This document shows, one piece after another, positions 1 to 64,000 of a DNA stretch of 64,000 nucleotides. The notes under the pieces are model-generated. The model searched no databases. It had not been told where the DNA came from and saw nothing but the letters and a program-made list of their open reading frames with translations. Within the stretch, counting starts at the first letter, position 1, and each line of letters opens with the position of its first letter. The stretch is from Bacteroidaceae bacterium (lineage in GTDB: Bacteria; Bacteroidota; Bacteroidia; Bacteroidales; Bacteroidaceae): contig JAFROT010000013.1 in the NCBI GenBank assembly GCA_017429525.1, positions 186,001-250,000 on the forward strand. Reading direction: 5' to 3'. The position numbers and the translations under genes were made by a program.

Positions 1-117
1 GACTCCATCGCTGCCCTGCAGCGCGATACTATTCAGGCCGAAGCTGCAGCCACTGCCACAACAGAAGGCGCCTCACATGAGACGCCCGTCCAACAGCCCG
101 TCATCCCGGCGGAGTAA
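1..117 (+). CDS. C-terminal end of an unidentified protein (partial)
   Basis: The window opens inside a plus-strand reading frame that ends with TAA at 115-117. The 38 visible residues are rich in Ala, Thr, Glu and Pro (for example AEAAATATTEGASHETP) and look like a disordered tail. No domain is visible, so no function is assigned. It converges on the RlmD gene, whose stop lies 13 bases further on. Confidence 0.6.
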   Translation, partial: DSIAALQRDTIQAEAAATATTEGASHETPVQQPVIPAE

Positions 118-130
118 GAGTTTTCTGAGA

Positions 131-1600
131 TTACCGCCTCACCAGCTGAACCACGTTCTCCACGTGCTGTGTGTGAGGGAACATATCCACCGGTTGTATA
201 CGCGTGACCTTGTAGTCTGCATCCAGCAGCGCAAGGTCACGCGCTTGTGTTGCAGGATTACAGCTCACGTAGACGATGCGCGCCGGCGCGGCCTCCAGAA
301 TGACCTTGACCACATCCGCATGCATGCCCGCACGAGGAGGATCGGTGATGATGATGTCGGGGCGTCCATGCTCGCGAACGAAATCCTCCGTGAGGATGTC
401 TTTCATGTCGCCTGCATAGAACTTCGTGTTCGTGATGCCGTTGATCTCGCTGTTCACCTTTGCATCCTCAATGGCCTCAGGCACATACTCGATACCGATA
501 ACCTCGCGAGCCTCGCGAGCCACGAAGTTGGCTATAGTACCCGTTCCCGTATACAGGTCATAGACAAGGGGCTTCGCAGCCGCTTGCGATTCGCCGTCAA
601 CTGTCCCGCTTTCGTCACCCTTTTCGTTCCCGCTAAATGCGAATTCCCGGGCCACCTTATAGAGCTCATACGCCTGTTCGGTGTTGGTCTGATAGAAACT
701 CTTCGCTCCCACTTTGAAGCGTAAGCCTTCCATCTCCAGATAGATATGGTCCTCACCGGCGAACACCTCTACAGGCAGGTCGCCAAACGTATCATTGTAT
801 TTCTGGTTGTTCACGTAGAGCAACGATGAGATCTCGGGGAAGCGTTCATGCACGTAAGCCAACAACGCCTGTGCCTGCCGGTGCTCCTCGTCCGTAGCCA
901 TGCAGAACTGAATCAGCAGCATCAGCTCGCCCGTGTTCGAGAGGCGAATCATCATGCCGCGCAACAGTCCCGTGTGCTCGCGGGCATCGAAGAACGTGAG
1001 GCCGTGCTCGTAGGCATAGTCGCGGATGGCCAGGCGCAGGCGATCATTCACGGGGTCCATCAGATGACATTCCTCGATAGGTAAGATCTTGTCGAACGTG
1101 CCATTGGCGTGATATCCCACGCTCTCCTGCCGCTCAAACTGCTCGCCACTCGCAATCTGCTCCTTCGTCAACCAACGGCGATTAGCGAAGCCGAACTCCA
1201 ACTTGTTCCTATACTCCTGCGTCTTGCGCGACCCAAGGATAGGCGTGCACTCTGGCAGTTCCACTTTCCCGATACGTGTCAGCGCGTCCATCACCTGCTG
1301 TTGCTTGGCCTTCAGTTGCAGTTCGTAAGGCAGCATCTGCCATTTACAACCGCCGCAGACCCCGAAGTGGGGGCACATCGGAGCGATACGGTCGCTCGAG
1401 GGCTTCACCATCCTCACCACCTCAGCCTCGGCATACGAGTGTTTCTTCTTCGTCAACTGGATGTCCACGACATCGCCGGGAACGACAAACGGCACAAACA
1501 CCACCATATCATTCACTCGTGTCAACGCCTTGCCTTCAGCGGCAACAGCTTCGATCGTCACGCCCTCCAACAAGGGCAACTGCTTACGTTTTCTTGCCAT
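131..1600 (-). CDS. rlmD: 23S rRNA (uracil-C5)-methyltransferase RlmD/RumA
   Basis: SAM-dependent methylation of a uracil in 23S rRNA. The 489-residue protein has an N-terminal TRAM-like beta barrel (about 10-65), an iron-sulfur cysteine cluster CPHFGVCGGC (Cys76, 82, 85), a SAM site (YDLYTGTGTIANFVA), the DPPRAGMH motif and the catalytic cysteine in VYVSCNPATQARDL near the C terminus; order and length fit the RumA family. RlmD rather than RlmC or TrmA is a family-level choice. The ATG at 1600 (MARKRKQ) is preferred over a start seven codons upstream because the TATCTTTG promoter box lies at 1619-1626, on top of the longer start. Confidence 0.9.
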   Translation of the reverse strand: MARKRKQLPLLEGVTIEAVAAEGKALTRVNDMVVFVPFVVPGDVVDIQLTKKKHSYAEAEVVRMVKPSSDRIAPMCPHFGVCGGCKWQMLPYELQLKAKQQQVMDALTRIGKVELPECTPILGSRKTQEYRNKLEFGFANRRWLTKEQIASGEQFERQESVGYHANGTFDKILPIEECHLMDPVNDRLRLAIRDYAYEHGLTFFDAREHTGLLRGMMIRLSNTGELMLLIQFCMATDEEHRQAQALLAYVHERFPEISSLLYVNNQKYNDTFGDLPVEVFAGEDHIYLEMEGLRFKVGAKSFYQTNTEQAYELYKVAREFAFSGNEKGDESGTVDGESQAAAKPLVYDLYTGTGTIANFVAREAREVIGIEYVPEAIEDAKVNSEINGITNTKFYAGDMKDILTEDFVREHGRPDIIITDPPRAGMHADVVKVILEAAPARIVYVSCNPATQARDLALLDADYKVTRIQPVDMFPHTQHVENVVQLVRR

Positions 1601-1770
1601 AATCCTTGATTTTGGGCGCAAAGATAGCGATTATTTATCGAATATTCCTTCTTTTTCCTACCATTTTCCTCCTCCGCCCCCAAAATCGCTCCTTCTCAAC
1701 GGCTTCATTTCCGCTCACTGACTGGCAAACTCCCGTCCAAAGAACGGGCCATAGAGGAGGCTAAGCTAAG

Positions 1771-2280
1771 TCATTCATGCCCCAAGAACGTCACGGAGTT
1801 TATTAACGGTGCATAATCCGTAGCCCTCGCGATCTCCTTCCCCTTCTCCGTCGCAAGCCGTTCCGGATCGGGTGTGATGCCTACCCTCCACAAATCCAAG
1901 CGGTCTGCATCGAAGCAAGTGTCGACGGTCGAATTGCCGGTTTTTGCAGCAACCGTATGCAAGCGGCACGCCTCCTTGAGCAGTTCAATCTCTTCGTCAG
2001 GCACCTCCGCCAGCTGTGTCCTCCTTATCTCATCAATAAACGCGGCCGCACGAGGCCCATGCTCCAAATCGAGCATGTCATTCATCCTGCAGGAATCATG
2101 AAGATAAGCGAACAGTCCCACCACGAGAGGATTCACCTCTGCCGTCATCAGTTTCTGTCCATTCTCAAACACCCTGTCCCAATGACTGATTCCGTGCAAC
2201 GGTCCAAGCGTCCATCGAGAATGTGCAAACTCACGTATCTTTTTAATTATCAAAGCTCTTTCAATTTCTGATAGTGTCAT
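1771..2280 (-). CDS. HD-domain phosphohydrolase
   Basis: A 169-residue soluble protein with the metal-binding pattern of the HD superfamily: His29 and His33 in LHGISHWDRV, the HD dyad at 61-62 (YLHDSCR) and a late Asp in DADRLDLWRVGI. Family knowledge predicts a metal-dependent phosphohydrolase; the substrate cannot be read from sequence. Its ATG lies 20 bases inside the end of the upstream transposase-like gene, so the two are probably translated together from the promoter near 3540. That pairing may be accidental; HD proteins of this size also occur alone. Confidence 0.8.
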   Translation of the reverse strand: MTLSEIERALIIKKIREFAHSRWTLGPLHGISHWDRVFENGQKLMTAEVNPLVVGLFAYLHDSCRMNDMLDLEHGPRAAAFIDEIRRTQLAEVPDEEIELLKEACRLHTVAAKTGNSTVDTCFDADRLDLWRVGITPDPERLATEKGKEIARATDYAPLINSVTFLGHE

Positions 2281-3514
2281 TTTCTATTTCATTTTTTTGT
2301 TTTTCGTTCATTCCTTTATCTGGTATAACAAGATTCCTGCAGATTTCTTCCGCCATAGCATTGAGGGCGACACAATCTGCACGGCTGATATGTCGTTTTC
2401 CACCATCATACGGCCAGGGACTTAGAATGAGCAAGCGCCCTGCTGCACAAGCATCGAAGAGTGCATCGGTGGGTTTGTAGTAGTCACGGAATCCATTATC
2501 CGTCAGGCAAACAAACGGCCATTTTTCACGCAGCAAGACCTGCATGACCTGCTTCTCTTGGGGCGAGATGAAAGGCGAGACCATCACCACGCCCTCACGA
2601 GCCATCAACACACGGCTATTCATGTAGTCGCGCAAAGCCTGATTGTCCCCAGCCTCTGCAGCCTTCACCATCGCGCTTCGCACGTGCACCACATCAAAGC
2701 GCCCTCCTGTGAGCAAAGCCACGTTGCCCACACCGCTATACGCCCTCGAGCCTATCACGATGTCCTTTTGCACACGGAAGAAGCCTGGCTTCAGGCGTTT
2801 AGTAGCCAAGCGCTGCGGATTCATGTCCATATAGCGGATGGTGTTCTGCAGTTGGGAATATCGTGCCATCGCACGGATGAACGGCATCTCCACAAAAACA
2901 GGCTCCAACCGGTAATAAGCCTCATCGCCCAGCTGTCCGCACAGCCCAGCAGCCACCTCCTGCAGCCTTGCGCTCCTCTCCTTCAGCCTTGCGTTCCCCT
3001 CCTGCAGCCTTGCGCTCCATTCCTTCAGCCTTGCGCTCCCCTCCTTCAGCCCCTCCCTCTCCAGCTCTCTTGCGCCCCCTTCTTTGAATCTCTCCCTCAT
3101 CTGCTTCCCTTCTTCATATTGCGCCCGAATGTCATTCGGGCAAACAAAAGTAGCCCCCGTGTACGAGCAAGCACGCCCCAGCTTCTTGCTCGCCTGCCAG
3201 AAGCCCCGCACCAGCGTCCCTATGCCCTTCGCCATCGTCCGTTGCACATACAACACTGCATGTAGATGGTCAGGCATGAGGCAGAAATGCAGCACCCTCA
3301 CCTCCGGATGATGCGATGGAATACTCAGCAGGCAGTCCACCAGAGCATCGCCCAAAGCCGAGCGCACCACCTTGGCATGAGCAGGATCGTTGCCTGCCGC
3401 AGTAAGACGCCCCAGCACAGGCTGTCGGCTCGTCACAGTCAAGGTGATGTGATACAGCCCCGCGCCCTTCCACGTAGTGCCCGGCTCCTGCCATTTCCAA
3501 GTCTCCTTTTCCAT
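2261..3514 (-). CDS. RAYT-like (IS200/Y1-family) HUH transposase with C-terminal extension
   Basis: 417 residues. The first 110 match the Y1 transposase fold, with the HUH motif MPDHLHAVLYV (His83, His85); the probable catalytic Tyr228 lies in IRYMDMNPQR. Between these sits an insert (about 115-205) holding a REP-like palindrome read as CPNDIRAQYEEG and about five 8-11 residue repeats of the type ARLKEGS/ARLQEGN, encoded by a roughly 21-bp DNA repeat (2951-3053). The last 170 residues form a second domain (FISPQEKQVMQVLLREKWP) of unknown role. Promoter box TATATTTG is at 3536-3543. No terminal hairpins of a complete IS were seen, which together with the palindromes suggests a domesticated RAYT. 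Confidence 0.75.
   Translation of the reverse strand: MEKETWKWQEPGTTWKGAGLYHITLTVTSRQPVLGRLTAAGNDPAHAKVVRSALGDALVDCLLSIPSHHPEVRVLHFCLMPDHLHAVLYVQRTMAKGIGTLVRGFWQASKKLGRACSYTGATFVCPNDIRAQYEEGKQMRERFKEGGARELEREGLKEGSARLKEWSARLQEGNARLKERSARLQEVAAGLCGQLGDEAYYRLEPVFVEMPFIRAMARYSQLQNTIRYMDMNPQRLATKRLKPGFFRVQKDIVIGSRAYSGVGNVALLTGGRFDVVHVRSAMVKAAEAGDNQALRDYMNSRVLMAREGVVMVSPFISPQEKQVMQVLLREKWPFVCLTDNGFRDYYKPTDALFDACAAGRLLILSPWPYDGGKRHISRADCVALNAMAEEICRNLVIPDKGMNEKQKNEIENDTIRN
3109..3145. repeat. REP-like palindromic repeat, copy A (inside the RAYT gene)
   Basis: The core GCCCGAATGTCATTCGGGC is an inverted repeat around a central T. The 37-base unit matches 6734-6770 in the same orientation with seven mismatches, including the flank CTTCNTATT before the palindrome. 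In the RAYT frame it is translated as CPNDIRAQYEEG. Confidence 0.75.
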
Positions 3515-3535
3515 GCTGAATGATCTTTTCGCTGC

Positions 3536-3543
3536 AAATATAC
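3536..3543 (-). promoter_or_regulatory. Promoter -7 box of the RAYT/HD operon
   Basis: TATATTTG on the minus strand, 22 bases upstream of the ATG at 3514. It is a one-base variant of the boxes used by the neighbours. Confidence 0.5.
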
Positions 3544-3719
3544 AACATTTCCTAAATGATCAGCGAATAATTGCCCAACTTTTCGCACGCTCTTGCGTGT
3601 TTCCTTTATCATTGCAGCAACTTGAAAGGCGGACAATCCACATCCTATCCTCCATAAGCTGGAGGAATAACAGGTAAGAAAATGCTCAAGAAGGAGTGAC
3701 TGCAAGCCTATGGCACGCC

Positions 3720-4622
3720 CTATTTTACGATGATATTCCTTAGCACCTCGTAGTCGCGAACGACGCTATAGGTGACAGCAGCGCTGGAGATGGTGGCGAA
3801 ATGTCGGCGGGCACATTCTATCTTCACGCGCTCCGTCTCGCGGTAGTCCGTCACCTCATCGTTGCGATAGCCCTTGGTCTCGGCCACGAAATAGATGTGC
3901 TTGATGTCTGGTTCCTCTTTGAAGACGATGGCCCAGTCGGGATTGTAGTGCCCCACAGGTGTATTGATATAGAAACCGTTAGGCAACTTGGTATAGACGG
4001 CCACCTCGTTCTGCACCTCAAGGCTCTGGGCGAAGTTCATCTCGATGCCTTGTGAATCCACGACCACGATGTCATAGAGCGACTTCTGCGACTCCAGCGC
4101 GTTCACGCCCAGCTTGCCTTTCAGCGTGGCGGCGCTGAAGATGTCGGAGTCGTACGCTTGATCAAGTCGGTGGTATTGGATATGCTCCACCACGGCAATG
4201 GCCTTGCATTGGTTGATGATGTTGCACGCCTTGATGATGAACTCCTCGAGATTGGCCATGAACATATTGAACGTCTTTGGACGTATCTTCTGCAGGATGC
4301 TAACGACCGCCTTGCGCGTCAACCCCGTTCCTTCCACTAACTTCCCTATCAGGTCATATTTCACGCCCTCTCCCACCAGTTCGTGCACGCTCTCCGCGTC
4401 GGCTTCGCTGACCATCATCGCGTTACCCTCCAACAGTTGCTGCCGACTCTTGATGTCGTTCAGTGTGCCCGTCACCACCTTGATGCGTATTTCCGTTACT
4501 TGCAAGTGGGCATCCAGCTCGATGACGGCCCTGCTGATGAGGTCTTCCGTACACGGGATTGCAATATCAACCCGTAGGACACCTCTACAATGTCTTCGAC
4601 TGGTTATTTGATTGTGGTAGTT
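3720..4622 (-). pseudogene. C-terminal remnant of a type III restriction endonuclease (Res) subunit
   Basis: The frame is open from 4622 to the stop at 3720 but has no ATG near its start; the first plausible codon is TTG at 4505. The sequence matches the C-terminal quarter of type III Res proteins: KYDLIGKLVEGTGLTRK, EEFIIKACNIIN, AVYTKLPNGFYINTPVG, NPDWAIVF and IYFVAETKGYRND, which contains the nuclease-type ETK. The family is normally about 900-1000 residues with an SF2 helicase; those domains and the partner methylase Mod are missing here. It follows directly on a promoter and leader shared with the restriction operon at 50 kb, so it may still be transcribed. I infer a decayed locus. Confidence 0.85.
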
Positions 4623-4716
4623 TCAAATGGTCAAAGCCAAAGCGTTAGTGTCGCTTTTCCAATATGTCGTGTCCCGCCCGTCGCCGCATGGACGTGGGTA
4701 AGACGGGGCAAAGATA
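4577..4716 (-). promoter_or_regulatory. Promoter and leader shared with the 50-kb restriction operon (copy 1)
   Basis: TATCTTTG at 4709-4716 should start transcription near 4702. The next ~125 bases align with the leader at 50100-50267: an identical 15-base block (minus strand GAAACTACCACAATC, 4610-4624), a conserved ACATATTG block (4661-4668 region) at nearly the same spacing (57 versus 55 bases), and between them a hairpin AAAGCG...CGCTTT whose stem bases differ but whose pairing is kept. Confidence 0.6.
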
Positions 4717-4864
4717 GAAAAAAGTTCTGAGACGGATGTAAAAAAAGATAGAAAAGTGCGCAGCACATGATTTCAACGAACTGTTTATGGGGATAGAAGG
4801 GGCGTCTTTCAGGATTATGTTGTACCTTTGCGGCGCAACAGAAGATCATCGCAAGAAAAGGTGC

Positions 4865-5407
4865 ATGAAGATGAAGGATTTCGTGGCCATAGATTTTGAG
4901 ACTGCCAATGGGGAGCCGAGCAGCGTATGCTCGGTGGGGATTGTCATTGTGCAGCATGGACAGGTGGCTGATCGCTTCTATAGCCTCATCCATCCCGAGC
5001 CAGACTACTACAGCTGGTACTGCCAGCGGGTGCATGGGATAAGCGCGACAGACACGGAACGCGCTCCCTCCTTCCCTACCGTCTGGGCAGAAGTGGAAGA
5101 GCACATCAGACGTGTGTTCACAGCTGAACTGTTGCCTTTCTGCGAGCCCCCAACTGTGCCGTTCGTGGCTCACAACGCACGCTTCGATGAGGGATGCCTG
5201 CGAGCTGTCTTCAAGACCTATCAGATGGACTATCCCGACTACCATTTCGTGGATACGCTCCGCGCATCACGCCGCCACTTCGGGCGCTCGCTGCCCAACC
5301 ACCAGTTGCAAACGGTAGCAGCCGTCTGCGGCTATGACCTCACCCGCCATCATCATGCCCTGGCTGACGCAGAGGCTTGCGCCGCTATCGCCATGAGGAT
5401 TTTATAA
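4865..5407 (+). CDS. DnaQ-like DEDDh 3'-5' exonuclease
   Basis: 180 residues with all three exonuclease motifs: Exo I DFETAN (Asp10, Glu12), Exo II HNARFDEG and Exo III HHALADAEA with the His-Asp pair of DEDDh enzymes. It resembles stand-alone DNA polymerase III epsilon-like nucleases, which trim DNA or RNA 3' ends; no C-terminal BRCT or UvrC-like domain follows. The ATG at 4865 is chosen because the promoter box TACCTTTG lies at 4823-4830; the longer frame from 4787 would start upstream of transcription. Whether it serves repair or RNA turnover is open. Confidence 0.85.
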   Translation: MKMKDFVAIDFETANGEPSSVCSVGIVIVQHGQVADRFYSLIHPEPDYYSWYCQRVHGISATDTERAPSFPTVWAEVEEHIRRVFTAELLPFCEPPTVPFVAHNARFDEGCLRAVFKTYQMDYPDYHFVDTLRASRRHFGRSLPNHQLQTVAAVCGYDLTRHHHALADAEACAAIAMRIL

Positions 5408-5639
5408 CAGTACGCATAACGCTAACATGGGTGTTAACGTCAACGAAACAGCGATGATGACTGAGTAGGCCATCATCAGCAAGCAGGAAATCACCCATTT
5501 CCGACTGCATTGAGATTACCGCATCTCCTCTCCGCTGAATGACGGACGCCTGGTTCATGACCTATCCACAACTTGTCCCCACCTATTTCGTGGCTTACGC
5601 TTCAGCATAGGCCAAAGCCTACGCGTCTATGTCCTACCA
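5408..5639. other. Intergenic stretch
   Basis: No reading frame with coding character, promoter box or terminator was recognised between the exonuclease stop and the palindromic repeats. Confidence 0.5.
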
Positions 5640-5705
5640 GTTTTCCAACCGGTTGGAAAACCGAATACACATAGGTGCTAACAGTTTTCCAACCGGTTGG
5701 AAAAC
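5640..5705. repeat. Two palindromes with 44-bp period, locus 1
   Basis: Perfect 22-bp palindromes (core TTTCCAACCGGTTGGAAA) occupy 5640-5661 and 5684-5705, each followed by CGAAT. The pair reappears at 40297-40362 with the same 44-bp period and one changed base at the centre. The following 330 bases to the AraC-type gene contain no convincing gene; a TCACTAAATCACCC motif at 5848-5861 also occurs downstream of the VirE gene. Confidence 0.9.
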
Positions 5706-6041
5706 CGAATTCAAATAGTAAGCTGTAAGCTGGCGTCTTTTGGACAGTTCGACAGGCTCACGTCAAGCAGCAGCATGCTTGATAGAGCACACCCTGATGG
5801 GAACAGTCGATTTTGGTGTCAACCCCTATTTTTGAGGTAAAAAGATTCACTAAATCACCCATCAATCACTATATCCTTCACCCGTAATCTGCTGGTTCTC
5901 AATAGCGAGTGACAGTGTGAAAGATATTTTCAGGAAAAAACGTATGAGAGGACAAAACATTCACATTGGTCAGGACATCAGGCTAAGCTTCCATCAGTTG
6001 CCCAACATGCTCCCCACACACGCCGGCAACTGTTCTCAGCG

Positions 6042-6605
6042 TCATCGCCCTTGCGTGAGCAGCAGGCGGTACTCGACAGGGGTCATGCCTACGGCATCCT
6101 GGACGCGGCGTTGGAGGGTGCGGACATTTCCGATGCCCGACTCTTCGGCGATGGCGGCGATGTTCCAGTTGGGCTTCTCATAGAGCAGACGAAGAGCCCG
6201 CAACAGGCGGAGGTTGTCAATATAGGCATCGGCCGTGCGATAGAGGGTCTGATGACGGAAGAGCCGTGCCAAACGGGCCTGACTCACGCCGAGGAGTTCG
6301 GCCAAGGCGGCTCCATCGAAATCGGTGCGGACATAAGGATGCTCCTGCTCCACGCGCAACTCGATGAGGGCCATCAGCTGAGCATCGTCCTGCAGATCGG
6401 CATTGCGCTGGCGCTCGACATTGCCTTCGAGCAACTCACGTGCCACCGCCACGCGACGACGCAATTCAATGTCCTCTTCCAAACGTTCGGAGAGGTCGAG
6501 GTTGCGACCGATGAGACGAATGAGTTCGTTCTTTAATCTTTCGTTCTCCTGCTTCAAGCTTTCATTCTCTGCTTGCAGCTTGGCGATTTCTTCTTTCGTT
6601 GCCAT
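6042..6605 (-). CDS. AraC-type DNA-binding regulator with N-terminal coiled coil
   Basis: 187 residues. Residues 1-60 are a heptad-rich coiled coil (KLQAENESLKQENERLKNEL), followed by a linker and a two-helix-turn-helix AraC domain (about 95-185) with ALAELLGVSQARLARLFRH and the second helix pair ending GMTPVEYRLLL. There is no sugar-binding cupin, so the coiled coil probably dimerises it. The ATG at 6605 (MATKEE) is preferred because the promoter box TATCTTTG is at 6645-6652. The gene is co-directional with the GH16 gene upstream but has its own promoter; its target is unknown. Confidence 0.8.
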   Translation of the reverse strand: MATKEEIAKLQAENESLKQENERLKNELIRLIGRNLDLSERLEEDIELRRRVAVARELLEGNVERQRNADLQDDAQLMALIELRVEQEHPYVRTDFDGAALAELLGVSQARLARLFRHQTLYRTADAYIDNLRLLRALRLLYEKPNWNIAAIAEESGIGNVRTLQRRVQDAVGMTPVEYRLLLTQGR

Positions 6606-6733
6606 ATCGTTTTTCTGACGTAAATCGTATCGGGTTTCTGGCTGCAAAGATAGCAACTATTTTGTTTCGGCGACGCAAATAGAAGTAAAAAAGTGATGCG
6701 AGAAACACAAAAAAGGAATCCTCTCTCCAACCC

Positions 6734-6770
6734 CGTCTTCGTATTTCGTCCGAATATCATTCGGGCAACC
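6734..6770. repeat. REP-like palindromic repeat, copy B (intergenic)
   Basis: Core CCGAATATCATTCGGGC, 37 bases matching copy A at 3109-3145. It lies between the GH16 stop at 6772 and the promoter of the AraC-type gene, the usual place for a REP element. Confidence 0.75.
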
Positions 6771-6771
6771 A

Positions 6772-8004
6772 CTATTCTCCCTCAAAGACTCGCAGGTAGT
6801 CGACGTACATGTCGGAGGCATTGCCGTAGCGCTCGAGGTCGACAGGCCACCCGCTGGCACCTCCAATGGCGTAGTTCAGCAGGATGACGTGACTGTGCTC
6901 CATCGTAACGCTGTTGGTGGGATGTCGCCACACCTCGGCATCATCGAGGTAGTAGGTCGTCCACTGGCGGTCGACACGCAGGCCATAGGTGTGGAAGGTC
7001 TGGCTCCATGAGGAGAGCATGCCCTTATCGGTCATCTCGATGAGCTGTCCGGGATGCGGCAGCGGCTTGCCTTGTCCGTCGTTTTGCCCCCAAAAGTGCG
7101 TCGTCGTCCAATAGCCTTTGCTATTGGGGTTACCTTTGCCCCAGCCGCCATAGGCTTCGATGACGTCCAACTCATCGCCAATGCCTTGATGGATGTTAGT
7201 GACTGTCCAGAACGCAGGCCACGTGCCGAGCGCCGACTGCGCCATCAGCCGACATTCCATGTAGAACGGAGGGCGTGCCCGATAGCCCTGCCCGTCCATA
7301 TCGACAGTGGCCAGCAGTCCCGTGCTGCCGCGTGTTCCCTCAGGCTTACGCGCACGAATGATGAGGTAGGTGTCGCGCTGCGCGAACGGATTCAACGCTC
7401 CCTCGGGATCGGCAAAAGGCCATCCGCTGAAGTCGCCGAACACGGGTTTGTGAGCGTTGTAGCGCGTGCCACGGCCATCACGTGAGACGGAGAGCGGCGC
7501 ATCGAAATCATCGCAGAACGTCAGCCGCATCCCTTGCGCAGCCGCAGGAATTGTATCGGGGATGCCAGCCTGCGTGCGGCGTCCTACGGTGTTGTAGAGC
7601 TGAAGCTCGTAGAGGTCGCGCTCGCCAGCATCTGTCGTGCCCTCGATCTGCACCGTCAAGGGGCCGTGAGGCAGCCTGCGCGCATCGAGCACGAAATGGC
7701 CTCTTCCCGCTGCATCCAGACGGAAGCGCTTGGGCAGCAGCTGGACGGCCGTAGCACGATGCCCGCCTATGCCTCTTGCCCGCTGACCCTGCGCACGGTC
7801 GTCCTGCACAAAGCAACGCGCAGACAAGTGCTTCAGTCCGGGAGCTTCCAACCGCACAAAGGTTCGTCCCTTCACCTCAGAGCAGGATGCAGGCTCCGTC
7901 ACGCGGATGCACTGCACCCAACGATTGCTATGCTCCTCGCCACAAAGCGACTGAGCGCCCAACAGGAGCAACGCAAACATAAGCAGGAAGTGGTGCCTTT
8001 TCAT
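6772..8004 (-). CDS. Secreted glycoside hydrolase family 16 enzyme
   Basis: 410 residues with a Sec signal peptide (LLMFALLLLGAQSLCGEE). An N-terminal domain of about 135 residues precedes a GH16 fold (about 150-410) with the catalytic signature ELDVIE (usual pattern E-x-D-x-x-E), the aromatic run GTWPAFWTV and the C-terminal strands LLNYAIGG and YVDYLRVFEGE. GH16 enzymes cut beta-1,3/1,4-glucans, agars or carrageenans by a retaining mechanism; the substrate is not predictable here. Promoter box TACCTTTG is at 8025-8032. There is no neighbouring SusC/SusD pair, so this is a lone enzyme. Confidence 0.85.
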   Translation of the reverse strand: MKRHHFLLMFALLLLGAQSLCGEEHSNRWVQCIRVTEPASCSEVKGRTFVRLEAPGLKHLSARCFVQDDRAQGQRARGIGGHRATAVQLLPKRFRLDAAGRGHFVLDARRLPHGPLTVQIEGTTDAGERDLYELQLYNTVGRRTQAGIPDTIPAAAQGMRLTFCDDFDAPLSVSRDGRGTRYNAHKPVFGDFSGWPFADPEGALNPFAQRDTYLIIRARKPEGTRGSTGLLATVDMDGQGYRARPPFYMECRLMAQSALGTWPAFWTVTNIHQGIGDELDVIEAYGGWGKGNPNSKGYWTTTHFWGQNDGQGKPLPHPGQLIEMTDKGMLSSWSQTFHTYGLRVDRQWTTYYLDDAEVWRHPTNSVTMEHSHVILLNYAIGGASGWPVDLERYGNASDMYVDYLRVFEGE

Positions 8005-8093
8005 TATTCCTCATGTTTTCGCTACAAAGGTAGATAATTATTCTCATTCGCCGGGAAAAAACAAGGAAAAAACGATGAGGACGCAGACATGAC

Positions 8094-10313
8094 TCATCGG
8101 AAGCGTGAGGTGTCGACTGCCTCATGCTGCTTCTCCTTATAGCCTCCGAACTTGTAGGAGACGGTGAAGCCAAGAGAACGGAAGCAGGAGTAGCGGTTGA
8201 TGACATACTGAGGTGTGGCAACCGAATTGCTGCCAGCACCCGCAGAAGGAGTGTAATCCATTCGTGGCGAGATGCCTGCTGTTCGGAAGAGGTCGCCAGT
8301 GAAAACAATCAGGCGTAGGCAATCGTTCAGGAGGGAATAGCGAAGCTTAAGGTCAAGATTGCCTGATGCGGGCAGATCATACAAGCCTTGTATGCCAGCC
8401 GTTCGGACGAAGCCATTGACGACGAGCTGCAGACGGGGCAGACGGGGAAGCGTGACCGTAGCATTGAGAATGCCGAAGAGGGCAAGCTTATGGCGACGGA
8501 TGGTAGCAGCATCGTCAATGAAATAATCGTCAATACGAATCTGGTCGCGCATACCAATAGCCGTGACTCGGGCATCGAGCCAACGACCGACTTTGAAGGG
8601 TGCAGAGAGACGGAGGTTCAACTGCTGAAGATAACGGAAGTTGACATTTCGATAGATCTCGACCAATCGAAGGGGCGATTGATAGAGGAGCTGAACGAAA
8701 TAGTCGTCGGTGTAAGCATAATTGAGGGAGAAGATATACTTGTTACGGAGAATGTACTGTAGCGATGCCGAGTACTCGCGGCTGGGACGAAGATCGGGCG
8801 TGCCCTGAATCTCAGAATAGCGCCCCATGTAGGAGGTGGTCTTCTGGAGCGCCCAGTAGTCGGGATAGTCCTTATCGGAGTTAATGCTCAACTGAAGCGT
8901 GTGGCCATCGGCTGGCAAGAAGGTAAGATTCAGCACGGGATAGGGGTCCCAACGGCAGCGCTCGGGCGTGGAATAGTACTCGGCAGCAAGTGAGGCGCTT
9001 GCCATGAGACGCGCAGAAAAGGTATGGGCGAGCGAGGCATAGAGATTGAGGGTGCGCTCACGGCGTAAGGAGGAGAGGGAGGATGGAAGGGTTGCGGAGG
9101 TAGCGGAACCACTGCTACTGCCTACGCTAAGGAGAGGAGAGAAATCCTGATAGCTGTGATCGCGGCTGTGGGTAAGGAAGATGCCGTAGTTGAGAGTCCA
9201 AGAGTGAGGCAGGGCGTGCTCTTGGTCGAGGTGGATGCGGTAGCGAGTAATGCGCTGACGACTGTCGGTGATCAGGTCCAACCGCTCTCCGAGGAGGTCG
9301 CTGCTGAGGGTTTCATTCTTGGGCGAAACGTAGTTGGTCAGTTCACCTGTTGCGGTTAGGCCGAAGGGCATGCGGTAGTCGATGCGCAAGTCGTGGAGAG
9401 TGGGGCGACGGTTGATCTGCGAGGTAGAGGCCTCTGAGCCTGTGGTGAGATCGCGGGTATGAGACGTAGTGAACGTTGAATAGTAGGTGGCAGAGAGGCG
9501 GTGCTTCTTGCCGAAGTCATGGTCAAAGCCAAGGCGAAACTGATGTTCGTGGCGGCGCCCTTCGGCTATCTGATGCATGGAAAGGGGGATGACGGTAGTC
9601 AACGTACCGCGCTGGATAGCACTGGAACTGTTGCTGCGCCCTAAACTCAAGGATATCTCGTCGTCGGCAAGAGGATCAAGGAGTGTGTGGCGTGCTTCCT
9701 TGTCGGTAATGGAATAGGAGCGACCATGAGCGTGCTGGTAAAGGAAATCGAGACAGGAGCGATTGTGCTGCCAGAGGATATTGGCACGCTGTACGTAGTC
9801 GTCGAAATAGCGATGCCGATACTGAGCCAACGCTTCGCCCTGCAAGGTCCGATTGCCCTCGGCACGACGGAGGTGCAGGTTGATGGCAGCGCCACGGATG
9901 CCATACTGCGGTGGAGCCGACAGCATGACCTCGGCATCCTTCAGTCGGCTGACGGGCATAGCCTTCAACAGCGATGCCAGTTGATCGGCAGTCAGCGACT
10001 GCGGCTTATCATCGATGATGACGGTAACCGCCCGACCGCCAAGGGTCAACGACTCGCCTTGCTCGGTGATGCCAGGCAGGTACTTCAGCGCCTCGAAGAC
10101 ATTGTCGACCGCTCGGTTCTCCACCAGTCGTGGCAAGTCGTAGACAAGCTTACCTGCCTCGGCACGGACCAGCGGGCGCTCGCCTTCGACCATCAGTTCG
10201 GGCATCTGAGTCAAGAGAGAATCGAGGCGGAGGCTGTCGGCCTCCACCTCGGTCTGTGCGCTGGCTGTCGCAGCCATGCACAGGAGTGTAATTAAAAAGA
10301 GTATTTGCTTCAT
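8094..10313 (-). CDS. TonB-dependent-receptor-like outer membrane beta-barrel protein
   Basis: 739 residues. Signal peptide MKQILFLITLLCMAATASAQ, a short plug-like domain (about 35-150, LPRLVENRAVDNVFEALKYL...GRAVTVIID) and a long barrel of alternating aromatic strands ending in YSCFRSLGFTVSYKFGGYK. It lacks the carboxypeptidase-like N-terminal repeat of SusC proteins and resembles the Bacteroidetes OMP_b-brl_3 group. The ATG at 10313 fits the signal peptide and the promoter box at 10345-10352. It is divergent from a histidine kinase/response regulator pair across about 150 bases, so regulation by that pair is likely. The ligand is unknown. Confidence 0.8.
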   Translation of the reverse strand: MKQILFLITLLCMAATASAQTEVEADSLRLDSLLTQMPELMVEGERPLVRAEAGKLVYDLPRLVENRAVDNVFEALKYLPGITEQGESLTLGGRAVTVIIDDKPQSLTADQLASLLKAMPVSRLKDAEVMLSAPPQYGIRGAAINLHLRRAEGNRTLQGEALAQYRHRYFDDYVQRANILWQHNRSCLDFLYQHAHGRSYSITDKEARHTLLDPLADDEISLSLGRSNSSSAIQRGTLTTVIPLSMHQIAEGRRHEHQFRLGFDHDFGKKHRLSATYYSTFTTSHTRDLTTGSEASTSQINRRPTLHDLRIDYRMPFGLTATGELTNYVSPKNETLSSDLLGERLDLITDSRQRITRYRIHLDQEHALPHSWTLNYGIFLTHSRDHSYQDFSPLLSVGSSSGSATSATLPSSLSSLRRERTLNLYASLAHTFSARLMASASLAAEYYSTPERCRWDPYPVLNLTFLPADGHTLQLSINSDKDYPDYWALQKTTSYMGRYSEIQGTPDLRPSREYSASLQYILRNKYIFSLNYAYTDDYFVQLLYQSPLRLVEIYRNVNFRYLQQLNLRLSAPFKVGRWLDARVTAIGMRDQIRIDDYFIDDAATIRRHKLALFGILNATVTLPRLPRLQLVVNGFVRTAGIQGLYDLPASGNLDLKLRYSLLNDCLRLIVFTGDLFRTAGISPRMDYTPSAGAGSNSVATPQYVINRYSCFRSLGFTVSYKFGGYKEKQHEAVDTSRFR

Positions 10314-10344
10314 CGCGTTCTGTTGTTTTTGGTGATTTCGGCGG

Positions 10345-10459
10345 CAAAGGTACATCGATATGCTGAGCCTGACAAGACCGTGCGCCTTACCAAGTCTTAA
10401 CAAAAGTCTTATTTAGTCTTAACACCTCTTGCGCGTGTACCTTATTATTTATACCTTTG
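10345..10459. promoter_or_regulatory. Divergent promoters of the barrel receptor and the two-component genes
   Basis: Minus-strand TACCTTTG at 10345-10352 faces plus-strand TACCTTTG at 10452-10459. The 100 bases between contain repeated AGTCTTA/AACAAAAGTCTTA words at about 10394-10423 (three AGTCTTA copies), which are good candidates for response-regulator binding. Confidence 0.6.
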
Positions 10460-10467
10460 CGGCCGAT

Positions 10468-12183
10468 ATGAAACTACCCTCGACATACATGGCCGCTCTG
10501 GTCATCGCATCCCTGGTGGCTGTCTTCGGCTATCAGGTGTATTGGCTCACGCGTCTCTACGGCACGATGCGCGAGCAGATGGAGGTGAACATCACCGAAG
10601 CCCTGCACACGGCCGACTACGACGAGATGATGTGGCGCGTGGACAGTCTGCGCCGCATAGGCAACATCCACGGCAACATCGACGTCAGCGCCGGCTACGA
10701 TCTGGAGAATCGTCTCGGCATCGTGCACAGCAGCACAGAGGTTCAGGACTCCGACCGCCAGAAGAAACGTGCCAGCCTCTATGTCATCAACAACTACTCC
10801 ACGCCTGGCAAGTACACCTACGACGATGAGCAAAAACGTGGAACATGGGAACCGTGGCAAGGCCGCTGGAGAAGCGCTGATTCGAACGTCGTGGAGGGAG
10901 ACCGCGAGGACGAGGAACCGCTGCACGAACGTCCTGCACCTCGCAAGCTGGCCATCTACCTCCAACAGGGCTTTCATGCCGCCGTCGACGTCCTGAGCCA
11001 ACCCAACTTCCTGCGTATGGACTCGCTGCTGACGGCGAAGCTGCAGACGCTGGGCGTGCACGAGCCGCATCGACTGCTGGTGCTGAAACGAGGCGAACTG
11101 GTCACTTTCATCGAAGGTGCTGACCCCGACTCCCTCTTGCGAGTCTTGGGGCCTGAGCTCTATCGTCAGGTGCTCGACACGATGAAAAATGTCCGGCGCG
11201 AAGCAATGACCGACACGCTGGCCTCTGCCGTGACTGGCAACTTCAATGCCTCAAAACCCTTGCAGGAACTGTACATGGAGTTCGATGCCTCCTCGCTGAC
11301 CAGCTACTGCCTGCAGTTGCCCCCGCTGCAAAGCATCGTGCTGCGTCAGATGGCTGGCATCCTGACCATGTCGCTCATCATCCTCGTGCTGCTCTGCTTC
11401 TCGTTCTACTATATCATCCGCGTGTTGCTACGCCAACGGACGTTGGAGGAGATGAAGACCGATTTCACCAACAACATCACCCACGAACTGAAGACGCCTA
11501 TTGCCGTAGCCTACGCCGCCAACGATGCCTTGCTGAACTTCGGCCGAGACGTAGACCCCGAACAACGCCGTCACTACCTCAGCATCTGCCAGCAACAGTT
11601 GACCCAGCTCTCCGGATTAGTGGAGCAGATATTGGCACTCTCCATGGAGCGACGCAGCAACTTCGTCCTCCAACGGGAGGAAGTGGTATTGACAGCGCTG
11701 CTGACGCCCCTGTTGGAGCAACAGCGACTGAAAGCCGGCAAGCCCGTTCGATTCAGCATCGACATCGATCCCAAAGATTTGACGGTCTATGCCGACCGAA
11801 CGCATCTGTCGGGTATCCTGTCCAACCTGATTGACAATGCCGTGAAATACAGCGAAGACAAGGCTGACATTAGTATCACATGCCGGACGACCGATGATGG
11901 CCAGTCAACAGAAATCATTGTCGCAGACCATGGCATTGGCATCCCCGAACGTGCGTTGTCTCACATCTTCGACCGCTTCTATCGGGTGCCCAAAGGTAAT
12001 CGGCATGATGTCAAAGGCTATGGCCTTGGACTCTACTACGTCAAGACTATGGTGGACCGACATGGATGGCACATCAGCGCTGAGAGCCATTTAGGCGAGG
12101 GATCACGGTTCACCATTGCACTCTGTAAAAAAACATTCATAGCCACCCCTCAGATTAACATCAACCCAAATTCAACGACCTAA
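10468..12183 (+). CDS. Membrane sensor histidine kinase
   Basis: 571 residues: N-terminal membrane helix (about 7-25), a periplasmic region of about 280 residues, a second helix (about 300-322, MSLIILVLLCFSFYYIIRVLL), then the H-box NITHELKTPIAVAYA with phospho-acceptor His339, N-box LSNLIDNAVKYSE and the ATP-binding G boxes (DHGIGIPE, GYGLGLYYVK). This is a standard HisKA/HATPase_c kinase. The start at 10468 leaves only about 9 bases after the promoter box, so the mRNA may be nearly leaderless; the longer frame begins inside the promoter. The response regulator follows after 7 bases. Confidence 0.9.
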   Translation: MKLPSTYMAALVIASLVAVFGYQVYWLTRLYGTMREQMEVNITEALHTADYDEMMWRVDSLRRIGNIHGNIDVSAGYDLENRLGIVHSSTEVQDSDRQKKRASLYVINNYSTPGKYTYDDEQKRGTWEPWQGRWRSADSNVVEGDREDEEPLHERPAPRKLAIYLQQGFHAAVDVLSQPNFLRMDSLLTAKLQTLGVHEPHRLLVLKRGELVTFIEGADPDSLLRVLGPELYRQVLDTMKNVRREAMTDTLASAVTGNFNASKPLQELYMEFDASSLTSYCLQLPPLQSIVLRQMAGILTMSLIILVLLCFSFYYIIRVLLRQRTLEEMKTDFTNNITHELKTPIAVAYAANDALLNFGRDVDPEQRRHYLSICQQQLTQLSGLVEQILALSMERRSNFVLQREEVVLTALLTPLLEQQRLKAGKPVRFSIDIDPKDLTVYADRTHLSGILSNLIDNAVKYSEDKADISITCRTTDDGQSTEIIVADHGIGIPERALSHIFDRFYRVPKGNRHDVKGYGLGLYYVKTMVDRHGWHISAESHLGEGSRFTIALCKKTFIATPQININPNSTT

Positions 12184-12190
12184 CAGCCCC

Positions 12191-12886
12191 ATGCCTACTA
12201 TCCATATCCTGCTGGCAGAAGACGAGCCGCAATTGGCACAAATCCTGCAAGAGACGCTGGCAAGCGAAAACTTTGATATCACAACTGTCGGAGACGGCAT
12301 TGAAGCTCTGCAACGATACGAGCAAGAACGACCTGACATTCTTGTCGTCGATGTCATGATGCCTCGCATGGATGGCTTCGAGCTCGTCCGCCGCATCCGA
12401 CGCAATGACCAGCAGACGCCCGTCCTGTTCCTGACCGCCCGTTCATCTATCGACGATGTCGTCAAGGGATTTGAGCTGGGCGCTAATGACTACTTGAAGA
12501 AACCTTTTGGTATGCGAGAGCTGATTGTGCGCATCAGAGCGCTCGTCAGCAGGGCAACGCCCAGCACACCTTCCCTACCCTCTCCCAATACATTCTCAAT
12601 CGGTCATTACCTGTTTCATGTTACCGGGCAAAGACTCGTTCATGTTCCAAGCGGTCAGACATCGGAACTCAGTCATCGTGAGGCCGAAATCCTGAGAGCG
12701 CTATGCCAGCACCGCGGCGAGGTCGTCGAGAGTCGCGACCTTCTGCTTACGCTTTGGGGCGACGACTCCATCTGGAATGCGCGTTCGTTGCATGTATTCA
12801 TCACTAAATTGCGCCACCGCCTGCAACAAGATCCGGCGCTACGTCTTGTCAACGTGCGAGGAATTGGCTACAAGTTGTTGGAATAA
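12191..12886 (+). CDS. OmpR-family response regulator
   Basis: 231 residues: receiver domain with the acidic pocket AEDEP, phospho-acceptor Asp54 in LVVDVMMP, conserved Thr in LFLTARSS and Lys in DYLKKPFG; then a winged-helix OmpR/PhoB DNA-binding domain (about 135-230) ending LVNVRGIGYKLLE. It is partner to the kinase that ends 7 bases upstream and presumably controls the divergent barrel receptor. Confidence 0.92.
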   Translation: MPTIHILLAEDEPQLAQILQETLASENFDITTVGDGIEALQRYEQERPDILVVDVMMPRMDGFELVRRIRRNDQQTPVLFLTARSSIDDVVKGFELGANDYLKKPFGMRELIVRIRALVSRATPSTPSLPSPNTFSIGHYLFHVTGQRLVHVPSGQTSELSHREAEILRALCQHRGEVVESRDLLLTLWGDDSIWNARSLHVFITKLRHRLQQDPALRLVNVRGIGYKLLE

Positions 12887-12906
12887 GAGAGAGGAGGGAA
12901 AACGCT

Positions 12907-13851
12907 TCAGGCTTGTGAAGGCCGTTGGAGATAGGTCTCTATGGCCTGCCGCATCGCTTGCTGGCCAAGGGCGGCGATGAGAGGTCCTTTGTCGTAGTCG
13001 AAGCCATCGTAGTCGGTCATAGGGATATCGGCCAGGATATCAGGCCGACAGAGCTGGAGCGCGAGGGCTGCGTTCTGACGGATGGCGATGGAGAGTGCAC
13101 GGTCGACGAGCGTGATGTAGTTGACGTCGAGGTCGTCGGGCAGCAGACGGTCGAGCAGTTCCGCGCGCGAAGGCAATGAGGGCAGATGCCTGCGGATGGG
13201 ATTCTGTTGAGCTCGCTTGCGGGCCAAGCGTGCTTCCACCTGCCTGAGTTCCTCCTCCTCCCGCTCTTGCCGGCGCCGATTGATTCCCTCGAAATCCGGA
13301 GCGCTCACATTGACCGCTGCGAGGAGATCGCCATCATGACGCTCGACGGCGCTGAGAGGCAGCGGGTTGACCACACCACCGTCGACGAGCATCATCCCCT
13401 CGCGACGGACAGGACTGAAGACGGCAGGCATGGAGATGCTGGCACGGATGGCCTCGTAAAGGCTACCACTGCGGAAGACGACCTCGCGCCCTGTGGCGCA
13501 ATCGGTGGCAACAGCGCAATAGGGAATGGGCAGCTCGCGGATGTCCACGTCGGGGACAACCTCTTTCATCGCCTCGATGACGCGCTCGCCCTTCATCAGA
13601 TGAGTGAGGCTAAGCGAAAGGTCTGTGAGCCGCCACATCTTTGAACGGTCGAGGTCGAACATCCACTGTTTGAAATCCTGCAAGCGACCGGCCGCGAACA
13701 TGCCTCCGACAAGTGCGCCCATAGAACAGCCTGCCACCGAGGTGATGCTAAAGCCCTGCTGCTCGAGCTCCTCGATAGCACCGATATGTGCAAGGCCTCG
13801 CGCACCGCCACTGGAGAGGACGAGGGCTACGTTGTGTGATGGGAGTGACAA
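12907..13851 (-). CDS. Patatin-like phospholipase (RssA type)
   Basis: 314 residues with the patatin catalytic set: oxyanion motif SGGARG (14-19), nucleophile Ser43 in GCSMG and catalytic Asp157 in VDGGV. There is no signal peptide or surface barrel, so this is the cytoplasmic RssA-like type that hydrolyses acyl esters of phospholipids. A charged linker (RRRQEREEEELRQVEARLARKRAQ) follows at about 195-220. It is convergent with the response regulator (20-base gap). No clear promoter box is visible; the 5' flank holds ATTAACAGATTAA-like repeats (13850-13889). Confidence 0.85.
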   Translation of the reverse strand: MSLPSHNVALVLSSGGARGLAHIGAIEELEQQGFSITSVAGCSMGALVGGMFAAGRLQDFKQWMFDLDRSKMWRLTDLSLSLTHLMKGERVIEAMKEVVPDVDIRELPIPYCAVATDCATGREVVFRSGSLYEAIRASISMPAVFSPVRREGMMLVDGGVVNPLPLSAVERHDGDLLAAVNVSAPDFEGINRRRQEREEEELRQVEARLARKRAQQNPIRRHLPSLPSRAELLDRLLPDDLDVNYITLVDRALSIAIRQNAALALQLCRPDILADIPMTDYDGFDYDKGPLIAALGQQAMRQAIETYLQRPSQA

Positions 13852-13889
13852 ATTAGCAGATTAACAGGTTAACAAATTAACAGATTAAG
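13850..13889. repeat. Short AT-rich repeats upstream of the patatin gene
   Basis: Four imperfect copies of an eight-to-ten base word (ATTAGCAGATTAACAGGTT, then AACAAATTAACAGATTAA). Simple repeats of this kind also occur at 34801 and 56503 and are probably slippage products. Confidence 0.6.
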
Positions 13890-13909
13890 TCAAGGGCTAG
13901 GGGCCTAGA

Positions 13910-13988
13910 GTTTTCGTTTACGTTTACGTTATCGTTACCGTTTTCGTTTACGTTTTCGTTATCGTTGCCGTTTTCGTTGCCGTTACCG
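13910..13988. repeat. CGTTTTCGTTTACG-type degenerate tandem repeat, copy 1
   Basis: About thirteen six-base units (CGTTTT, CGTTTA, CGTTAC, CGTTAT, CGTTGC) run up to and just across the stop codon of the hydroxyacid dehydrogenase at 13983. Read on the minus strand it contains AACGAAAACGGTAACGATAA, which is also present on the plus strand at 16727-16748, so the two tracts are inverted relative to each other. Confidence 0.85.
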
Positions 13989-14963
13989 GTTGACGACATG
14001 AACAGGATGGCCTCCGGCGAAGGCTGCGACGTTCTGGACGGCAATAGCAATCAGGCGCTGACGCGCCTCACGTGTAGCCCAGGCGATGTGAGGCGTCAGG
14101 TAGCAGCGTGGAGCGGTGAGCAAGGGATTGGCTGATGAAGGCGGCTCGACGGAAAGGACATCGGCACAATAAGCTGCCAGCCGATTGGCCGCGAGCGCTT
14201 CAGCTACAGCCGACTCGTCAACGAGCGGACCACGGCCTGTGTTGACGAGAATAGCCGTCGGGCGCATGCGTGCGAGCGATTCCTTATTAATCATCCCGCA
14301 CGTGGTAGGCGTCAGGGGGCAGTGGAGCGAGAGGACGTCGGACTCTTCCAACAGTCGTTCCCATTCTACGCTCTCGACGCCGACAGGCAAAGCCTCGGGT
14401 TGACGCGAAGTCACAGCCAGGACACGCATGCCGAAGGCCAGCGCTATGCGAGCTACGGCAGAGCCTATGTTGCCAAGGCCATAGATGCCGAAGGTCTTGC
14501 CCGACAATTCCGTCAAGGGCGTGTCGGCCCAGAAGAAGTCGGGCGAGACAGACCAACAAGAAGGTCGGTCGGCTGACAGCTGGCGATTGGCTGCGGCATA
14601 GTGAGCAACGCTGGTGGTGACATTCAACAGATGTGCAAAGACGAGCTGAGCCACGCTGTCGGTGCTGTAGGCCGGGATGTTGGTGACTACAATGCCTCTT
14701 GCGCTTGCGGCCTTGAGGTCGACTACGTTATAGCCTGTAGCCAGGACTCCAATACAGCGCAATGCTGGAAGCGCTTCTATGACTTCGGCTGGGAACGCAA
14801 CCTTATTGGTCAGCACGGCCTCAGCGCCGGCACAACGCTCAACGGTCTGGTCGGGACGCGTGCGGTCGTACACCTGGACCTGCACGTCGGGGAGCGCCGT
14901 GAGTGCGTCCCACGACAAATCGGTCTGCGTGACGGAATAGCCGTCAAGAATCACTATCTTCAT
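13983..14963 (-). CDS. D-isomer-specific 2-hydroxyacid dehydrogenase (glycerate/hydroxypyruvate reductase type)
   Basis: 326 residues. NAD(P)-binding motif GIYGLGNIGSAVAR (159-172) and the catalytic triad Arg244 (NTGRG), Glu273 (SVEPP) and His292 (TPHIAW). The length and the GVLATGYNVVDLKAA segment fit glycerate dehydrogenases that reduce hydroxypyruvate or glyoxylate; the exact substrate is open. The ATG at 14963 (MKIVILDGYSV) is used, because the 68 extra residues of the longer frame are not family-like and contain the promoter box TAAATTTG (15008-15015). Confidence 0.88.
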   Translation of the reverse strand: MKIVILDGYSVTQTDLSWDALTALPDVQVQVYDRTRPDQTVERCAGAEAVLTNKVAFPAEVIEALPALRCIGVLATGYNVVDLKAASARGIVVTNIPAYSTDSVAQLVFAHLLNVTTSVAHYAAANRQLSADRPSCWSVSPDFFWADTPLTELSGKTFGIYGLGNIGSAVARIALAFGMRVLAVTSRQPEALPVGVESVEWERLLEESDVLSLHCPLTPTTCGMINKESLARMRPTAILVNTGRGPLVDESAVAEALAANRLAAYCADVLSVEPPSSANPLLTAPRCYLTPHIAWATREARQRLIAIAVQNVAAFAGGHPVHVVNR

Positions 14964-15131
14964 ATTTCTTGCACGCTCTTTTACGCGTGTTCGTCTGATT
15001 TCGGCTACAAATTTACAATTAATAGAGCGATTGGCCAAAAGAATACCGCCAAATCGTAGAAATGCGGTTGAAATGAAAGGAAAAATAGGAGAAAAAGCAG
15101 GCGAGAAGTAGGCCATTTGAAAATAAAACCT

Positions 15132-15139
15132 TATCTTTG
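15132..15139 (+). promoter_or_regulatory. Promoter -7 box of the rubrerythrin gene
   Basis: TATCTTTG. It lies 313 bases upstream of the rubrerythrin ATG, so the transcript would carry the whole inverted-repeat element in its leader. No box was seen between the element and the gene. Confidence 0.7.
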
Positions 15140-15224
15140 CGGACGCGAATAGATATAAACGCTTCAACAGCGCGCTCTGAAGGGTCGAAGCGACCTGACA
15201 ATGAGCAACCGATAACGCAAACCC

Positions 15225-15420
15225 TTAAGGTGGGTTCTAATAATTAGCTTCAGATGATTTGTAGCTAATTTTCGAGAGGATTCACACTTTAGACCGCCGA
15301 AGCATAGCGGGCTATGGTTCAAGGCCTAAAGTGCGAAGCATCCGAAAAGGAGCACAAAGCATCGAAGCAAATGAGAGACCTGCCAATGACATAAATACTA
15401 ATTTTTAGAACACACCTTAA
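15225..15420. repeat. 196-bp element with 23-bp terminal inverted repeats (MITE-like or structured leader RNA)
   Basis: Ends 15225-15247 and 15398-15420 are inverted copies matching at 21 of 23 positions, starting TTAAGG and finishing CCTTAA. Inside are further nested complementary segments: CACTTTAG (15284-15292 area) with CTAAAGTG (about 15323-15331), AGCATAGCGGGCTATG, and GCTTCAGATGATTTG with CAAAGCATCGAAGC. No reading frame is present. The whole can fold into one long branched hairpin between the promoter and the rubrerythrin start. A MITE fits best; a regulatory RNA is the alternative. Confidence 0.7.
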
Positions 15421-15452
15421 AACAAACGTCAAATCTTTAACTTTTAGCAACG

Positions 15453-15995
15453 ATGAAAGAATTGAAAGGAACCCGCACCGAGCAAAACCTCAAGGAGGCT
15501 TTTGCAGGCGAATCAATGGCCCGCAACAAATACACTTATTTTGCTTCGAAGGCCAAGAAGGACGGCTACGTACAGATAGCAGCCATTTTCGAAGAGACAG
15601 CAGCCAACGAGAAGGAGCATGCCAAGATGTGGTACAAATACCTGAACGGCGGCGGCATCAGCGACACGATGACCAACCTGGCCGACGCAGCTGCAGGCGA
15701 GAACTTTGAGTGGACCGACATGTACGACCGCATGGCTCGCGAGGCTCGCGAGGAAGGCTTCGACGAGATTGCCGCCAAGTTCGAGATGGTAGGCGCTATC
15801 GAGAAGCACCACGAGGAGCGCTACCGCAAGTTGCTGAAGAACATAGAGGACAAGCGCGTATTCTCGAAAGAGGGTGACGTCATCTGGCAGTGCGCCAACT
15901 GCGGCCACATCGTGATCGGCAAGGAGGCACCTGAGCTCTGCCCCGTCTGCGCGCACCCACAGTCCTACTTCCAGGTGCTGGCTGAGAACTATTGA
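15453..15995 (+). CDS. rbr: Rubrerythrin
   Basis: 180 residues: four-helix ferritin-like domain with the two diiron EKEH/EKHH-type motifs ([12 protein letters not shown] near 50 and [12 protein letters not shown] near 115) and a C-terminal rubredoxin domain binding Fe(SCys)4 through CANCGHIV and CPVCAHP. Rubrerythrins reduce hydrogen peroxide with electrons from NAD(P)H via rubredoxin and protect anaerobes from oxygen. The gene is monocistronic behind the inverted-repeat element. Codon choice is strongly biased (AAG, CGC, GAG), as expected for a highly expressed gene. Confidence 0.95.
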
Positions 15996-16002
15996 ACTCC
16001 TA

Positions 16003-16150
16003 CCAACCAACGGACGCATAGCACTGTGCGAACGGACGCATAGCGCTGTGCGAACGGACGTGTAGCCTCATACATACGGACGCGAAGGGCCTCACGTACA
16101 GACGTGAAGCCCTTCGTGAGTGGACGTGCAGGGCTATGCGAATAGATGCC
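16003..16150. repeat. Degenerate CGGACGCATAGC repeats with a hairpin
   Basis: After the rubrerythrin stop come about six imperfect 20-22 base units built on CGGACG(C/T)(A/G)TAGC. Two of them pair into a strong stem: GAAGGGCCTCACGT (16084-16097) with ACGTGAAGCCCTTC (16102-16115). There is no T run, so it may stabilise the 3' end rather than terminate. Confidence 0.6.
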
Positions 16151-16165
16151 TGTAGGCTTGTCGGC

Positions 16166-16705
16166 CTAAAGGCCTGAGAAATACTTATAGAGAGGTGCTA
16201 TCATCGAGGCTTGCATGAAGTCGCCTCGGAGTAGCATCTCTTTGACTTCAGATGGGCTGAATGTATAGATCTCGATGTCCTCGTTGGCATCGAGATGCTG
16301 TTGGGCTTGCTTCGTTACCCCGACGGCCAGATAGCTGTGGGTGATGTTGTTCATGGCGCTGGCGTTACACGTGTACTGCATCGTCTCGGTCCATTCGCCT
16401 CCGGCATAACCAGTCTCCTCAAGGAGTTCACGTTTGGCAGCTTCCATCGGATCTTCACCCTCCTCAACACATCCGGCCACGAGTTCGAAGCATGTACGAC
16501 GGAGGCCATGACGGTATTGGCGGATGATAACCATCTGACCATCAGCCGTCACGGCAATGACGTTGACAAAGGTTGGATATTCCAGGACGTAGTACTCGTC
16601 GTGGATGCGCCCATCGGGCAACTGGCAGGTGTCGCGCCGAGCAGTCAGCCACGGACGACGAAAGAGGTATTCACTCTTGAGGATTTTCCAATCAAGATTT
16701 CTCAT
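16166..16705 (-). CDS. NUDIX hydrolase, ADP-ribose pyrophosphatase-like
   Basis: 179 residues with a complete Nudix box, from GCVEEGEDPMEAAKREL to LEETGY, preceded by the ADP-ribose pyrophosphatase-like stretch VIIRQYRHGLRRTCFELVAG. The family hydrolyses nucleoside diphosphates linked to another moiety, here probably ADP-ribose. It is co-directional with rhaB, 180 bases downstream of it, separated by the 12-bp tandem repeat; no separate promoter box was recognised. Confidence 0.88.
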   Translation of the reverse strand: MRNLDWKILKSEYLFRRPWLTARRDTCQLPDGRIHDEYYVLEYPTFVNVIAVTADGQMVIIRQYRHGLRRTCFELVAGCVEEGEDPMEAAKRELLEETGYAGGEWTETMQYTCNASAMNNITHSYLAVGVTKQAQQHLDANEDIEIYTFSPSEVKEMLLRGDFMQASMIAPLYKYFSGL

Positions 16706-16708
16706 AAA

Positions 16709-16830
16709 CGGAAACGATAACTTTTTTGACGAAAACGGTAACGATAACGAAAACGTAAACGAAAACGTAAACGAAAACGTAAACGAAAACGTAAACGAAA
16801 ACGTAAACGAAAACGTAAACGAAAACTTTA
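16709..16830. repeat. 12-bp tandem repeat (GAAAACGTAAAC)n, copy 2
   Basis: Six perfect head-to-tail copies at 16749-16820, with degenerate copies on the left (AACGGTAACGATAAC from 16732). It sits between the NUDIX start and the rhaB stop. It has an open frame on the plus strand (Asn-Glu-Asn-Val repeats) but no gene character. It is the inverted relative of the tract at 13910-13988. Confidence 0.95.
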
Positions 16831-16885
16831 GCCCATTAGACCTTTGGCCTTTGACTCAATCTATTAATTCGTTGGCCTCTCGCCC

Positions 16886-18310
16886 CTATTTTCCACAAGG
16901 CAGATAGGTCTTGAGTTCTATGCTGCGTGCGATGATAGCGCGCATGTCGGCCAGCGAACCGACGAGGCCTGCAGCACGCACTTGGACGAGGGCGTTGCCG
17001 AGGGCTGTACCTTCCTGCGGACCTGCGATGACAGGCATCTGAAGGGCGTCTGCGGCAAACTGCATGAGGTACTGATTGCGCGAACCGCCTCCGATGACGT
17101 GCAGGCGCTGGATGTCGACCGCCGTGAGCCGACGCAGGATGTCGACGACCTCGCTGTAGCGGGCAGCCAGCGAGCGGAAAATGACACGAACGTAGTCGGC
17201 AGGCGTGACGGGGAGCGGCTGCGCGGTCTCGGTGAGGTACTCGCGGATGGCGGCCGTCATCGAGGCAGGATGGGCGAAACGTGGGTCGTCGGGCTGGATG
17301 ATGCTCTGACACGAGGAGGTGAGGCAAAGGGCGTTCAGTTCGTTGACATCGCCAGGCACCTCATCGGCCTTCCATTCACGACGACACTGCTCGAAGATCC
17401 AGAGACCCGTGATATTCTTGAGGAAGCGCGTCGTATGATCGAGCCCGCCCTCGTTGGTGAAGTTCTCGGCAAAGCTGTCGGCATTGATAATCGAAGTGGC
17501 CGACTCGACGCCCAGCAGGCTCCAGGTGCCACAGCTGAGGTAGGCGAAGCGGTCGTCTGAGGCAGGAACGGCAGCAACGGCAGAGGCTGTGTCGTGGGAG
17601 CCGACGGCCACGATGGGAATAGCACCAAGACCCGTGGCAGCCTGTACCTGAGCCGTGAGCGTGCCCACCTGCTCTCCTGGCTGAACAAGCCTACCAAAGC
17701 GATCGCGCGAGAGCCCTATGGCCTGCAAGAGGTCGGGGTCGAGGTCGCCCGTTCGGGGATTGAGCATCTGAGAGGTAGAGGCCACGGTGTACTCGCAGAC
17801 GGCTTCGCCCGTGAGCATATAGATGAGGGCATCGGGGATGAACAGGATCTTATCGGCCTGCTGAAGGGCTACGCTACCCTCGCTGCGCTGCGTGGCGAGC
17901 TGGAAGAGCGAATTGAAGGGCATGAACTGAATGCCTGTGCGGTCGTAGACCTCTGACGAAGGCATCTTGTCGGCGAAAAAGCGGTCCATAGCTCCGTCGG
18001 TATATGGATCGCGATAGCAATGGGGCAAGCCGAGGAGCTGTCCATCGGAACCGAAGAAAGCGAAATCGCAGCCCCAGGTGTCGATGCCGATGCTCTGCAG
18101 CCCGATGCCTTCGGCACTGACTTTCCGCAAGGCCTTCAGCACTTCATTGTAGAGATGAGGGAGATCCCAGTAGATATGTCCTCCGAGGGGCAACTGGGGA
18201 TTGTCAAAACGTGTGAACTCGCGCATCAAGATGCTTTGTCCGTCAAAAGTAGCAAGGACAGTACGTCCGCTGGTGGCGCCGAGATCTACGGCAAGGTAGT
18301 TAGTAGGCAT
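16886..18310 (-). CDS. rhaB: Rhamnulokinase
   Basis: 474 residues of the FGGY sugar-kinase family, closest in motif to RhaB: ATP-site loop AVDLGATSGRTVLATF (8-23), GIDTWGCDFAFFG (substrate-side Asp), HDTASAV, YLSCGTWSLLGVE and IGGGSRNQYLMQ. It phosphorylates L-rhamnulose to L-rhamnulose 1-phosphate. The other rhamnose genes (isomerase, transporter, aldolase) are not in the window. The promoter box TATCTTTG is at 18418-18425, and the gene is divergent from an AraC-type regulator, probably its activator. Confidence 0.9.
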   Translation of the reverse strand: MPTNYLAVDLGATSGRTVLATFDGQSILMREFTRFDNPQLPLGGHIYWDLPHLYNEVLKALRKVSAEGIGLQSIGIDTWGCDFAFFGSDGQLLGLPHCYRDPYTDGAMDRFFADKMPSSEVYDRTGIQFMPFNSLFQLATQRSEGSVALQQADKILFIPDALIYMLTGEAVCEYTVASTSQMLNPRTGDLDPDLLQAIGLSRDRFGRLVQPGEQVGTLTAQVQAATGLGAIPIVAVGSHDTASAVAAVPASDDRFAYLSCGTWSLLGVESATSIINADSFAENFTNEGGLDHTTRFLKNITGLWIFEQCRREWKADEVPGDVNELNALCLTSSCQSIIQPDDPRFAHPASMTAAIREYLTETAQPLPVTPADYVRVIFRSLAARYSEVVDILRRLTAVDIQRLHVIGGGSRNQYLMQFAADALQMPVIAGPQEGTALGNALVQVRAAGLVGSLADMRAIIARSIELKTYLPCGK

Positions 18311-18376
18311 TACGCTATGGTTGTTGTTTAATGGTTAAACTAATTATCGTCGAACGAGTAGCACTGGACGTTGAAG

Positions 18377-18392
18377 GAACGACAGGTCGTTC
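18377..18392. promoter_or_regulatory. 16-bp palindrome in the rhaB leader
   Basis: GAACGACAGGTCGTTC lies about 15-30 bases downstream of the expected rhaB transcription start. It could be a regulator-binding site for the divergent AraC protein or a leader hairpin; nothing else shows which. Confidence 0.45.
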
Positions 18393-18525
18393 TTCGCCTC
18401 TTAAGGGTTTATGGGTGCAAAGATAAGAAGTATTTGAACACACGTGGCTATGTTTTTTGACCATTATGCTGTAGAAAATGCCTAAAAAGCTTTTTTATGT
18501 GCAAAAGTTCGTCTATCTTCGCGCC

Positions 18526-19392
18526 ATGAATCCCATTCAATACATCATTGAGAGCGATCGCGACCTCTTGTGGGGGCTGTCGGTGTGCTCCGTGGGCTTC
18601 CAGCATGTGGAGGCGGGTGCGCCCTACCCTCCTCGCCATCATGCAGAGAACTATCTGTTCAATCCGCTGACAGGACGCGTGCTGCAGGAGTACCAGTTGC
18701 TCTACATCACGCGCGGACGAGGCATTCTGAAAACGGCTCATGCGGGTGAGCAACAAGTAGATGCAGGCACGATGTTCCTCATCTTCCCTGGCGAATGGCA
18801 CACCTATCAGCCCGACCTCTCAACGGGTTGGGACGAGTATTGGATTGGATTCAAAGGGCCGAATATCGACCATCGCGTGGCAGCGGGTTTCCTTTCGCCA
18901 GAGCATCCCGTCTACCGCGTTGGGCAACTCGAGGTAGGCGTGAACCTCTATCGCGAAGCCATTCACGTAGCGACGCGTCAGGAGGCTTACTTCCAACAAC
19001 TGCTCTGCGGAATCGTGAATCACCTGCTCGGGTTAATGTTTATGACCAGCATCAATCGCGACTATGACCGCGAGAGCGATGTACCCGAACTTATCAGCCG
19101 TGCCCGCGATTTCATGCAAAGATGCATCGAGGAGGATATCTCAATGCCCGACGTGGCATCGGCGCTGAACGTCTCGTACACCACCTTCCGCCGCCTCTTC
19201 AAGCGCTACACAGGTTTGGCTCCTTCGCAGTACTTCATCAACCTGCGGCTGCATCGCGCCAAGCAACTGCTGCGTTCAACGGACTGTAGTATTAAGGAAA
19301 TTGCGTTCCGCCTTCATTTCGAGAATCCAGAATACTTCGCCACGCTCTTCAAGAAACGCACTGGCCTGCGACCGAGCGACTTCAGAACGTAG
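18526..19392 (+). CDS. AraC-family transcriptional regulator with cupin sensor domain
   Basis: 288 residues: N-terminal cupin sugar-binding domain (about 20-160; LLYITRGRGILKTAHAG, GTMFLIFPGEWHTYQP) and C-terminal AraC domain with two helix-turn-helix motifs (MPDVASALNVSYTTFRRLFKR and IKEIAFRLHFENPEYFATLFKK). Divergent position next to rhaB suggests it senses rhamnose or a product; this is inference. The ATG at 18526 follows a promoter-like TATCTTCG (18514-18521) by only four bases, so the mRNA may be leaderless. Confidence 0.88.
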   Translation: MNPIQYIIESDRDLLWGLSVCSVGFQHVEAGAPYPPRHHAENYLFNPLTGRVLQEYQLLYITRGRGILKTAHAGEQQVDAGTMFLIFPGEWHTYQPDLSTGWDEYWIGFKGPNIDHRVAAGFLSPEHPVYRVGQLEVGVNLYREAIHVATRQEAYFQQLLCGIVNHLLGLMFMTSINRDYDRESDVPELISRARDFMQRCIEEDISMPDVASALNVSYTTFRRLFKRYTGLAPSQYFINLRLHRAKQLLRSTDCSIKEIAFRLHFENPEYFATLFKKRTGLRPSDFRT

Positions 19393-19443
19393 AGTGAAAA
19401 AAGGGAAAAGGGGAAGAGTGGAAAGGGAAATGGGAAAAATGAA

Positions 19444-19513
19444 AGAGTGAAAAGGGAAAAATAAGAGTTACTTAATCCTCTACAGGTAAACTCTATTTTC
19501 CACTTTTCACTCT
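19444..19513. terminator. Convergent terminator-like inverted repeat
   Basis: AGAGTGAAAAGGGAAAAATA (from 19444) is nearly complementary to TATTTTCCACTTTTCACTCT (ending 19513), a stem of about 25 bp between the AraC gene and the efflux operon. The flanks are purine-rich on the left and pyrimidine-rich on the right. Confidence 0.6.
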
Positions 19514-19531
19514 TTCACTTTTCACTACTTT

Positions 19532-20716
19532 TCAGTTAAAGACCGTACGGCCGACAGCCTTGCGAATCTCGAACATATAGAAGAAGCAAGACAAGAGGAA
19601 ATAGATGCCAGCGAGAATCCAAAGTGCCATGATCTCTGAGCGGCAGTCACCTATCGAAGCGCCCATTCCTTGGATGCGGGCGTAGGCATTCAGCCCCCAC
19701 GTCGACGGGAACACGGAGGCGACTCCTTTCCATAACGGTGGAATGGCAGCACCTGGCCAGCTGACACCAGAGAGGAACAACAGGGGAACGGACATGAACA
19801 CGAACAAGAGGATACAGTCCTCGCGCCGATAAACAAAGCTGGACCAGAAGATGGCCATATAAGTGCAGGCCAACAGATAAGGCACGAAGAAACCGACAAG
19901 GTCCCAGAAATGCCCCAACTGCGGCAGTCCAAACCATCGTGTGACGCATACAGCCATATAAAAGGCCATGAGCAGGAACAACAGGAAATGGACGAGGCCC
20001 TTGCCGAGGACAATAGCGAGGGTGTTCTTGTAATGCTTGTTGGGCGGAATGACCAAGCCACGGAAACGCTCACGCGAACGGCCCATAGACATGCCGACAC
20101 TCAAGCACAGCGCCTGCTGAAGGATCAGCATCAAAACAGGCGGAATCAGGAAAGCGGCAAAGCCGCCAGCCGGATTGTAGAGCTTCACTTCCTCAAAACG
20201 AATGGGCCAACGAGCCAGTTGCTCCTCGCGACGCGTCAGATACGTCTGGTTCTTTGCTACCTTAATATTGCGATTCAGTTCCTGCGCCACGTTGACAACT
20301 GCCAGATATTCTACTTTGTAGTAGAGCATCGATGTGAGATCGCTATACAAACCCACAACAACCTGCTCGCCACGCCAGAGGCCGAGATTGAAATCAGAAG
20401 GAATGCGCAGAATTCCGTAAACATCTCGACGGCGCATCAGTTCCTGAGCCTCCTCCATACTGATGCAATGAGCCGCCACGTTCACCTCGGAAGTGGCGTC
20501 GACACGACGGATGAAATCACGACTGCGAGCGCTCATGCTCTCATCCACGACACAGATGGGCAGCTCGCGCTGCGTCTCGGTGTTGTAGATCATGGCATAA
20601 AGCAACGGATAGGCCAAAGGCAAGAGTATGGCGAAGATGAGGATTCCCTCGTCTTTCACCAACTCGCTGATCTCGTCGAGCCAGACGTGAAATATCGGAA
20701 ACTTAGGCTTTCTCAT
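19532..20716 (-). CDS. ABC-2 type permease subunit (second)
   Basis: 394 residues of the YbhR/YhiH permease type: an N-terminal membrane helix (FAILLPLAYPLLYAMIYN), a periplasmic domain of about 130 residues and five or six helices in the C-terminal half. Start and stop overlap the preceding permease by four bases (20713-20716), so the two are translationally coupled and probably form a heterodimer in the inner membrane. It is the last gene of a TolC/HlyD operon. Confidence 0.85.
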   Translation of the reverse strand: MRKPKFPIFHVWLDEISELVKDEGILIFAILLPLAYPLLYAMIYNTETQRELPICVVDESMSARSRDFIRRVDATSEVNVAAHCISMEEAQELMRRRDVYGILRIPSDFNLGLWRGEQVVVGLYSDLTSMLYYKVEYLAVVNVAQELNRNIKVAKNQTYLTRREEQLARWPIRFEEVKLYNPAGGFAAFLIPPVLMLILQQALCLSVGMSMGRSRERFRGLVIPPNKHYKNTLAIVLGKGLVHFLLFLLMAFYMAVCVTRWFGLPQLGHFWDLVGFFVPYLLACTYMAIFWSSFVYRREDCILLFVFMSVPLLFLSGVSWPGAAIPPLWKGVASVFPSTWGLNAYARIQGMGASIGDCRSEIMALWILAGIYFLLSCFFYMFEIRKAVGRTVFN

Positions 20717-21936
20717 GCTCGATACTCTTTATTGAGGAAGGCGTCCTTCAAGCGGTACATAAACACAATGGGCAGAATGACCAGAGCCACAAGAGCGATG
20801 ACATGGGGCCAGACGTAACTAATGTGATAGCCGTTCAACGCTTGATTGACGTAAATAAGGAAATAGTGGTGCAAAGGGAAGATGTTCGACAGCCATTGGA
20901 ACGGCTTGTCCATGGCCGAGACAGGGAACGAGAAGCCCGCGAGCGAGAACTGCATCACGCCGAGCAGCGAGCACGCCGACATCGCTATGCGCAAGTAGCC
21001 AGGAAAAGCTTCGTACAAAAGCAGGCCGAAACCTTGCGATGCGAGCACAGCCAGAAGGCCCCACAGCATCATTCGCGGAATACCACAAGCACAGGGGAAC
21101 TGAAGGTAGCTGTAGAACACCAGGTCAATGACCCAGAAGACGAGCGTGTAGAGCATCGTCTGCGGCAACAGTTTGGCCGTGACGATGAGGGGGACGTTAC
21201 CACGTCCCATCGCATAGAGCTCTTTCTGCCGTCGCTGTTTCCATTCGATACCTATGCCATAGCTGGTCGTGAGCATGATGACCAGCATCAGCAACCCGGG
21301 AACAATGAGGTTGGAAAGGACGACAGAGTAGTTCAGATGAGGATTGCCCAACGGATGGCTCTCGATGACAATAGGCTGAATGGTCCCCATAATCTGGTCG
21401 TCAGTGAAGCCACGGGCACGCATCGTCTCGCGAGTAATAGCCAGTCCGGCCAACTCACTCAGCTTGCGCATGTCCTTCATCAGCAGCGAGGCTGCGATGT
21501 AATAGGTGTCGTTGGTGTAGAATGAGATGACGGGTTGACGCTGCGTAAGAGCTGCCTCTGTAGTGCCTTTGGGGATGCGGAAGATGGCATAGATCTCTCC
21601 GCGCTGCATAGCCTGTCGTGCTTCGGTGAAGCTCGTGGTCTCGAAGACGAAGCGCGTCTCCTCCATCGAGCCGAGGATGCGAGTGAGCTGACGCGTGACA
21701 TGAGTGTCATCCTCATCAACCAAGGCAGCAGGCAGTTTCGTAGGCAGTCCACTTCCCATCATCGAGGTGAACAGCCACAAGAACGTCAGCGGCGCCACGA
21801 TCATGATCATCAAGAAGATGGGCCTTCTCGAGAACCGCCGCAACTCCCTGAAGAAGATCTGCCAAAAGGCTGACCACCACGTCCCTTCGAACGTAGAGGT
21901 GCCATTGGCTTCTGTAGTAGGATTGACTATTTGCAT
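20713..21936 (-). CDS. ABC-2 type permease subunit (first)
   Basis: 407 residues with the same architecture as the next gene: helix after REL RRFSRRP (RPIFLMIMIVAPLTFLWLFTSMM), a periplasmic domain and a C-terminal bundle (LIVPGLLMLVIMLTTSYGIGIE, GLLAVLASQGFGLLLYEAF). The ATG at 21936 has GGAG eight bases upstream; the longer frame starts with GTG inside that ribosome-binding site. No nucleotide-binding protein is encoded in the operon, so an ATPase must come from elsewhere or these permeases work differently. Confidence 0.85.
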   Translation of the reverse strand: MQIVNPTTEANGTSTFEGTWWSAFWQIFFRELRRFSRRPIFLMIMIVAPLTFLWLFTSMMGSGLPTKLPAALVDEDDTHVTRQLTRILGSMEETRFVFETTSFTEARQAMQRGEIYAIFRIPKGTTEAALTQRQPVISFYTNDTYYIAASLLMKDMRKLSELAGLAITRETMRARGFTDDQIMGTIQPIVIESHPLGNPHLNYSVVLSNLIVPGLLMLVIMLTTSYGIGIEWKQRRQKELYAMGRGNVPLIVTAKLLPQTMLYTLVFWVIDLVFYSYLQFPCACGIPRMMLWGLLAVLASQGFGLLLYEAFPGYLRIAMSACSLLGVMQFSLAGFSFPVSAMDKPFQWLSNIFPLHHYFLIYVNQALNGYHISYVWPHVIALVALVILPIVFMYRLKDAFLNKEYRA

Positions 21937-21970
21937 GAACAATATCTCCACAAAAAGGAATCGGAGATCG

Positions 21971-22957
21971 TTACTTGATGATTACCGTCATGCCTGCCAG
22001 GATGTCCTTAACATCAGCATCGTTGACGGCACGAGCAGTGACTTCGAAAGTCTTCAGGTCGTACTTATCGAGGGCCTTGGTGGCCTTCCACGTCGCGTAA
22101 CTGCCCATGACGTTCATATTGGTGATGCGCACGGTCAGCTCCCGGTCGAGGGCCGGAACATAGATAGTCTTCTCCATGCCAGCCTTGAGTTCGGGCAAGA
22201 AGTCCTCGCGGATGTTGAATACGAAACGGACGTCGTTGTCCTTGGCGATATTCATGATAGGCGCACCAGTACCCACGAGTTCACCGACCTCCGGGAATAT
22301 CTCTGTGACGGTGCCATCAGCACTGGCCACGAGAACAGTTTCATTCATATAGCCCTGTACCTCGTTAATAGCGCCCTGTGCACGAGCGACCTGCGCTGCT
22401 GCGGCAGTCTTGTCCTCGAGTCGTGCACCTTCCTTAGCCATCTCGTATTGGCTACGGGCAGCCTTCTCGGTGGCCTGCATAGCCTTCAGCTGCGCCTCGG
22501 CCTCATCGCGCTTCTGAGCGGGGATGACGCCCTCATCGTAGAGACGAGCCACACGCGTATAAGTCTTCTCGGCTACATCGAGACCAGCCTTGGCTTTCTG
22601 CCACAGCTCGTATGCGCCCTGTATCTCTTGGCGGCGAGCTCCGTTCTGAGCCTTCTGCTCAATAGCCTTGGCAGCAGCTTCGGCAGCCTCGGCCTGCTGC
22701 ATCTTGGCCATGACCTCAGGCGAATCCATGATGGCGAGCGTATCGCCTGCCTTCACTTTGTCGCCCGACTGTACGCGCAGCTCCTTCACACGGCTTGGGA
22801 CCTTGCTTGAGACACGATAGTCGCTCGTCTCGGCTTGTCCTTGAAGTACCTCTTGCGGCTTGGGGAGAAAAATACCCACTAAGATAACCAGTGCCATCAC
22901 ACCAACAAGGACGAGGGCAATGATCAATAGATTGTTCAGTTTACTTCTTTTTGCCAT
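21971..22957 (-). CDS. HlyD-family membrane fusion protein
   Basis: 328 residues: signal-anchor helix (9-30, LLIIALVLVGVMALVILVGIF), biotinyl-lipoyl half-motifs around a long Ala/Glu/Lys coiled coil (about 85-190), then a beta-barrel domain (VLVASADGTVTEIFPEVGELV). It bridges inner-membrane permeases to the TolC channel. Gaps are 34 bases to the downstream permease and 49 to the upstream TolC gene. Confidence 0.9.
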   Translation of the reverse strand: MAKRSKLNNLLIIALVLVGVMALVILVGIFLPKPQEVLQGQAETSDYRVSSKVPSRVKELRVQSGDKVKAGDTLAIMDSPEVMAKMQQAEAAEAAAKAIEQKAQNGARRQEIQGAYELWQKAKAGLDVAEKTYTRVARLYDEGVIPAQKRDEAEAQLKAMQATEKAARSQYEMAKEGARLEDKTAAAAQVARAQGAINEVQGYMNETVLVASADGTVTEIFPEVGELVGTGAPIMNIAKDNDVRFVFNIREDFLPELKAGMEKTIYVPALDRELTVRITNMNVMGSYATWKATKALDKYDLKTFEVTARAVNDADVKDILAGMTVIIK

Positions 22958-23006
22958 AATATATCTTGTTTTTCACTTCAATGTTTCACCTCTCATTCTT
23001 CACTTT

Positions 23007-24647
23007 TCATTTACTCAGCGTTCCCAGTGCCCGCATCAGGTAGAGGTCGGCCAGCCGGACATCAATAGCGGCCTCGACGAGCGTCGAATGAGCAGAGAGC
23101 CACGCCGTCTGAGCCTGCAATACGTTGGAAACGGGAATGACACCTTCACGCATGCCAAGATTGGCCATACGCAGATTCTCGTCGGCCTGCTCTTGCGAGC
23201 GCAGGGCTGTCGAGAGGCGGCGCTGCGCCTCCTGCATCTTCTGCTTGTTCTGGTTGACCTGAAGGGTGATTTTCTCGCGGACTTCGTCGACACGCGTCTC
23301 AGCCATAGCAGCCTCCGCCTTCGCCTGACGGACCTTATAGATGCGATCGCCCCAGGTTACGATGGGCACTTTCAGCACCACACCGGCGCTCCACATCCCG
23401 TTGAACTTCTTCTCAAAGCCATTGAACACATTGGGATTGGAAACAAGATAGCCTGCTGTCAGTGCGAGATTGGGCATATACTCTGAACGAGCCACTTTCA
23501 CCTCCTCACGCTTCACTTGTGCAGCGATGTCAAGGGCACGGATCTCTGCTCGATGGGCAAGAGCCGTCTCGACAGCGAAATCTCTGTCAGCATTAGGTTG
23601 CAAGGAAATGGACATCTGAAGGGCTCCATCAGCTGAGACATCCTCGGTCTCGTCCTCAAGGGTGAAGTTGGCATCCATCGGCAGTCCGCAGATTTGTGCC
23701 AGCGCCATGCGCGACAGCGCCAAACCGTTATCGACCTGTATCATAGCCACTTCAGCCTCATTGACTTTCACTTTCACGGATAGTCCATCGGCCTTTGTGG
23801 CCATGCCCTCAGCAATCAGCTTGTCAACATCGCCATCGAGTTTCTTGACTGTGGTAAGGAAGCTCTCAGCCAACTTCTTCTTGCTCTGCAAAGCAACGAT
23901 GCGCCAGTAGGCCTCATCGACACTCACCAGCAAATCCTGCTCCTGCATCGTGTACTGCTCGCCCGCGGCTTCCTGGGCCAGACGCGTAATGCGGTCGTAA
24001 GCACGGATCTTGCCGCCCATGTACAGAGGTTGAGTCAGCATGACGGCAGCACCCGTCATATTACGGGTGTCGGTACGGAAGGCATCGACAATGCTCTGCC
24101 CGGCGCCATCCACCATCTGCGCCATGCTGGTCAACATCCCATTGAAAGCGGTCGAGGCTTGTGCCAGATAAGGCGCAGCCATCTGCTGCAGCAAAGATGG
24201 GTTTGCCAGCATCTGAGCCAGCTGCGGATTCTGTGCTAAGATGGCTTGAATCTGGGGATCTCTCATCAGCGCCTGAAACTCTGGCGACGAAGGCAGATTA
24301 GCCAAATGCTGTTGGAAAGCAGCAGCCCCTTGCTGTACACCTTCGCCGATAGCGCCAGCCATGGTTGAGCCGGCATGAGAGAGTACCTGTTTTTGATGCT
24401 TGTTCAGCAACGACACTTCCTTTGAAGTGCGCTGATAAGTCCCGACGGCTGAAATCTTGGGCAGATAATTGGTCTGTACGCTCTTGTGCTGCCAATAAGC
24501 AGCATCCCGCTTGAGTTGGCTCATCTGGAGCTCCTTATTGTTGTTAAGCGCCAGAGCCCGACAACTGTCAAGAGTCAACACCTGGGCTGAAACCGTTGCG
24601 ACGCCTACAAGCGCCACAGCAAAACATACCAATATTCGTTTTGTCAT
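23007..24647 (-). CDS. TolC-family outer membrane efflux channel
   Basis: 546 residues with signal peptide (MTKRILVCFAVALVGVATVSAQ) and two OEP repeats of long alternating helices. An extra segment of about 110 residues (about 75-185), rich in Gln, Ala and Met (EFQALMRDPQIQAILAQNPQ), is inserted in the first repeat after the periplasmic helix; family members are usually 420-480 residues. The ATG at 24647 gives a clean signal peptide, and the promoter box TACCTTTG at 24681-24688 serves the whole four-gene operon. Confidence 0.88.
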   Translation of the reverse strand: MTKRILVCFAVALVGVATVSAQVLTLDSCRALALNNNKELQMSQLKRDAAYWQHKSVQTNYLPKISAVGTYQRTSKEVSLLNKHQKQVLSHAGSTMAGAIGEGVQQGAAAFQQHLANLPSSPEFQALMRDPQIQAILAQNPQLAQMLANPSLLQQMAAPYLAQASTAFNGMLTSMAQMVDGAGQSIVDAFRTDTRNMTGAAVMLTQPLYMGGKIRAYDRITRLAQEAAGEQYTMQEQDLLVSVDEAYWRIVALQSKKKLAESFLTTVKKLDGDVDKLIAEGMATKADGLSVKVKVNEAEVAMIQVDNGLALSRMALAQICGLPMDANFTLEDETEDVSADGALQMSISLQPNADRDFAVETALAHRAEIRALDIAAQVKREEVKVARSEYMPNLALTAGYLVSNPNVFNGFEKKFNGMWSAGVVLKVPIVTWGDRIYKVRQAKAEAAMAETRVDEVREKITLQVNQNKQKMQEAQRRLSTALRSQEQADENLRMANLGMREGVIPVSNVLQAQTAWLSAHSTLVEAAIDVRLADLYLMRALGTLSK

Positions 24648-24812
24648 ATACATCTGATATAGGTCATTCCATTGCGGGTGCAAAGGTAAGGACTTTGAGT
24701 CATGCGACAAAGGAAATCCCTGACAAAGATTGTGCAATTAGTCTTTTATTATACTTTCAAACGCCACTCATTGTTCTATTTGTCATCCATTTTAACTCTT
24801 ATGTCCCATCGC

Positions 24813-27521
24813 CTAACGAACAATTACGGTTCGCCCACCTATGACATAAGTTCCTCTCCTAAGCACCGGACCAGTTACACGACGGCCACTGAGGTCATAA
24901 ACGGATGGGCGTCCAGCGACCTGCGACTGGCTGTCGGGAATGATATCGTGGATGCCATCAGCTAAAGCGTAGAGTTCGCTAATCTCATCAGCCGAAAGTG
25001 CATAGTTGTAGAGGCGTATATCGTCAATGTAGCCCTTGAGCATCGGGTCAGATGCAAACTGGCTGCGGCCAACATAGTTGAAGATTGGGCGGAAGTCAGC
25101 AGGACGAGTGGTGATGGCGGAACTGGTGCCTACAGGCTCGCCATTGAGGTAAAGGGTTATCGCATCTTCAGCGAAGGTGACGGCGACGTGAATCCACTGA
25201 TTAGCCCTATGCGTGACCTTGGAATCGAGAGTCTGCTCCGTGCCGCCATTCTTGATACCTAAGCGTAACCGATTGGTGGTATTGGGCTTTGGACATAGAA
25301 ATACGTAGTGGTCGGTGTCGTTGCCGAAATCGAAAATGCGCTGCCAAGCATTGCCTGCCCTCCAATAGATCCACGTCGAGAAGGTCAGTTCACGCGAATT
25401 GGCGATGGTAGCGGGCAGCTGAATGAAATTCTCTTCGCCGTCAAGTTCAATAGCCTGCCCTAAGTGACCTTCACGCTGCGAGAGGGTGCCGTAGAGGGCT
25501 GCATGGTTGCCATTGCCCGTAGCGTCGGCAAGGCTGTCGGCCGTGATATGAGCGATGAGGGCGTGCGTGCATGTTGGTGAAGCCGTGGCCACGCCACTAG
25601 GTTCTGAATGATTACGGCTCAGGTCCTCGGAGAGGATACGATACTGATAGTTGACTGCGTCGATTGCCGTATTGTCGACATAGGTCGTGCCAGTGATGCC
25701 TCGGTTAATGACGCGCCAAGTCTGTCCGCCATCGTCCGAGCGCTGAATCGTAAACCCGAGGAGGTCGTCGTCGGCAGGAGCCGTCCACGTCAGGCGCACG
25801 CTGGCTGGCTGCGGTGTCGCTGTGAGGGCTGTCGGGGCTGCTGGTGCCTCTGCGTTGTAGACTACGTCGATGGGGATGAGGCGCCACTGCTGATTGGCCG
25901 CGCCCGTGAAGATACCTTGATTCACGTTACGGCCGACAGAAGTCATCTGCTTGTCACTACCTGGAGCCACCTGCAGGCAGAGCGCACTATGCTTGCTGCG
26001 GATATAGAACCAGCCATCACCTGCATACTGGAAATACCACTGCTCATTGTCGCCAAATCCACCAGCAAAAGCTATCACGTCGGCACCATCGCTGAGGCTC
26101 CAGTCACGAACGTCAGGCAAGAGAGCTTTATTTTTGACATTTGAAATCTTATAGTAGCTGAAATCGCCTCCTATGCGAGCGTCGACTGGGGCAATCGTCC
26201 ATTGCTGTGCCTGATTGCTCTTGAGGGGTTTCTGCTGGGTGAGGCTGACACCGCTGGTTGCATTATTGCCAAGTGGCGAGAGGGCAAAACCACTGACGCG
26301 GTTGATGATGCGGTAGTTGGTTGCCTCGGTAGGCAGGGCCGGCATGATATCATCGCCGCCCTGAATGTTGACAAGGGTCTCAGCGTTCGTCTGCCCTTTC
26401 TGGTAGCCTGTGCCGCCTGGGAGTGTCATCACGTATTCACGCATAGGCCCTTGTCCGTTGTAGAATACGTCGTGATCAAGAGCTGCAAAACGGTAAGTGG
26501 TAGTAACAGCCTGACGCTCAGAAGTGCCACCGAACGCTTGTACAGAGCCGTCCTGATGACGATAGACGGCTGCTGCAGTCCAGTTGGCACGATGCTCGCC
26601 ATAGCCGAGACGCGTGCCGCGGCTGGCCTTCATGAACTGGCTGCGGGTGTGGTCGCATGTACCCCACCAGATGCCTTTGGTGAGGCCGTACTCCGATCCT
26701 ACCATGCACTCCATCGTGTTGTGCAACTCGTCGCCCACACCTATCTTGCCGTCAGCCACTACGCGCTTATAGAAATTGGCAAAGTTGTCAAATGAACCAG
26801 CCAACTGGTGGGTGTTGCCTTCATCAAGATAGCTTTTCGCTGCTGTATACCATTCGAGAGCACGGTCGTCATTAAGTGTATTGCCACCGCAGACCGCCAC
26901 GCCATTGAAATCGGGGTCTTCCTTGATCAGTTTGCTTATGGCCTTGAACTCTGCTGTCGATCCTTGATTCCACGGCGTATAATCAGGCTCATTAAAGGGC
27001 GATACACTGCTCACCTTCAGTCCATTGGACTCAATATAATTCTTCGTTGCTTTAATAAGCAAGTACCAACGGCGGGCATAGGTGTCGACCTGAGACGCCG
27101 ACGAGGCGTTGTGATAATGGCTAATGACACCTGCTTCCTGATCGGAATTGATGTTGACGGTCACTGCCCCTGCCAACTTGGCCAGTGCGATGCGGGTGTT
27201 GAGAGCCTGCTTTTGCCTGGCGCTTAGTTGTAAGTCTTCGCCTACGGCATCTGTCGTCTGAAAACTAAGTCGGATGATGTCAATGAGTTCCTCACCCGCA
27301 AAGTTCACGCCACGGCGTATGTTGCCTTCGCTGATCCACGCACAATCCAAGCCCCAAACGATATCGGGAAGTTTCGCGCCTGGGTCCTCGATACGATAAG
27401 GGACGGTCACATGAGGTACCGCCTGCGCCACAGTTGACGAGGCGCCCGAGGGTATTTGAGCCTTAACAACAGACGTACTGACGCATGCGGCCAGCACGAG
27501 AAGAGGAAGTTGCGATTTCAT
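24813..27521 (-). CDS. Secreted GH30-like glycanase with ricin-type, fibronectin III and LamG-like domains
   Basis: 902 residues. Signal peptide; GH30-type barrel (about 30-385) with acid/base Glu in SPFNEPDY and a likely nucleophile in LGYGEHR; a ricin-like CBM13 region (about 395-560, repeated QQW motifs QAQQWTI, NEQWYFQ, NQQWRLI); an FnIII domain (about 570-660); a LamG/concanavalin-like domain (about 680-860, LTFSTWIYW, GYIDDIRLYNYALSADEI); and a short tail VYDLSGRRVTGP...RGTYV typical of Prevotella secreted proteins. GH30 relatives include endo-beta-1,6-galactanases; the substrate is not certain. Promoter box TACCTTTG is at 27557-27564. Confidence 0.85.
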   Translation of the reverse strand: MKSQLPLLVLAACVSTSVVKAQIPSGASSTVAQAVPHVTVPYRIEDPGAKLPDIVWGLDCAWISEGNIRRGVNFAGEELIDIIRLSFQTTDAVGEDLQLSARQKQALNTRIALAKLAGAVTVNINSDQEAGVISHYHNASSASQVDTYARRWYLLIKATKNYIESNGLKVSSVSPFNEPDYTPWNQGSTAEFKAISKLIKEDPDFNGVAVCGGNTLNDDRALEWYTAAKSYLDEGNTHQLAGSFDNFANFYKRVVADGKIGVGDELHNTMECMVGSEYGLTKGIWWGTCDHTRSQFMKASRGTRLGYGEHRANWTAAAVYRHQDGSVQAFGGTSERQAVTTTYRFAALDHDVFYNGQGPMREYVMTLPGGTGYQKGQTNAETLVNIQGGDDIMPALPTEATNYRIINRVSGFALSPLGNNATSGVSLTQQKPLKSNQAQQWTIAPVDARIGGDFSYYKISNVKNKALLPDVRDWSLSDGADVIAFAGGFGDNEQWYFQYAGDGWFYIRSKHSALCLQVAPGSDKQMTSVGRNVNQGIFTGAANQQWRLIPIDVVYNAEAPAAPTALTATPQPASVRLTWTAPADDDLLGFTIQRSDDGGQTWRVINRGITGTTYVDNTAIDAVNYQYRILSEDLSRNHSEPSGVATASPTCTHALIAHITADSLADATGNGNHAALYGTLSQREGHLGQAIELDGEENFIQLPATIANSRELTFSTWIYWRAGNAWQRIFDFGNDTDHYVFLCPKPNTTNRLRLGIKNGGTEQTLDSKVTHRANQWIHVAVTFAEDAITLYLNGEPVGTSSAITTRPADFRPIFNYVGRSQFASDPMLKGYIDDIRLYNYALSADEISELYALADGIHDIIPDSQSQVAGRPSVYDLSGRRVTGPVLRRGTYVIGGRTVIVR

Positions 27522-27597
27522 ACGCTTGTTAGCTTCTTTTGAGTGTTTTTTCGGCACAAAGGTATAAGAAATTTAAGAGATGGCCAAGAAAACGGAT

Positions 27598-27633
27598 AAA
27601 AAAAGGACGCATCACTGTGGATTGGATGCGTCC
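27598..27633 (-). terminator. Rho-independent terminator of the sigma-factor operon
   Basis: GGACGCATC (27605-27613) pairs with GATGCGTCC (27625-27633), followed on the minus strand by seven T. It overlaps the last codons of the 121-residue gene. Confidence 0.8.
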
Positions 27634-27977
27634 GTCTGTGGGAGAGAGTCGGTCACGAGGCTTTCTTTCATTGAATCAGAGCCTGTGGCAGGGCCTGCAT
27701 TTTGCTCCGTCGTTTCGGTGGGAGGAACGAGAGAGGCCGACACGTTGGTTGTGGGTAATGCTGCCTGCAGGAACAATCCCAGAATGAACAGCGCCGCCAC
27801 CGAAGCGATATTCGAGATAACCGGCAACAGGCGAAGGCGCCGCTGTTGGCGTTGGCGAGCATCCCACTGCAGCATCTGCTGGCGCCAGGCATCCTGCCGT
27901 CCCAGCTCGCGGAAGAGGAGGTGATCGAGGGCATCGATGCGCTCCTCGTCGAGGTTGATATGTTCGTTCGTTGTCAT
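27612..27977 (-). CDS. Small membrane protein in sigma-factor operon (possible anti-sigma)
   Basis: 121 residues: an acidic N-terminal half (NLDEERIDALDHLLFRELGRQ), a basic patch (RQRQQRRLRLL), one membrane helix (about 54-73, ISNIASVAALFILGLFLQAAL) and a Ser/Thr-rich tail. This is the layout of small membrane anti-sigma factors, and the gene follows the ECF sigma gene by 32 bases on the same strand. No zinc motif (HxxxCxxC) is present, so the assignment rests on context. Confidence 0.6.
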   Translation of the reverse strand: MTTNEHINLDEERIDALDHLLFRELGRQDAWRQQMLQWDARQRQQRRLRLLPVISNIASVAALFILGLFLQAALPTTNVSASLVPPTETTEQNAGPATGSDSMKESLVTDSLPQTDASNPQ

Positions 27978-28009
27978 AAGGCTGTCTTAAGCGTTGGTTC
28001 GTATATTTT

Positions 28010-28648
28010 TCAGAGATTGATATGTAGTTGTTGGAAACGGCTTCGCACCTGTTCGCGCAGCCGCTGCATACATTTGTACTTACTGGTCTTCAGGCCCATC
28101 TTCGTTTTGTTCTCTGGTCGTAGAGCCAAGATGTCATCGAGTGTCCGATGCTCGTAGTAGAAGAGAGTCAGGATCTGACGACAACGCTCGCTCATGGCCA
28201 GTACGGCATCCGCTACCACGCGTTCGCGAAGTTCAGTCTCGCTAACCTCGTCGGGCTGCTCGCTATAACGATCGCGGTCCAGAGCCTCAAGCGTACGATC
28301 GCTGTCCATCAGCTGGAGGCGATTCTGGCGTCGAAGCAGTTCCCAATGCTTGCGCTTGGCTATAGCCATGAGAAACGTCAGCAGCGAACTCGTCATCGGC
28401 ACGAGGCGACCATCGGCCCAGCGGCAGAGGCGCCCTTCGAAGATTTCGATGCGACGGGTCTCGATCTCTCGCCATAGGTGTATCATTGCGTCCTGAAAGA
28501 CATCGTCGATATTGGCGTCGTCCACGAACAGCGCACCGGCGTGCGAGGAGAAATAGCGCTTGCAATCGAAATAGCAACGCTCCAACCACGCATTGTCGTG
28601 CCTCAGCACGGCTTTGACCATTTCTATGTCAGACCATTTCTGCACCAT
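28010..28648 (-). CDS. ECF-type RNA polymerase sigma factor
   Basis: 212 residues with sigma region 2 (about 40-105; NIDDVFQDAMIHLWREIE, then LTFLMAIAKRKHWELLRR) and region 4 (about 150-200; MSERCRQILTLFYYEHRTLDDILALR). The region 4 helix-turn-helix is less regular than usual (ALRPENKTKMGLKTSKYKCM). The start ATG at 28648 is used; the longer frame begins with TTG. It heads a two-gene operon with a small membrane protein, probably its anti-sigma. Confidence 0.82.
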   Translation of the reverse strand: MVQKWSDIEMVKAVLRHDNAWLERCYFDCKRYFSSHAGALFVDDANIDDVFQDAMIHLWREIETRRIEIFEGRLCRWADGRLVPMTSSLLTFLMAIAKRKHWELLRRQNRLQLMDSDRTLEALDRDRYSEQPDEVSETELRERVVADAVLAMSERCRQILTLFYYEHRTLDDILALRPENKTKMGLKTSKYKCMQRLREQVRSRFQQLHINL

Positions 28649-28737
28649 GACGTTTTCAACTCTTGATGTTGAACGGAACAAAGAAGTGACCCTTCAACAG
28701 CCGTTTTTTGCTGATTAATTTCATCGGATTCTGCATA

Positions 28738-29460
28738 TCAACTTCTTACGTAGTTATCCTTATCGGCGTTTGCCATCTCACGGATGTGGCGAGTGCAGAG
28801 TTTACGCAGTTCGTTGCAGAACAGTAGCAGCACGAGTCCGAAAATCGCTTCCAGCCCTGGCGAGACTTCTTGCGCCATCGCTATCGTGTCGAAGATGCCA
28901 TGCGCCAACACAGGTGCGGCCAACACCCATACTGCGTTGCGCCGAGGATGATGTCCGAAGTGGACAAGGCTGTAATAATAGCCCATCAAGACGGCAAAGA
29001 AGAAATGAGCCGGCACGGAGAGCAGTCCGCGCAAAATGGCCGTGAAGGCCCAGTTGTCGCCGGCATTGAACACATATTGGATGTTCTCAAAAGCCGCAAA
29101 GCCCAGCCCGATACATACGGAGTAGACAATGCCATCGAGGTGTTCGTCAAAATAAGGATTCCTGCGCAACAACAGCCACAAGAAGAAGAGTTTGGCCAGT
29201 TCCTCAGGCAGTGCAGCAGCGCCAAATGAATGGAGCAGCGCCTCAAAAGAGTTGCTATAGCCCGGCGGTATCAACCCCGAGGAGAGTAGAGGCATCGAGA
29301 TGGCCAACGAACCGAAAGCCGACAGCACGCCGAAGATAACGCCCTTTATCAGAAGGCGGGGCGGCTCAGGCTGTTCCTTATCACGTATCAAGATGATAAT
29401 CATCAGGATCACGGCAGGCAGCAGGGCGGCGGCAAGAATCACATAACTGGCGGTTTGCAT
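28738..29460 (-). CDS. PrsW-family intramembrane metalloprotease
   Basis: 240 residues with about seven membrane helices and the three PrsW/CAAX-protease-like motifs: PEELAKLFFLW (EE), ENIQYVF (E after GLGFAAF) and HGIFDTIA, plus EHLDGIVY. In Bacillus PrsW cuts the anti-sigma factor RsiW; here the gene lies 57 bases upstream of an ECF sigma factor and its candidate anti-sigma on the same strand, so a role in releasing that sigma factor is an attractive inference. Confidence 0.85.
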   Translation of the reverse strand: MQTASYVILAAALLPAVILMIIILIRDKEQPEPPRLLIKGVIFGVLSAFGSLAISMPLLSSGLIPPGYSNSFEALLHSFGAAALPEELAKLFFLWLLLRRNPYFDEHLDGIVYSVCIGLGFAAFENIQYVFNAGDNWAFTAILRGLLSVPAHFFFAVLMGYYYSLVHFGHHPRRNAVWVLAAPVLAHGIFDTIAMAQEVSPGLEAIFGLVLLLFCNELRKLCTRHIREMANADKDNYVRS

Positions 29461-29652
29461 CGGTCAGCGGCTTTTGATGTACTATGGAAATAAATTGATG
29501 AACGCACGCACGCGCGAGCGAACAAACCCTAAATCGAGGACAAAGTAAGAAAAATCTTTGAGTATATGCAAATTTTCAGACAGAAAGTTTACATAAAACT
29601 GAAAGAATGTATTTTCTTCCGTTGAAAATTTGGCTGAACGCGCGATTCCGCT
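29461..29652. other. Intergenic stretch upstream of the structured RNA
   Basis: AT-rich, without a gene. It holds an alternating CG run (GCACGCACGCGCGAGCG near 29504) and, at its right end, the upstream TTTG element (29629-29632) of the RNA promoter. Confidence 0.5.
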
Positions 29653-29660
29653 TAACTTTG
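29653..29660 (+). promoter_or_regulatory. Promoter -7 box of the structured RNA
   Basis: TAACTTTG with an upstream TTTG at 29629-29632, 20 bases apart, which is the full Bacteroidetes sigma-70 pattern. The expected start is near 29666. Confidence 0.75.
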
Positions 29661-29664
29661 CAGC

Positions 29665-29898
29665 GTGATCTTTGAAACAAGAGTACCGCACCCATGGTAC
29701 TTAAAGCATATAGCCGCATCGGTTGGATTGGGAGACTCATCAATAATAATCAGAAAACCGAGAAAGCTTCGCGCTCCAATGGCGGGCTGCGCCCTTCGGG
29801 GTAACCTCTCACGCAGAGGCCGGCAGATTACAAAGGACGTGAGCACTCAAATCATTCATACTCGGAGTTCTCATCACATCGCCGATGCGGCTTTTTTT
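29665..29898 (+). ncRNA. Unidentified structured non-coding RNA, about 230 nt
   Basis: It starts just after a canonical promoter and ends in a T run (29892-29898). AGCCGCATCGG (29712-29722) pairs perfectly over 11 bases with CCGATGCGGCT (29882-29892), closing a domain of about 180 nt directly before the T run. Inside, CCGAG near 29758 can pair with CTCGG near 29860, and CTGCG with CGCAG near 29787-29817; a small 5' hairpin GTACC...GGTAC precedes. No reading frame fits. Size, closing stem and central open region resemble 6S RNA, but I could not recognise 6S, tmRNA or RNase P consensus sequences. Confidence 0.6.
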
Positions 29899-29958
29899 AT
29901 GGCAATAACCAAAGGAGTTTAGCTGTTGCGAAAACTCTATCATATACTTAACCCTCGA

Positions 29959-30147
29959 CTATAGCAGTCGCTTGAAAGCAGACACCTTCGCTTCCACCTC
30001 TTCAGTAGTCAGTTGCGGCATCTCCATCTGCAGCCACGCGCGGAACACTTGTTCCACGCGAACACGTTCTTGTGCCTTCCCAGCTTTCACGCCGCTCGCA
30101 TAAGGCGTAGATGGAAGCAAAGCACGATTAAAATTCCCGTCACTCAT
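29959..30147 (-). CDS. Small conserved-looking protein, unknown function
   Basis: 62 residues from ATG 30147 (MSDGNFNRALLPSTPYASGV), with a promoter box TACTTTTG at 30171-30178. The C-terminal half is helical and charged (QERVRVEQVFRAWLQMEMPQLTTEEVEAKVSAFKRLL). The spacing to the promoter and the codon use make it a real gene; no domain was recognised. It is divergent from the amidase gene. Confidence 0.65.
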   Translation of the reverse strand: MSDGNFNRALLPSTPYASGVKAGKAQERVRVEQVFRAWLQMEMPQLTTEEVEAKVSAFKRLL

Positions 30148-30274
30148 AGGCTTTTTCTTTTTTTGCGATGCAAAAGTACAAAAAAAGATGCTTTTGCAGC
30201 AAAAAAACAGTCCATTAATCATTGTTATTCAAACTTTTTCTTATCTTTGCCCCCAATAAGGAGTAAAAATCATC

Positions 30275-31684
30275 ATGAGACGCATCGCATTAGGGTTGCT
30301 GTGCCTCATCCCATTGTTGGTGATGGGTGCAAGCAAAGTGACATGGGTCATCGACCCAGGTCATGGCGGTCACGACTATGGCTGCGAGGGACGCAAGGTC
30401 AAGGAGAAAGAGATCACCCTTGCCATAGCCAAGGAGGTCGGACGGCTTGTCAAGAAGAACATTGACGGCGTTCGCGTCATCTACACGCGCGAAAAAGACA
30501 CCTATCCCACCCTCTCTGAGCGTTGCAACTTAGCCAACGCGCGCGGTGCGGCCCTCTTCCTCTCCATACACGTCAACTCAGCGCCCAACCGCTACGTCCA
30601 CGGCACAGAGTCATTCTATGCTACGAATGTCCCATTGTCGGGTGCGCAGGCAGGCAAGAGCGAACTCCTCGCCCTCCTCATCCAGCGTCAATATATGGCC
30701 TACGGGCGCGATGCCAGCCGCGGCGTCAAGCAGCGCGAGCTCTACGTCTGCGAGCACACCAATATGCCCAGCGTGCTCACCGAGGTGGGGTTCATCACCA
30801 ACGCCGACGAAGAGGTTTACCTGGCCTCCAAAAAAGGGCAGAAGGAACTGGCACAAGCTATCTATCAAGCACTTGCCGAATATCAAGAACTTACCAAGAA
30901 CGGCACCGTCGACAAGCGCAAGCTGCGCAACCTGCGTTACTCGGCCTATGCTCCAGTGGCCGTTAACACGCCTAAACCTGTCGTGGAGGTTATTCCGACC
31001 GAGGCCGAACGTGCCGAAGAAGCCGCAGAGGTAGTCAAGGACAACCAGGCACGCAAGGAAGCCGCCGCCATGGCCAAGGCTGAAGCCGAGGCGCGCGCCA
31101 AGCGCGAGGCCGAGGAGGCTGCTGCTATAGCCAAGGCTGAGGCTGAAGCCAAGGCAAAGGCTGAAGCGGAGGCCAAAGCTAAGGCTGAAGCGGAGGCCAA
31201 AGCCAGGGCTGAGGCTGAAGCTAAGGCAAGAGCAGAAGCGGAAGCCAAAGCTGAGGCAGAGGCCAAGGCTAAGGCAGCTGCAGACAGTAAGGCAAAAGCG
31301 GAAGCCGAAGCCAAGGCAAAAGCAGAGGCAGAAGCCAAGGCAAAAGCAGAGGCCACCGCCAAGGCGAAAGCTGAGGCCGAGACGAAAGCGAAAGCCGCTA
31401 CCGAGGCTGCGACGACCGAACGTCCGCACTTCGCCATTCAGCTCATGAATACGTCCACGCGCCTTAAGGACGGCGACTACCGCCTGAAAGGCTACACGGG
31501 CGTGCGCTATATCCCTGTAGGCGAGCGGTTCAAAGTCATCTACAGCCATGCTACCAACTACGCTATCATCAAAAACGAGCTGGCACAAGTGCGCGAGACC
31601 TTCCCCGAAGCTTTCATCGTTGCCTTCATCGGCGACAAGCAAATCTCTACGGCCGAGGCGCTGCAACTGCTCCAGAACAAATAA
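30275..31684 (+). CDS. N-acetylmuramoyl-L-alanine amidase with Ala/Lys/Glu linker and C-terminal SPOR-like domain
   Basis: 469 residues. Signal peptide (RRIALGLLCLIPLLVMGAS); Amidase_3 domain (about 22-215) with zinc ligands in DPGHGGHDYG, the Glu of KEKEITLAIA and SIHVNS, plus the catalytic Glu of LTEVGF; then about 140 residues (245-385) of KAEAEAKAK-type repeat forming a long helix like that of TolA; and a final domain of 80 residues (HFAIQLMNTSTRL...GERFKVIYSHATNYA) resembling a SPOR peptidoglycan-binding fold. The enzyme cleaves septal peptidoglycan. The repeat DNA (31060-31420) is prone to length change. Promoter box TATCTTTG is at 30242-30249. Confidence 0.9.
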   Translation: MRRIALGLLCLIPLLVMGASKVTWVIDPGHGGHDYGCEGRKVKEKEITLAIAKEVGRLVKKNIDGVRVIYTREKDTYPTLSERCNLANARGAALFLSIHVNSAPNRYVHGTESFYATNVPLSGAQAGKSELLALLIQRQYMAYGRDASRGVKQRELYVCEHTNMPSVLTEVGFITNADEEVYLASKKGQKELAQAIYQALAEYQELTKNGTVDKRKLRNLRYSAYAPVAVNTPKPVVEVIPTEAERAEEAAEVVKDNQARKEAAAMAKAEAEARAKREAEEAAAIAKAEAEAKAKAEAEAKAKAEAEAKARAEAEAKARAEAEAKAEAEAKAKAAADSKAKAEAEAKAKAEAEAKAKAEATAKAKAEAETKAKAATEAATTERPHFAIQLMNTSTRLKDGDYRLKGYTGVRYIPVGERFKVIYSHATNYAIIKNELAQVRETFPEAFIVAFIGDKQISTAEALQLLQNK

Positions 31685-31720
31685 CCCTCACAACCGCACC
31701 ACTATTCCCTTCCTGCCTCC

Positions 31721-32458
31721 TTGGACCAGCACTACCATCCCGCCATCTATGCCCGCCTGCAGCAGCTCTTTGCTGCCGCCGACTGGGACGCCCTCACCTC
31801 CTACCTTGAAGGGCTCTCCAATGCTCACTTCCGCACGGCTGGCTACCTCATCGGCGAACGCCTACTCGGCACCGTCACCCCTGAGGTGTTCTGGGAAGTC
31901 GCCCTGCGACTGATCAACTGGCAACCACGAGCATTCACCGTCACCATCGCCAAGGCCGCCACGCCTCGGCTGAAAGCCTCCACCCTCACCCTTAACGACG
32001 CCGGATTCATTCGCCTGACAGAAGCCATTGCCGCCGACGAGCGTATCATCGACCGCCAGAAAATCCTTTACCAGTGGCTACCAGCCATCAGTCAACCAGC
32101 CAGCATGGAATGTCTCTTCGAGCGCCTGGGCGTCAACGCCCCGCGACGGCGCATCGACTTTCTGCTCCATACTGACGGACTTCCTGCTGCTTTCGTTCTC
32201 CTGCGGACACTCCGTTTCGAGGAGCACGACCGCAACTACCTCACCACCATCTGCCGCCAACTTATCCAGCGGGCGGCATCCCTCTCCAACTCTGGAGGCA
32301 AGACCGGTAGCCTTGGCTTCAACCTCGCCAGCCTTCTGCGAGCCTTCTTCGATCTGCCCGACATCCGCGGTACCTTCTCTCTCGCCCTACAGCCCTACGA
32401 ACTCTCGCGACTCGACACCGACTTCGACGTATTCTGCCGCATCATCACCCGCGTGTGA
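31721..32458 (+). CDS. Unknown protein, TTG start
   Basis: 245 residues, helical, without signal peptide or recognisable domain (MDQHYHPAIYARLQQLFAAAD...FDVFCRIITRV). It lies 36 bases after the amidase stop and in the same reading frame; the only start near the beginning is TTG at 31721 and no ATG occurs in the first 130 codons. Codon use is like its neighbours. Either TTG is used with translational coupling, or occasional readthrough of the amidase UAA occurs. A terminator follows at 32479. Confidence 0.65.
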   Translation: MDQHYHPAIYARLQQLFAAADWDALTSYLEGLSNAHFRTAGYLIGERLLGTVTPEVFWEVALRLINWQPRAFTVTIAKAATPRLKASTLTLNDAGFIRLTEAIAADERIIDRQKILYQWLPAISQPASMECLFERLGVNAPRRRIDFLLHTDGLPAAFVLLRTLRFEEHDRNYLTTICRQLIQRAASLSNSGGKTGSLGFNLASLLRAFFDLPDIRGTFSLALQPYELSRLDTDFDVFCRIITRV

Positions 32459-32478
32459 ACAGACATTCGTCTAAACAC

Positions 32479-32514
32479 AAGAAAGGCAGCTCCTGCATTG
32501 GAACTGCCTTTCTT
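32479..32514. terminator. Bidirectional terminator hairpin
   Basis: AAGAAAGGCAG (32479-32489) pairs perfectly with CTGCCTTTCTT (32504-32514). It separates the plus-strand unknown gene from the minus-strand tRNA cluster. Confidence 0.8.
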
Positions 32515-32517
32515 CTG

Positions 32518-32591
32518 AGCCTCTTGTCGGATTCGAACCAACGACCCCGAGATTACAAATCACGTGCTCTGGCCAACTGAGCTAAAGAGGC
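32518..32591 (-). tRNA. tRNA-Thr (UGU anticodon)
   Basis: 74 nt cloverleaf on the minus strand: acceptor GCCTCTT/AAGAGGC, D-arm TAGCTCAGTTGG, anticodon loop TTTGTAA and T-arm GTTGGTTCGAATCCGAC. No CCA is encoded. It is the last member of the tRNA-Ser/SRP RNA/tRNA-Thr cluster. Confidence 0.93.
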
Positions 32592-32599
32592 GGGTGGGA

Positions 32600-32732
32600 A
32601 AGCGATCTGCATCGCGCCGCTACAACCAACTACCCTTGCTGCGGTCAAGCCCTGGGGGATTCGAAGGGAGCTGGCCGTACAGGACTTTCCCATGTCTGCT
32701 GTACGCGAGCGCTCTACTCGTTAAGCACACCG
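32600..32732 (-). ncRNA. ffs: Probable signal recognition particle RNA (4.5S-like)
   Basis: Between the two tRNAs the minus strand contains CCCCCAGGGCTTGACCGCAG followed by CAAGGGTAG, which fits the domain IV hairpin of bacterial SRP RNA (CCAGG ... AGCAAGGG). Flanking segments pair around it (CCAGCTCCCTT with AAGGGTAGTTGG), and a perfect side hairpin CGTACAG...CTGTACG lies upstream. The ends are approximate. Location beside a tRNA-Ser gene is common for this RNA. It would assemble with Ffh for co-translational membrane targeting. Confidence 0.65.
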
Positions 32733-32736
32733 TCTG

Positions 32737-32824
32737 CGGAGAGACCGGGATTCGAACCCGGGAACCAGTTTTGCCGGTTACACGCTTTCCAGGCGTGCCT
32801 CTTCAGCCACTCGAGCATCTCTCC
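32737..32824 (-). tRNA. tRNA-Ser (GGA anticodon)
   Basis: 88 nt with a long variable arm: acceptor GGAGAGA/TCTCTCC, D-arm GCTCGAGTGGCTGAAGAGG, anticodon loop CTGGAAA, variable stem, T-arm GGGTTCGAATCCC. Discriminator G. It is first in the minus-strand RNA cluster. Confidence 0.93.
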
Positions 32825-32934
32825 TCGCGTGCTGTTTTGAGTTTTGCGGGTGCAAAAGTAGTGCATTTCCACGACACGACCAAATAATTTCCGAGAAAAG
32901 TGAAATTATTTTTGGCATTACCACAAAAATAGCC

Positions 32935-32942
32935 TAACTTTG
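32935..32942 (+). promoter_or_regulatory. Promoter -7 box of the GH71/99-like gene
   Basis: TAACTTTG ends four bases before the first ATG (32947). Either translation begins on a leaderless mRNA at 32947/32950 or the true start is further in. Confidence 0.65.
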
Positions 32943-32946
32943 CGGC

Positions 32947-34800
32947 ATGATGAAGCATTTCTTGCCCCTGCTCTTGGCTCTTTCTTCGCTCTCGGCGAAC
33001 GCACAGGTCATCGACATTGAAGCCGACACCTGGGTGGCGACTGATGCACTCGGACGCACAACTCCCACAGCCACCGAAGTGCCTTTGCGTACCGACAAGA
33101 CGCGCACCGTGGGCATCTTCTACATCACCTGGCACGACGAGGGCAAGTTCAACCTCCGCGCTCCTTACGGCGGCGATGTCAGTCGCACCTTGGCCGAAGC
33201 GCCCGAGGCTCGCCTCGACGCTTATCACCCAGCATGGAAGGAATGGAGTCTTCATTGGGGCGAACCCGAGGCGGGCTATTTTCTCAGTCAGGACCGCTGG
33301 CTCATCCGGCGCGACCTGTCCATGCTGGCCGACGCCGGCGTTGATGTGCTCATCCTCGACGTCACCAACGCCGTACTCTACTGGAGTGAATGGGAGGTGC
33401 TCTTCGATGAGATGCGGCGAATGCGCGACCTCGGCAACCGCGTGCCCCAGTTCTGCTTCTGGGCGTTCAACGGCAACGTCGTCAGTGTCGTCACGCAGCT
33501 CTACGAGCGTATATATAAAGAGGAACGCGCGAAGGACTTCTGGTTCCAATGGCAAGGCCGTCCACTCCTGCTCTACAATGCCGAGCCCGACCACGATGCC
33601 AACGGCGGGGGCTACGACGCAGGCCGCTACCCACAAGAGATCCGCGACTTCTTCACCCTCCGCAACATGTGGTGGGGCTACTATGAATGGGGCGGCCACC
33701 GCTACGTCGGCACTGAGGACAACTGGAGCTTTGGCTACGAGATGAACGACGAGCGCGTAGCTGCCATGGCGCCCTCCGCCCTCGCCTCACGCCATCAGGG
33801 ACGCCTCGAGCAGATGGCCGTCACGCCCGCACAACACCCCATCAGCATCACTGGCAAGAGCTGGCGCCGAGAGACCCTTGAACCTCCGCTCAACGAGTAC
33901 GACATGCCAGACTCGGCTTACGTCCCTTGGCTCGGGCGCACCGTTTCACATCCCGAGGGCTATGGCATCTACTTCCAGGATCGTTGGGACGAGGCGCTAA
34001 GCGTCGACCCGGACTTCATTTACATCAACGACTGGAATGAATGGACGGCAGGCAAATACGTCTCGGGCTTCGCACCTGGCAGCAACACTGTGCCCGGCCC
34101 CACGACCTTCCTCGGCCGCAAGAACCCCTTCTATTTCGTTGATCAGTACAACGCCGAGTTCAACCGCAGCATCCAGCCTATGCGCGGCGGCTACACCGAC
34201 AACTACTATATGCAGATGGTTGAGAACATCCGGCGCTACAAGGGTGTACGCCCCTACCCCGCCACCCATGGCTACAAGCAGACGGCCACCTACGGCGACA
34301 CGCGCGGCGACGTTCTCCACCGCGACCACAACGGCTACGGCGGCCTCCACTACAGCGATTCTACGGGGCGCAACGATATCATCACGGCCAACGTTGCCGT
34401 GACCCGCAAGAGTCTCGCTTTCACCGCCACAACAGCCGACGCCCTCACCCCCGCCACCGATGAAAAGTGGATGCTGCTCTACCTCGACACCGACCTCAAC
34501 GCAGCCACCGGCTGGCAGGGCTTCGACTACCTCGTCATGCAAGGCTCCCTCTTCCGCTTCGATGCTACTACCTCCGCATGGCAACCTCTTGCGCTCGTCG
34601 CGATCACCCTCCCTTCCGACACCACCGTCACTTACACTATTCCTCGCAAGCTTCTCGGCCTCAACTCCTCCGCGATGACATTCGACTTCAAGTGGGCCGA
34701 CAATCCCGATGCTCCCTTCGACATCATCTCCGTCAGCACCACAGGTGACACCGCCCCCAACCGTCGTTTCCGCTACCGCTTCTCGTGGCAGCAAAAGTAA
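32947..34800 (+). CDS. Secreted GH71/GH99-like glycoside hydrolase
   Basis: 617 residues with signal peptide (MKHFLPLLLALSSLSANAQ). The next about 390 residues form a barrel resembling the GH71/GH99 group: VGIFYITWHDEG, LSMLADAGVDVLILDVTNA, QGRPLLLYNAEPDHD and the late motif YINDWNEWTAGKY, where catalytic acids usually lie. The last 130 residues are a beta-sandwich (WMLLYLDTDLNAATGWQGFDYL). GH99 enzymes are endo-alpha-mannosidases and GH71 are alpha-1,3-glucanases; which applies is not decided. Two genes downstream is a GH43-GH92 fusion, which makes a mannan-related role plausible. Confidence 0.75.
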   Translation: MMKHFLPLLLALSSLSANAQVIDIEADTWVATDALGRTTPTATEVPLRTDKTRTVGIFYITWHDEGKFNLRAPYGGDVSRTLAEAPEARLDAYHPAWKEWSLHWGEPEAGYFLSQDRWLIRRDLSMLADAGVDVLILDVTNAVLYWSEWEVLFDEMRRMRDLGNRVPQFCFWAFNGNVVSVVTQLYERIYKEERAKDFWFQWQGRPLLLYNAEPDHDANGGGYDAGRYPQEIRDFFTLRNMWWGYYEWGGHRYVGTEDNWSFGYEMNDERVAAMAPSALASRHQGRLEQMAVTPAQHPISITGKSWRRETLEPPLNEYDMPDSAYVPWLGRTVSHPEGYGIYFQDRWDEALSVDPDFIYINDWNEWTAGKYVSGFAPGSNTVPGPTTFLGRKNPFYFVDQYNAEFNRSIQPMRGGYTDNYYMQMVENIRRYKGVRPYPATHGYKQTATYGDTRGDVLHRDHNGYGGLHYSDSTGRNDIITANVAVTRKSLAFTATTADALTPATDEKWMLLYLDTDLNAATGWQGFDYLVMQGSLFRFDATTSAWQPLALVAITLPSDTTVTYTIPRKLLGLNSSAMTFDFKWADNPDAPFDIISVSTTGDTAPNRRFRYRFSWQQK

Positions 34801-34865
34801 ATGGTAAATAGTAAATGGCAAATGGTAAATAGTAAATGATAAATGGTAAATAGTAAATAGTAATT
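34801..34865. repeat. TAAATAGTAAATGG simple repeat
   Basis: About nine units of seven bases (ATGGTAA, ATAGTAA, ATGATAA, ATGGCAA) fill the gap between the GH71/99-like stop and the DIP1984 gene. The tract is AT-rich and carries stop codons in every plus-strand frame. Confidence 0.85.
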
Positions 34866-34871
34866 GTCTTT

Positions 34872-35327
34872 ATGAAACTAGCAGAAGCACTTAGCATCCG
34901 TAAGGATATTCAGAAGCGCATCCAGCAGTTGGGACAGCGCATCCAAAACAACGTGAAGGTCCAGGAAGGCGACGAGCCCTCCGAGCTGCCTGCAGAACTG
35001 ATGAAGGAGCTGGACAGCTGCCTGGCGCAACTGGAGGACCTCGTCTGGCGCATCAATGCCACGAACATGCAGACCGTGAACGCCGACGGCAAGACACTGA
35101 CACAGCTCATGTCGCAGAAAGATGCCCTGACGCTCCGCCTGAGCATCCTCCGCGGCGTCTTCGAGAAAGCCTCAGCGGGCCAGGACCGCTACTCCCGCTC
35201 CGAAATCAAGATGCTGACGATGATTGACGTCAAACGACTGAGCAAGATGATCGACGACTACTCCGCTAAACTCCGCAAGCTGGACATCGAGATTCAAGCC
35301 CTCAATTTCCAGACGGAATTGCTCTGA
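34872..35327 (+). CDS. DIP1984-family protein
   Basis: 151 residues, almost entirely helical (MKLAEALSIRKDIQKRIQQLGQRIQNN...YSAKLRKLDIEIQALNFQTELL). It matches the DIP1984 (septicolysin-like) family, widespread small proteins of unknown function with coiled-coil character. The first helix MKLAEAL.R.D.QK....L..R is the family hallmark. It is preceded by the AT-rich repeat tract, and no separate promoter box was seen. Confidence 0.8.
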   Translation: MKLAEALSIRKDIQKRIQQLGQRIQNNVKVQEGDEPSELPAELMKELDSCLAQLEDLVWRINATNMQTVNADGKTLTQLMSQKDALTLRLSILRGVFEKASAGQDRYSRSEIKMLTMIDVKRLSKMIDDYSAKLRKLDIEIQALNFQTELL

Positions 35328-35356
35328 CTACAGCCACTCCCCACAGGCATCCACAT

Positions 35357-35551
35357 TCATAGGGCGAGCCGGAACCCCCAATTCTGATCGCTGTCCGGAG
35401 CCGATAGCACCCCGTTCACCGAACACTCACGGCGCAGGCTCAGCACGCCAGCATCCGAAGTTACGTCGCATGTCGCACCGCGCACTACCACCCGGCTGAC
35501 TATGAATCGTGGATGCCTTTTCCATTTCAGGAAGGGACTCATGCCCAGCAC
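35357..35551 (-). pseudogene. C-terminal fragment, possibly of a SUMF1-like or related protein
   Basis: An open frame of about 65 codons (GTG start, no ATG with ribosome-binding site, stop codon about 15 codons upstream) reading VEVLGMSPFLKWKRHPRFIVSRVVVRGATCDV...SDQNWGFRLAL. VRG near the middle and GFRLAL at the very end resemble the end of formylglycine-generating-enzyme-like domains, where VRGGSW and GFR recur. The conserved upstream part of such a domain is absent. I read it as a gene relic; it may also be spurious. Confidence 0.35.
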
Positions 35552-35699
35552 CTCGACGTCGCCCTTGCGAGTTTATATATGAGAATCTCTGTACGAGTGA
35601 CTTTTTCTGTTTTTTCTTATCATTTACTGAAATACCTTACTCCGCATTTACTTTTAGTGCCAGCAAAATCAGTTTTAGCGTCAGGAAAAGTCCTCCATA

Positions 35700-38600
35700 T
35701 TACTTTTCAGCGTCAGAAGACCAGCTGAAGGCATCGGGAGCAGACTCCACTTCGATGGTAAGTTCCTTGCCGGCTGCCAGGTCGGCGTGGCTGACGAACC
35801 AGCCTTTGAGGGGCTTTCCGCCGACGAGTATGCGGCGTATCCGGCTGCCCTCGCCCTTGCGGACGATGGTGAAAGTCTTGCCTGCGTGAGGGAGGTCGAC
35901 CTCAACACGCTCAAACAGTGGGACGGAGACGATATACGCGGGGTCAGCAGGCGAGTAGGTGTAGATGCCGAGTGCCGTGAGCGCATACCACGACGACATC
36001 TCGCCGCCATCGTCCATTCCAGGCAGCGCCAGATGCTCTGGCCCGCGGCCGTAGTACTCGTTCAGAATCTTGTCGATAACCTGCTGGCTCTTCTCCTGAC
36101 GCCCGATGAAATAGTAGGTGAAGGGGATGGTATGTCCGGGCTGATTGCCGTGGCAGTAGTTGCCGATGAAGCCGGAAAAGTTATCGGCCTCGTAGTCGCG
36201 ATAAGGCTCGGTGAAGAGCGAGTCGAGTTTCTGTTCCACAGCCAGTTTGGAAGGATAGAGGGCGACGATGCCCTCGGGGTCATGGGGCGCGTAGAAGAGC
36301 GAGTTCCAGGCATTGGCCTCGCGGTACTGATAGGCATAATAAGGATAGTAGGGGTCGAAGTCCTTGATGAAGGAGCCGTCGGCTATGCGCCCGCGCATGA
36401 AGCCCGTCTCGGGGTCGTAGACATGCCTGTAGTTCTTGGCCCGCTGCAAGAGCAACTTCTCGTTGCGCCTGTCCTTCAGTTCGTGAGCTACGAGCGCCAC
36501 GGCGTAGTCGTCGTAGGCGTATTCAAGGGTCTTGGTGACGGCGGCCTTGTATTCATTCCAGGTGGGAACGTTGAAGGTGTCCTTCTCAGCTATCCAGCCC
36601 TGCTGCATGTACTCGTCGAGATAGGGTCGTGCGCGACCGGGCACAGTAGCGTTCTTCAGGATAAGCTTGTAGGCACGTTGGAGGTCGAAGGTATGAAGTC
36701 CCCGCAGCCACGTGCCCGAGATGAAAGTTGAGGCGTGGTCGCCGTGGAAATAGGTAGGCATGTAGCCGTCCTGCTTCTCGCCGCGGTCGATCGACGACTT
36801 GATGACGTCGGTAGCCACCTGCGGATTGAGCATGGCGAGCAGGGTGAGCTGGTTGCGCGCCTCGTCCCAGAAAGCCGGATTGGTGTAGTAGAGGAATGTC
36901 GTGTCCCTGACGGTCTGTCCGCGCTCATCGCGGTACTCCCCGTTGACATCGCTGCGCAGTGATGGCCAGAGGAAAGCCCGATAGAGCGTGGAATAGAGCA
37001 TGCCCTTCTGTGCCTCGGTGCCGCCCGTGACGCGGACGCGTCCGAGCAGCGTCTCCCACAGTCCGTCGGCCTCGCGGCGCACCTCCTGGAAGCTCTTGCC
37101 GGCCAGCTCTGCCTCGAGGTTCAGCCGTGCATTCTCCGGCGAGGTGAAGGAGAGGCCCACCTTCACCTCCAGCGGCGTCGGTCCCTCGCTGTCCTTGAAG
37201 GTGACTACGCTGACGGGGGCGCCGAAACCTCGCTCCTCACGCACCTCGTCGATGTCGAAGTTGGTCACGGCATAGAAGAAGACGCCGTCCTGCCGCCCCC
37301 GGAAGGCGCGCTGTCCCGCGCGGGTCACCTCCGTGCGCCGTGGGCGTCCGTTGGCGCGGGTGATGTCGACGAGCAGCCGTTTCTCGTCCTCCGGGCGGAA
37401 GGTGTAACGATGGTAGCCGCAGCGAGGCGTCACCGTCAGTTCGGCATTGACGCCATAGCGCTCCAGGTAGACCTGATAGTAGCCCGGGCGGGCCGTCTCG
37501 CGCTCATGGCTGTAGTGCGAGGCATAGCTGTCGGCACGATAGAAGCCCGCCTTCGTCACGGGCATCATCGGCACGTTGAGCAGGTTCCAATGTCCCATGG
37601 CGGTATGCGCGAAGCCGTAGATGTTGCGGTCCTCATACTGATAGCCGCCACCTGAGCCGTACTTGGTGACGGGCGAGAGCTGTACCATGCCGTTGGGCGT
37701 GGTGGCGCCGGGGAAGGTCTCGCCGCCCCATGGACGCTTGTCACTTAGATACGTGAAGCCGAGGTCCTCGGGCGTCCAGAGGGTGGCGGTGCCGAGGAAC
37801 GTGTTGGCATAGGAGGTCAGGCTGCGCCTGAGAGGGCTGGCAGGCACCCCTTCGCGCGTCATCCTGACGGGTTCGATGGTGCCGTCAGCACGGAAGCGGA
37901 GGCGGTCGATGCAGGTCTCGCGGCTATTGCCGTCGGTCTCCGTTAGCGGCCGACGATGGTAGATGATGTAGTACTCGTCGGCGCCAGGACCCTTGATGAC
38001 GGAGTGGTGCCCGGCCCCCATGGCCACCTGCGGGTCGCCCTGCAAGATCTTGCCTATGCGGCGGAAGGGGCCGAGGGGACTGTCGGCGATGGCGTAGGCG
38101 ACGCAGTAGTCGGGCCCCGTCCATCCGCCCTCGCTCCACATGAAGTAGTACTTGCCGCCGCGCTTGAGCATGAAGGGGCCTTCGACGTAGCTCTCGCTGG
38201 GCGTGACCTCGCGGAACTTCCGTCCGTTCTCCCACGGGACGATGCTGAGGAGGTCGGGGCTGAGGCGGCAGACGTTGCAGTGGCGCCAACCGCCGTAGTA
38301 CATATAGAACTGGCCGTCGTCGTCGCGGAAGACGAACTGGTCGATGGGCTGTGCGCCGTTGACGATCTCGTTGATGAGGGGACGACCGAGGGCATCCTTG
38401 TAGGGACCTTCGGGGCGGTCGGCCACAGCGACGCCGATGCCGCCTACCTCACCCTCGTGGACGTCGTTGCCGCCGAAGAAGAGGTAGTAGCGGCCTCCGT
38501 TCTCAATGACGGCAGGAGCCCAGAGGGCACGCCTGAGCCAAGGGATGTTCTTCTGCTCGAGCACGCGCTCGTGCTTCTGCCAGTGTATGAGGTCGGTCGA

Positions 38601-38801
38601 CGAGAAGGCATCGAAGAACAGCTGCTCGTCGTAGGGGGCGCTGTAGGTAGGGAACACCCAGTAGCGGCCGTCGAGCACCGCCCCCTCGGGGTCGGCATAC
38701 CATCCGCGGAAAATCGGGTTGCCGCTGGTCTGTTGTTGCTGCTGCGCCCATGCAGAGAGACCGCAGCACGCCAGCATCACGAAGCAAAAAAGTTTTTTCA
38801 T
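35700..38801 (-). CDS. Secreted fusion of GH43 and GH92 glycoside hydrolases
   Basis: 1033 residues. Signal peptide (to about residue 20); GH43 five-bladed propeller (about 25-335) with its three acids Asp37 (WYADPE), Asp154 (QPIDQF) and Glu207 (YVEGPF); then a GH92 calcium-dependent mannosidase module (about 340-1025) with GETFPGATTPNGMVQLSP, YFHGDHASTF and GMDDGGEMSSWYALTALGIY (Asp930, Asp931). In the GH92 motif normally read HGNEP, this protein has HGNQP: the catalytic acid Glu is Gln887. In published GH92 enzymes that split mannose-1-phospho-mannose the same position is Gln. Preceded by a 114-residue gene, 35 bases away, with which it forms an operon. Confidence 0.88.
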   Translation of the reverse strand: MKKLFCFVMLACCGLSAWAQQQQQTSGNPIFRGWYADPEGAVLDGRYWVFPTYSAPYDEQLFFDAFSSTDLIHWQKHERVLEQKNIPWLRRALWAPAVIENGGRYYLFFGGNDVHEGEVGGIGVAVADRPEGPYKDALGRPLINEIVNGAQPIDQFVFRDDDGQFYMYYGGWRHCNVCRLSPDLLSIVPWENGRKFREVTPSESYVEGPFMLKRGGKYYFMWSEGGWTGPDYCVAYAIADSPLGPFRRIGKILQGDPQVAMGAGHHSVIKGPGADEYYIIYHRRPLTETDGNSRETCIDRLRFRADGTIEPVRMTREGVPASPLRRSLTSYANTFLGTATLWTPEDLGFTYLSDKRPWGGETFPGATTPNGMVQLSPVTKYGSGGGYQYEDRNIYGFAHTAMGHWNLLNVPMMPVTKAGFYRADSYASHYSHERETARPGYYQVYLERYGVNAELTVTPRCGYHRYTFRPEDEKRLLVDITRANGRPRRTEVTRAGQRAFRGRQDGVFFYAVTNFDIDEVREERGFGAPVSVVTFKDSEGPTPLEVKVGLSFTSPENARLNLEAELAGKSFQEVRREADGLWETLLGRVRVTGGTEAQKGMLYSTLYRAFLWPSLRSDVNGEYRDERGQTVRDTTFLYYTNPAFWDEARNQLTLLAMLNPQVATDVIKSSIDRGEKQDGYMPTYFHGDHASTFISGTWLRGLHTFDLQRAYKLILKNATVPGRARPYLDEYMQQGWIAEKDTFNVPTWNEYKAAVTKTLEYAYDDYAVALVAHELKDRRNEKLLLQRAKNYRHVYDPETGFMRGRIADGSFIKDFDPYYPYYAYQYREANAWNSLFYAPHDPEGIVALYPSKLAVEQKLDSLFTEPYRDYEADNFSGFIGNYCHGNQPGHTIPFTYYFIGRQEKSQQVIDKILNEYYGRGPEHLALPGMDDGGEMSSWYALTALGIYTYSPADPAYIVSVPLFERVEVDLPHAGKTFTIVRKGEGSRIRRILVGGKPLKGWFVSHADLAAGKELTIEVESAPDAFSWSSDAEK

Positions 38802-38836
38802 ATCCGTATATTTCTTTTGTCAATAGAGATTGGCCC

Positions 38837-39181
38837 CTATCTCAGCTGAACAACCAGCCCGGGGTCGGAAAGGTCGCCCGGAGCCGCCGCGCTGAGTCCG
38901 ATGCGGCGGATGAGGGCGGCAGGCAGGATGATTCGATCGGGCATGATGCGCACCTGGGCGGTGACGTCGGTGGCCCGGTCGGCTTTCAGGTCTTGTGCCA
39001 GCACGCGCAAGCGGTTGGTCGTGGGCAGAGGCGAATCGAAATGAACGGTGACATCTCCCAGCACGCCAAAGAGGCCGATGGGCGCCTGCCAGTCGTCCAC
39101 CTCTATGCGAACGTCTACCGGGCGCGAGACATAGGACCGGTCCAGGGTGCGCCCGATGGCGGCAATCTTCAATGATCTCAT
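38837..39181 (-). CDS. Unknown 114-residue protein, first gene of the GH43-GH92 operon
   Basis: A beta-rich protein without signal peptide (MRSLKIAAIGRTLDRSYVSRPVDVRIEVDDWQAPIG...GDLSDPGLVVQLR). The ATG at 39181 is supported by the promoter box TACTTTTG at 39214-39221. Coupling to the mannosidase gene suggests a related role, but no domain is recognisable. It might be a detached C-terminal sandwich domain of a glycosidase, which I cannot confirm. Confidence 0.55.
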   Translation of the reverse strand: MRSLKIAAIGRTLDRSYVSRPVDVRIEVDDWQAPIGLFGVLGDVTVHFDSPLPTTNRLRVLAQDLKADRATDVTAQVRIMPDRIILPAALIRRIGLSAAAPGDLSDPGLVVQLR

Positions 39182-39221
39182 TAGCGGTCAGCGTTTAATC
39201 AGATTTTCCGCTGCAAAAGTA

Positions 39222-39607
39222 CGTACAAATTCGCGCAAAGAGGCGCACTAATCGGTCTAAAAAGGCTGAAATGTGGTCAAAACAGCCCCGCAGCCCCCAT
39301 TCCGCTTTTCGGGCATGTTTTATCCGAGCAGTGATGACAGTCGCCAAGCGGGCCTTGATTGTTGGATTGTAGAAGTCGCAGTGCTTACAGTCAGAGGGGA
39401 AATAGGGGTGATCATCGCAGAAGACGGCTTGGGTTTTGCCGGGGTTAGATTTGAGGCTGGGCTGGGGGTTGTTTCCCTTCGGTAACCCGTCAGACACGAT
39501 GGCTGAGGATGCGCGGGAGGAAGAGGCTTGAGAGATCCCCTCATCCGTGCACTGCCCCCTACACATCATTATTCGTTACGCGTGCGCGCACGCACTTGAA
39601 CTTTTTT
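39222..39607. other. Intergenic stretch
   Basis: Contains a minus-strand open frame of 124 codons (39195-39569) with no promoter, family resemblance or normal codon use; it runs across the promoter of the 114-residue gene and is not accepted. An alternating GCGTGCGCGCACGCAC tract lies at about 39577-39592. Confidence 0.5.
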
Positions 39608-39712
39608 CTATGAAAATCCGTCACTTCATCACTAATGTATCTTTACTATTTGATTTTATGCCGATTAACTTAGTGATGTATTCTATGAAAAAAGCGTCAC
39701 TTAGTGATTGAA
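39608..39712. repeat. Iteron-like TCACT/AGTGA cluster upstream of the DUF6078 gene
   Basis: Two copies of TCTATGAAAANNCGTCACTT (about 39608-39627 and 39682-39702) surround TTAGTGATG, and the second continues as the palindrome-like GTCACTTAGTGAT. Related motifs follow the VirE gene at 42673-42750. Confidence 0.6.
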
Positions 39713-39838
39713 TTAATATAAATTAACGCCATCACAGCAAATTTTGCCTTTCTTTTCGGCAGTAATATTTGGAATCCCGTGGAAAATGTTGTATCTTTGC
39801 GACCGTAAATCAACACCCTTAATAATAATTTAAAAACC

Positions 39839-40276
39839 ATGCAACAGCTTACTTATTCACTTGCGCCCCACGACTGGGCCATCTGCTTTCAGGACGACTG
39901 CCCCATGAAGGACACCTGCCTGCGCTACGCCATTGCACGCTTAGCACCCACCGGCATCACCCACCACGTCACCGTACTGCCCACAGCACGCCAAGGCGAC
40001 CATTGCACGCTCTTCGCCACGAAAGAGCCCGTGCAGATCGCCCGAGGCATGAAGAACCTACTTCCAAGGGCGGCTCGCGGAGAACTCAAACGCCTGCACG
40101 AAGGGCTCTATGCCATCTTCGGCTGCAAATCGCGATACTACCTCTATCGCGAAGGCAAATATCTCATTACGCCCCAGCAGCAGCAAAGCATCGAAGCGCT
40201 CTTCCGTCGTCACGACATCAATCGCATGCCGCACTACGACAGCATCACCGAGGAATTCTATTTCCCTAAGCCCTAA
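39839..40276 (+). CDS. DUF6078-like protein
   Basis: 145 residues with four cysteines in the first 35 (CFQDDCPMKDTC) that may bind metal, then a helical part ending in MPHYDSITEEFYFPKP. This matches a small Bacteroidetes family that is repeatedly found directly upstream of VirE/BT4734 proteins, as here. Promoter box TATCTTTG is at 39792-39799. Function unknown. Confidence 0.7.
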   Translation: MQQLTYSLAPHDWAICFQDDCPMKDTCLRYAIARLAPTGITHHVTVLPTARQGDHCTLFATKEPVQIARGMKNLLPRAARGELKRLHEGLYAIFGCKSRYYLYREGKYLITPQQQQSIEALFRRHDINRMPHYDSITEEFYFPKP

Positions 40277-40296
40277 AAGTCGAACAATACATTTCA

Positions 40297-40362
40297 GTTT
40301 TCCAACCAGTTGGAAAACCGAATTCATTTGCTTCCGACCAGTTTTCCAACCAGTTGGAAAAC
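40297..40362. repeat. Two palindromes with 44-bp period, locus 2
   Basis: TTTCCAACCAGTTGGAAA cores at 40297-40318 and 40341-40362, in the 180-base gap between DUF6078 and VirE genes. Same unit, flank (CCGAATTCA) and period as at 5640-5705, with A instead of G at the centre, so the arm pairing has one mismatch. Confidence 0.9.
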
Positions 40363-40543
40363 TCTCCACGTTTAGGCGGCCAGTCCGTCACGACTACTCG
40401 ACCATCACACACGCTCTGCCCGAGCCCTGCTCGCTTCCCACGACAGAAAAAACCTCGTATCATTTCTTCAAATCATTTTTCCTATCATTTTGAGGCCTGA
40501 GGCCGACCCTTACGTAACATCCACTGAAACACCTAAGATAATC

Positions 40544-42661
40544 ATGAAATTCTCAAGCATCAAGACCGAGAAGAACGGCACAATACGCCTCCACCAGTTC
40601 GATTCAAGCAAATTCTTCGAGCGCATCCGCACGGATGCCAACAACTTCATCATCAGCTTGCTGCGTTCCGACAGCACACCCGATCACCCCGAACACTACC
40701 GTCGCTACAGCGAGGTGCCGCACATCTGCGCCACCGCCGAACTGCGCCGACAGGAGAACGGCGCGCTGGGCATGGCGGCGTTCAACGGCCTCGTGGTGCT
40801 GGAGGTACGACAGGTGATGAGCGCCGAGGCATGCGAGGCCATCAAGCGCGCCGCCATGGAGATGCCGACGACGCTGGCCGCCTTCACGGGTGCCACGGGG
40901 CATGAGGTCATCATCCTCGTCAGCGTGGCACGTGCCGACGGTACGCTGCCCACCACCGAAGTAGAGGCCGAAGCGTTCTACCCGCAAGCCTACTACCGCG
41001 TGGCACATATCTACGACGCCTCGCTGCCACAACGCGTCACGCGCATCCTCCCGACCCTTCGCCACACCTTCCTCATGCCCCTCGACGAGCAGCCGCGCGT
41101 CAACATGAATGCCGTGCCCTATCTCATCAGCGAGGGCGCAGAGGTCACCACCGCCGACGATGCCGACGCGCACCTGCTGACACTGCCCGAGCAACGCACC
41201 GAACAGGAGATGGACATGACGGCCTATCAGAACTACGAACGATCATTCACCGAGGCCGAGAAGCGCATCCGACCACTCATGCGTCAGACGCCCGCCCACA
41301 GCAATGCGTGGTACAAGGAATATGTCACGGGCATGGCCACCGTGCTCTGCGAGATGCAATGGCCCGAGGAGGAGACGGTCTGCCACCTATGGAACCACCT
41401 GAAATTCAAAGATGTCGAAGGTCTGACCGTGGAGTTCGTGCGGCGCATCGCCGAGGCGGTCTATGCCGAAGCCGAAAACCGTCACGCCGCCGTGCCTCAC
41501 GCTCCTGCCGAGCCGCTGATGCAACAGCTCATCCGCCGCATGGAGAGCCGCTACTGCTTCCGTTACAACACCGTCATGGGCTACACCGAATACCGCACCA
41601 ACCACACATGGATCACGCCGTGGGAACCTGTGACCGACAAGGTCGTCAACACGTTCACCACCGACCTGCAGCTCGCAGGCCTCAACGTGTGGGACCGCGA
41701 CGTGCGGCGTTACGTCCACTCCACCCGCATCCGTCACTTCGACCCCATCGACGACTACCTCTTCCACGTCAGCGGCCAATGGGACGGACGCGACCACATC
41801 CGCACCCTCGCCGCCACGGTGCCCACACGCAACGCCGAGCTGTGGGCCGAGTGGTTCCACACGTGGTTCCTGGCCATGGTGGCGCAGTGGCAGGGGCGCG
41901 ACCGCCGCTACGGCAATGCCGTCGTGCCACTGCTCATCTCGGCACAGGGCATGCACAAGAGCGCCTTCTGCCGCTCGTTGCTCCCGCCCGAGCTGCGGTC
42001 GTGGGGCTACACCGACAACTTGTCGCTGGGCGAGGAGCGACCCGTCCACCTGGCCATGGCGCAGATGCTGCTCATCAACCTCGACGAGTTCAACCGCATC
42101 TCGCCGCTGAAGCAGCAGGGCTTCCTGAAGAATATCCTGCAGTTGCCGTCGGTCAAGGTGAAGCGCCCCTATGCCAGCCACACCGAAGAGGTGCCGCGCC
42201 TCGCCTCCTTCATCGCCACGACGAACATTCCCGATGTGCTCTATGACCCTACAGGCTCGCGCCGCTTCCTCGGCATCGAAGTCACGGGCAACATCGACGT
42301 CAGCCAGACGCCCAACTACACACAACTCTACGCCCAGGCGCAGGCAGAGCTGCAGGCCGACGCCCGCTACTGGTTCGACGACAAGGAGACGGCCGCCATC
42401 ATGGAGCACAACCGCCAGTTCCAGCAGCAGTCCACAGCCGAGCAGTTCTTCTACGAGTTCTTCGAGGTGGCGGATCCTGAAGATGCCGATGCCCAGTGGA
42501 TGACGTGTGCCGCCCTGCTCATAGCCATCAAGCAGCACGCCGGAGCCACCTTCAGAGCGCCCTCCGTGAATGCCTTCGCCCGCACCCTTAGCGGCATCGC
42601 GGGACTACAGAGCAAACGCCTCAGCACCGGCCGCGTATTTTGCGTCCGACCCCGTTTCTGA
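40544..42661 (+). CDS. VirE/BT4734-type primase-helicase protein
   Basis: 705 residues: BT4734-like N-terminal domain (about 1-190), a linker, and a C-terminal VirE P-loop ATPase (about 330-660). The Walker A motif is SAQGMHKSAF, with Lys472 and Ser473 kept but the first glycines altered; Walker B is MLLINLDEFNR and a sensor-like FIATTNIPDVLYDPTGSRRF follows. Such proteins are typical of Bacteroidetes mobile elements and resemble phage D5-type primase-helicases. No integrase or relaxase is nearby, so this may be a stranded unit. The ATG at 40544 (MKFSSIKTEKNG) fits the family start. Confidence 0.85.
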   Translation: MKFSSIKTEKNGTIRLHQFDSSKFFERIRTDANNFIISLLRSDSTPDHPEHYRRYSEVPHICATAELRRQENGALGMAAFNGLVVLEVRQVMSAEACEAIKRAAMEMPTTLAAFTGATGHEVIILVSVARADGTLPTTEVEAEAFYPQAYYRVAHIYDASLPQRVTRILPTLRHTFLMPLDEQPRVNMNAVPYLISEGAEVTTADDADAHLLTLPEQRTEQEMDMTAYQNYERSFTEAEKRIRPLMRQTPAHSNAWYKEYVTGMATVLCEMQWPEEETVCHLWNHLKFKDVEGLTVEFVRRIAEAVYAEAENRHAAVPHAPAEPLMQQLIRRMESRYCFRYNTVMGYTEYRTNHTWITPWEPVTDKVVNTFTTDLQLAGLNVWDRDVRRYVHSTRIRHFDPIDDYLFHVSGQWDGRDHIRTLAATVPTRNAELWAEWFHTWFLAMVAQWQGRDRRYGNAVVPLLISAQGMHKSAFCRSLLPPELRSWGYTDNLSLGEERPVHLAMAQMLLINLDEFNRISPLKQQGFLKNILQLPSVKVKRPYASHTEEVPRLASFIATTNIPDVLYDPTGSRRFLGIEVTGNIDVSQTPNYTQLYAQAQAELQADARYWFDDKETAAIMEHNRQFQQQSTAEQFFYEFFEVADPEDADAQWMTCAALLIAIKQHAGATFRAPSVNAFARTLSGIAGLQSKRLSTGRVFCVRPRF

Positions 42662-42697
42662 CCAAAAATGCATCACTAAATCACCCCTAAAACACCT

Positions 42698-42757
42698 AAT
42701 GCGTCACTCCTAATCACTTGAAACACAATACTCAGTGACGGAGTGACGCATTTTTTA
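42698..42757 (+). terminator. Terminator after the VirE gene
   Basis: AATGCGTCACTC (42698-42709) pairs perfectly with GAGTGACGCATT (42741-42752), continuing as CCCCTAA...TTAGGGG outside; the stem runs into a T stretch. The loop carries further TCACT/AGTGA words. Confidence 0.75.
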
Positions 42758-42826
42758 GGGGAAAAACACTAAGAGGGGATTTCAATACATCAATTGTCAG
42801 ATTTTATCCAACTACATCTGAAGCAC

Positions 42827-43234
42827 CTACTTTCTACCCGCCAAAATCTCCATCATCTCTGCCGGTGTCACAACAATAGGAGCGTGAGGGAAGTGCTTGG
42901 CATTGCCAGTTACCAGATAGGCATCCTGCTTCGAAAGTGCAACTTCGAAAAAAACAACATCCTTGGGATCTGGAAAGAACTCACCACTTAGGACACGTTC
43001 CCCACGAACCCCGTTCATAAGGATTCGATCAACTGCCTTTTTTACCAGATCTTCGGGTATGTGAAACTTCTCGCGTCTCAACACTTCGGAATACTCTTCG
43101 ATAATCTCCTCGTTGAAGACAGGTACTATTTTTCCTTGCAATACAGCCTCCCACACTTTTGAGGTTGCCGCTTGCAGATTCTTGCTAATATGTGCCGACA
43201 CGATGACGTTTGTGTCGATGACTGCATAAATCAT
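42827..43234 (-). CDS. PIN-domain toxin (ribonuclease)
   Basis: 135 residues with PIN acids: Asp7 (VIDTNVIVSA), Glu in NEEIIEEYSEVL, Asp in FPDPKDVVFFEVAL and the TGNAKHF end motif. It fits the 'putative toxin-antitoxin system toxin, PIN family' group, predicted Mg-dependent RNases. Its start overlaps the antitoxin gene by four bases, typical of toxin-antitoxin operons. Confidence 0.88.
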   Translation of the reverse strand: MIYAVIDTNVIVSAHISKNLQAATSKVWEAVLQGKIVPVFNEEIIEEYSEVLRREKFHIPEDLVKKAVDRILMNGVRGERVLSGEFFPDPKDVVFFEVALSKQDAYLVTGNAKHFPHAPIVVTPAEMMEILAGRK

Positions 43235-43539
43235 ATCGCACTCTTCTTTCGAGCAGCCATCTCTTCGCGAGCCTGCTTAATCTCCTCATCTATTTCATCC
43301 AGCGTGAGTTCTGGCGTATCGCTATTTACGACCTGAGCACGAAACTCACGAAACTTCCTCAGCGTCTCGTCTTCAGGAGTATATGCACCAACCCGGAAGG
43401 GTATACTACGTGTCTTCACCACAGCATTGGCAAAGATGTTAATAGCTGTATTAACGCTCATGCCAATCTCGTTACACAATTCGTTGAACTGCTTTTTCAG
43501 TTGCGAGTCCATACGGACGGTCATTGATACCTGTGCCAT
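43231..43539 (-). CDS. RelB/DinJ-family antitoxin
   Basis: 102 residues: ribbon-helix-helix N terminus (AQVSMTVRMDSQLKKQFNELCNEIGMSVNTAINIF) of the RelB/DinJ type and a charged helical tail (LDEIDEEIKQAREEMAARKK) that would wrap the toxin. The partner here is a PIN nuclease rather than RelE/YafQ. Promoter box TATATTTG at 43561-43568 lies just upstream, where the antitoxin would autoregulate. Confidence 0.87.
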   Translation of the reverse strand: MAQVSMTVRMDSQLKKQFNELCNEIGMSVNTAINIFANAVVKTRSIPFRVGAYTPEDETLRKFREFRAQVVNSDTPELTLDEIDEEIKQAREEMAARKKSAI

Positions 43540-43681
43540 AATTATACTATTTTATGGCTGCAAATATAGATGATTTATTTCATTTAGACATCATTTTGAC
43601 ATAATTATTATTAATCTTTCACAAATATTTCTGCTCCAAATGGCTAAGATGTCTCAAGACAGCACCTTGAAACTTGCCTGC

Positions 43682-44971
43682 CTACACCTGAAGCATTGAG
43701 TTGATGTCCGTCACGTACGACTGCCGGATGGTATATCCTTTGGGAGGATGCGTCAAGGCGAACTGGCTAATCTTCTCGGCTATATCCTGCCGTTCCGCTG
43801 CAATCTGGAACAAGATGTAAATCTCCTGTCCTTTCATCTTGTGCGGAGTATCTTCCAACTGTGATGCTGTGACAAGGCGAGGACCGGGCTTCAGCTCAAA
43901 AACGATGGGCGAGCGCAGTTTATGCAGCACAAGATACCGCGCATTCATAAATCCCTCGGCCAATGCGAGCGACCCGGAAGAGTCGCCCAGCCCTATGCCA
44001 TAGCGACAGACCTTGCGTATCTGCCCTGCTGTCTGTTCGCAATAGTTGTCATCAACAACCACGCACTTCCCAATGGGCATCTGCCCTTGCTTCTCTATCT
44101 GAGCGCCTATCTTATCTTGAGGATTATCCTCCAGCTTACATTCCGTCACATAGAAATGCTTGCGGAGTTCTTCAACTAAAGCTCCTTCGCCATTGTCTTT
44201 CCGCTCTATGGCGAGGGTGTAGATGCTCTTCTCGTTGGGTGTCCGATAGAGTTTTCCCAGCAGTTTCTGGAAATGCGTGGTGATGTATTGCTCGGAGTCG
44301 GCTGCATTATATCCCTTCATGGCATAGAATGTGTACCTTGCACTCAAGATCTCCTGCACTCTCTCACGGAAGCGTTTCCTCACGTCCGTCTTCCATGCCT
44401 GCTTGCTGGCTGCGTTGTTGCGGGCATACATGGCCAGCACAAAGAGGAAGTTCACGTCGTAATGGCTGAGCAACAACGTGTCGCGGTCGAACAGTCGGTC
44501 GCTGAACTGTGACGATTCATGCTGGTTCTGTCCCTCATGCAGACGGAGGTTCTCTGCGCCATAGTCCAGCCTCTCAAAGTCCACCTTTGCGCTGATGAAG
44601 AAGTTTGGCAGCACGTTGTACCCCTCTGTCCTGTCATCGCGCAGGCGTATTTTGTAACGTTCGTCCTTACATTTTGTCGTTCCTTTCAGCGCATCGAAGC
44701 TCCACTGTATCACGTTCTGGGCGTAGGTAAACTGCTTGCTGATAGAGTTCTCGCCCACAGGTGTACTGTACTTATAATATTTCGAGTCGCCAATGTAATA
44801 GACGGCAGTCTCTTCGCTTGTCGGCAACAGGATGTCGTCTATCCAGAGGTGGTCCACAATCTTCCCATCGCTTTGTTCGGCCAGCCGCTTGGGCAACTGG
44901 GCTCGGTCGGTGCCTATCAGTTCATCGATGATGGCTTCGAACAGATTGCAGGTGTCATTTTTCTCTATCTG
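43682..44971 (-). CDS. Restriction nuclease-like reading frame without a normal start
   Basis: The frame is open from 44971; the first usable codon is TTG at 44896 (giving 404 residues), although IEKNDTCNLFEAIIDELIGTDRAQL upstream also looks coding. A PD-(D/E)xK-like nuclease core is suggested by DDILLPTSEETAVYYIGDSKYYKYSTP; LlaJI/McrC-like nucleases are the nearest resemblance, uncertain. It is in the +1 frame relative to the upstream methylase, and removing one base from the T5 run at 44958-44962 would fuse them. It is GC-richer than the upstream genes. It may be a 5'-truncated remnant or a coupled second subunit. Confidence 0.6.
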   Translation of the reverse strand, partial: QIEKNDTCNLFEAIIDELIGTDRAQLPKRLAEQSDGKIVDHLWIDDILLPTSEETAVYYIGDSKYYKYSTPVGENSISKQFTYAQNVIQWSFDALKGTTKCKDERYKIRLRDDRTEGYNVLPNFFISAKVDFERLDYGAENLRLHEGQNQHESSQFSDRLFDRDTLLLSHYDVNFLFVLAMYARNNAASKQAWKTDVRKRFRERVQEILSARYTFYAMKGYNAADSEQYITTHFQKLLGKLYRTPNEKSIYTLAIERKDNGEGALVEELRKHFYVTECKLEDNPQDKIGAQIEKQGQMPIGKCVVVDDNYCEQTAGQIRKVCRYGIGLGDSSGSLALAEGFMNARYLVLHKLRSPIVFELKPGPRLVTASQLEDTPHKMKGQEIYILFQIAAERQDIAEKISQFALTHPPKGYTIRQSYVTDINSMLQV

Positions 44972-47522
44972 CTACCAATATCGGAACAAGCGTCAGAGCC
45001 TCCTCTATAAGTTCATATGCATTCTCTCTAAATAAAATCTCAGCCCATACTCTATCAACGTCACGGACTTGTGGAGAACGGAGGTTGATAAATTCGTTTA
45101 TCGGAGTTGACACTATTCGTTGTTTCTCTTCTTCTGACAATTCCGATGTGACAGGAACATGCAAAGGCTCATAATCTTCTTTCTCTAGTTTACGTAATCC
45201 TTTTCTGTTATTTCCATATGCCTCACACTCCAACTGATAAAAAATTGTAGAGAACCATGAAGCAAGTATCTTTGCCCCCATCTCATCAGCCTTAATAACA
45301 AAGAAGTTTGTCGAAACAAAGGTAGGGCGGTCACTTACGAATACGCGCCCATTGCTACGAATCATTCGTGGCAACATTACACTATTCGCAGGTGATACAC
45401 GTTTAGACTCCTTCTTTAATATTGCCACATAATCGTCAAGAGACTTTTTATCACGACGCTGCTTTTTGTTTTTCGCATTTTCTTCTTCAATGTACATATC
45501 CACGACTTTGCAAATCTGGCGGTCAGACATTCCATCGACATTGAAAAATAAAGATTCACCTGCTCCTAATGCTAACTTGTCGAACTTGGCATTGTTCAGC
45601 CCAGGAGCCAAATGACCCTTCATTTGTTTTCGCGCCTTGACAAAGAAGGGATTATTGGGTTTCATATAAAGAAGATCTGTACATCCGTCATTCCCGATTT
45701 TTCCTCGCTGATAATCTTTGAACTCGCTGTCTGAAAGTGTTGTCAGGAGTCTCGATGTAGCAATGTTAGTTTGAACGAAGTTCTGTGCATCACGCTTCGT
45801 CATATTGCCGATTTGCCAGCCATCATCTATCATCTGCACTAATTTCTCTTTCGGCAGCAGACAACCTTCAAATTGACTATTGATATTTGCAATCTCTTCT
45901 ACGCTGAACTCGGATTTCAAAATCTCAGAAACAGTACTGGCGTCTATTTCAGATATGATTTCGTTGCTATACAGATAGAGGATCCCGTTTGTATGAGTTC
46001 CTTTCACGCCGATGGCGATGGACGTGTTCTGTGTAACGCCTTCAAACAACTTTTCCTGTGGATAGTTGAAAATCAGTTGCAGCCCGAAATCATTCAAGAG
46101 CATAGTCCTGATAGCTCTACTTGCATCACCCTTTGTCGTAAAATGGGTGTTGGGAAGAATGACAGCTATGACTGTTCCGTCCTTTGCCAAAGTTGACACA
46201 AGCTCCACAAATGGGCCTTCAAGAGGCATTTGGCCACTTGTCGTTGTTGGATTACACCCTTTCAGTAGTCGGATTTTTCTGTATAGTTCAGCTTTCCTCG
46301 TCACACAATTCACTCCTGTTGCTGCAAGATAAGGAGGATTCATTACGATTGCCCTTACATGTTCGAACTCTACAGTTGGCAGGTCTGCAATGTTCATTGA
46401 CATGATCCGTGCTGTATTATCCTTTTCTATCGTAGAAGCAAATTTCAGTCCGATTCTAAGAGAAAGCAACTGCAATAGCCGCCTGTTGATGTCATTAGCT
46501 ATCAATTGAGACGGTTGTATATGTTCATATACATTTGCTGCTGCACAAAGAAGGCTGCCACTACCAGATGCGGGGTCCATAATCTTTTCGTTTGCCTTCA
46601 ACTCGCCTGTTATACATTTTACCAACCAAAGCATTAATATAGCTAAATCCGTATCTGTAGGCACTTCGCCCTCATGTTTATGCTCCTCAGACACCACTTT
46701 GTGCATGACGCTGGCAAGTTCATCGGCATCAACATATGTTTTACCCAAGTCAAATAATTGCTGCAAAAGCGTTCGACTGGTTTCAACATTTCGCTGTCTT
46801 GATGCCAATTCTGGCAAAGTGAAGACGTCCTTGAAGTTCACTTTTAAGCCCTCTCGACAAATCAGGTCAACCCTGTTTGACAATTGCGATATCGTTCTTA
46901 GTTCGTTTCGGTTTATCTTTGTGAACGAGCCTCGGATATATTCATAGAACAATGCCACCAGAGCTTTTTCCCACTCTATGTCTTTATCAAGCTTGTCATG
47001 TATTACATCAGCAAACTGCTTGAACGAAAGCATATACTTTCCACTGTCATTTTTTATAACGAAGATAAAGTGTGCGTATTGCTTTGTCAAGTCTGTTACA
47101 AACCGTTCCCGACTTACATCAGCAAATTTATGGTTGAGCGAGAAGCCAGGCTCAATAATCTGTTCGTAAACATTGGGGCGATCCTTGTCGAACTTGAAAA
47201 GACAGGAACTCTCAAGGTTTGTCAACAGATAGTATCTGCTTTCCAGCTCACTGTCTCTCAAAGACTGAACATAACTCATCGCTTGATATTGATAGCGGGT
47301 ACTATTGACAGCAGCAATAGTGCGTTTCACCTCAACCACACACAAAATCTTGTTAGTTTCCTTGCAAGCTATGACTAAGTCCATCTCAATAGTACCAACA
47401 TACCGATGGTGCTGCACTTCATAGTCCTTGTCTAGATTCAGTTGCCTCAATGCTCCTTCAAGAGCCTCCTTACATACAGGATGGAAGCACTCAACTTCTT
47501 TGTCTGTATTCTTTATCCACAT
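44955..47522 (-). CDS. Combined nuclease-N6-adenine methylase (type IIG/type I-like restriction-modification protein)
   Basis: 855 residues. The N terminus has a PD-(D/E)xK-like pattern (TIEMDLVIACKETNKILCVVEVKRT, about 44-68). The central methylase domain has SAM motif I MDPASGSGSLL (315-325) and catalytic NPPYL (395-399); the last 300 residues resemble a target-recognition region (YGNNRKGLRKLEKEDYEPLHVP). Such single-chain enzymes cut and methylate DNA. The gene starts 8 bases after the C5-methylase stop. Base composition is clearly AT-richer than most of the window, pointing to horizontal transfer. Confidence 0.8.
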   Translation of the reverse strand: MWIKNTDKEVECFHPVCKEALEGALRQLNLDKDYEVQHHRYVGTIEMDLVIACKETNKILCVVEVKRTIAAVNSTRYQYQAMSYVQSLRDSELESRYYLLTNLESSCLFKFDKDRPNVYEQIIEPGFSLNHKFADVSRERFVTDLTKQYAHFIFVIKNDSGKYMLSFKQFADVIHDKLDKDIEWEKALVALFYEYIRGSFTKINRNELRTISQLSNRVDLICREGLKVNFKDVFTLPELASRQRNVETSRTLLQQLFDLGKTYVDADELASVMHKVVSEEHKHEGEVPTDTDLAILMLWLVKCITGELKANEKIMDPASGSGSLLCAAANVYEHIQPSQLIANDINRRLLQLLSLRIGLKFASTIEKDNTARIMSMNIADLPTVEFEHVRAIVMNPPYLAATGVNCVTRKAELYRKIRLLKGCNPTTTSGQMPLEGPFVELVSTLAKDGTVIAVILPNTHFTTKGDASRAIRTMLLNDFGLQLIFNYPQEKLFEGVTQNTSIAIGVKGTHTNGILYLYSNEIISEIDASTVSEILKSEFSVEEIANINSQFEGCLLPKEKLVQMIDDGWQIGNMTKRDAQNFVQTNIATSRLLTTLSDSEFKDYQRGKIGNDGCTDLLYMKPNNPFFVKARKQMKGHLAPGLNNAKFDKLALGAGESLFFNVDGMSDRQICKVVDMYIEEENAKNKKQRRDKKSLDDYVAILKKESKRVSPANSVMLPRMIRSNGRVFVSDRPTFVSTNFFVIKADEMGAKILASWFSTIFYQLECEAYGNNRKGLRKLEKEDYEPLHVPVTSELSEEEKQRIVSTPINEFINLRSPQVRDVDRVWAEILFRENAYELIEEALTLVPILVADREK

Positions 47523-47530
47523 ACAGGTTT

Positions 47531-48553
47531 TTAGTTTAGATACTCTTTCAGTTTTGTTGCCAACACGTATGCCAGATGCGGCGGTACGGCATTGCCTACT
47601 ATCAGGTTTTTCCCCTGCTTTGATTTCGAGACAAACTCATAGCTATCAGGGAATGTCTGAAGACGCATTGCTTCTCTTAGGGTAATGATGCGATCATGCT
47701 TATAGTGAATATTGCACCCCACATTGGGTCGATTGAAATAGGTATTAATCGTGTATGCCGGTTTGTTTGGTAGCATACGCCCATAGCAAGTTGTGTGACC
47801 ACCGTCTCGCTTCAAGCGCTTTATCCTGACAGATGGCACATCGTCGGGTATATCCATATAGTTGCCTCCAGGCTTAACATGGGAACAGATATATTGGTCA
47901 AGTTTGCTCATCGTTGGATAATCGTGTTCAGAAATTCGCACTGAAGTACCCGCCATTGGCAAATCACCGATTGCCTCCTCAACGCTTACATATTTTTTCT
48001 TTCCGTCTGTTCCCTCATCGTTATGAGTAGTAACGGGAAATTCAAACTGCCCGTTTTTCAGGCCCACGATAATCACTCGCTTTCTCAGCTGTGGCACTCC
48101 GTAGTCGGCAGCATTCACCAAATGCCAAGAGACATGATAGCCTGCCTCTTCAAAGGTTTTGAGAAGACCATCAAGTATCTTATGTCCTTGTTTATCTTTT
48201 GCAGATATTAAACCAACTACATTCTCAAACAAAAAGGCTTTTGGCGTTACATGCTTGATAATGTCCAAATAACGCCAAACCAATCTGCCTCGTTCATCAT
48301 CGCATTGGCGTTTGCCTGCCAAAGAAAATGACTGACAGGGAGGGCCACCTATCACAATGTCAGCCTTGGGAATATCGTTGATGTCGATAGAAGTTATATC
48401 GCTACACAAAATTTCTTTTCCGACATTACGCTTATAGGTATTGACCGCATCTTGATTGTTGTCAATAGCCCAGACGATATCATATCCAGCCTGCTTGAAG
48501 CCGAGGTCAAGCCCCCCACCGCCAGAAAAAAGACTAACTGTTTTATTATTCAT
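47531..48553 (-). CDS. DNA (cytosine-5-)-methyltransferase
   Basis: 340 residues with the full C5-methylase motif set: SLFSGGGGLDLGF (I), GGPPCQSFSLAG with nucleophile Cys73 (IV), FENVVGL (VI), QLRKRVIIVGL (VIII) and GNAVPPHLAYVLA (X). It probably protects host DNA in the restriction operon, or modifies the second strand of an asymmetric site. ATG 48553 (MNNKTVSLFSGG) overlaps the stop of the upstream methylase gene by eight bases, so translation is coupled. Confidence 0.93.
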   Translation of the reverse strand: MNNKTVSLFSGGGGLDLGFKQAGYDIVWAIDNNQDAVNTYKRNVGKEILCSDITSIDINDIPKADIVIGGPPCQSFSLAGKRQCDDERGRLVWRYLDIIKHVTPKAFLFENVVGLISAKDKQGHKILDGLLKTFEEAGYHVSWHLVNAADYGVPQLRKRVIIVGLKNGQFEFPVTTHNDEGTDGKKKYVSVEEAIGDLPMAGTSVRISEHDYPTMSKLDQYICSHVKPGGNYMDIPDDVPSVRIKRLKRDGGHTTCYGRMLPNKPAYTINTYFNRPNVGCNIHYKHDRIITLREAMRLQTFPDSYEFVSKSKQGKNLIVGNAVPPHLAYVLATKLKEYLN

Positions 48554-49985
48554 AATGAGCAAGTCGTTTTGATTTCAATTCAAAATATTGTTCTTTAACA
48601 CCGCTGTATCCATAATAAGACGCCAAAAGGTTGGTGATGGCATCTATATGGCACTCGTCAGAAGACTTAACCAGTTCTTCGGTAAGTTGAACAAGCTTTA
48701 CTTTATCCTCTTCCTGAATAGTTTCGGGATGTGGCACCTTTATATCGTCGATATCATATTTCTGTAATTTAAGTAATCCTTTGCCATAGCTTTTGCCTAA
48801 ATCCTCCAATTGCCTATAAACATAATAATTGTTCAGAAGAGCCATTAGCAACAGCGAATTATAACGGCTGCTAATCATATAGAAATTATCTCTTACATTA
48901 CAGTTCTCAACGTTCAGAACAAATTTTAGGTTGTTTCGGACAATATAAGAGAAAACTATTTGGGCTGTTTCAGGTACGGTGATGTAATACCAAGGCTGGT
49001 CCTCGTTTATCAATGTTTTCAGCGTCAGAGGCTTCCCTTCCTTCAATATAACTTTTGCACTGTTTCCAAGATATATTTCCTCTTCCTCACTTAAAATATC
49101 GCTACTTTTAATAGCCAACAGCTTGTCTTGCCGGCAGTGCTTAGTTGTATAACCAGTACAGTCTTTAGGCGAAGAAAGAATGCTTACCAAGTGGGTTTGC
49201 GTGAAAAGAGGAGGATTGACAAAAAACTTATTGGCTCCTGTAGTTATACCTCGTCTTATACTGGCTACCGACCGAAGCCTTACCAGATTGCCTGATATCT
49301 CATTTTTTAAATGCCTTACATCTTCTATCAACAAACTATCGTCCTGTGTTATCCGCATTGTTTGGTAGCGTGTTTCTCCACGCATTCCCTTTATAAACTT
49401 TAGAATGCATACATCTACCATTGGTGAACCCTCAAAGGCTTCCCCTTCGACGTTAATGAAATCGGTGATGTATCCATGAAGCTTCATTTGCTCACAGAAT
49501 TGTTTGCCAACGGATGTATTAGTCCATGAGTTAGGGAAAATCGCTATCAGTTCGCCACCTTCGCGAAGCAACAGTATGGCCCGCAATATGAAATACATAT
49601 AGAGATTGGCTTTGCTGGATATATTCATTATCCAGCAAGCCGATTGTAACTTTTGCTTAGTGACACCTAGGGGTGCCAGTTTTTCAAGCTCTTCTTGACG
49701 CACGTATGGAGGATTCATAATGATGCCGTCAAAGGCCCCCTCGACATCAAAGAAATCACCATTCTTCAAGTGACAACGTGTTTCGTCAGGATTTCCAAAA
49801 GCAGCATACGAGACTTCGTCAATCTCTACGCCATAAACTACAAACTCAGTATTGGCAAGCAGGCTATTTACAAAGACACCACGACCGAAACAGGGGTCAA
49901 GCACACATGCCTTCCCCGTAATCGTGAATAGCCTTACCATGAAGTCGGCTACCGTTTGCTTTGTATATACCTGTCCTAAATTCAT
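48546..49985 (-). CDS. N6-adenine DNA methyltransferase (Eco57I/TaqI-like)
   Basis: 479 residues: SAM motif VLDPCFGRGVFVNSLL (28-43), catalytic NPPYV (91-95), then LREGGELIAIFPNSWTNTS and a C-terminal recognition-like region with repeated aromatic/hydrophobic segments (SRYNSLLLMALLNNYYVYRQLEDLGKSYGKGLLKLQKYDIDDIKVP). It is the first enzyme gene of the operon and overlaps a leader frame ending at 49982 by an ATGA junction. Low GC compared with flanks. Confidence 0.88.
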   Translation of the reverse strand: MNLGQVYTKQTVADFMVRLFTITGKACVLDPCFGRGVFVNSLLANTEFVVYGVEIDEVSYAAFGNPDETRCHLKNGDFFDVEGAFDGIIMNPPYVRQEELEKLAPLGVTKQKLQSACWIMNISSKANLYMYFILRAILLLREGGELIAIFPNSWTNTSVGKQFCEQMKLHGYITDFINVEGEAFEGSPMVDVCILKFIKGMRGETRYQTMRITQDDSLLIEDVRHLKNEISGNLVRLRSVASIRRGITTGANKFFVNPPLFTQTHLVSILSSPKDCTGYTTKHCRQDKLLAIKSSDILSEEEEIYLGNSAKVILKEGKPLTLKTLINEDQPWYYITVPETAQIVFSYIVRNNLKFVLNVENCNVRDNFYMISSRYNSLLLMALLNNYYVYRQLEDLGKSYGKGLLKLQKYDIDDIKVPHPETIQEEDKVKLVQLTEELVKSSDECHIDAITNLLASYYGYSGVKEQYFELKSKRLAHYE

Positions 49986-50215
49986 TCAACTATAATCTTT
50001 ATAATTTCATTGTACATTGACTCCCGTAAATCGTACTTTACAGGGTAGTTCAAGACACCCCAGCGGCACACTACGGAGTTGTATATAATACACTCCGTGG
50101 AGTTACCCCTGCAAAGTTCTTGATTGCCAATTCGATTGTGGTAGTTTCGATTAGACCAAAAACAAAGCGCGATAACGCCTTTCAATATGTAGTGCTCCAC
50201 CCTCTCCGGCTCCAC
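49982..50215 (-). other. Open leader frame in front of the restriction operon
   Basis: 77 codons (MEPERVEHYILKGVIALCFWSNRNYHNRIGN...) ending in an ATGA overlap with the methylase start. It covers the leader shared with 4.6 kb, where the matching DNA has frame-breaking length changes, so RNA structure rather than protein seems conserved there. A hairpin CGGAGTGTATTATATACAAC-TCCG lies at about 50073-50098. Confidence 0.35.
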
Positions 50216-50267
50216 TCTCCTCAGAGAGCATCAAGGCCGATATGGGCAGATAGCAGTGGCAAAGATA
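50100..50267 (-). promoter_or_regulatory. Promoter and leader of the restriction operon (copy 2)
   Basis: TATCTTTG at 50260-50267. The leader holds the same GAAACTACCACAATC block (50134-50148) and ACATATTG block (50182-50190) as copy 1, with the intervening hairpin AAAGGCG/CGCGCTTT. Outside these blocks identity is much lower. Confidence 0.6.
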
Positions 50268-50497
50268 CAACTTTTCTTTTTTCCCTCTCCTTTAAATCCC
50301 AAGAAACTGCAAGATCACTCTCTTTTTTAACCTCTTTTTCGATTAAAGGGGCGCAAAATCGAAGCTTAGATTAGCTGAAAGGAATAAAAACGCGATACCT
50401 TCACACTGGACAATGACTAATGCCCTGTGATGGGATGGGAACACTAATCACGAAGCAAGAAAAGGAGAAGAAAAGGAGAAGAAAAGGAGAAGAAAGT
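50268..50497. other. Intergenic stretch with purine repeat
   Basis: No gene. 50458-50495 is a (AAAAGGAGAAG)n purine tract next to the repeated terminator; a similar purine-rich tract precedes the second copy at 51200-51250. Confidence 0.5.
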
Positions 50498-50561
50498 ATG
50501 AGGGAGGTACCATTTGGCACGTTTTTCCATGAAAAAGCCCTCTGCGGGGAGGGCAGAGGGC
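50498..50561 (-). terminator. Repeated terminator cassette, copy 1
   Basis: 64 bases, nearly identical to 51256-51319 (one difference seen, TACC versus TGCC). Hairpin GCCCTCTGC...GCAGAGGGC is followed on the minus strand by T5, so it ends transcription of the DUF2442 gene. Confidence 0.85.
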
Positions 50562-50575
50562 AAGTGGTGATAAGA

Positions 50576-50875
50576 TTAGGATAACGGTTGTCCGTTATAG
50601 GTCGGAGCCTCTTCGGCAACGCGAAGTTGGTCAAGTGGTTCTTCACAAGCCGGGAGGTCATAAAGGTATTCAGGAGCGAAGTCAGCACCATTAGGCCATT
50701 CGATGGTATTGTACTTGATCGTGAATAACTTGAACTGAGCGAGATCCTTCAGAGGCTCAAAGACACGCCCGTTGAGCGAGGATTGTAGGTCAACAATCTT
50801 CGTGACGTGGTTATTGAACCAAAGCTTGATGCGATAACCAGAGACATATTCTGCTTTAACAATTTCCAGAAACAT
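50576..50875 (-). CDS. DUF2442-domain protein
   Basis: 99 residues: MFLEIVKAEYVSGYRIKLWFNNHVTKIVDLQSSL...FKLFTIKYNTIEWPNGADFAPEYLYDL, matching the DUF2442 pattern (strand-rich, with WPNGAD.APE.LY). Function unproven; the family is often encoded beside DUF4160, as here (10-base gap), and the pair is suspected to be toxin-antitoxin-like. Confidence 0.85.
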   Translation of the reverse strand: MFLEIVKAEYVSGYRIKLWFNNHVTKIVDLQSSLNGRVFEPLKDLAQFKLFTIKYNTIEWPNGADFAPEYLYDLPACEEPLDQLRVAEEAPTYNGQPLS

Positions 50876-50885
50876 AGCTTACTAA

Positions 50886-51143
50886 TCAACTAAGTGGGGC
50901 AATCTTTCCTAACGCGTCTCCCCTTTGCGCTCTTTCCCAACATTCTAACAACTCTTCACGGTGCAAGTCCAACCATTCTAATATCATCCTCAGAGCACGT
51001 CCTGGCATTTCGCCCTTAACCACTCCGTCCTTTATGCTGACAATAATCTTGTAATCACCATACCATGCATGGAAATGGGCTGGTGCGTGGTCAGAGAAAT
51101 TCATCAGAATGACAATTCCGTAAAAGAAGCTAATCTGTGGCAT
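50886..51143 (-). CDS. DUF4160-domain protein
   Basis: 85 residues: MPQISFFYGIVILMNFSDHAPAHFHAWYGDYKIIVSIKDGVVKGEMPGRALRMILEWLDLHREELLECWERA. HAPAHFHA is the DUF4160 hallmark. The ATG at 51143 is set by the promoter box TATCTTTG (51174-51181); the longer frame reads through the terminator cassette. It forms an operon with DUF2442. Confidence 0.87.
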   Translation of the reverse strand: MPQISFFYGIVILMNFSDHAPAHFHAWYGDYKIIVSIKDGVVKGEMPGRALRMILEWLDLHREELLECWERAQRGDALGKIAPLS

Positions 51144-51255
51144 AATTACATTGTGAATTATTCTATTCCGCGGCAAAGATAATGAAAAGTTTGGGAAAGG
51201 AAGAAGAGATAAGAGAAAAATAAGAAGAGAAAAGAGAAAAATGGGAGGGGAATTT

Positions 51256-51319
51256 ATGAGGGAGGTGCCATTTGGCACGTTTTTCCATGAAAAAGCCCTC
51301 TGCGGGGAGGGCAGAGGGC
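51256..51319 (-). terminator. Repeated terminator cassette, copy 2
   Basis: Same 64 bases as 50498-50561, placed after the chimeric relic on the minus strand. The two copies flank the DUF4160/DUF2442 operon as direct repeats. Confidence 0.85.
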
Positions 51320-51347
51320 TATGCGCTTATTGAGGGGCGAAGCCTTT

Positions 51348-51809
51348 CTACTTTGCTTCAGGGATGAAGCGGAGGGTGTAGGTGAGGCTGTCGAGGCCTT
51401 GGTTGTTGCCGGGGTATGGCGTTTCGTACTTAGGCAGACAGGAGTCGGAGAAGCAACTGTTATTGCCGATGCCGCGCTGCCAGAGGTCGAAATGGGCAAA
51501 GGTCTGGCCGTAGTGAGTGAGGTCGGCCCAGTGGAGACGCTCGTAGTGTAGGCGCTGGTTCCACTCCAGCTCGTCGAAGTGACTGAGGGAGAAGGCCACC
51601 GTTGACCCATTACCGTCGAGGATGCTCAGACCGCTATAGGTGCCTGCCCAAACAAAGCCACGAACGTCTTGATACAGCGAGAGCACGAACATCGATGACA
51701 AACCATTTCGGCTATCAACTGAACGAAGCGTCTGACTAAAGACTTCAGAAACAGTCGCCAACATGAGAGCTACGAGCATGGAAATCGTACGAGATTGAGT
51801 GTAGTTCAT
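51348..51809 (-). pseudogene. Chimeric relic: hybrid two-component sensor N terminus joined to GH2 beta-galactosidase C terminus
   Basis: 153 residues from ATG 51809. Residues 1-25 are a signal peptide and 26-66 read RSVDSRNGLSSMFVLSLYQD then VRGFVWAGTYSGLSILDGNG, the first propeller blade of Bacteroides hybrid two-component sensors. From about 67 the sequence becomes FSLSHFDELEWNQRLHYERL...GIGNNSCFSDSCLPKYE, which is the end of the C-terminal sandwich of GH2 beta-galactosidases (GxGxxSC...LPxY). The join is in frame. The promoter (TATCTTTG, 51837-51844) and terminator remain. Best explained by deletion between a sensor gene and a beta-galactosidase gene that once lay downstream in the same orientation. 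Confidence 0.75.
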
Positions 51810-52011
51810 AAGGAAAGTATTGCCATGATTTTGATGCAAAGATACGCATTTACGACGCAATACGTACAAATTACTGCCAATAATAACGCCGTATGGCACC
51901 CATTCGTACAAGAATGGCCTCTAGCGACATCAATTGCTCGTGCATCAGAAAGTTTTTCCTTCATGATGACTGTTCTTTGGATTGAAAGTACTAACTTTGC
52001 CGCGACAAACA

Positions 52012-53283
52012 ATGAAAACAGCCCCTATACCATCTATGAATCCTCGTTATCTCTCAATTGTTAGACCATCCGTGAATCCTCGCTATTTCGCGACGGCCAT
52101 CCTTTTGCTGTTTTGCAGCATCCTCGTGCAGGCCCAGGGTTGGCTCTCCGTGCAAGCCGTAGGTGTGCTGCCCACGAACTCAGCAACTGTGAACCGCCAG
52201 AACCTGCAAGCCGCCATCGACCGCATGAGTCCGCTCGGCGGTGTACTCTATGTGGAGCCCGCAGAGGGCGGCTATCCCATGGACGGAGGTCTCGTACTGC
52301 GCCGTAATGTCACCCTGCAGGGCGCTCACGGTCCCACGGGACGCGGCACGGCCCTCCCCGACCGCTCAGGGCCAACGGGCTCGTTGTTCGTCATCCGCGA
52401 CCAGTCGAAACCCTTCATCACCGTAGAGTCGGCCACGCAGGTGCGAGGCATACAGTTCTACTACCCCGAGCAGGCTTGGCAGGACGAAAACCGCATCATC
52501 CCCTACCCGCCCACCATCCAGCTGTCGCACAAAGAACCCGTACAGGGCGTCACGCTCAGCGCGCTCACCTTCTACGGCGAATACATGGCTATGGATTTCC
52601 GTGCCCGCGCGCCTCACGCCTGCGAACAGATTCTCTTCAAGCACTGCTATGGCTATCCGCTCAGCGGCGAGTTCATCGCCATCGACCGCTGCTACGACGT
52701 GCCACGCATCCTGCATTGTCACGTCAACCCGGCGAATATGCGCGAGTTCCGGCGCTCGTTCTCGCGCAGCGTCATCGACTCCGTCGTAGGCCGCAAGACC
52801 TATACCTACTGGATAGACCATACCGACAACGCCCAGCTCATCGACCTCTTCACGTTCGGCGTCTATGGAGGCCTCTACCTTGGCCGCGAAACCTACGGCC
52901 AGCTGACGAACTTCAACTTCGACTGCGTAGGCGTAGGCATACACAAGCTGGGCAGCCAATGGAAGAACCGCAACTGGCAGATTGCGCAGGGCTCTATCAT
53001 CGCCAATGCCGGCGACCGCCTTGAGGACATCCACCCCATCGTCATTGAAGGCCTCGGACATACGTCGATCACGAACGTCGAGGCTTTCTCTGGCGGCAAC
53101 TCGGCCCTCAGCAACCACGGCGCTTCGTGGGACTTCATTACCGTTCGTGACAGCGCTACCGTCGTCCTCACGGCCTGCCGCATGCAGGGCTATAAAGCCG
53201 ATGCGCCTATCCACGCAGACGCTGGCGTGCGCCTGCAGGCCATTGGCTGCACCGACCGCGACAACCAGTTCGTGAAATGGTGA
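52012..53283 (+). CDS. Secreted right-handed beta-helix (pectate-lyase-superfamily-like) protein
   Basis: 423 residues: signal helix at about 25-40 (ATAILLLFCSILVQAQG), then an N-terminal element LQAAIDRMSPLGGVLYVEPAEGGYPMDGGLVLRRNVTLQG typical of Pectate_lyase_3 proteins and a coil-by-coil beta-helix to the end. No catalytic residues could be assigned, so it may bind rather than cleave glycans. The promoter box TAACTTTG (51992-51999) supports the ATG at 52012. NPRYLS and NPRYFA near the start come from a small internal duplication. Confidence 0.75.
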   Translation: MKTAPIPSMNPRYLSIVRPSVNPRYFATAILLLFCSILVQAQGWLSVQAVGVLPTNSATVNRQNLQAAIDRMSPLGGVLYVEPAEGGYPMDGGLVLRRNVTLQGAHGPTGRGTALPDRSGPTGSLFVIRDQSKPFITVESATQVRGIQFYYPEQAWQDENRIIPYPPTIQLSHKEPVQGVTLSALTFYGEYMAMDFRARAPHACEQILFKHCYGYPLSGEFIAIDRCYDVPRILHCHVNPANMREFRRSFSRSVIDSVVGRKTYTYWIDHTDNAQLIDLFTFGVYGGLYLGRETYGQLTNFNFDCVGVGIHKLGSQWKNRNWQIAQGSIIANAGDRLEDIHPIVIEGLGHTSITNVEAFSGGNSALSNHGASWDFITVRDSATVVLTACRMQGYKADAPIHADAGVRLQAIGCTDRDNQFVKW

Positions 53284-53450
53284 ATACCGAAGCTTTCAAA
53301 AGTAATTTTTATGAATAAATTCATTTTTCGGCGCTTGATGAATGGACTTTCAGAAATAAATACTACCTTTGCGGCATCTTCACGCGTGGCATAACTTAAT
53401 CAGACAACAAAGTAACCATTATCAACAACTTTTAATTCCAAACCCAAACT

Positions 53451-54053
53451 ATGAAAAAGTTTTTCCTTACGCTGGTAGCCGCCATCGCCCTCGGCGGCTC
53501 TGTTCAGGCCCAACAGGCGGATTACGACAACAAGCATGAGCTGGCCGTGAGCTACGGCGCCTACTCCAACTCCAACTACTTCTCGTTCATCGAGGACCTC
53601 GTCACCCTCTCCATCACCGACGGCAAAGTCAGCGACGAGAACGAGAAGTTCATCGGCTCCATTTCCGTGGAGTACTTCTATCGCATGAACCAATGGCTCA
53701 GCCTTGGCGGCATCGGCGCCTTCGCTGTCTCCAAGAAGGATATCTGCAAGAACTCCACTAAGGAGAAGTTCGGTACGTCGCGCGGCTACTATATGACGAT
53801 TATGCCGGCCGCAAAGGCCGACTGGCTGCGCCGCAAGCACTTCGGCATGTACTCCAAGCTGGCCCTCGGCGTCACGGTGCTCACGCTGAAGGACAAGGTG
53901 GACAACGACTCCGAGACGGGCACTGCAGCCACCGTCAACTGGCAGCTCTCGCTCGTCGGCCTTGAAGCCGGTAGCAGCAAGCTCCGTGCTTTCGCTGAGC
54001 TGGGTATCGGCGAACAGGGCGTTGCGCTGATAGGTCTGCGCTATAAGTTCTGA
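53451..54053 (+). CDS. Small outer membrane beta-barrel protein
   Basis: 200 residues: signal peptide MKKFFLTLVAAIALGGSVQAQ, then alternating strands (ELAVSYGAYSNSNYFSFIEDL, ISVEYFYRMNQWLSLGGIGAF, LRAFAELGIGEQGVALIGLRYKF) ending in an aromatic residue as barrel proteins do. Promoter box TACCTTTG at 53364-53371. First of three envelope genes in one operon (gaps 29 and 12 bases). No transport function can be named. Confidence 0.78.
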   Translation: MKKFFLTLVAAIALGGSVQAQQADYDNKHELAVSYGAYSNSNYFSFIEDLVTLSITDGKVSDENEKFIGSISVEYFYRMNQWLSLGGIGAFAVSKKDICKNSTKEKFGTSRGYYMTIMPAAKADWLRRKHFGMYSKLALGVTVLTLKDKVDNDSETGTAATVNWQLSLVGLEAGSSKLRAFAELGIGEQGVALIGLRYKF

Positions 54054-54082
54054 TCTCCCCAACACGCTAAAAACGATTCACG

Positions 54083-54388
54083 ATGAAGAAGATTCTGCTC
54101 TGCACACTCTGCCTCTGCGCCTCCTTGCTGCTCACGAGCTGCTATGTCCAGGAGGTGAACGTCGGCATGGGGCTCGACGCCGAGGCCGTTCGCGTAGCTA
54201 AAGTCAAGAACCAGCAGTTCCTCTTCGGCCTGGCCGAGATGACGCAGGACAAGGCCGAGAACCATGTCAAGGACACGCAGCACTTCCGTATGCGCACGCA
54301 ACAGACATTCTGGGACGGATTCCTCGCCGGCATCACCTGCGGCATCTATACGCCCTCCACGACCTATTATTACGAACCTGCTAAATAA
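54083..54388 (+). CDS. Bor-like lipoprotein
   Basis: 101 residues with a lipobox LLLTSC (Cys20) and a Bor-like body (VKNQQFLFGLAEMTQDKAENHVKD...WDGFLAGITCGIYTPSTTYYY; the GIYTP ending is characteristic). Lambda Bor is a serum-resistance lipoprotein; in Bacteroidetes the role is unknown. Middle gene of the envelope operon. Confidence 0.78.
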   Translation: MKKILLCTLCLCASLLLTSCYVQEVNVGMGLDAEAVRVAKVKNQQFLFGLAEMTQDKAENHVKDTQHFRMRTQQTFWDGFLAGITCGIYTPSTTYYYEPAK

Positions 54389-54400
54389 AAGTCTACGCCG

Positions 54401-55159
54401 ATGAAGAAACTTGCCCTATTCGCCTTCTGTCTGTTCGTGGCTGGCAGCGCTAATGCCCAATATCCCGTCGGGACGCTGTCGGTGCAGCCTAAGGTGGGCT
54501 TCACTGCGACTACGCTCACGAACACGCCCGATCTGCATGTCGAAGGCTACACGAATACACTCAAGAAGACGCCTAACGTAGGCACCTACGTAGGCGTGGA
54601 ACTCGAATATCAGGCGACGCCGTGGCTCGGACTCACGGCAGCACTGAGCTATAAGGAACAGGGGTGCGCATGGGAGGACTTTGACTACACCGTCGATGAC
54701 CGAGAATATGATGCCATCAGCCAAATGTTTCCCTCCTACGACCTCGGCTACAACCGCGTGAACGTCAGAGGCTACAACAATCAGATTGAACTCGGCTACC
54801 TCAACTTGCCGCTGATAGCCAACTTCTACGTCTGGAAAGGGCTGGCCCTGAAGGCCGGCGTACAAGTCGGACTGCTGACGAACGCGCATTTCATAGAATC
54901 CGCCAAAGCCGATACCAAGGTAGGCGACACGAAGGTCTACGGCAACCTCGACATCCGCAGGAACATGCGCAAGGATTGCAATAAGCTGGACATCGCCATT
55001 CCCGTTGGACTGAGCTACGAATTCAAGCGTCACATCGTGCTCGATGCTCGCTACGACATCGGCCTGCTCAAACTCATCAAAGAGGAGGATCCGCTGGCTC
55101 CTGAGCACAACCGCGTCTTCCAGATGTCGATCGGGTACAAGTTCAAGATCAAGAAGTAG
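54401..55159 (+). CDS. PorT/OmpA-barrel-like outer membrane protein
   Basis: 252 residues: signal peptide (MKKLALFAFCLFVAGSANAQ), then strands with YVGVELEYQATPWLGLTAALSYKEQG, LGYLNLPLIANFYVWKGLALKAGVQVGLL and a final VFQMSIGYKFKIKK. Matches the Bacteroidetes OMP_b-brl_2 type of 8-stranded barrels. Last gene of the envelope operon, ended by the hairpin at 55222. Confidence 0.82.
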   Translation: MKKLALFAFCLFVAGSANAQYPVGTLSVQPKVGFTATTLTNTPDLHVEGYTNTLKKTPNVGTYVGVELEYQATPWLGLTAALSYKEQGCAWEDFDYTVDDREYDAISQMFPSYDLGYNRVNVRGYNNQIELGYLNLPLIANFYVWKGLALKAGVQVGLLTNAHFIESAKADTKVGDTKVYGNLDIRRNMRKDCNKLDIAIPVGLSYEFKRHIVLDARYDIGLLKLIKEEDPLAPEHNRVFQMSIGYKFKIKK

Positions 55160-55221
55160 GAGCGAGACAGCAGCCCCCAATGCATGTGGCCTCGAATTCA
55201 TCCTGACGCATGCGCTCCCAC

Positions 55222-55275
55222 AAGAGCATATATTATTAATGTACGCGCGTACAACTAATAATATATGCTCTTTTT
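55222..55275 (+). terminator. Long perfect terminator hairpin
   Basis: AAGAGCATATATTATTA (55222-55238) pairs over all 17 bases with 55256-55272, followed by T5. The loop itself contains the 14-bp palindrome TGTACGCGCGTACA (55240-55253). Confidence 0.85.
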
Positions 55276-55497
55276 GTATGGACACAGGGAGTAGAGAGAG
55301 GGGGGAAATGTGTCCCTTGCGACAGAAAAAGGAGGGGCGGAGTAAGATTGTCGCAGATAGGGCTCGCTGTCGCATGTAGCGGAGCTCTTTTTCAGGCGAG
55401 CGTTTGCATAGATAGCTTTTTCTGCCGACCTTTGCATCGTCGAACAGAAATCCGACGCAAAAGAAACAGAAGTCAAACCCCTAAAAACGCTATCACT

Positions 55498-55629
55498 ATG
55501 AAACGCTTCTTTTATATTCTCAGTCTCCTCTTAGCCTGCGCAGTAGAAGATGCAGGAAGAGTCGAAGCCGGATTGTACGATCTCGATGCTCAGGACAACG
55601 ACGCCTCCACCTCGATGCGATGGCCGTAG
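55498..55629 (+). CDS. Short signal-peptide ORF, possibly a truncated secreted protein
   Basis: 43 residues (MKRFFYILSLLLACAVEDAGRVEAGLYDL...), preceded by CCCCTAAAAACGCTATCACT. The next gene starts with the closely similar CCCCTAAAAACTCTTTAGTC-ATGAAACG, so the two starts look duplicated. Only the signal peptide is kept here; I read it as a degenerated copy. A CGACCTTTGC sequence at about 55425-55434 may be its promoter. Confidence 0.4.
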   Translation: MKRFFYILSLLLACAVEDAGRVEAGLYDLDAQDNDASTSMRWP

Positions 55630-55749
55630 AAAGAAGTCTGTTCAACGCTTTTCCTGGTGAATCCGACATTCGTCCCGTAACTTGACCACTCCCTAAGACT
55701 CTAATCAAAAACCACTAATCATTCACCCACCCCTAAAAACTCTTTAGTC

Positions 55750-56478
55750 ATGAAACGAATAGTTTTCCTCGCACTCATCCTGACCAGTGGACTGGCCACT
55801 GCCAAAGCTCAAATCATGAAGGCCGCCGACCTCGAGAAATATGCCAAGAACCGCTATGGCGACAAATGGATTGACGCTGCCGCCAACATCGCCGACAACC
55901 TGACGCTCGACAAGAACGAATCGCTGACCTACCAGGAGGTCATCGAAGCACCGGGCAAGACGAAGCAGCAGCTCTACCTGACACTCAACTACTGGGCTAC
56001 TGCCACCTTCAAGGACAAGCAGGCCATCACGCTCAACGACAAGGACGCAGGCTGCATTATCATCTCGTCGAGCATCGCGAATATCGTGGAGCACACGGGC
56101 ACGCTCAACAAGTATTCCGTCAGCATCACGCCGCTCATCCGACTCGACATCAAGGATGGCAAGATCCGGGTCACTTATACGGTGCAGAGCTACGACATCC
56201 TGGCCGACATCAGCGGCGGATGGATTACCATGATGACCGATGACGACCGCCGCACCTACGGCGACTCGAAGCGCAAGAAGGACGATAAGACCAACGCGAA
56301 CCTCTACGACGAGCAATGGGAAATCGCTCACCACTACCCCTTCGTGCCTAAGGATGCCCAGAAGCGCACCTGCGCCAAGGCCCTCGTCATGACTCACGCC
56401 TACTCCAATGCGGTCATCGACAAGATTGAAGAGGCCGTCAGAAACGGCATCGTAGGCAACGATGATGATGACTGGTGA
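55750..56478 (+). CDS. DUF4468-domain secreted protein
   Basis: 242 residues with signal peptide (MKRIVFLALILTSGLATAKAQ) and a DUF4468-like body: NESLTYQEVIEAPGKTKQQLYLTLNYWATATFKD, QAITLNDKDAGCIIISSSIA, IRLDIKDGKIRVTYTVQSYDI. These Bacteroidetes proteins of unknown role have a TBP-like fold in the DUF4468 region. Acidic tail (GNDDDDW). Confidence 0.8.
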   Translation: MKRIVFLALILTSGLATAKAQIMKAADLEKYAKNRYGDKWIDAAANIADNLTLDKNESLTYQEVIEAPGKTKQQLYLTLNYWATATFKDKQAITLNDKDAGCIIISSSIANIVEHTGTLNKYSVSITPLIRLDIKDGKIRVTYTVQSYDILADISGGWITMMTDDDRRTYGDSKRKKDDKTNANLYDEQWEIAHHYPFVPKDAQKRTCAKALVMTHAYSNAVIDKIEEAVRNGIVGNDDDDW

Positions 56479-56502
56479 GAAGGTTACTCTTCGCTGAATT
56501 CG

Positions 56503-56545
56503 ATACTCCGACATCTCGATATTTCGATATCTCGATATCTCGAAA
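56503..56545. repeat. ATCTCGAT simple repeat
   Basis: Four or five units of CGATATCTCGATATTT-type sequence in the gap between the DUF4468 gene and the carB terminator. Confidence 0.7.
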
Positions 56546-56558
56546 AGAAGAAAGTAAC

Positions 56559-56591
56559 GGGGCTGCGTCATGACAAGGATGACGCAGCCCC
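56559..56591. terminator. Convergent terminator between DUF4468 gene and carB
   Basis: GGGGCTGCGTCAT (56559-56571) pairs perfectly over 13 bases with ATGACGCAGCCCC (56579-56591), loop of seven bases. Confidence 0.85.
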
Positions 56592-56621
56592 GCTTTATGG
56601 TGCATGCTGGAGTTCAACGGC

Positions 56622-59600
56622 TCAGGCGTTGTATTCCTGCCACGACTTGATCTTGATGTCCTCGAGATCCATGGTGGTGAAGGCTTCGATGAAGGCCTTG
56701 GCCAGCCGAGTATTGGTCATGAGGGGGGTATTGTGGTCGATGGCGGCACGACGGATGCGGTAACCATTGGTGAGCTCACGCTTGGTGCGGTTCTTAGGCA
56801 CGTTGACGATGAGATCGAACTTGTGCTGGGCAATGAGATGGATGACGTTCTGGTCATCGTCCTCATCGGGCCAGCTGACGCTGCGTGCGAAGACGCCGTT
56901 CTCGTTGAGGAAGGCTGCCGTGCCTGCCGTGGCATAGACTTCGAGGCCTTTCTTGACGAGCTGACGGGCGGGCTCGAGCAGGTCGAGCTTGCCCTTGACG
57001 CCGCCTGACGAGATGAGCACGGCCTTCTTGGGCAGACGGTAGCCGGTAGCGATGAGGGCGTTGAGCAATGCTTCGTGCATATCGTCGCCCAAGCAGCCGA
57101 CCTCGCCGGTGGAGCTCATGTCGACGCCGAGCACGGGGTCGGCATTCTGCAGACGTGCGAACGAGAACTGGCTGGCCTTGACGCCGATGCGGTCGATGTC
57201 GAACTCGCTCTTCTCGGCGCGCTGGTAGGGAGCGTCGAGCATGATCTTGGTGGCCGTCTCAATGAAGTTGCGCTTCAGGATCTTCGACACGAAGGGGAAG
57301 GAGCGGCTGGCACGCAGGTTGCACTCGATGACCTTGACCTCGCGGTTCTTGGCGAGGAACTGAATGTTGAAGGGTCCGCTGATGTTGAGCTCGGCAGCTA
57401 TCTTGCGGGCGATTTTCTTCATCTGACGGATGGTGGAGAAGTAGACGTTCTGAGCGGGGAAGACCATGGTGGCGTCGCCCGAGTGGACGCCGGCATACTC
57501 AATGTGCTCCGAGATGGCGTACTCGACAATCTCGCCCTTGTCGGCCACGGCGTCGAACTCGATCTCCTTAGTCTCGGTCATGAACTTCGAGACGACGACG
57601 GGGAATTCCTTCGACACCTCGGTGGCCATATTGAGGAAGCGCTCGAGCTCCTCGTCGTCGTAGCAGACGTTCATGGCAGCACCCGAGAGGACGTACGACG
57701 GACGCACGAGGACGGGGTAGCCCACTTCAGCGACGAACTCCTTGATGTCGTCGAGCGAAGTCAAGGCTCGCCATGCGGGCTGGTCGATGCCGAGCTTGTC
57801 GAGCATGGCTGAGAACTTGTCGCGGTTCTCGGCACGGTCGATGTCGACAGGCGATGTGCCAAGCACGGGCACGCCCTGGCGATGGAGTTTCATGGCCAGG
57901 TTGTTGGGAATCTGTCCGCCCACGCTGACGATGACACCGCGAGGCTGTTCGAGGTCGATGACATCAAGCACGCGCTCCAGGGTGAGTTCATCGAAATAGA
58001 GGCGGTCGCACATATCGTAGTCGGTCGAGACGGTCTCGGGGTTGTAGTTGATCATGATGGACTTGTACCCGAGCTTGCGCGCCGTGTTGATGGCGTTGAC
58101 CGAACACCAGTCGAATTCGACCGACGAGCCGATGCGGTAGGCTCCGGAGCCGAGCACGATGACCGACTTCTCATTATTATAATAATTAATGTCATGAGCA
58201 GGCTGGTAGGGCTTGCCATCGGGCGCTGCGAAGGCGGGCACATGCGTGTAGGTGAAATAGAGGTAGTTGGTCAGCTCGGGGTGCTCGCTGGCCACTGTGG
58301 GTATGCGCTTCACGCTGGGAAGTATGCCGCGCTGCTTGCGATGGCGGCGCACTTCGAGGTTCTCTTTCTCGAGGCTGCCGCTGCCGGGCTTGAGCACGAA
58401 GCGGGCGATCTGGAAGTCGCTGAAGCCGGCCTGCTTCACTTCGAGCAGGAACTCATCGGGCAGTTCGTCGAGGCTGTTGTAGCCTTCGAGCTGATGCTTG
58501 AGGTCAACGATATGCTTCATGCGGGTGATGAACCAAGGATCGATCTTCGTGAGCTGCTCGATGCGCTCTACGGTGTAGCCTTCCTCCAGGGCCTGTGCTA
58601 TGGCGAAGATGCGGAGGTCGGTGGGGTTCTCAAGGGCGTCGTCGAGGTCGTCGAAGTGGGTGTGCTCGTTACCTACGAAACCGTGCATGCCCTGTCCGAT
58701 CATGCGCAGGCCTTTCTGCAACATCTCTTCGAAGGAGCGGCCGATGCTCATGATCTCGCCGACCGACTTCATCGATGAGCCAATCTGACGGCTCACGCCG
58801 GCGAACTTGGTGAGGTCCCAGCGCGGGATCTTGCAGATCATATAGTCGAGCGAGGGGGCGACGTAAGCCGAGTTGGTCGTGCCCATCTCGCCAATCTGGT
58901 CGAGGGTGTAGCCGAGGGCTATCTTGGCGGCCACGAAGGCGAGCGGATAGCCGGTGGCCTTTGAGGCGAGTGCGCTGGAACGCGAGAGGCGGGCATTGAT
59001 CTCGATGATGCGGTAGTCGTTGGTCACGGCGTTGAAGGCGAACTGGATGTTGCACTCGCCCACGATGCCGAGGTGCTTTACACATTTAATCGTAATATCC
59101 TGGAGCATCTTCACCTGCTCCTCGGTGAGCGAACAGGTGGGCGCCACGACGATCGACTCGCCGGTGTGGATGCCGAGGGGATCGAAGTTCTCCATCGAGG
59201 CGACAGTGAAGCAACGGTCGTTGGCATCGCGGATGCACTCGAACTCAATCTCCTTCCAGCCCTTCAGGCTCTCTTCGACGAGAATCTGCGGAGCGAAGGT
59301 GAAGGCCGACTCGGCCAGCTCGACGAACTTCTCCTCGTCGGGGCAGATGCCGCTGCCGAGGCCGCCGAGGGCGTAGGCCGAGCGAATCATGATGGGGAAG
59401 CCAATCTCGTGGGCTGCCGCGAGGGCGTCGTCCATGTTCTCGACGGCGTGACTGACGGGCACCTTCAGGTCGACCTCGGCCAGCTTCTTGACGAAGAGGT
59501 CGCGGTCCTCAGTGTTCATGATAGCCTCGACACTGGTGCCCAGCACCTCGACGCCGTACTCCTTGAGCGTGCCGTTGAGGTAGAGCTCGGTGCCGCAGTT

Positions 59601-59882
59601 GAGGGCCGTCTGTCCGCCGAAGGCCAACAGGATGCCGTCGGGGCGCTCCTTCTTGATAATTTCAGTTACAAAAAAGGGCGTCACCGGTTGGAAATAAACT
59701 TTGTCGGCAATGCCCTCAGAGGTCTGAATAGTAGCGATATTGGGGTTAACGAGTACGCTGGAAATGCCTTCCTCGCGTAACGCCTTCAACGCTTGCGAGC
59801 CGCTGTAGTCGAACTCGCCAGCCTGTCCAATCTTCAAAGCGCCGCTGCCCAGCACCAGCACCTTCTTCATTTCTTTTTTCAT
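56622..59882 (-). CDS. carB: Carbamoyl-phosphate synthase large subunit
   Basis: 1086 residues, the family's normal size. Two homologous ATP-grasp halves: the first (about 1-400, KVLVLGSGALKIGQAGEFDYSGSQA, RSAYALGGLGSG) makes carboxyphosphate and carbamate, the second (about 560-940, VIVLGSGAYRIGSSVEFDWC, RPSYVLSGAAMNVCYD) makes carbamoyl phosphate; an oligomerisation domain lies between, and a C-terminal MGS-like allosteric domain (about 945-1080) ends the protein. It feeds pyrimidine and arginine synthesis. carA is not adjacent. The start is 59882 or the ATG at 59870; promoter box TATCTTTG is at 59935-59942. Confidence 0.97.
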   Translation of the reverse strand: MKKEMKKVLVLGSGALKIGQAGEFDYSGSQALKALREEGISSVLVNPNIATIQTSEGIADKVYFQPVTPFFVTEIIKKERPDGILLAFGGQTALNCGTELYLNGTLKEYGVEVLGTSVEAIMNTEDRDLFVKKLAEVDLKVPVSHAVENMDDALAAAHEIGFPIMIRSAYALGGLGSGICPDEEKFVELAESAFTFAPQILVEESLKGWKEIEFECIRDANDRCFTVASMENFDPLGIHTGESIVVAPTCSLTEEQVKMLQDITIKCVKHLGIVGECNIQFAFNAVTNDYRIIEINARLSRSSALASKATGYPLAFVAAKIALGYTLDQIGEMGTTNSAYVAPSLDYMICKIPRWDLTKFAGVSRQIGSSMKSVGEIMSIGRSFEEMLQKGLRMIGQGMHGFVGNEHTHFDDLDDALENPTDLRIFAIAQALEEGYTVERIEQLTKIDPWFITRMKHIVDLKHQLEGYNSLDELPDEFLLEVKQAGFSDFQIARFVLKPGSGSLEKENLEVRRHRKQRGILPSVKRIPTVASEHPELTNYLYFTYTHVPAFAAPDGKPYQPAHDINYYNNEKSVIVLGSGAYRIGSSVEFDWCSVNAINTARKLGYKSIMINYNPETVSTDYDMCDRLYFDELTLERVLDVIDLEQPRGVIVSVGGQIPNNLAMKLHRQGVPVLGTSPVDIDRAENRDKFSAMLDKLGIDQPAWRALTSLDDIKEFVAEVGYPVLVRPSYVLSGAAMNVCYDDEELERFLNMATEVSKEFPVVVSKFMTETKEIEFDAVADKGEIVEYAISEHIEYAGVHSGDATMVFPAQNVYFSTIRQMKKIARKIAAELNISGPFNIQFLAKNREVKVIECNLRASRSFPFVSKILKRNFIETATKIMLDAPYQRAEKSEFDIDRIGVKASQFSFARLQNADPVLGVDMSSTGEVGCLGDDMHEALLNALIATGYRLPKKAVLISSGGVKGKLDLLEPARQLVKKGLEVYATAGTAAFLNENGVFARSVSWPDEDDDQNVIHLIAQHKFDLIVNVPKNRTKRELTNGYRIRRAAIDHNTPLMTNTRLAKAFIEAFTTMDLEDIKIKSWQEYNA

Positions 59883-60160
59883 TCGTGTAAAGCTATTTTT
59901 GTTAACTGAAATGCGTATTCGTTATTTCCGGCCGCAAAGATAACGATAATTTTTTGTTTTTAGCGTCTTTCTCATATCTTTATTTTAGAAAAAATGCAAA
60001 AAAGCTATCCTTTGTCAATTCATAATAAATCATTCTGGGGTCCCGAGAGCGCAGAACCGCCAGGGCTTTCCTCTGCGCCCTCGGGGAGTGCGGGGCAGCC
60101 ATTTTTCGCTTTTCAAATAAATTAATCCGTCATTCGTCATCCGTCATTCATCATTTCTTC
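59883..60160. other. Divergent intergenic region carB-mutS2
   Basis: Holds the carB promoter (59935-59942) at one end and the mutS2 promoter (60161-60168) at the other. Between them are CCTCTGCGCCCTCGGGGAG (about 60071-60089) and ATCCGTCATTCGTCATCCGT repeats (about 60127-60152); no gene. Confidence 0.6.
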
Positions 60161-60168
60161 GTACCTTT
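60161..60168 (+). promoter_or_regulatory. Promoter -7 box of mutS2
   Basis: TACCTTTG. It overlaps the first codons of the longest open frame, which is why the ATG at 60191 is taken as the start. Confidence 0.75.
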
Positions 60169-60190
60169 GCGCCATAAACCAACACGAGGA

Positions 60191-62974
60191 ATGATTTATC
60201 CACAGACTTTTGAAGAGAAGATAGGCATGAAGGACATCCGCGCGCTGCTGCGCAGCCAGTGCCTAAGTCCGCTCGGGCAGCAGCGCGTCGATGAGATGGC
60301 CTTCACCACTGACGCACGCCTGCTGATCGAGCTGCATCGGCGCGTGGGCGAGTACGCACGCCTCGAGCAGGAGCATGACGACCTGCCCACGCAGGGCTTC
60401 TACGACCTGCGCCCCACACTTCAGCACATCCGCATCGAAGGCACCTACATCGAGGTCGATGAGATGTTTGCGCTCAAGAGAGCGCTGGAGACGATAATAG
60501 GGATCACACAAAAGATCATGCCCACCTCCAGTTCCTTTCCTTCGGCGGAGGAGAGCAGTCACCTTGAAGGCAAAGAGGGCGAGTCGGAAGAGCAAGCGCC
60601 CTACCCTGCCCTCTCTCGCATGATAGCCTCGCGACTCTCGGGTCATTCCCCGCTTCCCCTCAACTCAGCCCAAGGGGATGCTTCACGTTTGAAGAAAGGA
60701 GAGAGCGGCCACCATCAAGACGCGACTTCCCTCGACCAGTCATTCCCCTCTCCCTCTCAAGGAGGAAAGTCTACGAGTGAGCGAGCCTTGCTCGGGAATG
60801 CAGGGAGGGAGGCTGGGTTCGAAGGCAGACCTATTATTCGTCGCATCGACCAGATTCTCGACAAGTTCGGTAAGGTCAAGGACACGGCCTCGCCCGAGCT
60901 GGCGCACATACGCCGCGAGCTGGCCGGCGCCGAAGGCAGCGTCAGCCGCGTGCTCAATAATATATTAAGGAACGCGCAGGCGGAAGGGACGGTGGCACAG
61001 GACGTAGCCCCGACTATGCGCGACGGCCGCCTCGTCATCCCCGTGGCGCCGGCGCTGAAGCGCAAGATCAAGGGCATCGTCCACGACGAGAGCGCCACGG
61101 GCAAGACGGTCTTCATAGAGCCGCAGGAAGTGGTCGAGGCCAACAACCATATCCGCGAACTCGAGGCCGACGAGCGCCGCGAGGTCATCCGCATCCTGCG
61201 CGAGTTCACCGACAGCCTGCGGCCGCAGGTGCCGCGGCTGCTCCAGGCCTTCGAGATGCTGGCCGACGTGGAGTTCGTGCGCGCCAAGGTGCATCTAGCC
61301 CAACTGACAGGTGCCTTCACCACCACTCAACCCCAGATTGCCAACCACCCCCTCATCGACTGGACGCAGGCCGTACATCCGCTGCTGCGCCGCTCACTCG
61401 CCAAGCACGGCAAGAAGGTGGTGCCCTTAGAGATCGAACTGACGCGCCGCCAGCGCATACTGCTCATCTCAGGGCCCAACGCCGGCGGCAAGAGCGTGTG
61501 CCTCAAGACCGTAGGGCTGCTGCAGTACATGCTCCAGTGCGGTCTGCCCATCACCATGGGCGAGCGCTCGCGTTTGGGCACGTTCGAATCCATCATGATC
61601 GACATCGGTGACGAGCAGAGCATCGAGGACGAGCTCTCGACCTACAGCTCGCACCTCCTGAACATGAAGCAGATGATGCGCGGCGCCGACCCCGCCACGC
61701 TGCTGCTTATCGACGAGTTCGGTGGCGGCACCGAACCGCAGATCGGCGGCGCCATAGCCGAAGCCGTGATGAAGCGCTTCGTACAGCGAGGGGCCTTCGG
61801 CATCATCACCACTCACTACCAGAACCTCAAACACTTCGCCGAGGAGACTGACGGCGTCGCCAACGGCGCCATGCTCTACGACCGCCACCTCATGCAGCCC
61901 CTGTTCCAACTGCAGATTGGGCAACCCGGCTCGTCGTTCGCCGTAGAGATAGCGCGCAAGATAGGACTCCCCGAGGATGTGATTGCCGACGCCTCGGACA
62001 TCGTAGGCCGCGACTACATCAACGCCGACAAATGGCTGCAAGATATCGTGCGCGACCGCCGCTACTGGCAGCAGAAACGCGAGACCATCCACGACCGCGA
62101 GCGCCAGATGGAGCAAACCATAGCCCGCTACGAGCAGGAAGTTGCCCAGCTACAGAACCAGCGCAAGGAGATCATCCGCCGTGCCAAGGACGAGGCCGAG
62201 CAGCTGCTGCTGGAGTCCAACGCCCGCATCGAGCGCACCATACGCGAGATACGCGAGTCGCAGGCCGAAAAAGAACAGACGCGACGCGCCCGCCAACAGC
62301 TTGAGAGCTATCGCATCCAAGAAGTCGAGAGCCAACAACTCGAGAGCGACGACGCCATCGAACGAAAGATGGAGAAGATACGCAGGAGACAGGACAGAAA
62401 GAAAGAGAAGGCCCCCTCCCCGCTCCCCCTCAAGGGTGAGGGCGGTCTCCATTCAAGAAATGATAACCAACAACAAAACAATCTACTCTCCCCCCTGCGG
62501 GGGAGCGGGGAGGGAGGCTCCTTCGTCCGCATCAAGGGCCAGACCTCCGTTGGAAGGCTCCTTGCTGTCGACGGCAAGCAGGCAACCGTGCTCTTCGGGC
62601 AGATGCGCACGACGGTAAAGCTCGACCGCCTCGTCCCCGCTCAAGCGCCCCAAAAGAAAGAGGAGTCGGCGGCTGGCGTTACCTTTGTAGGCCGCGAAAC
62701 GCAGAACCTGATGCGCGAGACCTCGCTCAACTTCCGTCAGGACATCGACGTGCGCGGCATGCGCGGCGACGAGGCCATCAATGCCATCACTCACTACATT
62801 GACGATGCCATCCAGGTCGGCGTGGCCCGCGTGCGCATCCTCCACGGCACAGGTACAGGCGCCCTACGACAGATCATTCGTCAGTACCTCCGCACCATTC
62901 CCGCCGTTCGCGATGCACGCGATGAGCATGTCCAATTCGGTGGTGCAGGGATTACCGTTGTCGACTTCAATTAG
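60191..62974 (+). CDS. mutS2: Endonuclease MutS2 with two in-frame insertions
   Basis: 927 residues; relatives are about 780-840. Core MutS-like ATPase with Walker A ISGPNAGGKSV, Walker B LLLIDEFGGGTEP and the following THYQNLKHFAE, a coiled coil (about 620-720) and a C-terminal Smr nuclease domain (DVRGMRGDEAINAITHYIDDA, RILHGTGTGALRQIIRQYLR). The protein acts on recombination intermediates and stalled ribosomes. Two low-complexity segments absent from relatives interrupt it: about residues 110-215 (60520-60830) and about 735-780 (62405-62520). Both are Ser/Pro/Gly/Glu-rich and encoded by palindromic G/C-strand repeats. Confidence 0.92.
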   Translation: MIYPQTFEEKIGMKDIRALLRSQCLSPLGQQRVDEMAFTTDARLLIELHRRVGEYARLEQEHDDLPTQGFYDLRPTLQHIRIEGTYIEVDEMFALKRALETIIGITQKIMPTSSSFPSAEESSHLEGKEGESEEQAPYPALSRMIASRLSGHSPLPLNSAQGDASRLKKGESGHHQDATSLDQSFPSPSQGGKSTSERALLGNAGREAGFEGRPIIRRIDQILDKFGKVKDTASPELAHIRRELAGAEGSVSRVLNNILRNAQAEGTVAQDVAPTMRDGRLVIPVAPALKRKIKGIVHDESATGKTVFIEPQEVVEANNHIRELEADERREVIRILREFTDSLRPQVPRLLQAFEMLADVEFVRAKVHLAQLTGAFTTTQPQIANHPLIDWTQAVHPLLRRSLAKHGKKVVPLEIELTRRQRILLISGPNAGGKSVCLKTVGLLQYMLQCGLPITMGERSRLGTFESIMIDIGDEQSIEDELSTYSSHLLNMKQMMRGADPATLLLIDEFGGGTEPQIGGAIAEAVMKRFVQRGAFGIITTHYQNLKHFAEETDGVANGAMLYDRHLMQPLFQLQIGQPGSSFAVEIARKIGLPEDVIADASDIVGRDYINADKWLQDIVRDRRYWQQKRETIHDRERQMEQTIARYEQEVAQLQNQRKEIIRRAKDEAEQLLLESNARIERTIREIRESQAEKEQTRRARQQLESYRIQEVESQQLESDDAIERKMEKIRRRQDRKKEKAPSPLPLKGEGGLHSRNDNQQQNNLLSPLRGSGEGGSFVRIKGQTSVGRLLAVDGKQATVLFGQMRTTVKLDRLVPAQAPQKKEESAAGVTFVGRETQNLMRETSLNFRQDIDVRGMRGDEAINAITHYIDDAIQVGVARVRILHGTGTGALRQIIRQYLRTIPAVRDARDEHVQFGGAGITVVDFN
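62415..62513. repeat. Inverted repeat inserted inside mutS2
   Basis: CCTCCCCGCTCCCCC (62415-62429) and GGGGGAGCGGGGAGG (62499-62513) are perfect 15-base inverse complements around a 69-base loop, translated as PSPLPLKGEGG and LLSPLRGSGEGG. The insertion keeps the frame and joins the coiled coil to the Smr-domain linker, a site that would tolerate extra residues. Confidence 0.85.
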
Positions 62975-63113
62975 CGCTATCTCTGAAGTCGCCCCTATGC
63001 ATGAATACGACTTCCGAGGTAAAAAGAAGAGTAGGAAAAAAGAAAAAAGTAGGGGTCGGATGTAATCTTTCGACCCCTACGCGTGTATATAAGAGTAGAA
63101 GACAATCATCCCA

Positions 63114-63680
63114 GTGAGCTCTACTACTGAATCAAGACAACTGATAGAAGGCCTTCGCCGCAACAATCGCGCAGCCCAGGAAACTTTTCTGCGGCAAGAG
63201 GCACCTGTCGTGTTTAGGTTCATCGTACGAATGACTCAGAACGAGCTGGATGCCGAAGAGCTTACACAGGATACGCTACTGAGGGCCATGCGCCATATCA
63301 ACAGCTACGATGAGAAGCAGGCTTCACTCACCACTTGGACGTGCCGCATAGCTTATCGCTTGACGCTTAACCACCTACGCTGCCGGCGACATGAAGAGGT
63401 CTCGCTCGATGAAAACAGATCGCTCATCGACAGTATCGACGAAACAACCATCCAACAAGCACTGAACGATACCAGCCAAGCGATGACAGAGCTTGTGCTT
63501 CAAGCCATAGAACAGCTGACGGCTGACGAACAAACGCTCGTGACACTGTTCTATTACGACGACCGACCGCTCAACGAGATTGCATTCATCATGGAGGCGT
63601 CACCCGGGACTCTCGCCACGCGACTGCACCGCATACGAAAGAAACTCTCTATCATCATCAAACGATTACAACCACTATGA
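63114..63680 (+). CDS. ECF-type RNA polymerase sigma factor
   Basis: 188 residues: region 2 (about 10-75, NELDAEELTQDTLLRAMRHINSY, LTTWTCRIAYRLTLNHLR) and region 4 (about 125-180, LTADEQTLVTLFYYDDRPLNEIAFIMEASPGTLATRLHRIRKKL). The start is GTG at 63114; no ATG precedes region 2. Its stop overlaps the next ATG by four bases, coupling it to a membrane protein that is probably its anti-sigma factor. Confidence 0.9.
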   Translation: MSSTTESRQLIEGLRRNNRAAQETFLRQEAPVVFRFIVRMTQNELDAEELTQDTLLRAMRHINSYDEKQASLTTWTCRIAYRLTLNHLRCRRHEEVSLDENRSLIDSIDETTIQQALNDTSQAMTELVLQAIEQLTADEQTLVTLFYYDDRPLNEIAFIMEASPGTLATRLHRIRKKLSIIIKRLQPL

Positions 63681-64000
63681 AACCTTCAGCAGACAACCGA
63701 CTCGAACACTGGCGCCACGATGACACCGGTCTCCGCCGTGCCTTGCAGCAGCGTTATGCTGACCAGCCTCAGCTGCCCGAAGGTTTCACGGAGCGCATGA
63801 TGGCCGCCCTTCCATCTGACTTAAGCTCTTCCCCGCGGCCCGATAAGCGACGCCGTCTAAGGCCATTCGCAGCTGTTACGCTCGCTGCAGCAGCCTTGTT
63901 GACAGCCGTTTTCTTCATCCTACGAGAGCCAAAGCAGCAACTATTGTCTGAAGCGCCAGAACAAGCAACGGCCGAATTTAACGCTGCCGCAAGTGATGAA
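63677..64000 (+). CDS. Probable anti-sigma factor (partial, runs off the window)
   Basis: 108 residues visible from ATG 63677: helical cytoplasmic part (LEHWRHDDTGLRRALQQRYADQPQLPEGFTERMMAAL), basic stretch RPDKRRRLRP and a membrane helix (about 66-84, FAAVTLAAAALLTAVFFIL), then the start of a periplasmic region. Layout and ATGA overlap with the ECF sigma gene fit a membrane anti-sigma factor. Confidence 0.7.
   Translation, partial: MKPSADNRLEHWRHDDTGLRRALQQRYADQPQLPEGFTERMMAALPSDLSSSPRPDKRRRLRPFAAVTLAAAALLTAVFFILREPKQQLLSEAPEQATAEFNAAASDE

Follow-up and report, generated by a model that had tools for sequence, protein, structure and literature searches.

In riboswitch expression platforms and T-box leaders, two mutually exclusive helices compete for one strand, and the later of them is followed by a U-run. 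The leader RNA of Bacteroidales described here resembles these classical attenuators in its mutually exclusive helices with a common strand and in the U-run after the later one, but no ligand domain was recognised in it, and it precedes many unrelated defence operons rather than the genes of one pathway. The EAR (eps-associated RNA) of Bacillus is likewise a structured promoter-proximal RNA before a long operon, but the Bacteroidales RNA matched no Rfam family: in the window (the whole stretch of 64,000 nucleotides from a Bacteroidaceae bacterium that was analysed) none was found in Rfam 15 at the gathering threshold, and nine loci with intact copies, searched up to an E-value of 1, gave three weak matches, all below the gathering scores. 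In Bacillus velezensis, the dfn operon has a LoaP-dependent leader with antitermination by a NusG paralog, according to PMC12691694. There, too, an RNA element and an intrinsic terminator are part of a long 5' leader ahead of a long operon, and a specialised NusG paralog is involved, as may be the case in Bacteroidales. The RNA element of that leader is one small UNCG hairpin, whereas the Bacteroidales RNA is about 300 nt long with long-range pairings, occurs in another phylum and stands mostly ahead of restriction, defence and surface genes. The capsule loci of Bacteroides are under the control of UpxY, a NusG paralog encoded by the first gene, which acts by antitermination (PMC12632263). These loci belong to the same bacterial order, and a minority of the leader loci is also headed by a NusG paralog, but most of the sampled ones are not.

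Two leaders of this kind lie about 45.5 kb apart on the minus strand of the window, and, as judged by alignment, each corresponds to a truncated 5' part of the RNA of about 300 nt. Copy 2 has a -7 promoter element TATCTTTG at 50260..50267 (read from the sequence, as is that of copy 1 at 4709..4716), followed by the core and middle domain at 50020..50197, in which the core model R1 matches positions 50066-50197 with an E-value of 2.8e-27. By alignment to the relative L056, it lacks the left arm, the right arm and the U-run of intact relatives; the likeness extends to about 50020, just ahead of the first methylase gene, which starts at 49985. The truncated core of copy 1 (4556..4673; R1 match 4556-4673, E 5.8e-19) runs into a Res remnant, and the likeness dies out at about 4560. 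The terminator half is gone from both copies.

The genes behind the two leaders, all on the minus strand, are unrelated, as the initial annotation had stated. The operon behind copy 2 begins with an N6-adenine methylase (48546..49985; Pfam Eco57I 1.4e-15; M.TaqI chain 2ibs 1.5e-9), continues with a C5-cytosine methylase (47531..48562; PF00145 8.3e-79) and a full-length BpuSI-like type IIG restriction enzyme-methylase (44955..47522; BpuSI_N and BpuSI_TRD; 3s1s 5.5e-140 over residues 7-853), and is followed by a 404-aa ORF (43682..44896) that had no match of its own in the Pfam search and resembles part of the 716- to 781-aa proteins behind three intact leaders (L037, L043, L046); a match to the LlaJI endonuclease family was obtained for one of these proteins. 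Behind copy 1 there is a remnant of a type III Res protein (3720..4505), the sole Pfam match of which is the endonuclease domain (PF19778, 5.7e-34, residues 140-251 of 261).

The shared features that had been claimed for the two leaders were all recovered. Both have the element TATCTTTG, the 15-mer GAAACTACCACAATC is identical in copy 2 (50134..50148, minus strand) and copy 1 (4610..4624, minus strand), and the block ACATATTG begins 42 and 43 bases ahead of it, so that this spacing differs by no more than one base; the promoter lies at unequal distances from ACATATTG (70 vs 42, a difference of about 28 bases). The arms of the hairpin have changed on both sides between the two leaders and still pair. 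Local alignment of the leaders gives a score of 110.5, compared with a mean of 35.4 and a maximum of 63 in 2000 dinucleotide shuffles, and the likeness goes beyond the 15-base block, as the part upstream of it alone scores 56, a value reached by none of 2000 shuffles, which averaged 23.7 and peaked at 42.5. The 15-mer has no other perfect copy in the genome to which the window belongs. Across the order, it was found exactly in 3 of 295 genomes including this one, and the two outside sites have no leader around them, which is why the 15-base block alone is no marker. In relatives, it forms a hairpin loop that pairs with a later GGC-loop-GCC hairpin.

Matches of R1 were obtained in 173 of 298 genomes of the family Bacteroidaceae, in 30 of 246 other genomes from the order Bacteroidales and, weakly, in one of 197 genomes from the rest of the phylum, and the RNA family is one of gut and rumen Bacteroidales. 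It has apparently not been described so far: a literature search brought up no description of this RNA, and PMC8040213 reports thousands of candidate RNAs, among which a piece of it may be. In total, 185 elements were located and 148 were kept, those with an identical core or too close to a contig end being dropped; the rows L006, L010, L013, L025 and L030 were excluded by name.

A promoter element of the Bacteroidales type precedes the leader in 132 of 144 relatives, as compared to 8/120 to 34/139 in controls. An intact copy begins about 50 nt after the promoter and has about 270 nt from the start of the core to the U-run, behind which the first operon gene follows. There are two possible partners for its left arm: an early strand, with which it gives a long interrupted rod, and the right arm that follows, before the U-run; these mutually exclusive helices are both conserved. 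They were assessed in two hand-picked alignments, A5 with 43 of the 55 subfamily II copies that have a U-run and A6 with 32 of 82 copies of subfamily I. The rod covaries in both subfamilies, with 226 double-change cells in one alignment (61.1 shuffled, sd 8.3; 27-48 slid) and 121 in the other (39.6 shuffled; 24-58 slid), and the terminator helix has 95.3% and 90.7% of its cells paired (slid 40-52%), the structures being derived from the consensus of the alignments under test, which biases all comparisons with slid controls in their favour. Double-change cells of the terminator helix amount to 15 vs 4.0 and 38 vs 10.9 in shuffles; in subfamily II the changes are mostly one-sided G-U changes, and slid controls had up to 14 double-change cells vs the 15 observed. 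A U-run of at least 4 T is present in 137 of the 148 copies, among which the terminator duplex beats shuffles (z below -2) in 131 and the antiterminator duplex in 92, failing to do so in 45.

The apical part of the putative terminator hairpin is 30 nt and thereby long for a terminator, and because of this long loop a consensus scan missed it and flagged a different hairpin of the element. Four hairpin pieces were folded alone; two of them gave z-scores of only -2.0 and -3.7, and the two from subfamily II, cut without one arm, were uninformative. RNAalifold found no pairs in the short core, as the pairing partners are about 150 nt further on, and gave -8.8 kcal/mol for subfamily I and -38.2 kcal/mol for subfamily II with the first full alignments. 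The suggestion of an RNA leader is upheld by the covariation in the helices of relatives and by the position before mutually unrelated restriction modules; the part of the RNA that would time restriction expression is missing from both window copies.

The next gene has the same direction as the leader in 74 of 79 loci (the upstream gene in 45 of 78) and starts at a median of +371 from the core. Unrelated restriction-modification and defence operons are found behind the leader, as well as acyltransferase or surface genes and some NusG paralogs of the RfaH-like kind. A sample of 60 loci was hand-picked across the E-value range of the best 150 R1 hits listed; the Pfam tally comprises the 50 of them in which the first gene is co-directional and starts no more than 900 nt away, and PADLOC covered following and upstream genes, first genes excepted. 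The supposed link to restriction-modification is borne out by the C5-methylases: with 150 listed of 158 element hits, in 40 genomes chosen for holding elements, 31 of 95 matches have an element at most 3 kb upstream on the same strand (0.16 expected), and none has one on the other strand or downstream. Of the two results that the initial annotation had named as contrary to its view, neither was obtained. To speak of restriction modules only was too narrow, given the other defence genes and those for acyltransferase, MBOAT, CotH, sulfatase and NusG paralogs. Similar leaders often stand before unrelated first genes: among 412 locus pairs with at least 270 identical leader bases, the first genes are homologous in 200 and not in 212, and with fewer than 180 identical bases they are homologous in 178 of 6854 pairs, all of these being rough counts with mechanically called genes and near-identical strains kept in.

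A strand that takes part in two conserved helices, the later of which ends in a U-run, is the anatomy of a terminator/antiterminator attenuator, and the leader lies between promoter and first gene, has the conserved stem before the U-run, and has in the rod of both subfamilies an alternative helix in which one strand of the terminator is engaged. The RNA looks built to stop or allow transcription of the following operons, and it is at a probability of about 0.6 that we regard the window leaders as 5' fragments of cis-acting leader RNAs of Bacteroidales that work as such attenuators. The left arm with the early strand would be the antiterminator, with which transcription would continue into the operon of restriction, defence or surface genes, whereas the left arm with the right arm would form a long hairpin like an intrinsic terminator, at which RNA polymerase would stop. 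Family, position and orientation, gene association and the conservation of the two mutually exclusive helices are established by the analysis; the U-run hairpin would probably terminate transcription, and a signal or factor would presumably set the balance between the two states.

Alternatively, RNA polymerase could be modified for processive antitermination by the RNA, either by itself or together with an RfaH/UpxY-like protein, so that long foreign operons are read to the end and the U-run hairpin is merely the first terminator passed. The operons are indeed long (median 3 genes and 3395 bp; at least two genes in 54 of 69), element and gene are separated by an extra structured module in 27 of the 148 loci and by one of another type in 15, the LoaP leader likewise combines an RNA hairpin with an intrinsic terminator (PMC12691694), and in the 40 genomes with the 150 listed hits 8 of 65 NusG paralogs are directly behind an element (0.05 expected), one of them matching RfaH chains at an E-value of about 0.003, as compared to 0 of 38 in the best-matching, presumably housekeeping, NusG group. 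This explanation is nevertheless unlikely, as it does not call for an antiterminator fold that is dedicated to the left arm of the terminator itself, a feature that marks a local attenuator, and a NusG-like gene is the first gene in only 1 of the 50 tallied loci. It is still less probable that the leader is a passive structure that sets mRNA stability or translation without any transcription decision. A closing stem may span the U-run and a third strand behind it may pair with the right arm (14 double-change cells vs 8.0 shuffled, with 36 of 500 shuffles as high), in which case the full-length structure would matter too, but the conserved U-run directly after a long hairpin and the two conserved helices with one common strand would be left unexplained.

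An independent small RNA that acts in trans could have such a promoter element and a terminator-like end, but an orientation and a distance that are fixed relative to the next gene speak for action in cis and make this very improbable. Hardly credible is a DNA element, be it a landing sequence with exchange of the modules behind it, as the initial annotation had considered, or an inversion site: the pairing strands do form an interrupted inverted repeat, similar leaders have unrelated first genes, and one first gene is a resolvase (L042), but the repeat shows the covariation from locus to locus that RNA helices have, all 75 aligned copies have a single orientation, with no second orientation of the middle part as in the invertible DNA switches of Bacteroides, no recombinase family is common among the neighbour genes listed, and plasmid and phage collections had no match to the element. 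A mobile insertion element was rejected in view of the fixed position and orientation relative to the gene. An open frame is present in some copies, but a leader peptide or conserved protein was also dismissed, as in 32 of 134 copies the distance between two conserved blocks does not keep to the commonest frame.

One portable leader-RNA switch could be the common control of immune systems that are otherwise unrelated, namely type II, IIG, helicase and probably phosphorothioation systems, and of some surface and NusG-paralog operons. New defence modules would be captured behind it and so be subject to a common choice between stop and read-through, which infection or an RfaH-like factor may release; this wider idea is tentative and rather doubtful. 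A portable RNA leader shared by unrelated systems would be one answer, testable in genetically tractable Bacteroides, to how a cell can acquire a new restriction system without damage to itself and how numerous defence systems in one genome stay silent until they are required, and the RNA is a common structured one in its family for which Rfam gave no match. In the window, the switch half is lost from both copies, and the BpuSI-like operon should therefore now escape attenuator control. As a minor observation, copy 2 contains an open frame of 72 codons from GTG 50200, the stop of which overlaps the methylase start.

The two leaders of the window, copy 1 at 4577-4716 (minus strand) and copy 2 at 50100-50267 (minus strand, in front of the BpuSI-like restriction operon), are homologous. 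Their local alignment scores 110.5, against a maximum of 63 among 2000 dinucleotide shuffles, and the promoter element, the 15-mer, the equally spaced second block and the compensating hairpin arms all lie where the initial annotation had placed them. The similarity also holds outside the common 15-base block, as the part upstream of it alone scores 56 (shuffle maximum 42.5). An Rfam scan of the window gave no family above threshold at either leader.

When the copy 2 leader was used as a blastn query against 201 genomes of the family, 38 places were among the matches listed at E < 1e-3, both window copies counted in; at E <= 1, 176 genomes were matched, mainly by short chance matches. In the loci of relatives that were read, the similarity extends about 200 nt past the window leaders; it closes with a long hairpin and its U-run, and a gene comes next. 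R1, built from 28 sequences, models the 133-nt core by sequence alone. At E <= 0.001 it matched in 173 of 298 family genomes, with up to 11 matches per genome, in 31 of a sample of 247 genomes from the order (own genome counted in), and in 2 of 198 sampled across the phylum. One of these two is the own genome, the other matched at E 2.9e-4, and this phylum result bounds the false-match rate of the model. When named genomes were scanned with a pattern, 81 stretches turned up, and the 80 listed are all from Bacteroidales by title, the genera including Prevotella, Bacteroides, Mediterranea, Phocaeicola, Parabacteroides and Alloprevotella. Nothing matched in the plasmid and phage collections. One contig (G512:C76) carries tandem elements on its minus strand (3161-3292 and 4020-4082), the second match being partial.

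The element is a 5' leader. A promoter-like TA-N1-3-TTTG lies within 130-20 nt before the core in 132 of the 144 elements with enough upstream sequence, in 129 of these at 30-63 nt, as compared with 8/120 to 34/139 in six control windows, and the downstream gene runs in the direction of the element in 74 of 79 loci, as does the upstream gene in 45 of 78.

Two subfamilies were aligned, I with 32 rows and II with 43. The early strand forms a long rod by colinear pairing with a later strand, and the loop of the hairpin in the initial annotation takes part in it (CTACCACA with TGTGGTAG, CTTCCAC with GTGGAAG, CTTAGGAA with TTCCTAAG). Since the structures were drawn from these same alignments, they are favoured against slid controls, and with this in mind the rod has 226 double-change cells in one alignment (61.1 shuffled, sd 8.3; 27-48 slid) and 121 in the other (39.6 shuffled; 24-58 slid). 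The rod's left arm pairs alternatively with a right arm directly before the U-run; this terminator helix is paired in 90.7% of cells in subfamily I and 95.3% in II (slid 40-52%). Its covariation support is strong in subfamily I, with 38 double-change cells against 10.9 shuffled and 1-16 slid, and moderate in II, where 15 such cells stand against 4.0 in shuffled alignments but slid ones reach 3-14. Among 137 elements, the terminator duplex does better than its shuffles (z below -2) in 131, the antiterminator duplex in 92 and the duplex with a third, left-arm-like strand behind the U-run, which might take part in the pairing, in 61; 137 of 148 elements carry a run of four or more T. A stem ACTACATA/TATGTAGT might enclose the whole RNA. 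The short, conserved core hairpin AAGGCGT..ACGCTTT (for example at 2993-3011 of locus L056), which has a T-rich stretch behind it, was called terminator-like by a scan (1 found, 0.4 expected) and is possibly a pause site.

Leader similarity is loosely tied to that of the first genes, which are homologous in 200 of 412 pairs with similar leaders versus 178 of 6854 with dissimilar ones. A second leader module follows the first at 27 of 148 loci, and one of another type at 15 of 148. At locus L040 such a structured module lies about 340-560 nt past the core start, between element and start codon; modules of this type end in a hairpin and T-run adjoining the ATG, with a loop complementarity of ATTACGAC with GTCGTAA.

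Among the first 20 loci, which are biased because they were found with a restriction leader as query, the first gene of 15 encodes a methylase, restriction enzyme or SNF2/ResIII helicase (C5 methylases in 11, then TdeIII, an N6-methylase fusion, a SNF2/ResIII helicase, and an EcoRI-type methylase with a GmrSD/HNH protein after it); the other five have a resolvase, MBOAT, CotH, an acyltransferase and a truncated element. In 50 first genes from a hand-picked 60-locus sample, Pfam matches at E <= 0.001, a few of them under Pfam's own cut-off and with overlapping counts, were DNA_methylase 7, MmeI_Mtase 5, Eco57I, SNF2, PLDc and acyltransferase 4 each, N6_Mtase 3, MBOAT 2, and TdeIII, Type ISP, sulfatase, hexapeptide, BspA-type LRR, NusG and PAPS reductase (perhaps DndC, at a guess) 1 each; 15 of 30 sample proteins scanned singly were without Pfam match. 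The 88 following genes gave ResIII 8, Eco57I 7, N6_Mtase 6, Tubulin_2 5, DUF488 4 and HaeIII 3. The commonest families of 59 upstream neighbours are mostly housekeeping, with no restriction family among the 25 commonest of 118. PADLOC, many of whose models overlap one another strongly, gave matches at E <= 1e-10 to 367 families in the following and to 45 in the upstream genes; the latter include single matches to reverse transcriptase, ThsB and AbiEii, so this control is not empty. An operon recurring downstream of the element at L090, L106, L110 and L111 (the last visible in part) encodes proteins of about 400, 140-150, 465 and 1135-1160 aa; the 1135-aa protein has no sequence match in the PDB, and the Tubulin_2 matches are guessed to belong to operons of this type.

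The association holds also in reverse. Among the 95 C5-methylase matches in 40 element-bearing genomes, a few of which are pieces of a single gene, 31 are preceded by the element on their own strand at no more than 3 kb (0.16 expected); none has it upstream on the opposite strand and none downstream. By hand count in the same lists, 14 of the 31 follow elements outside the 28 model sequences.

As one strand is common to terminator and antiterminator, the RNA has the anatomy of an attenuator. The leader would decide whether RNA polymerase stops or continues into the defence or surface operon behind it, with transcription presumably ending at the putative terminator according to some signal, which may be of benefit to newly gained restriction systems. 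The main rival is processive antitermination of the RfaH, UpxY or LoaP kind, which could be combined with attenuation. Of 103 NusG-family matches in the 40 genomes, the 38 with the best E-values were treated as housekeeping genes; none of these lies directly behind an element, versus 8 of the 65 other paralogs (0.05 expected). A NusG/RfaH-like paralog is the first gene at L111, seven more standing behind elements in the 40 genomes, and one NusG-like first gene matches Spt5 and RfaH chains (E 0.0004-0.003). Attenuation is a well-known mechanism; to our knowledge, one portable attenuator before unrelated immune operons is new, and neither Rfam 15, searched with element sequences, nor literature searches yielded a matching family or a description of the RNA.

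In the window, copy 2 retains its promoter, the core and, as far as about 50020, the middle domain, followed by the methylase at 49985, and copy 1 retains promoter and core and then runs into the Res remnant. Both lack left arm, right arm and U-run, and the window restriction operon is therefore an escapee from the switch and no example of a working one. A search of the own genome (assembly 86% complete) with R1 gave no copy beyond these two. A 72-codon open frame (49982-50200, minus strand, GTG at 50200) spans the truncated copy 2 leader, its stop overlapping the methylase start, and may be due to chance. Behind the restriction operon lies a PIN-family toxin-like ORF (42827-43234, minus strand; TIGR00305, E 4.5e-11), adjoined by a 102-aa ORF. 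Rfam also places a Bacteroidales-1 RNA (suggested 6S) at 29712-29898 (plus strand) and a Bacteroidales small SRP RNA at 32592-32698 (minus strand).
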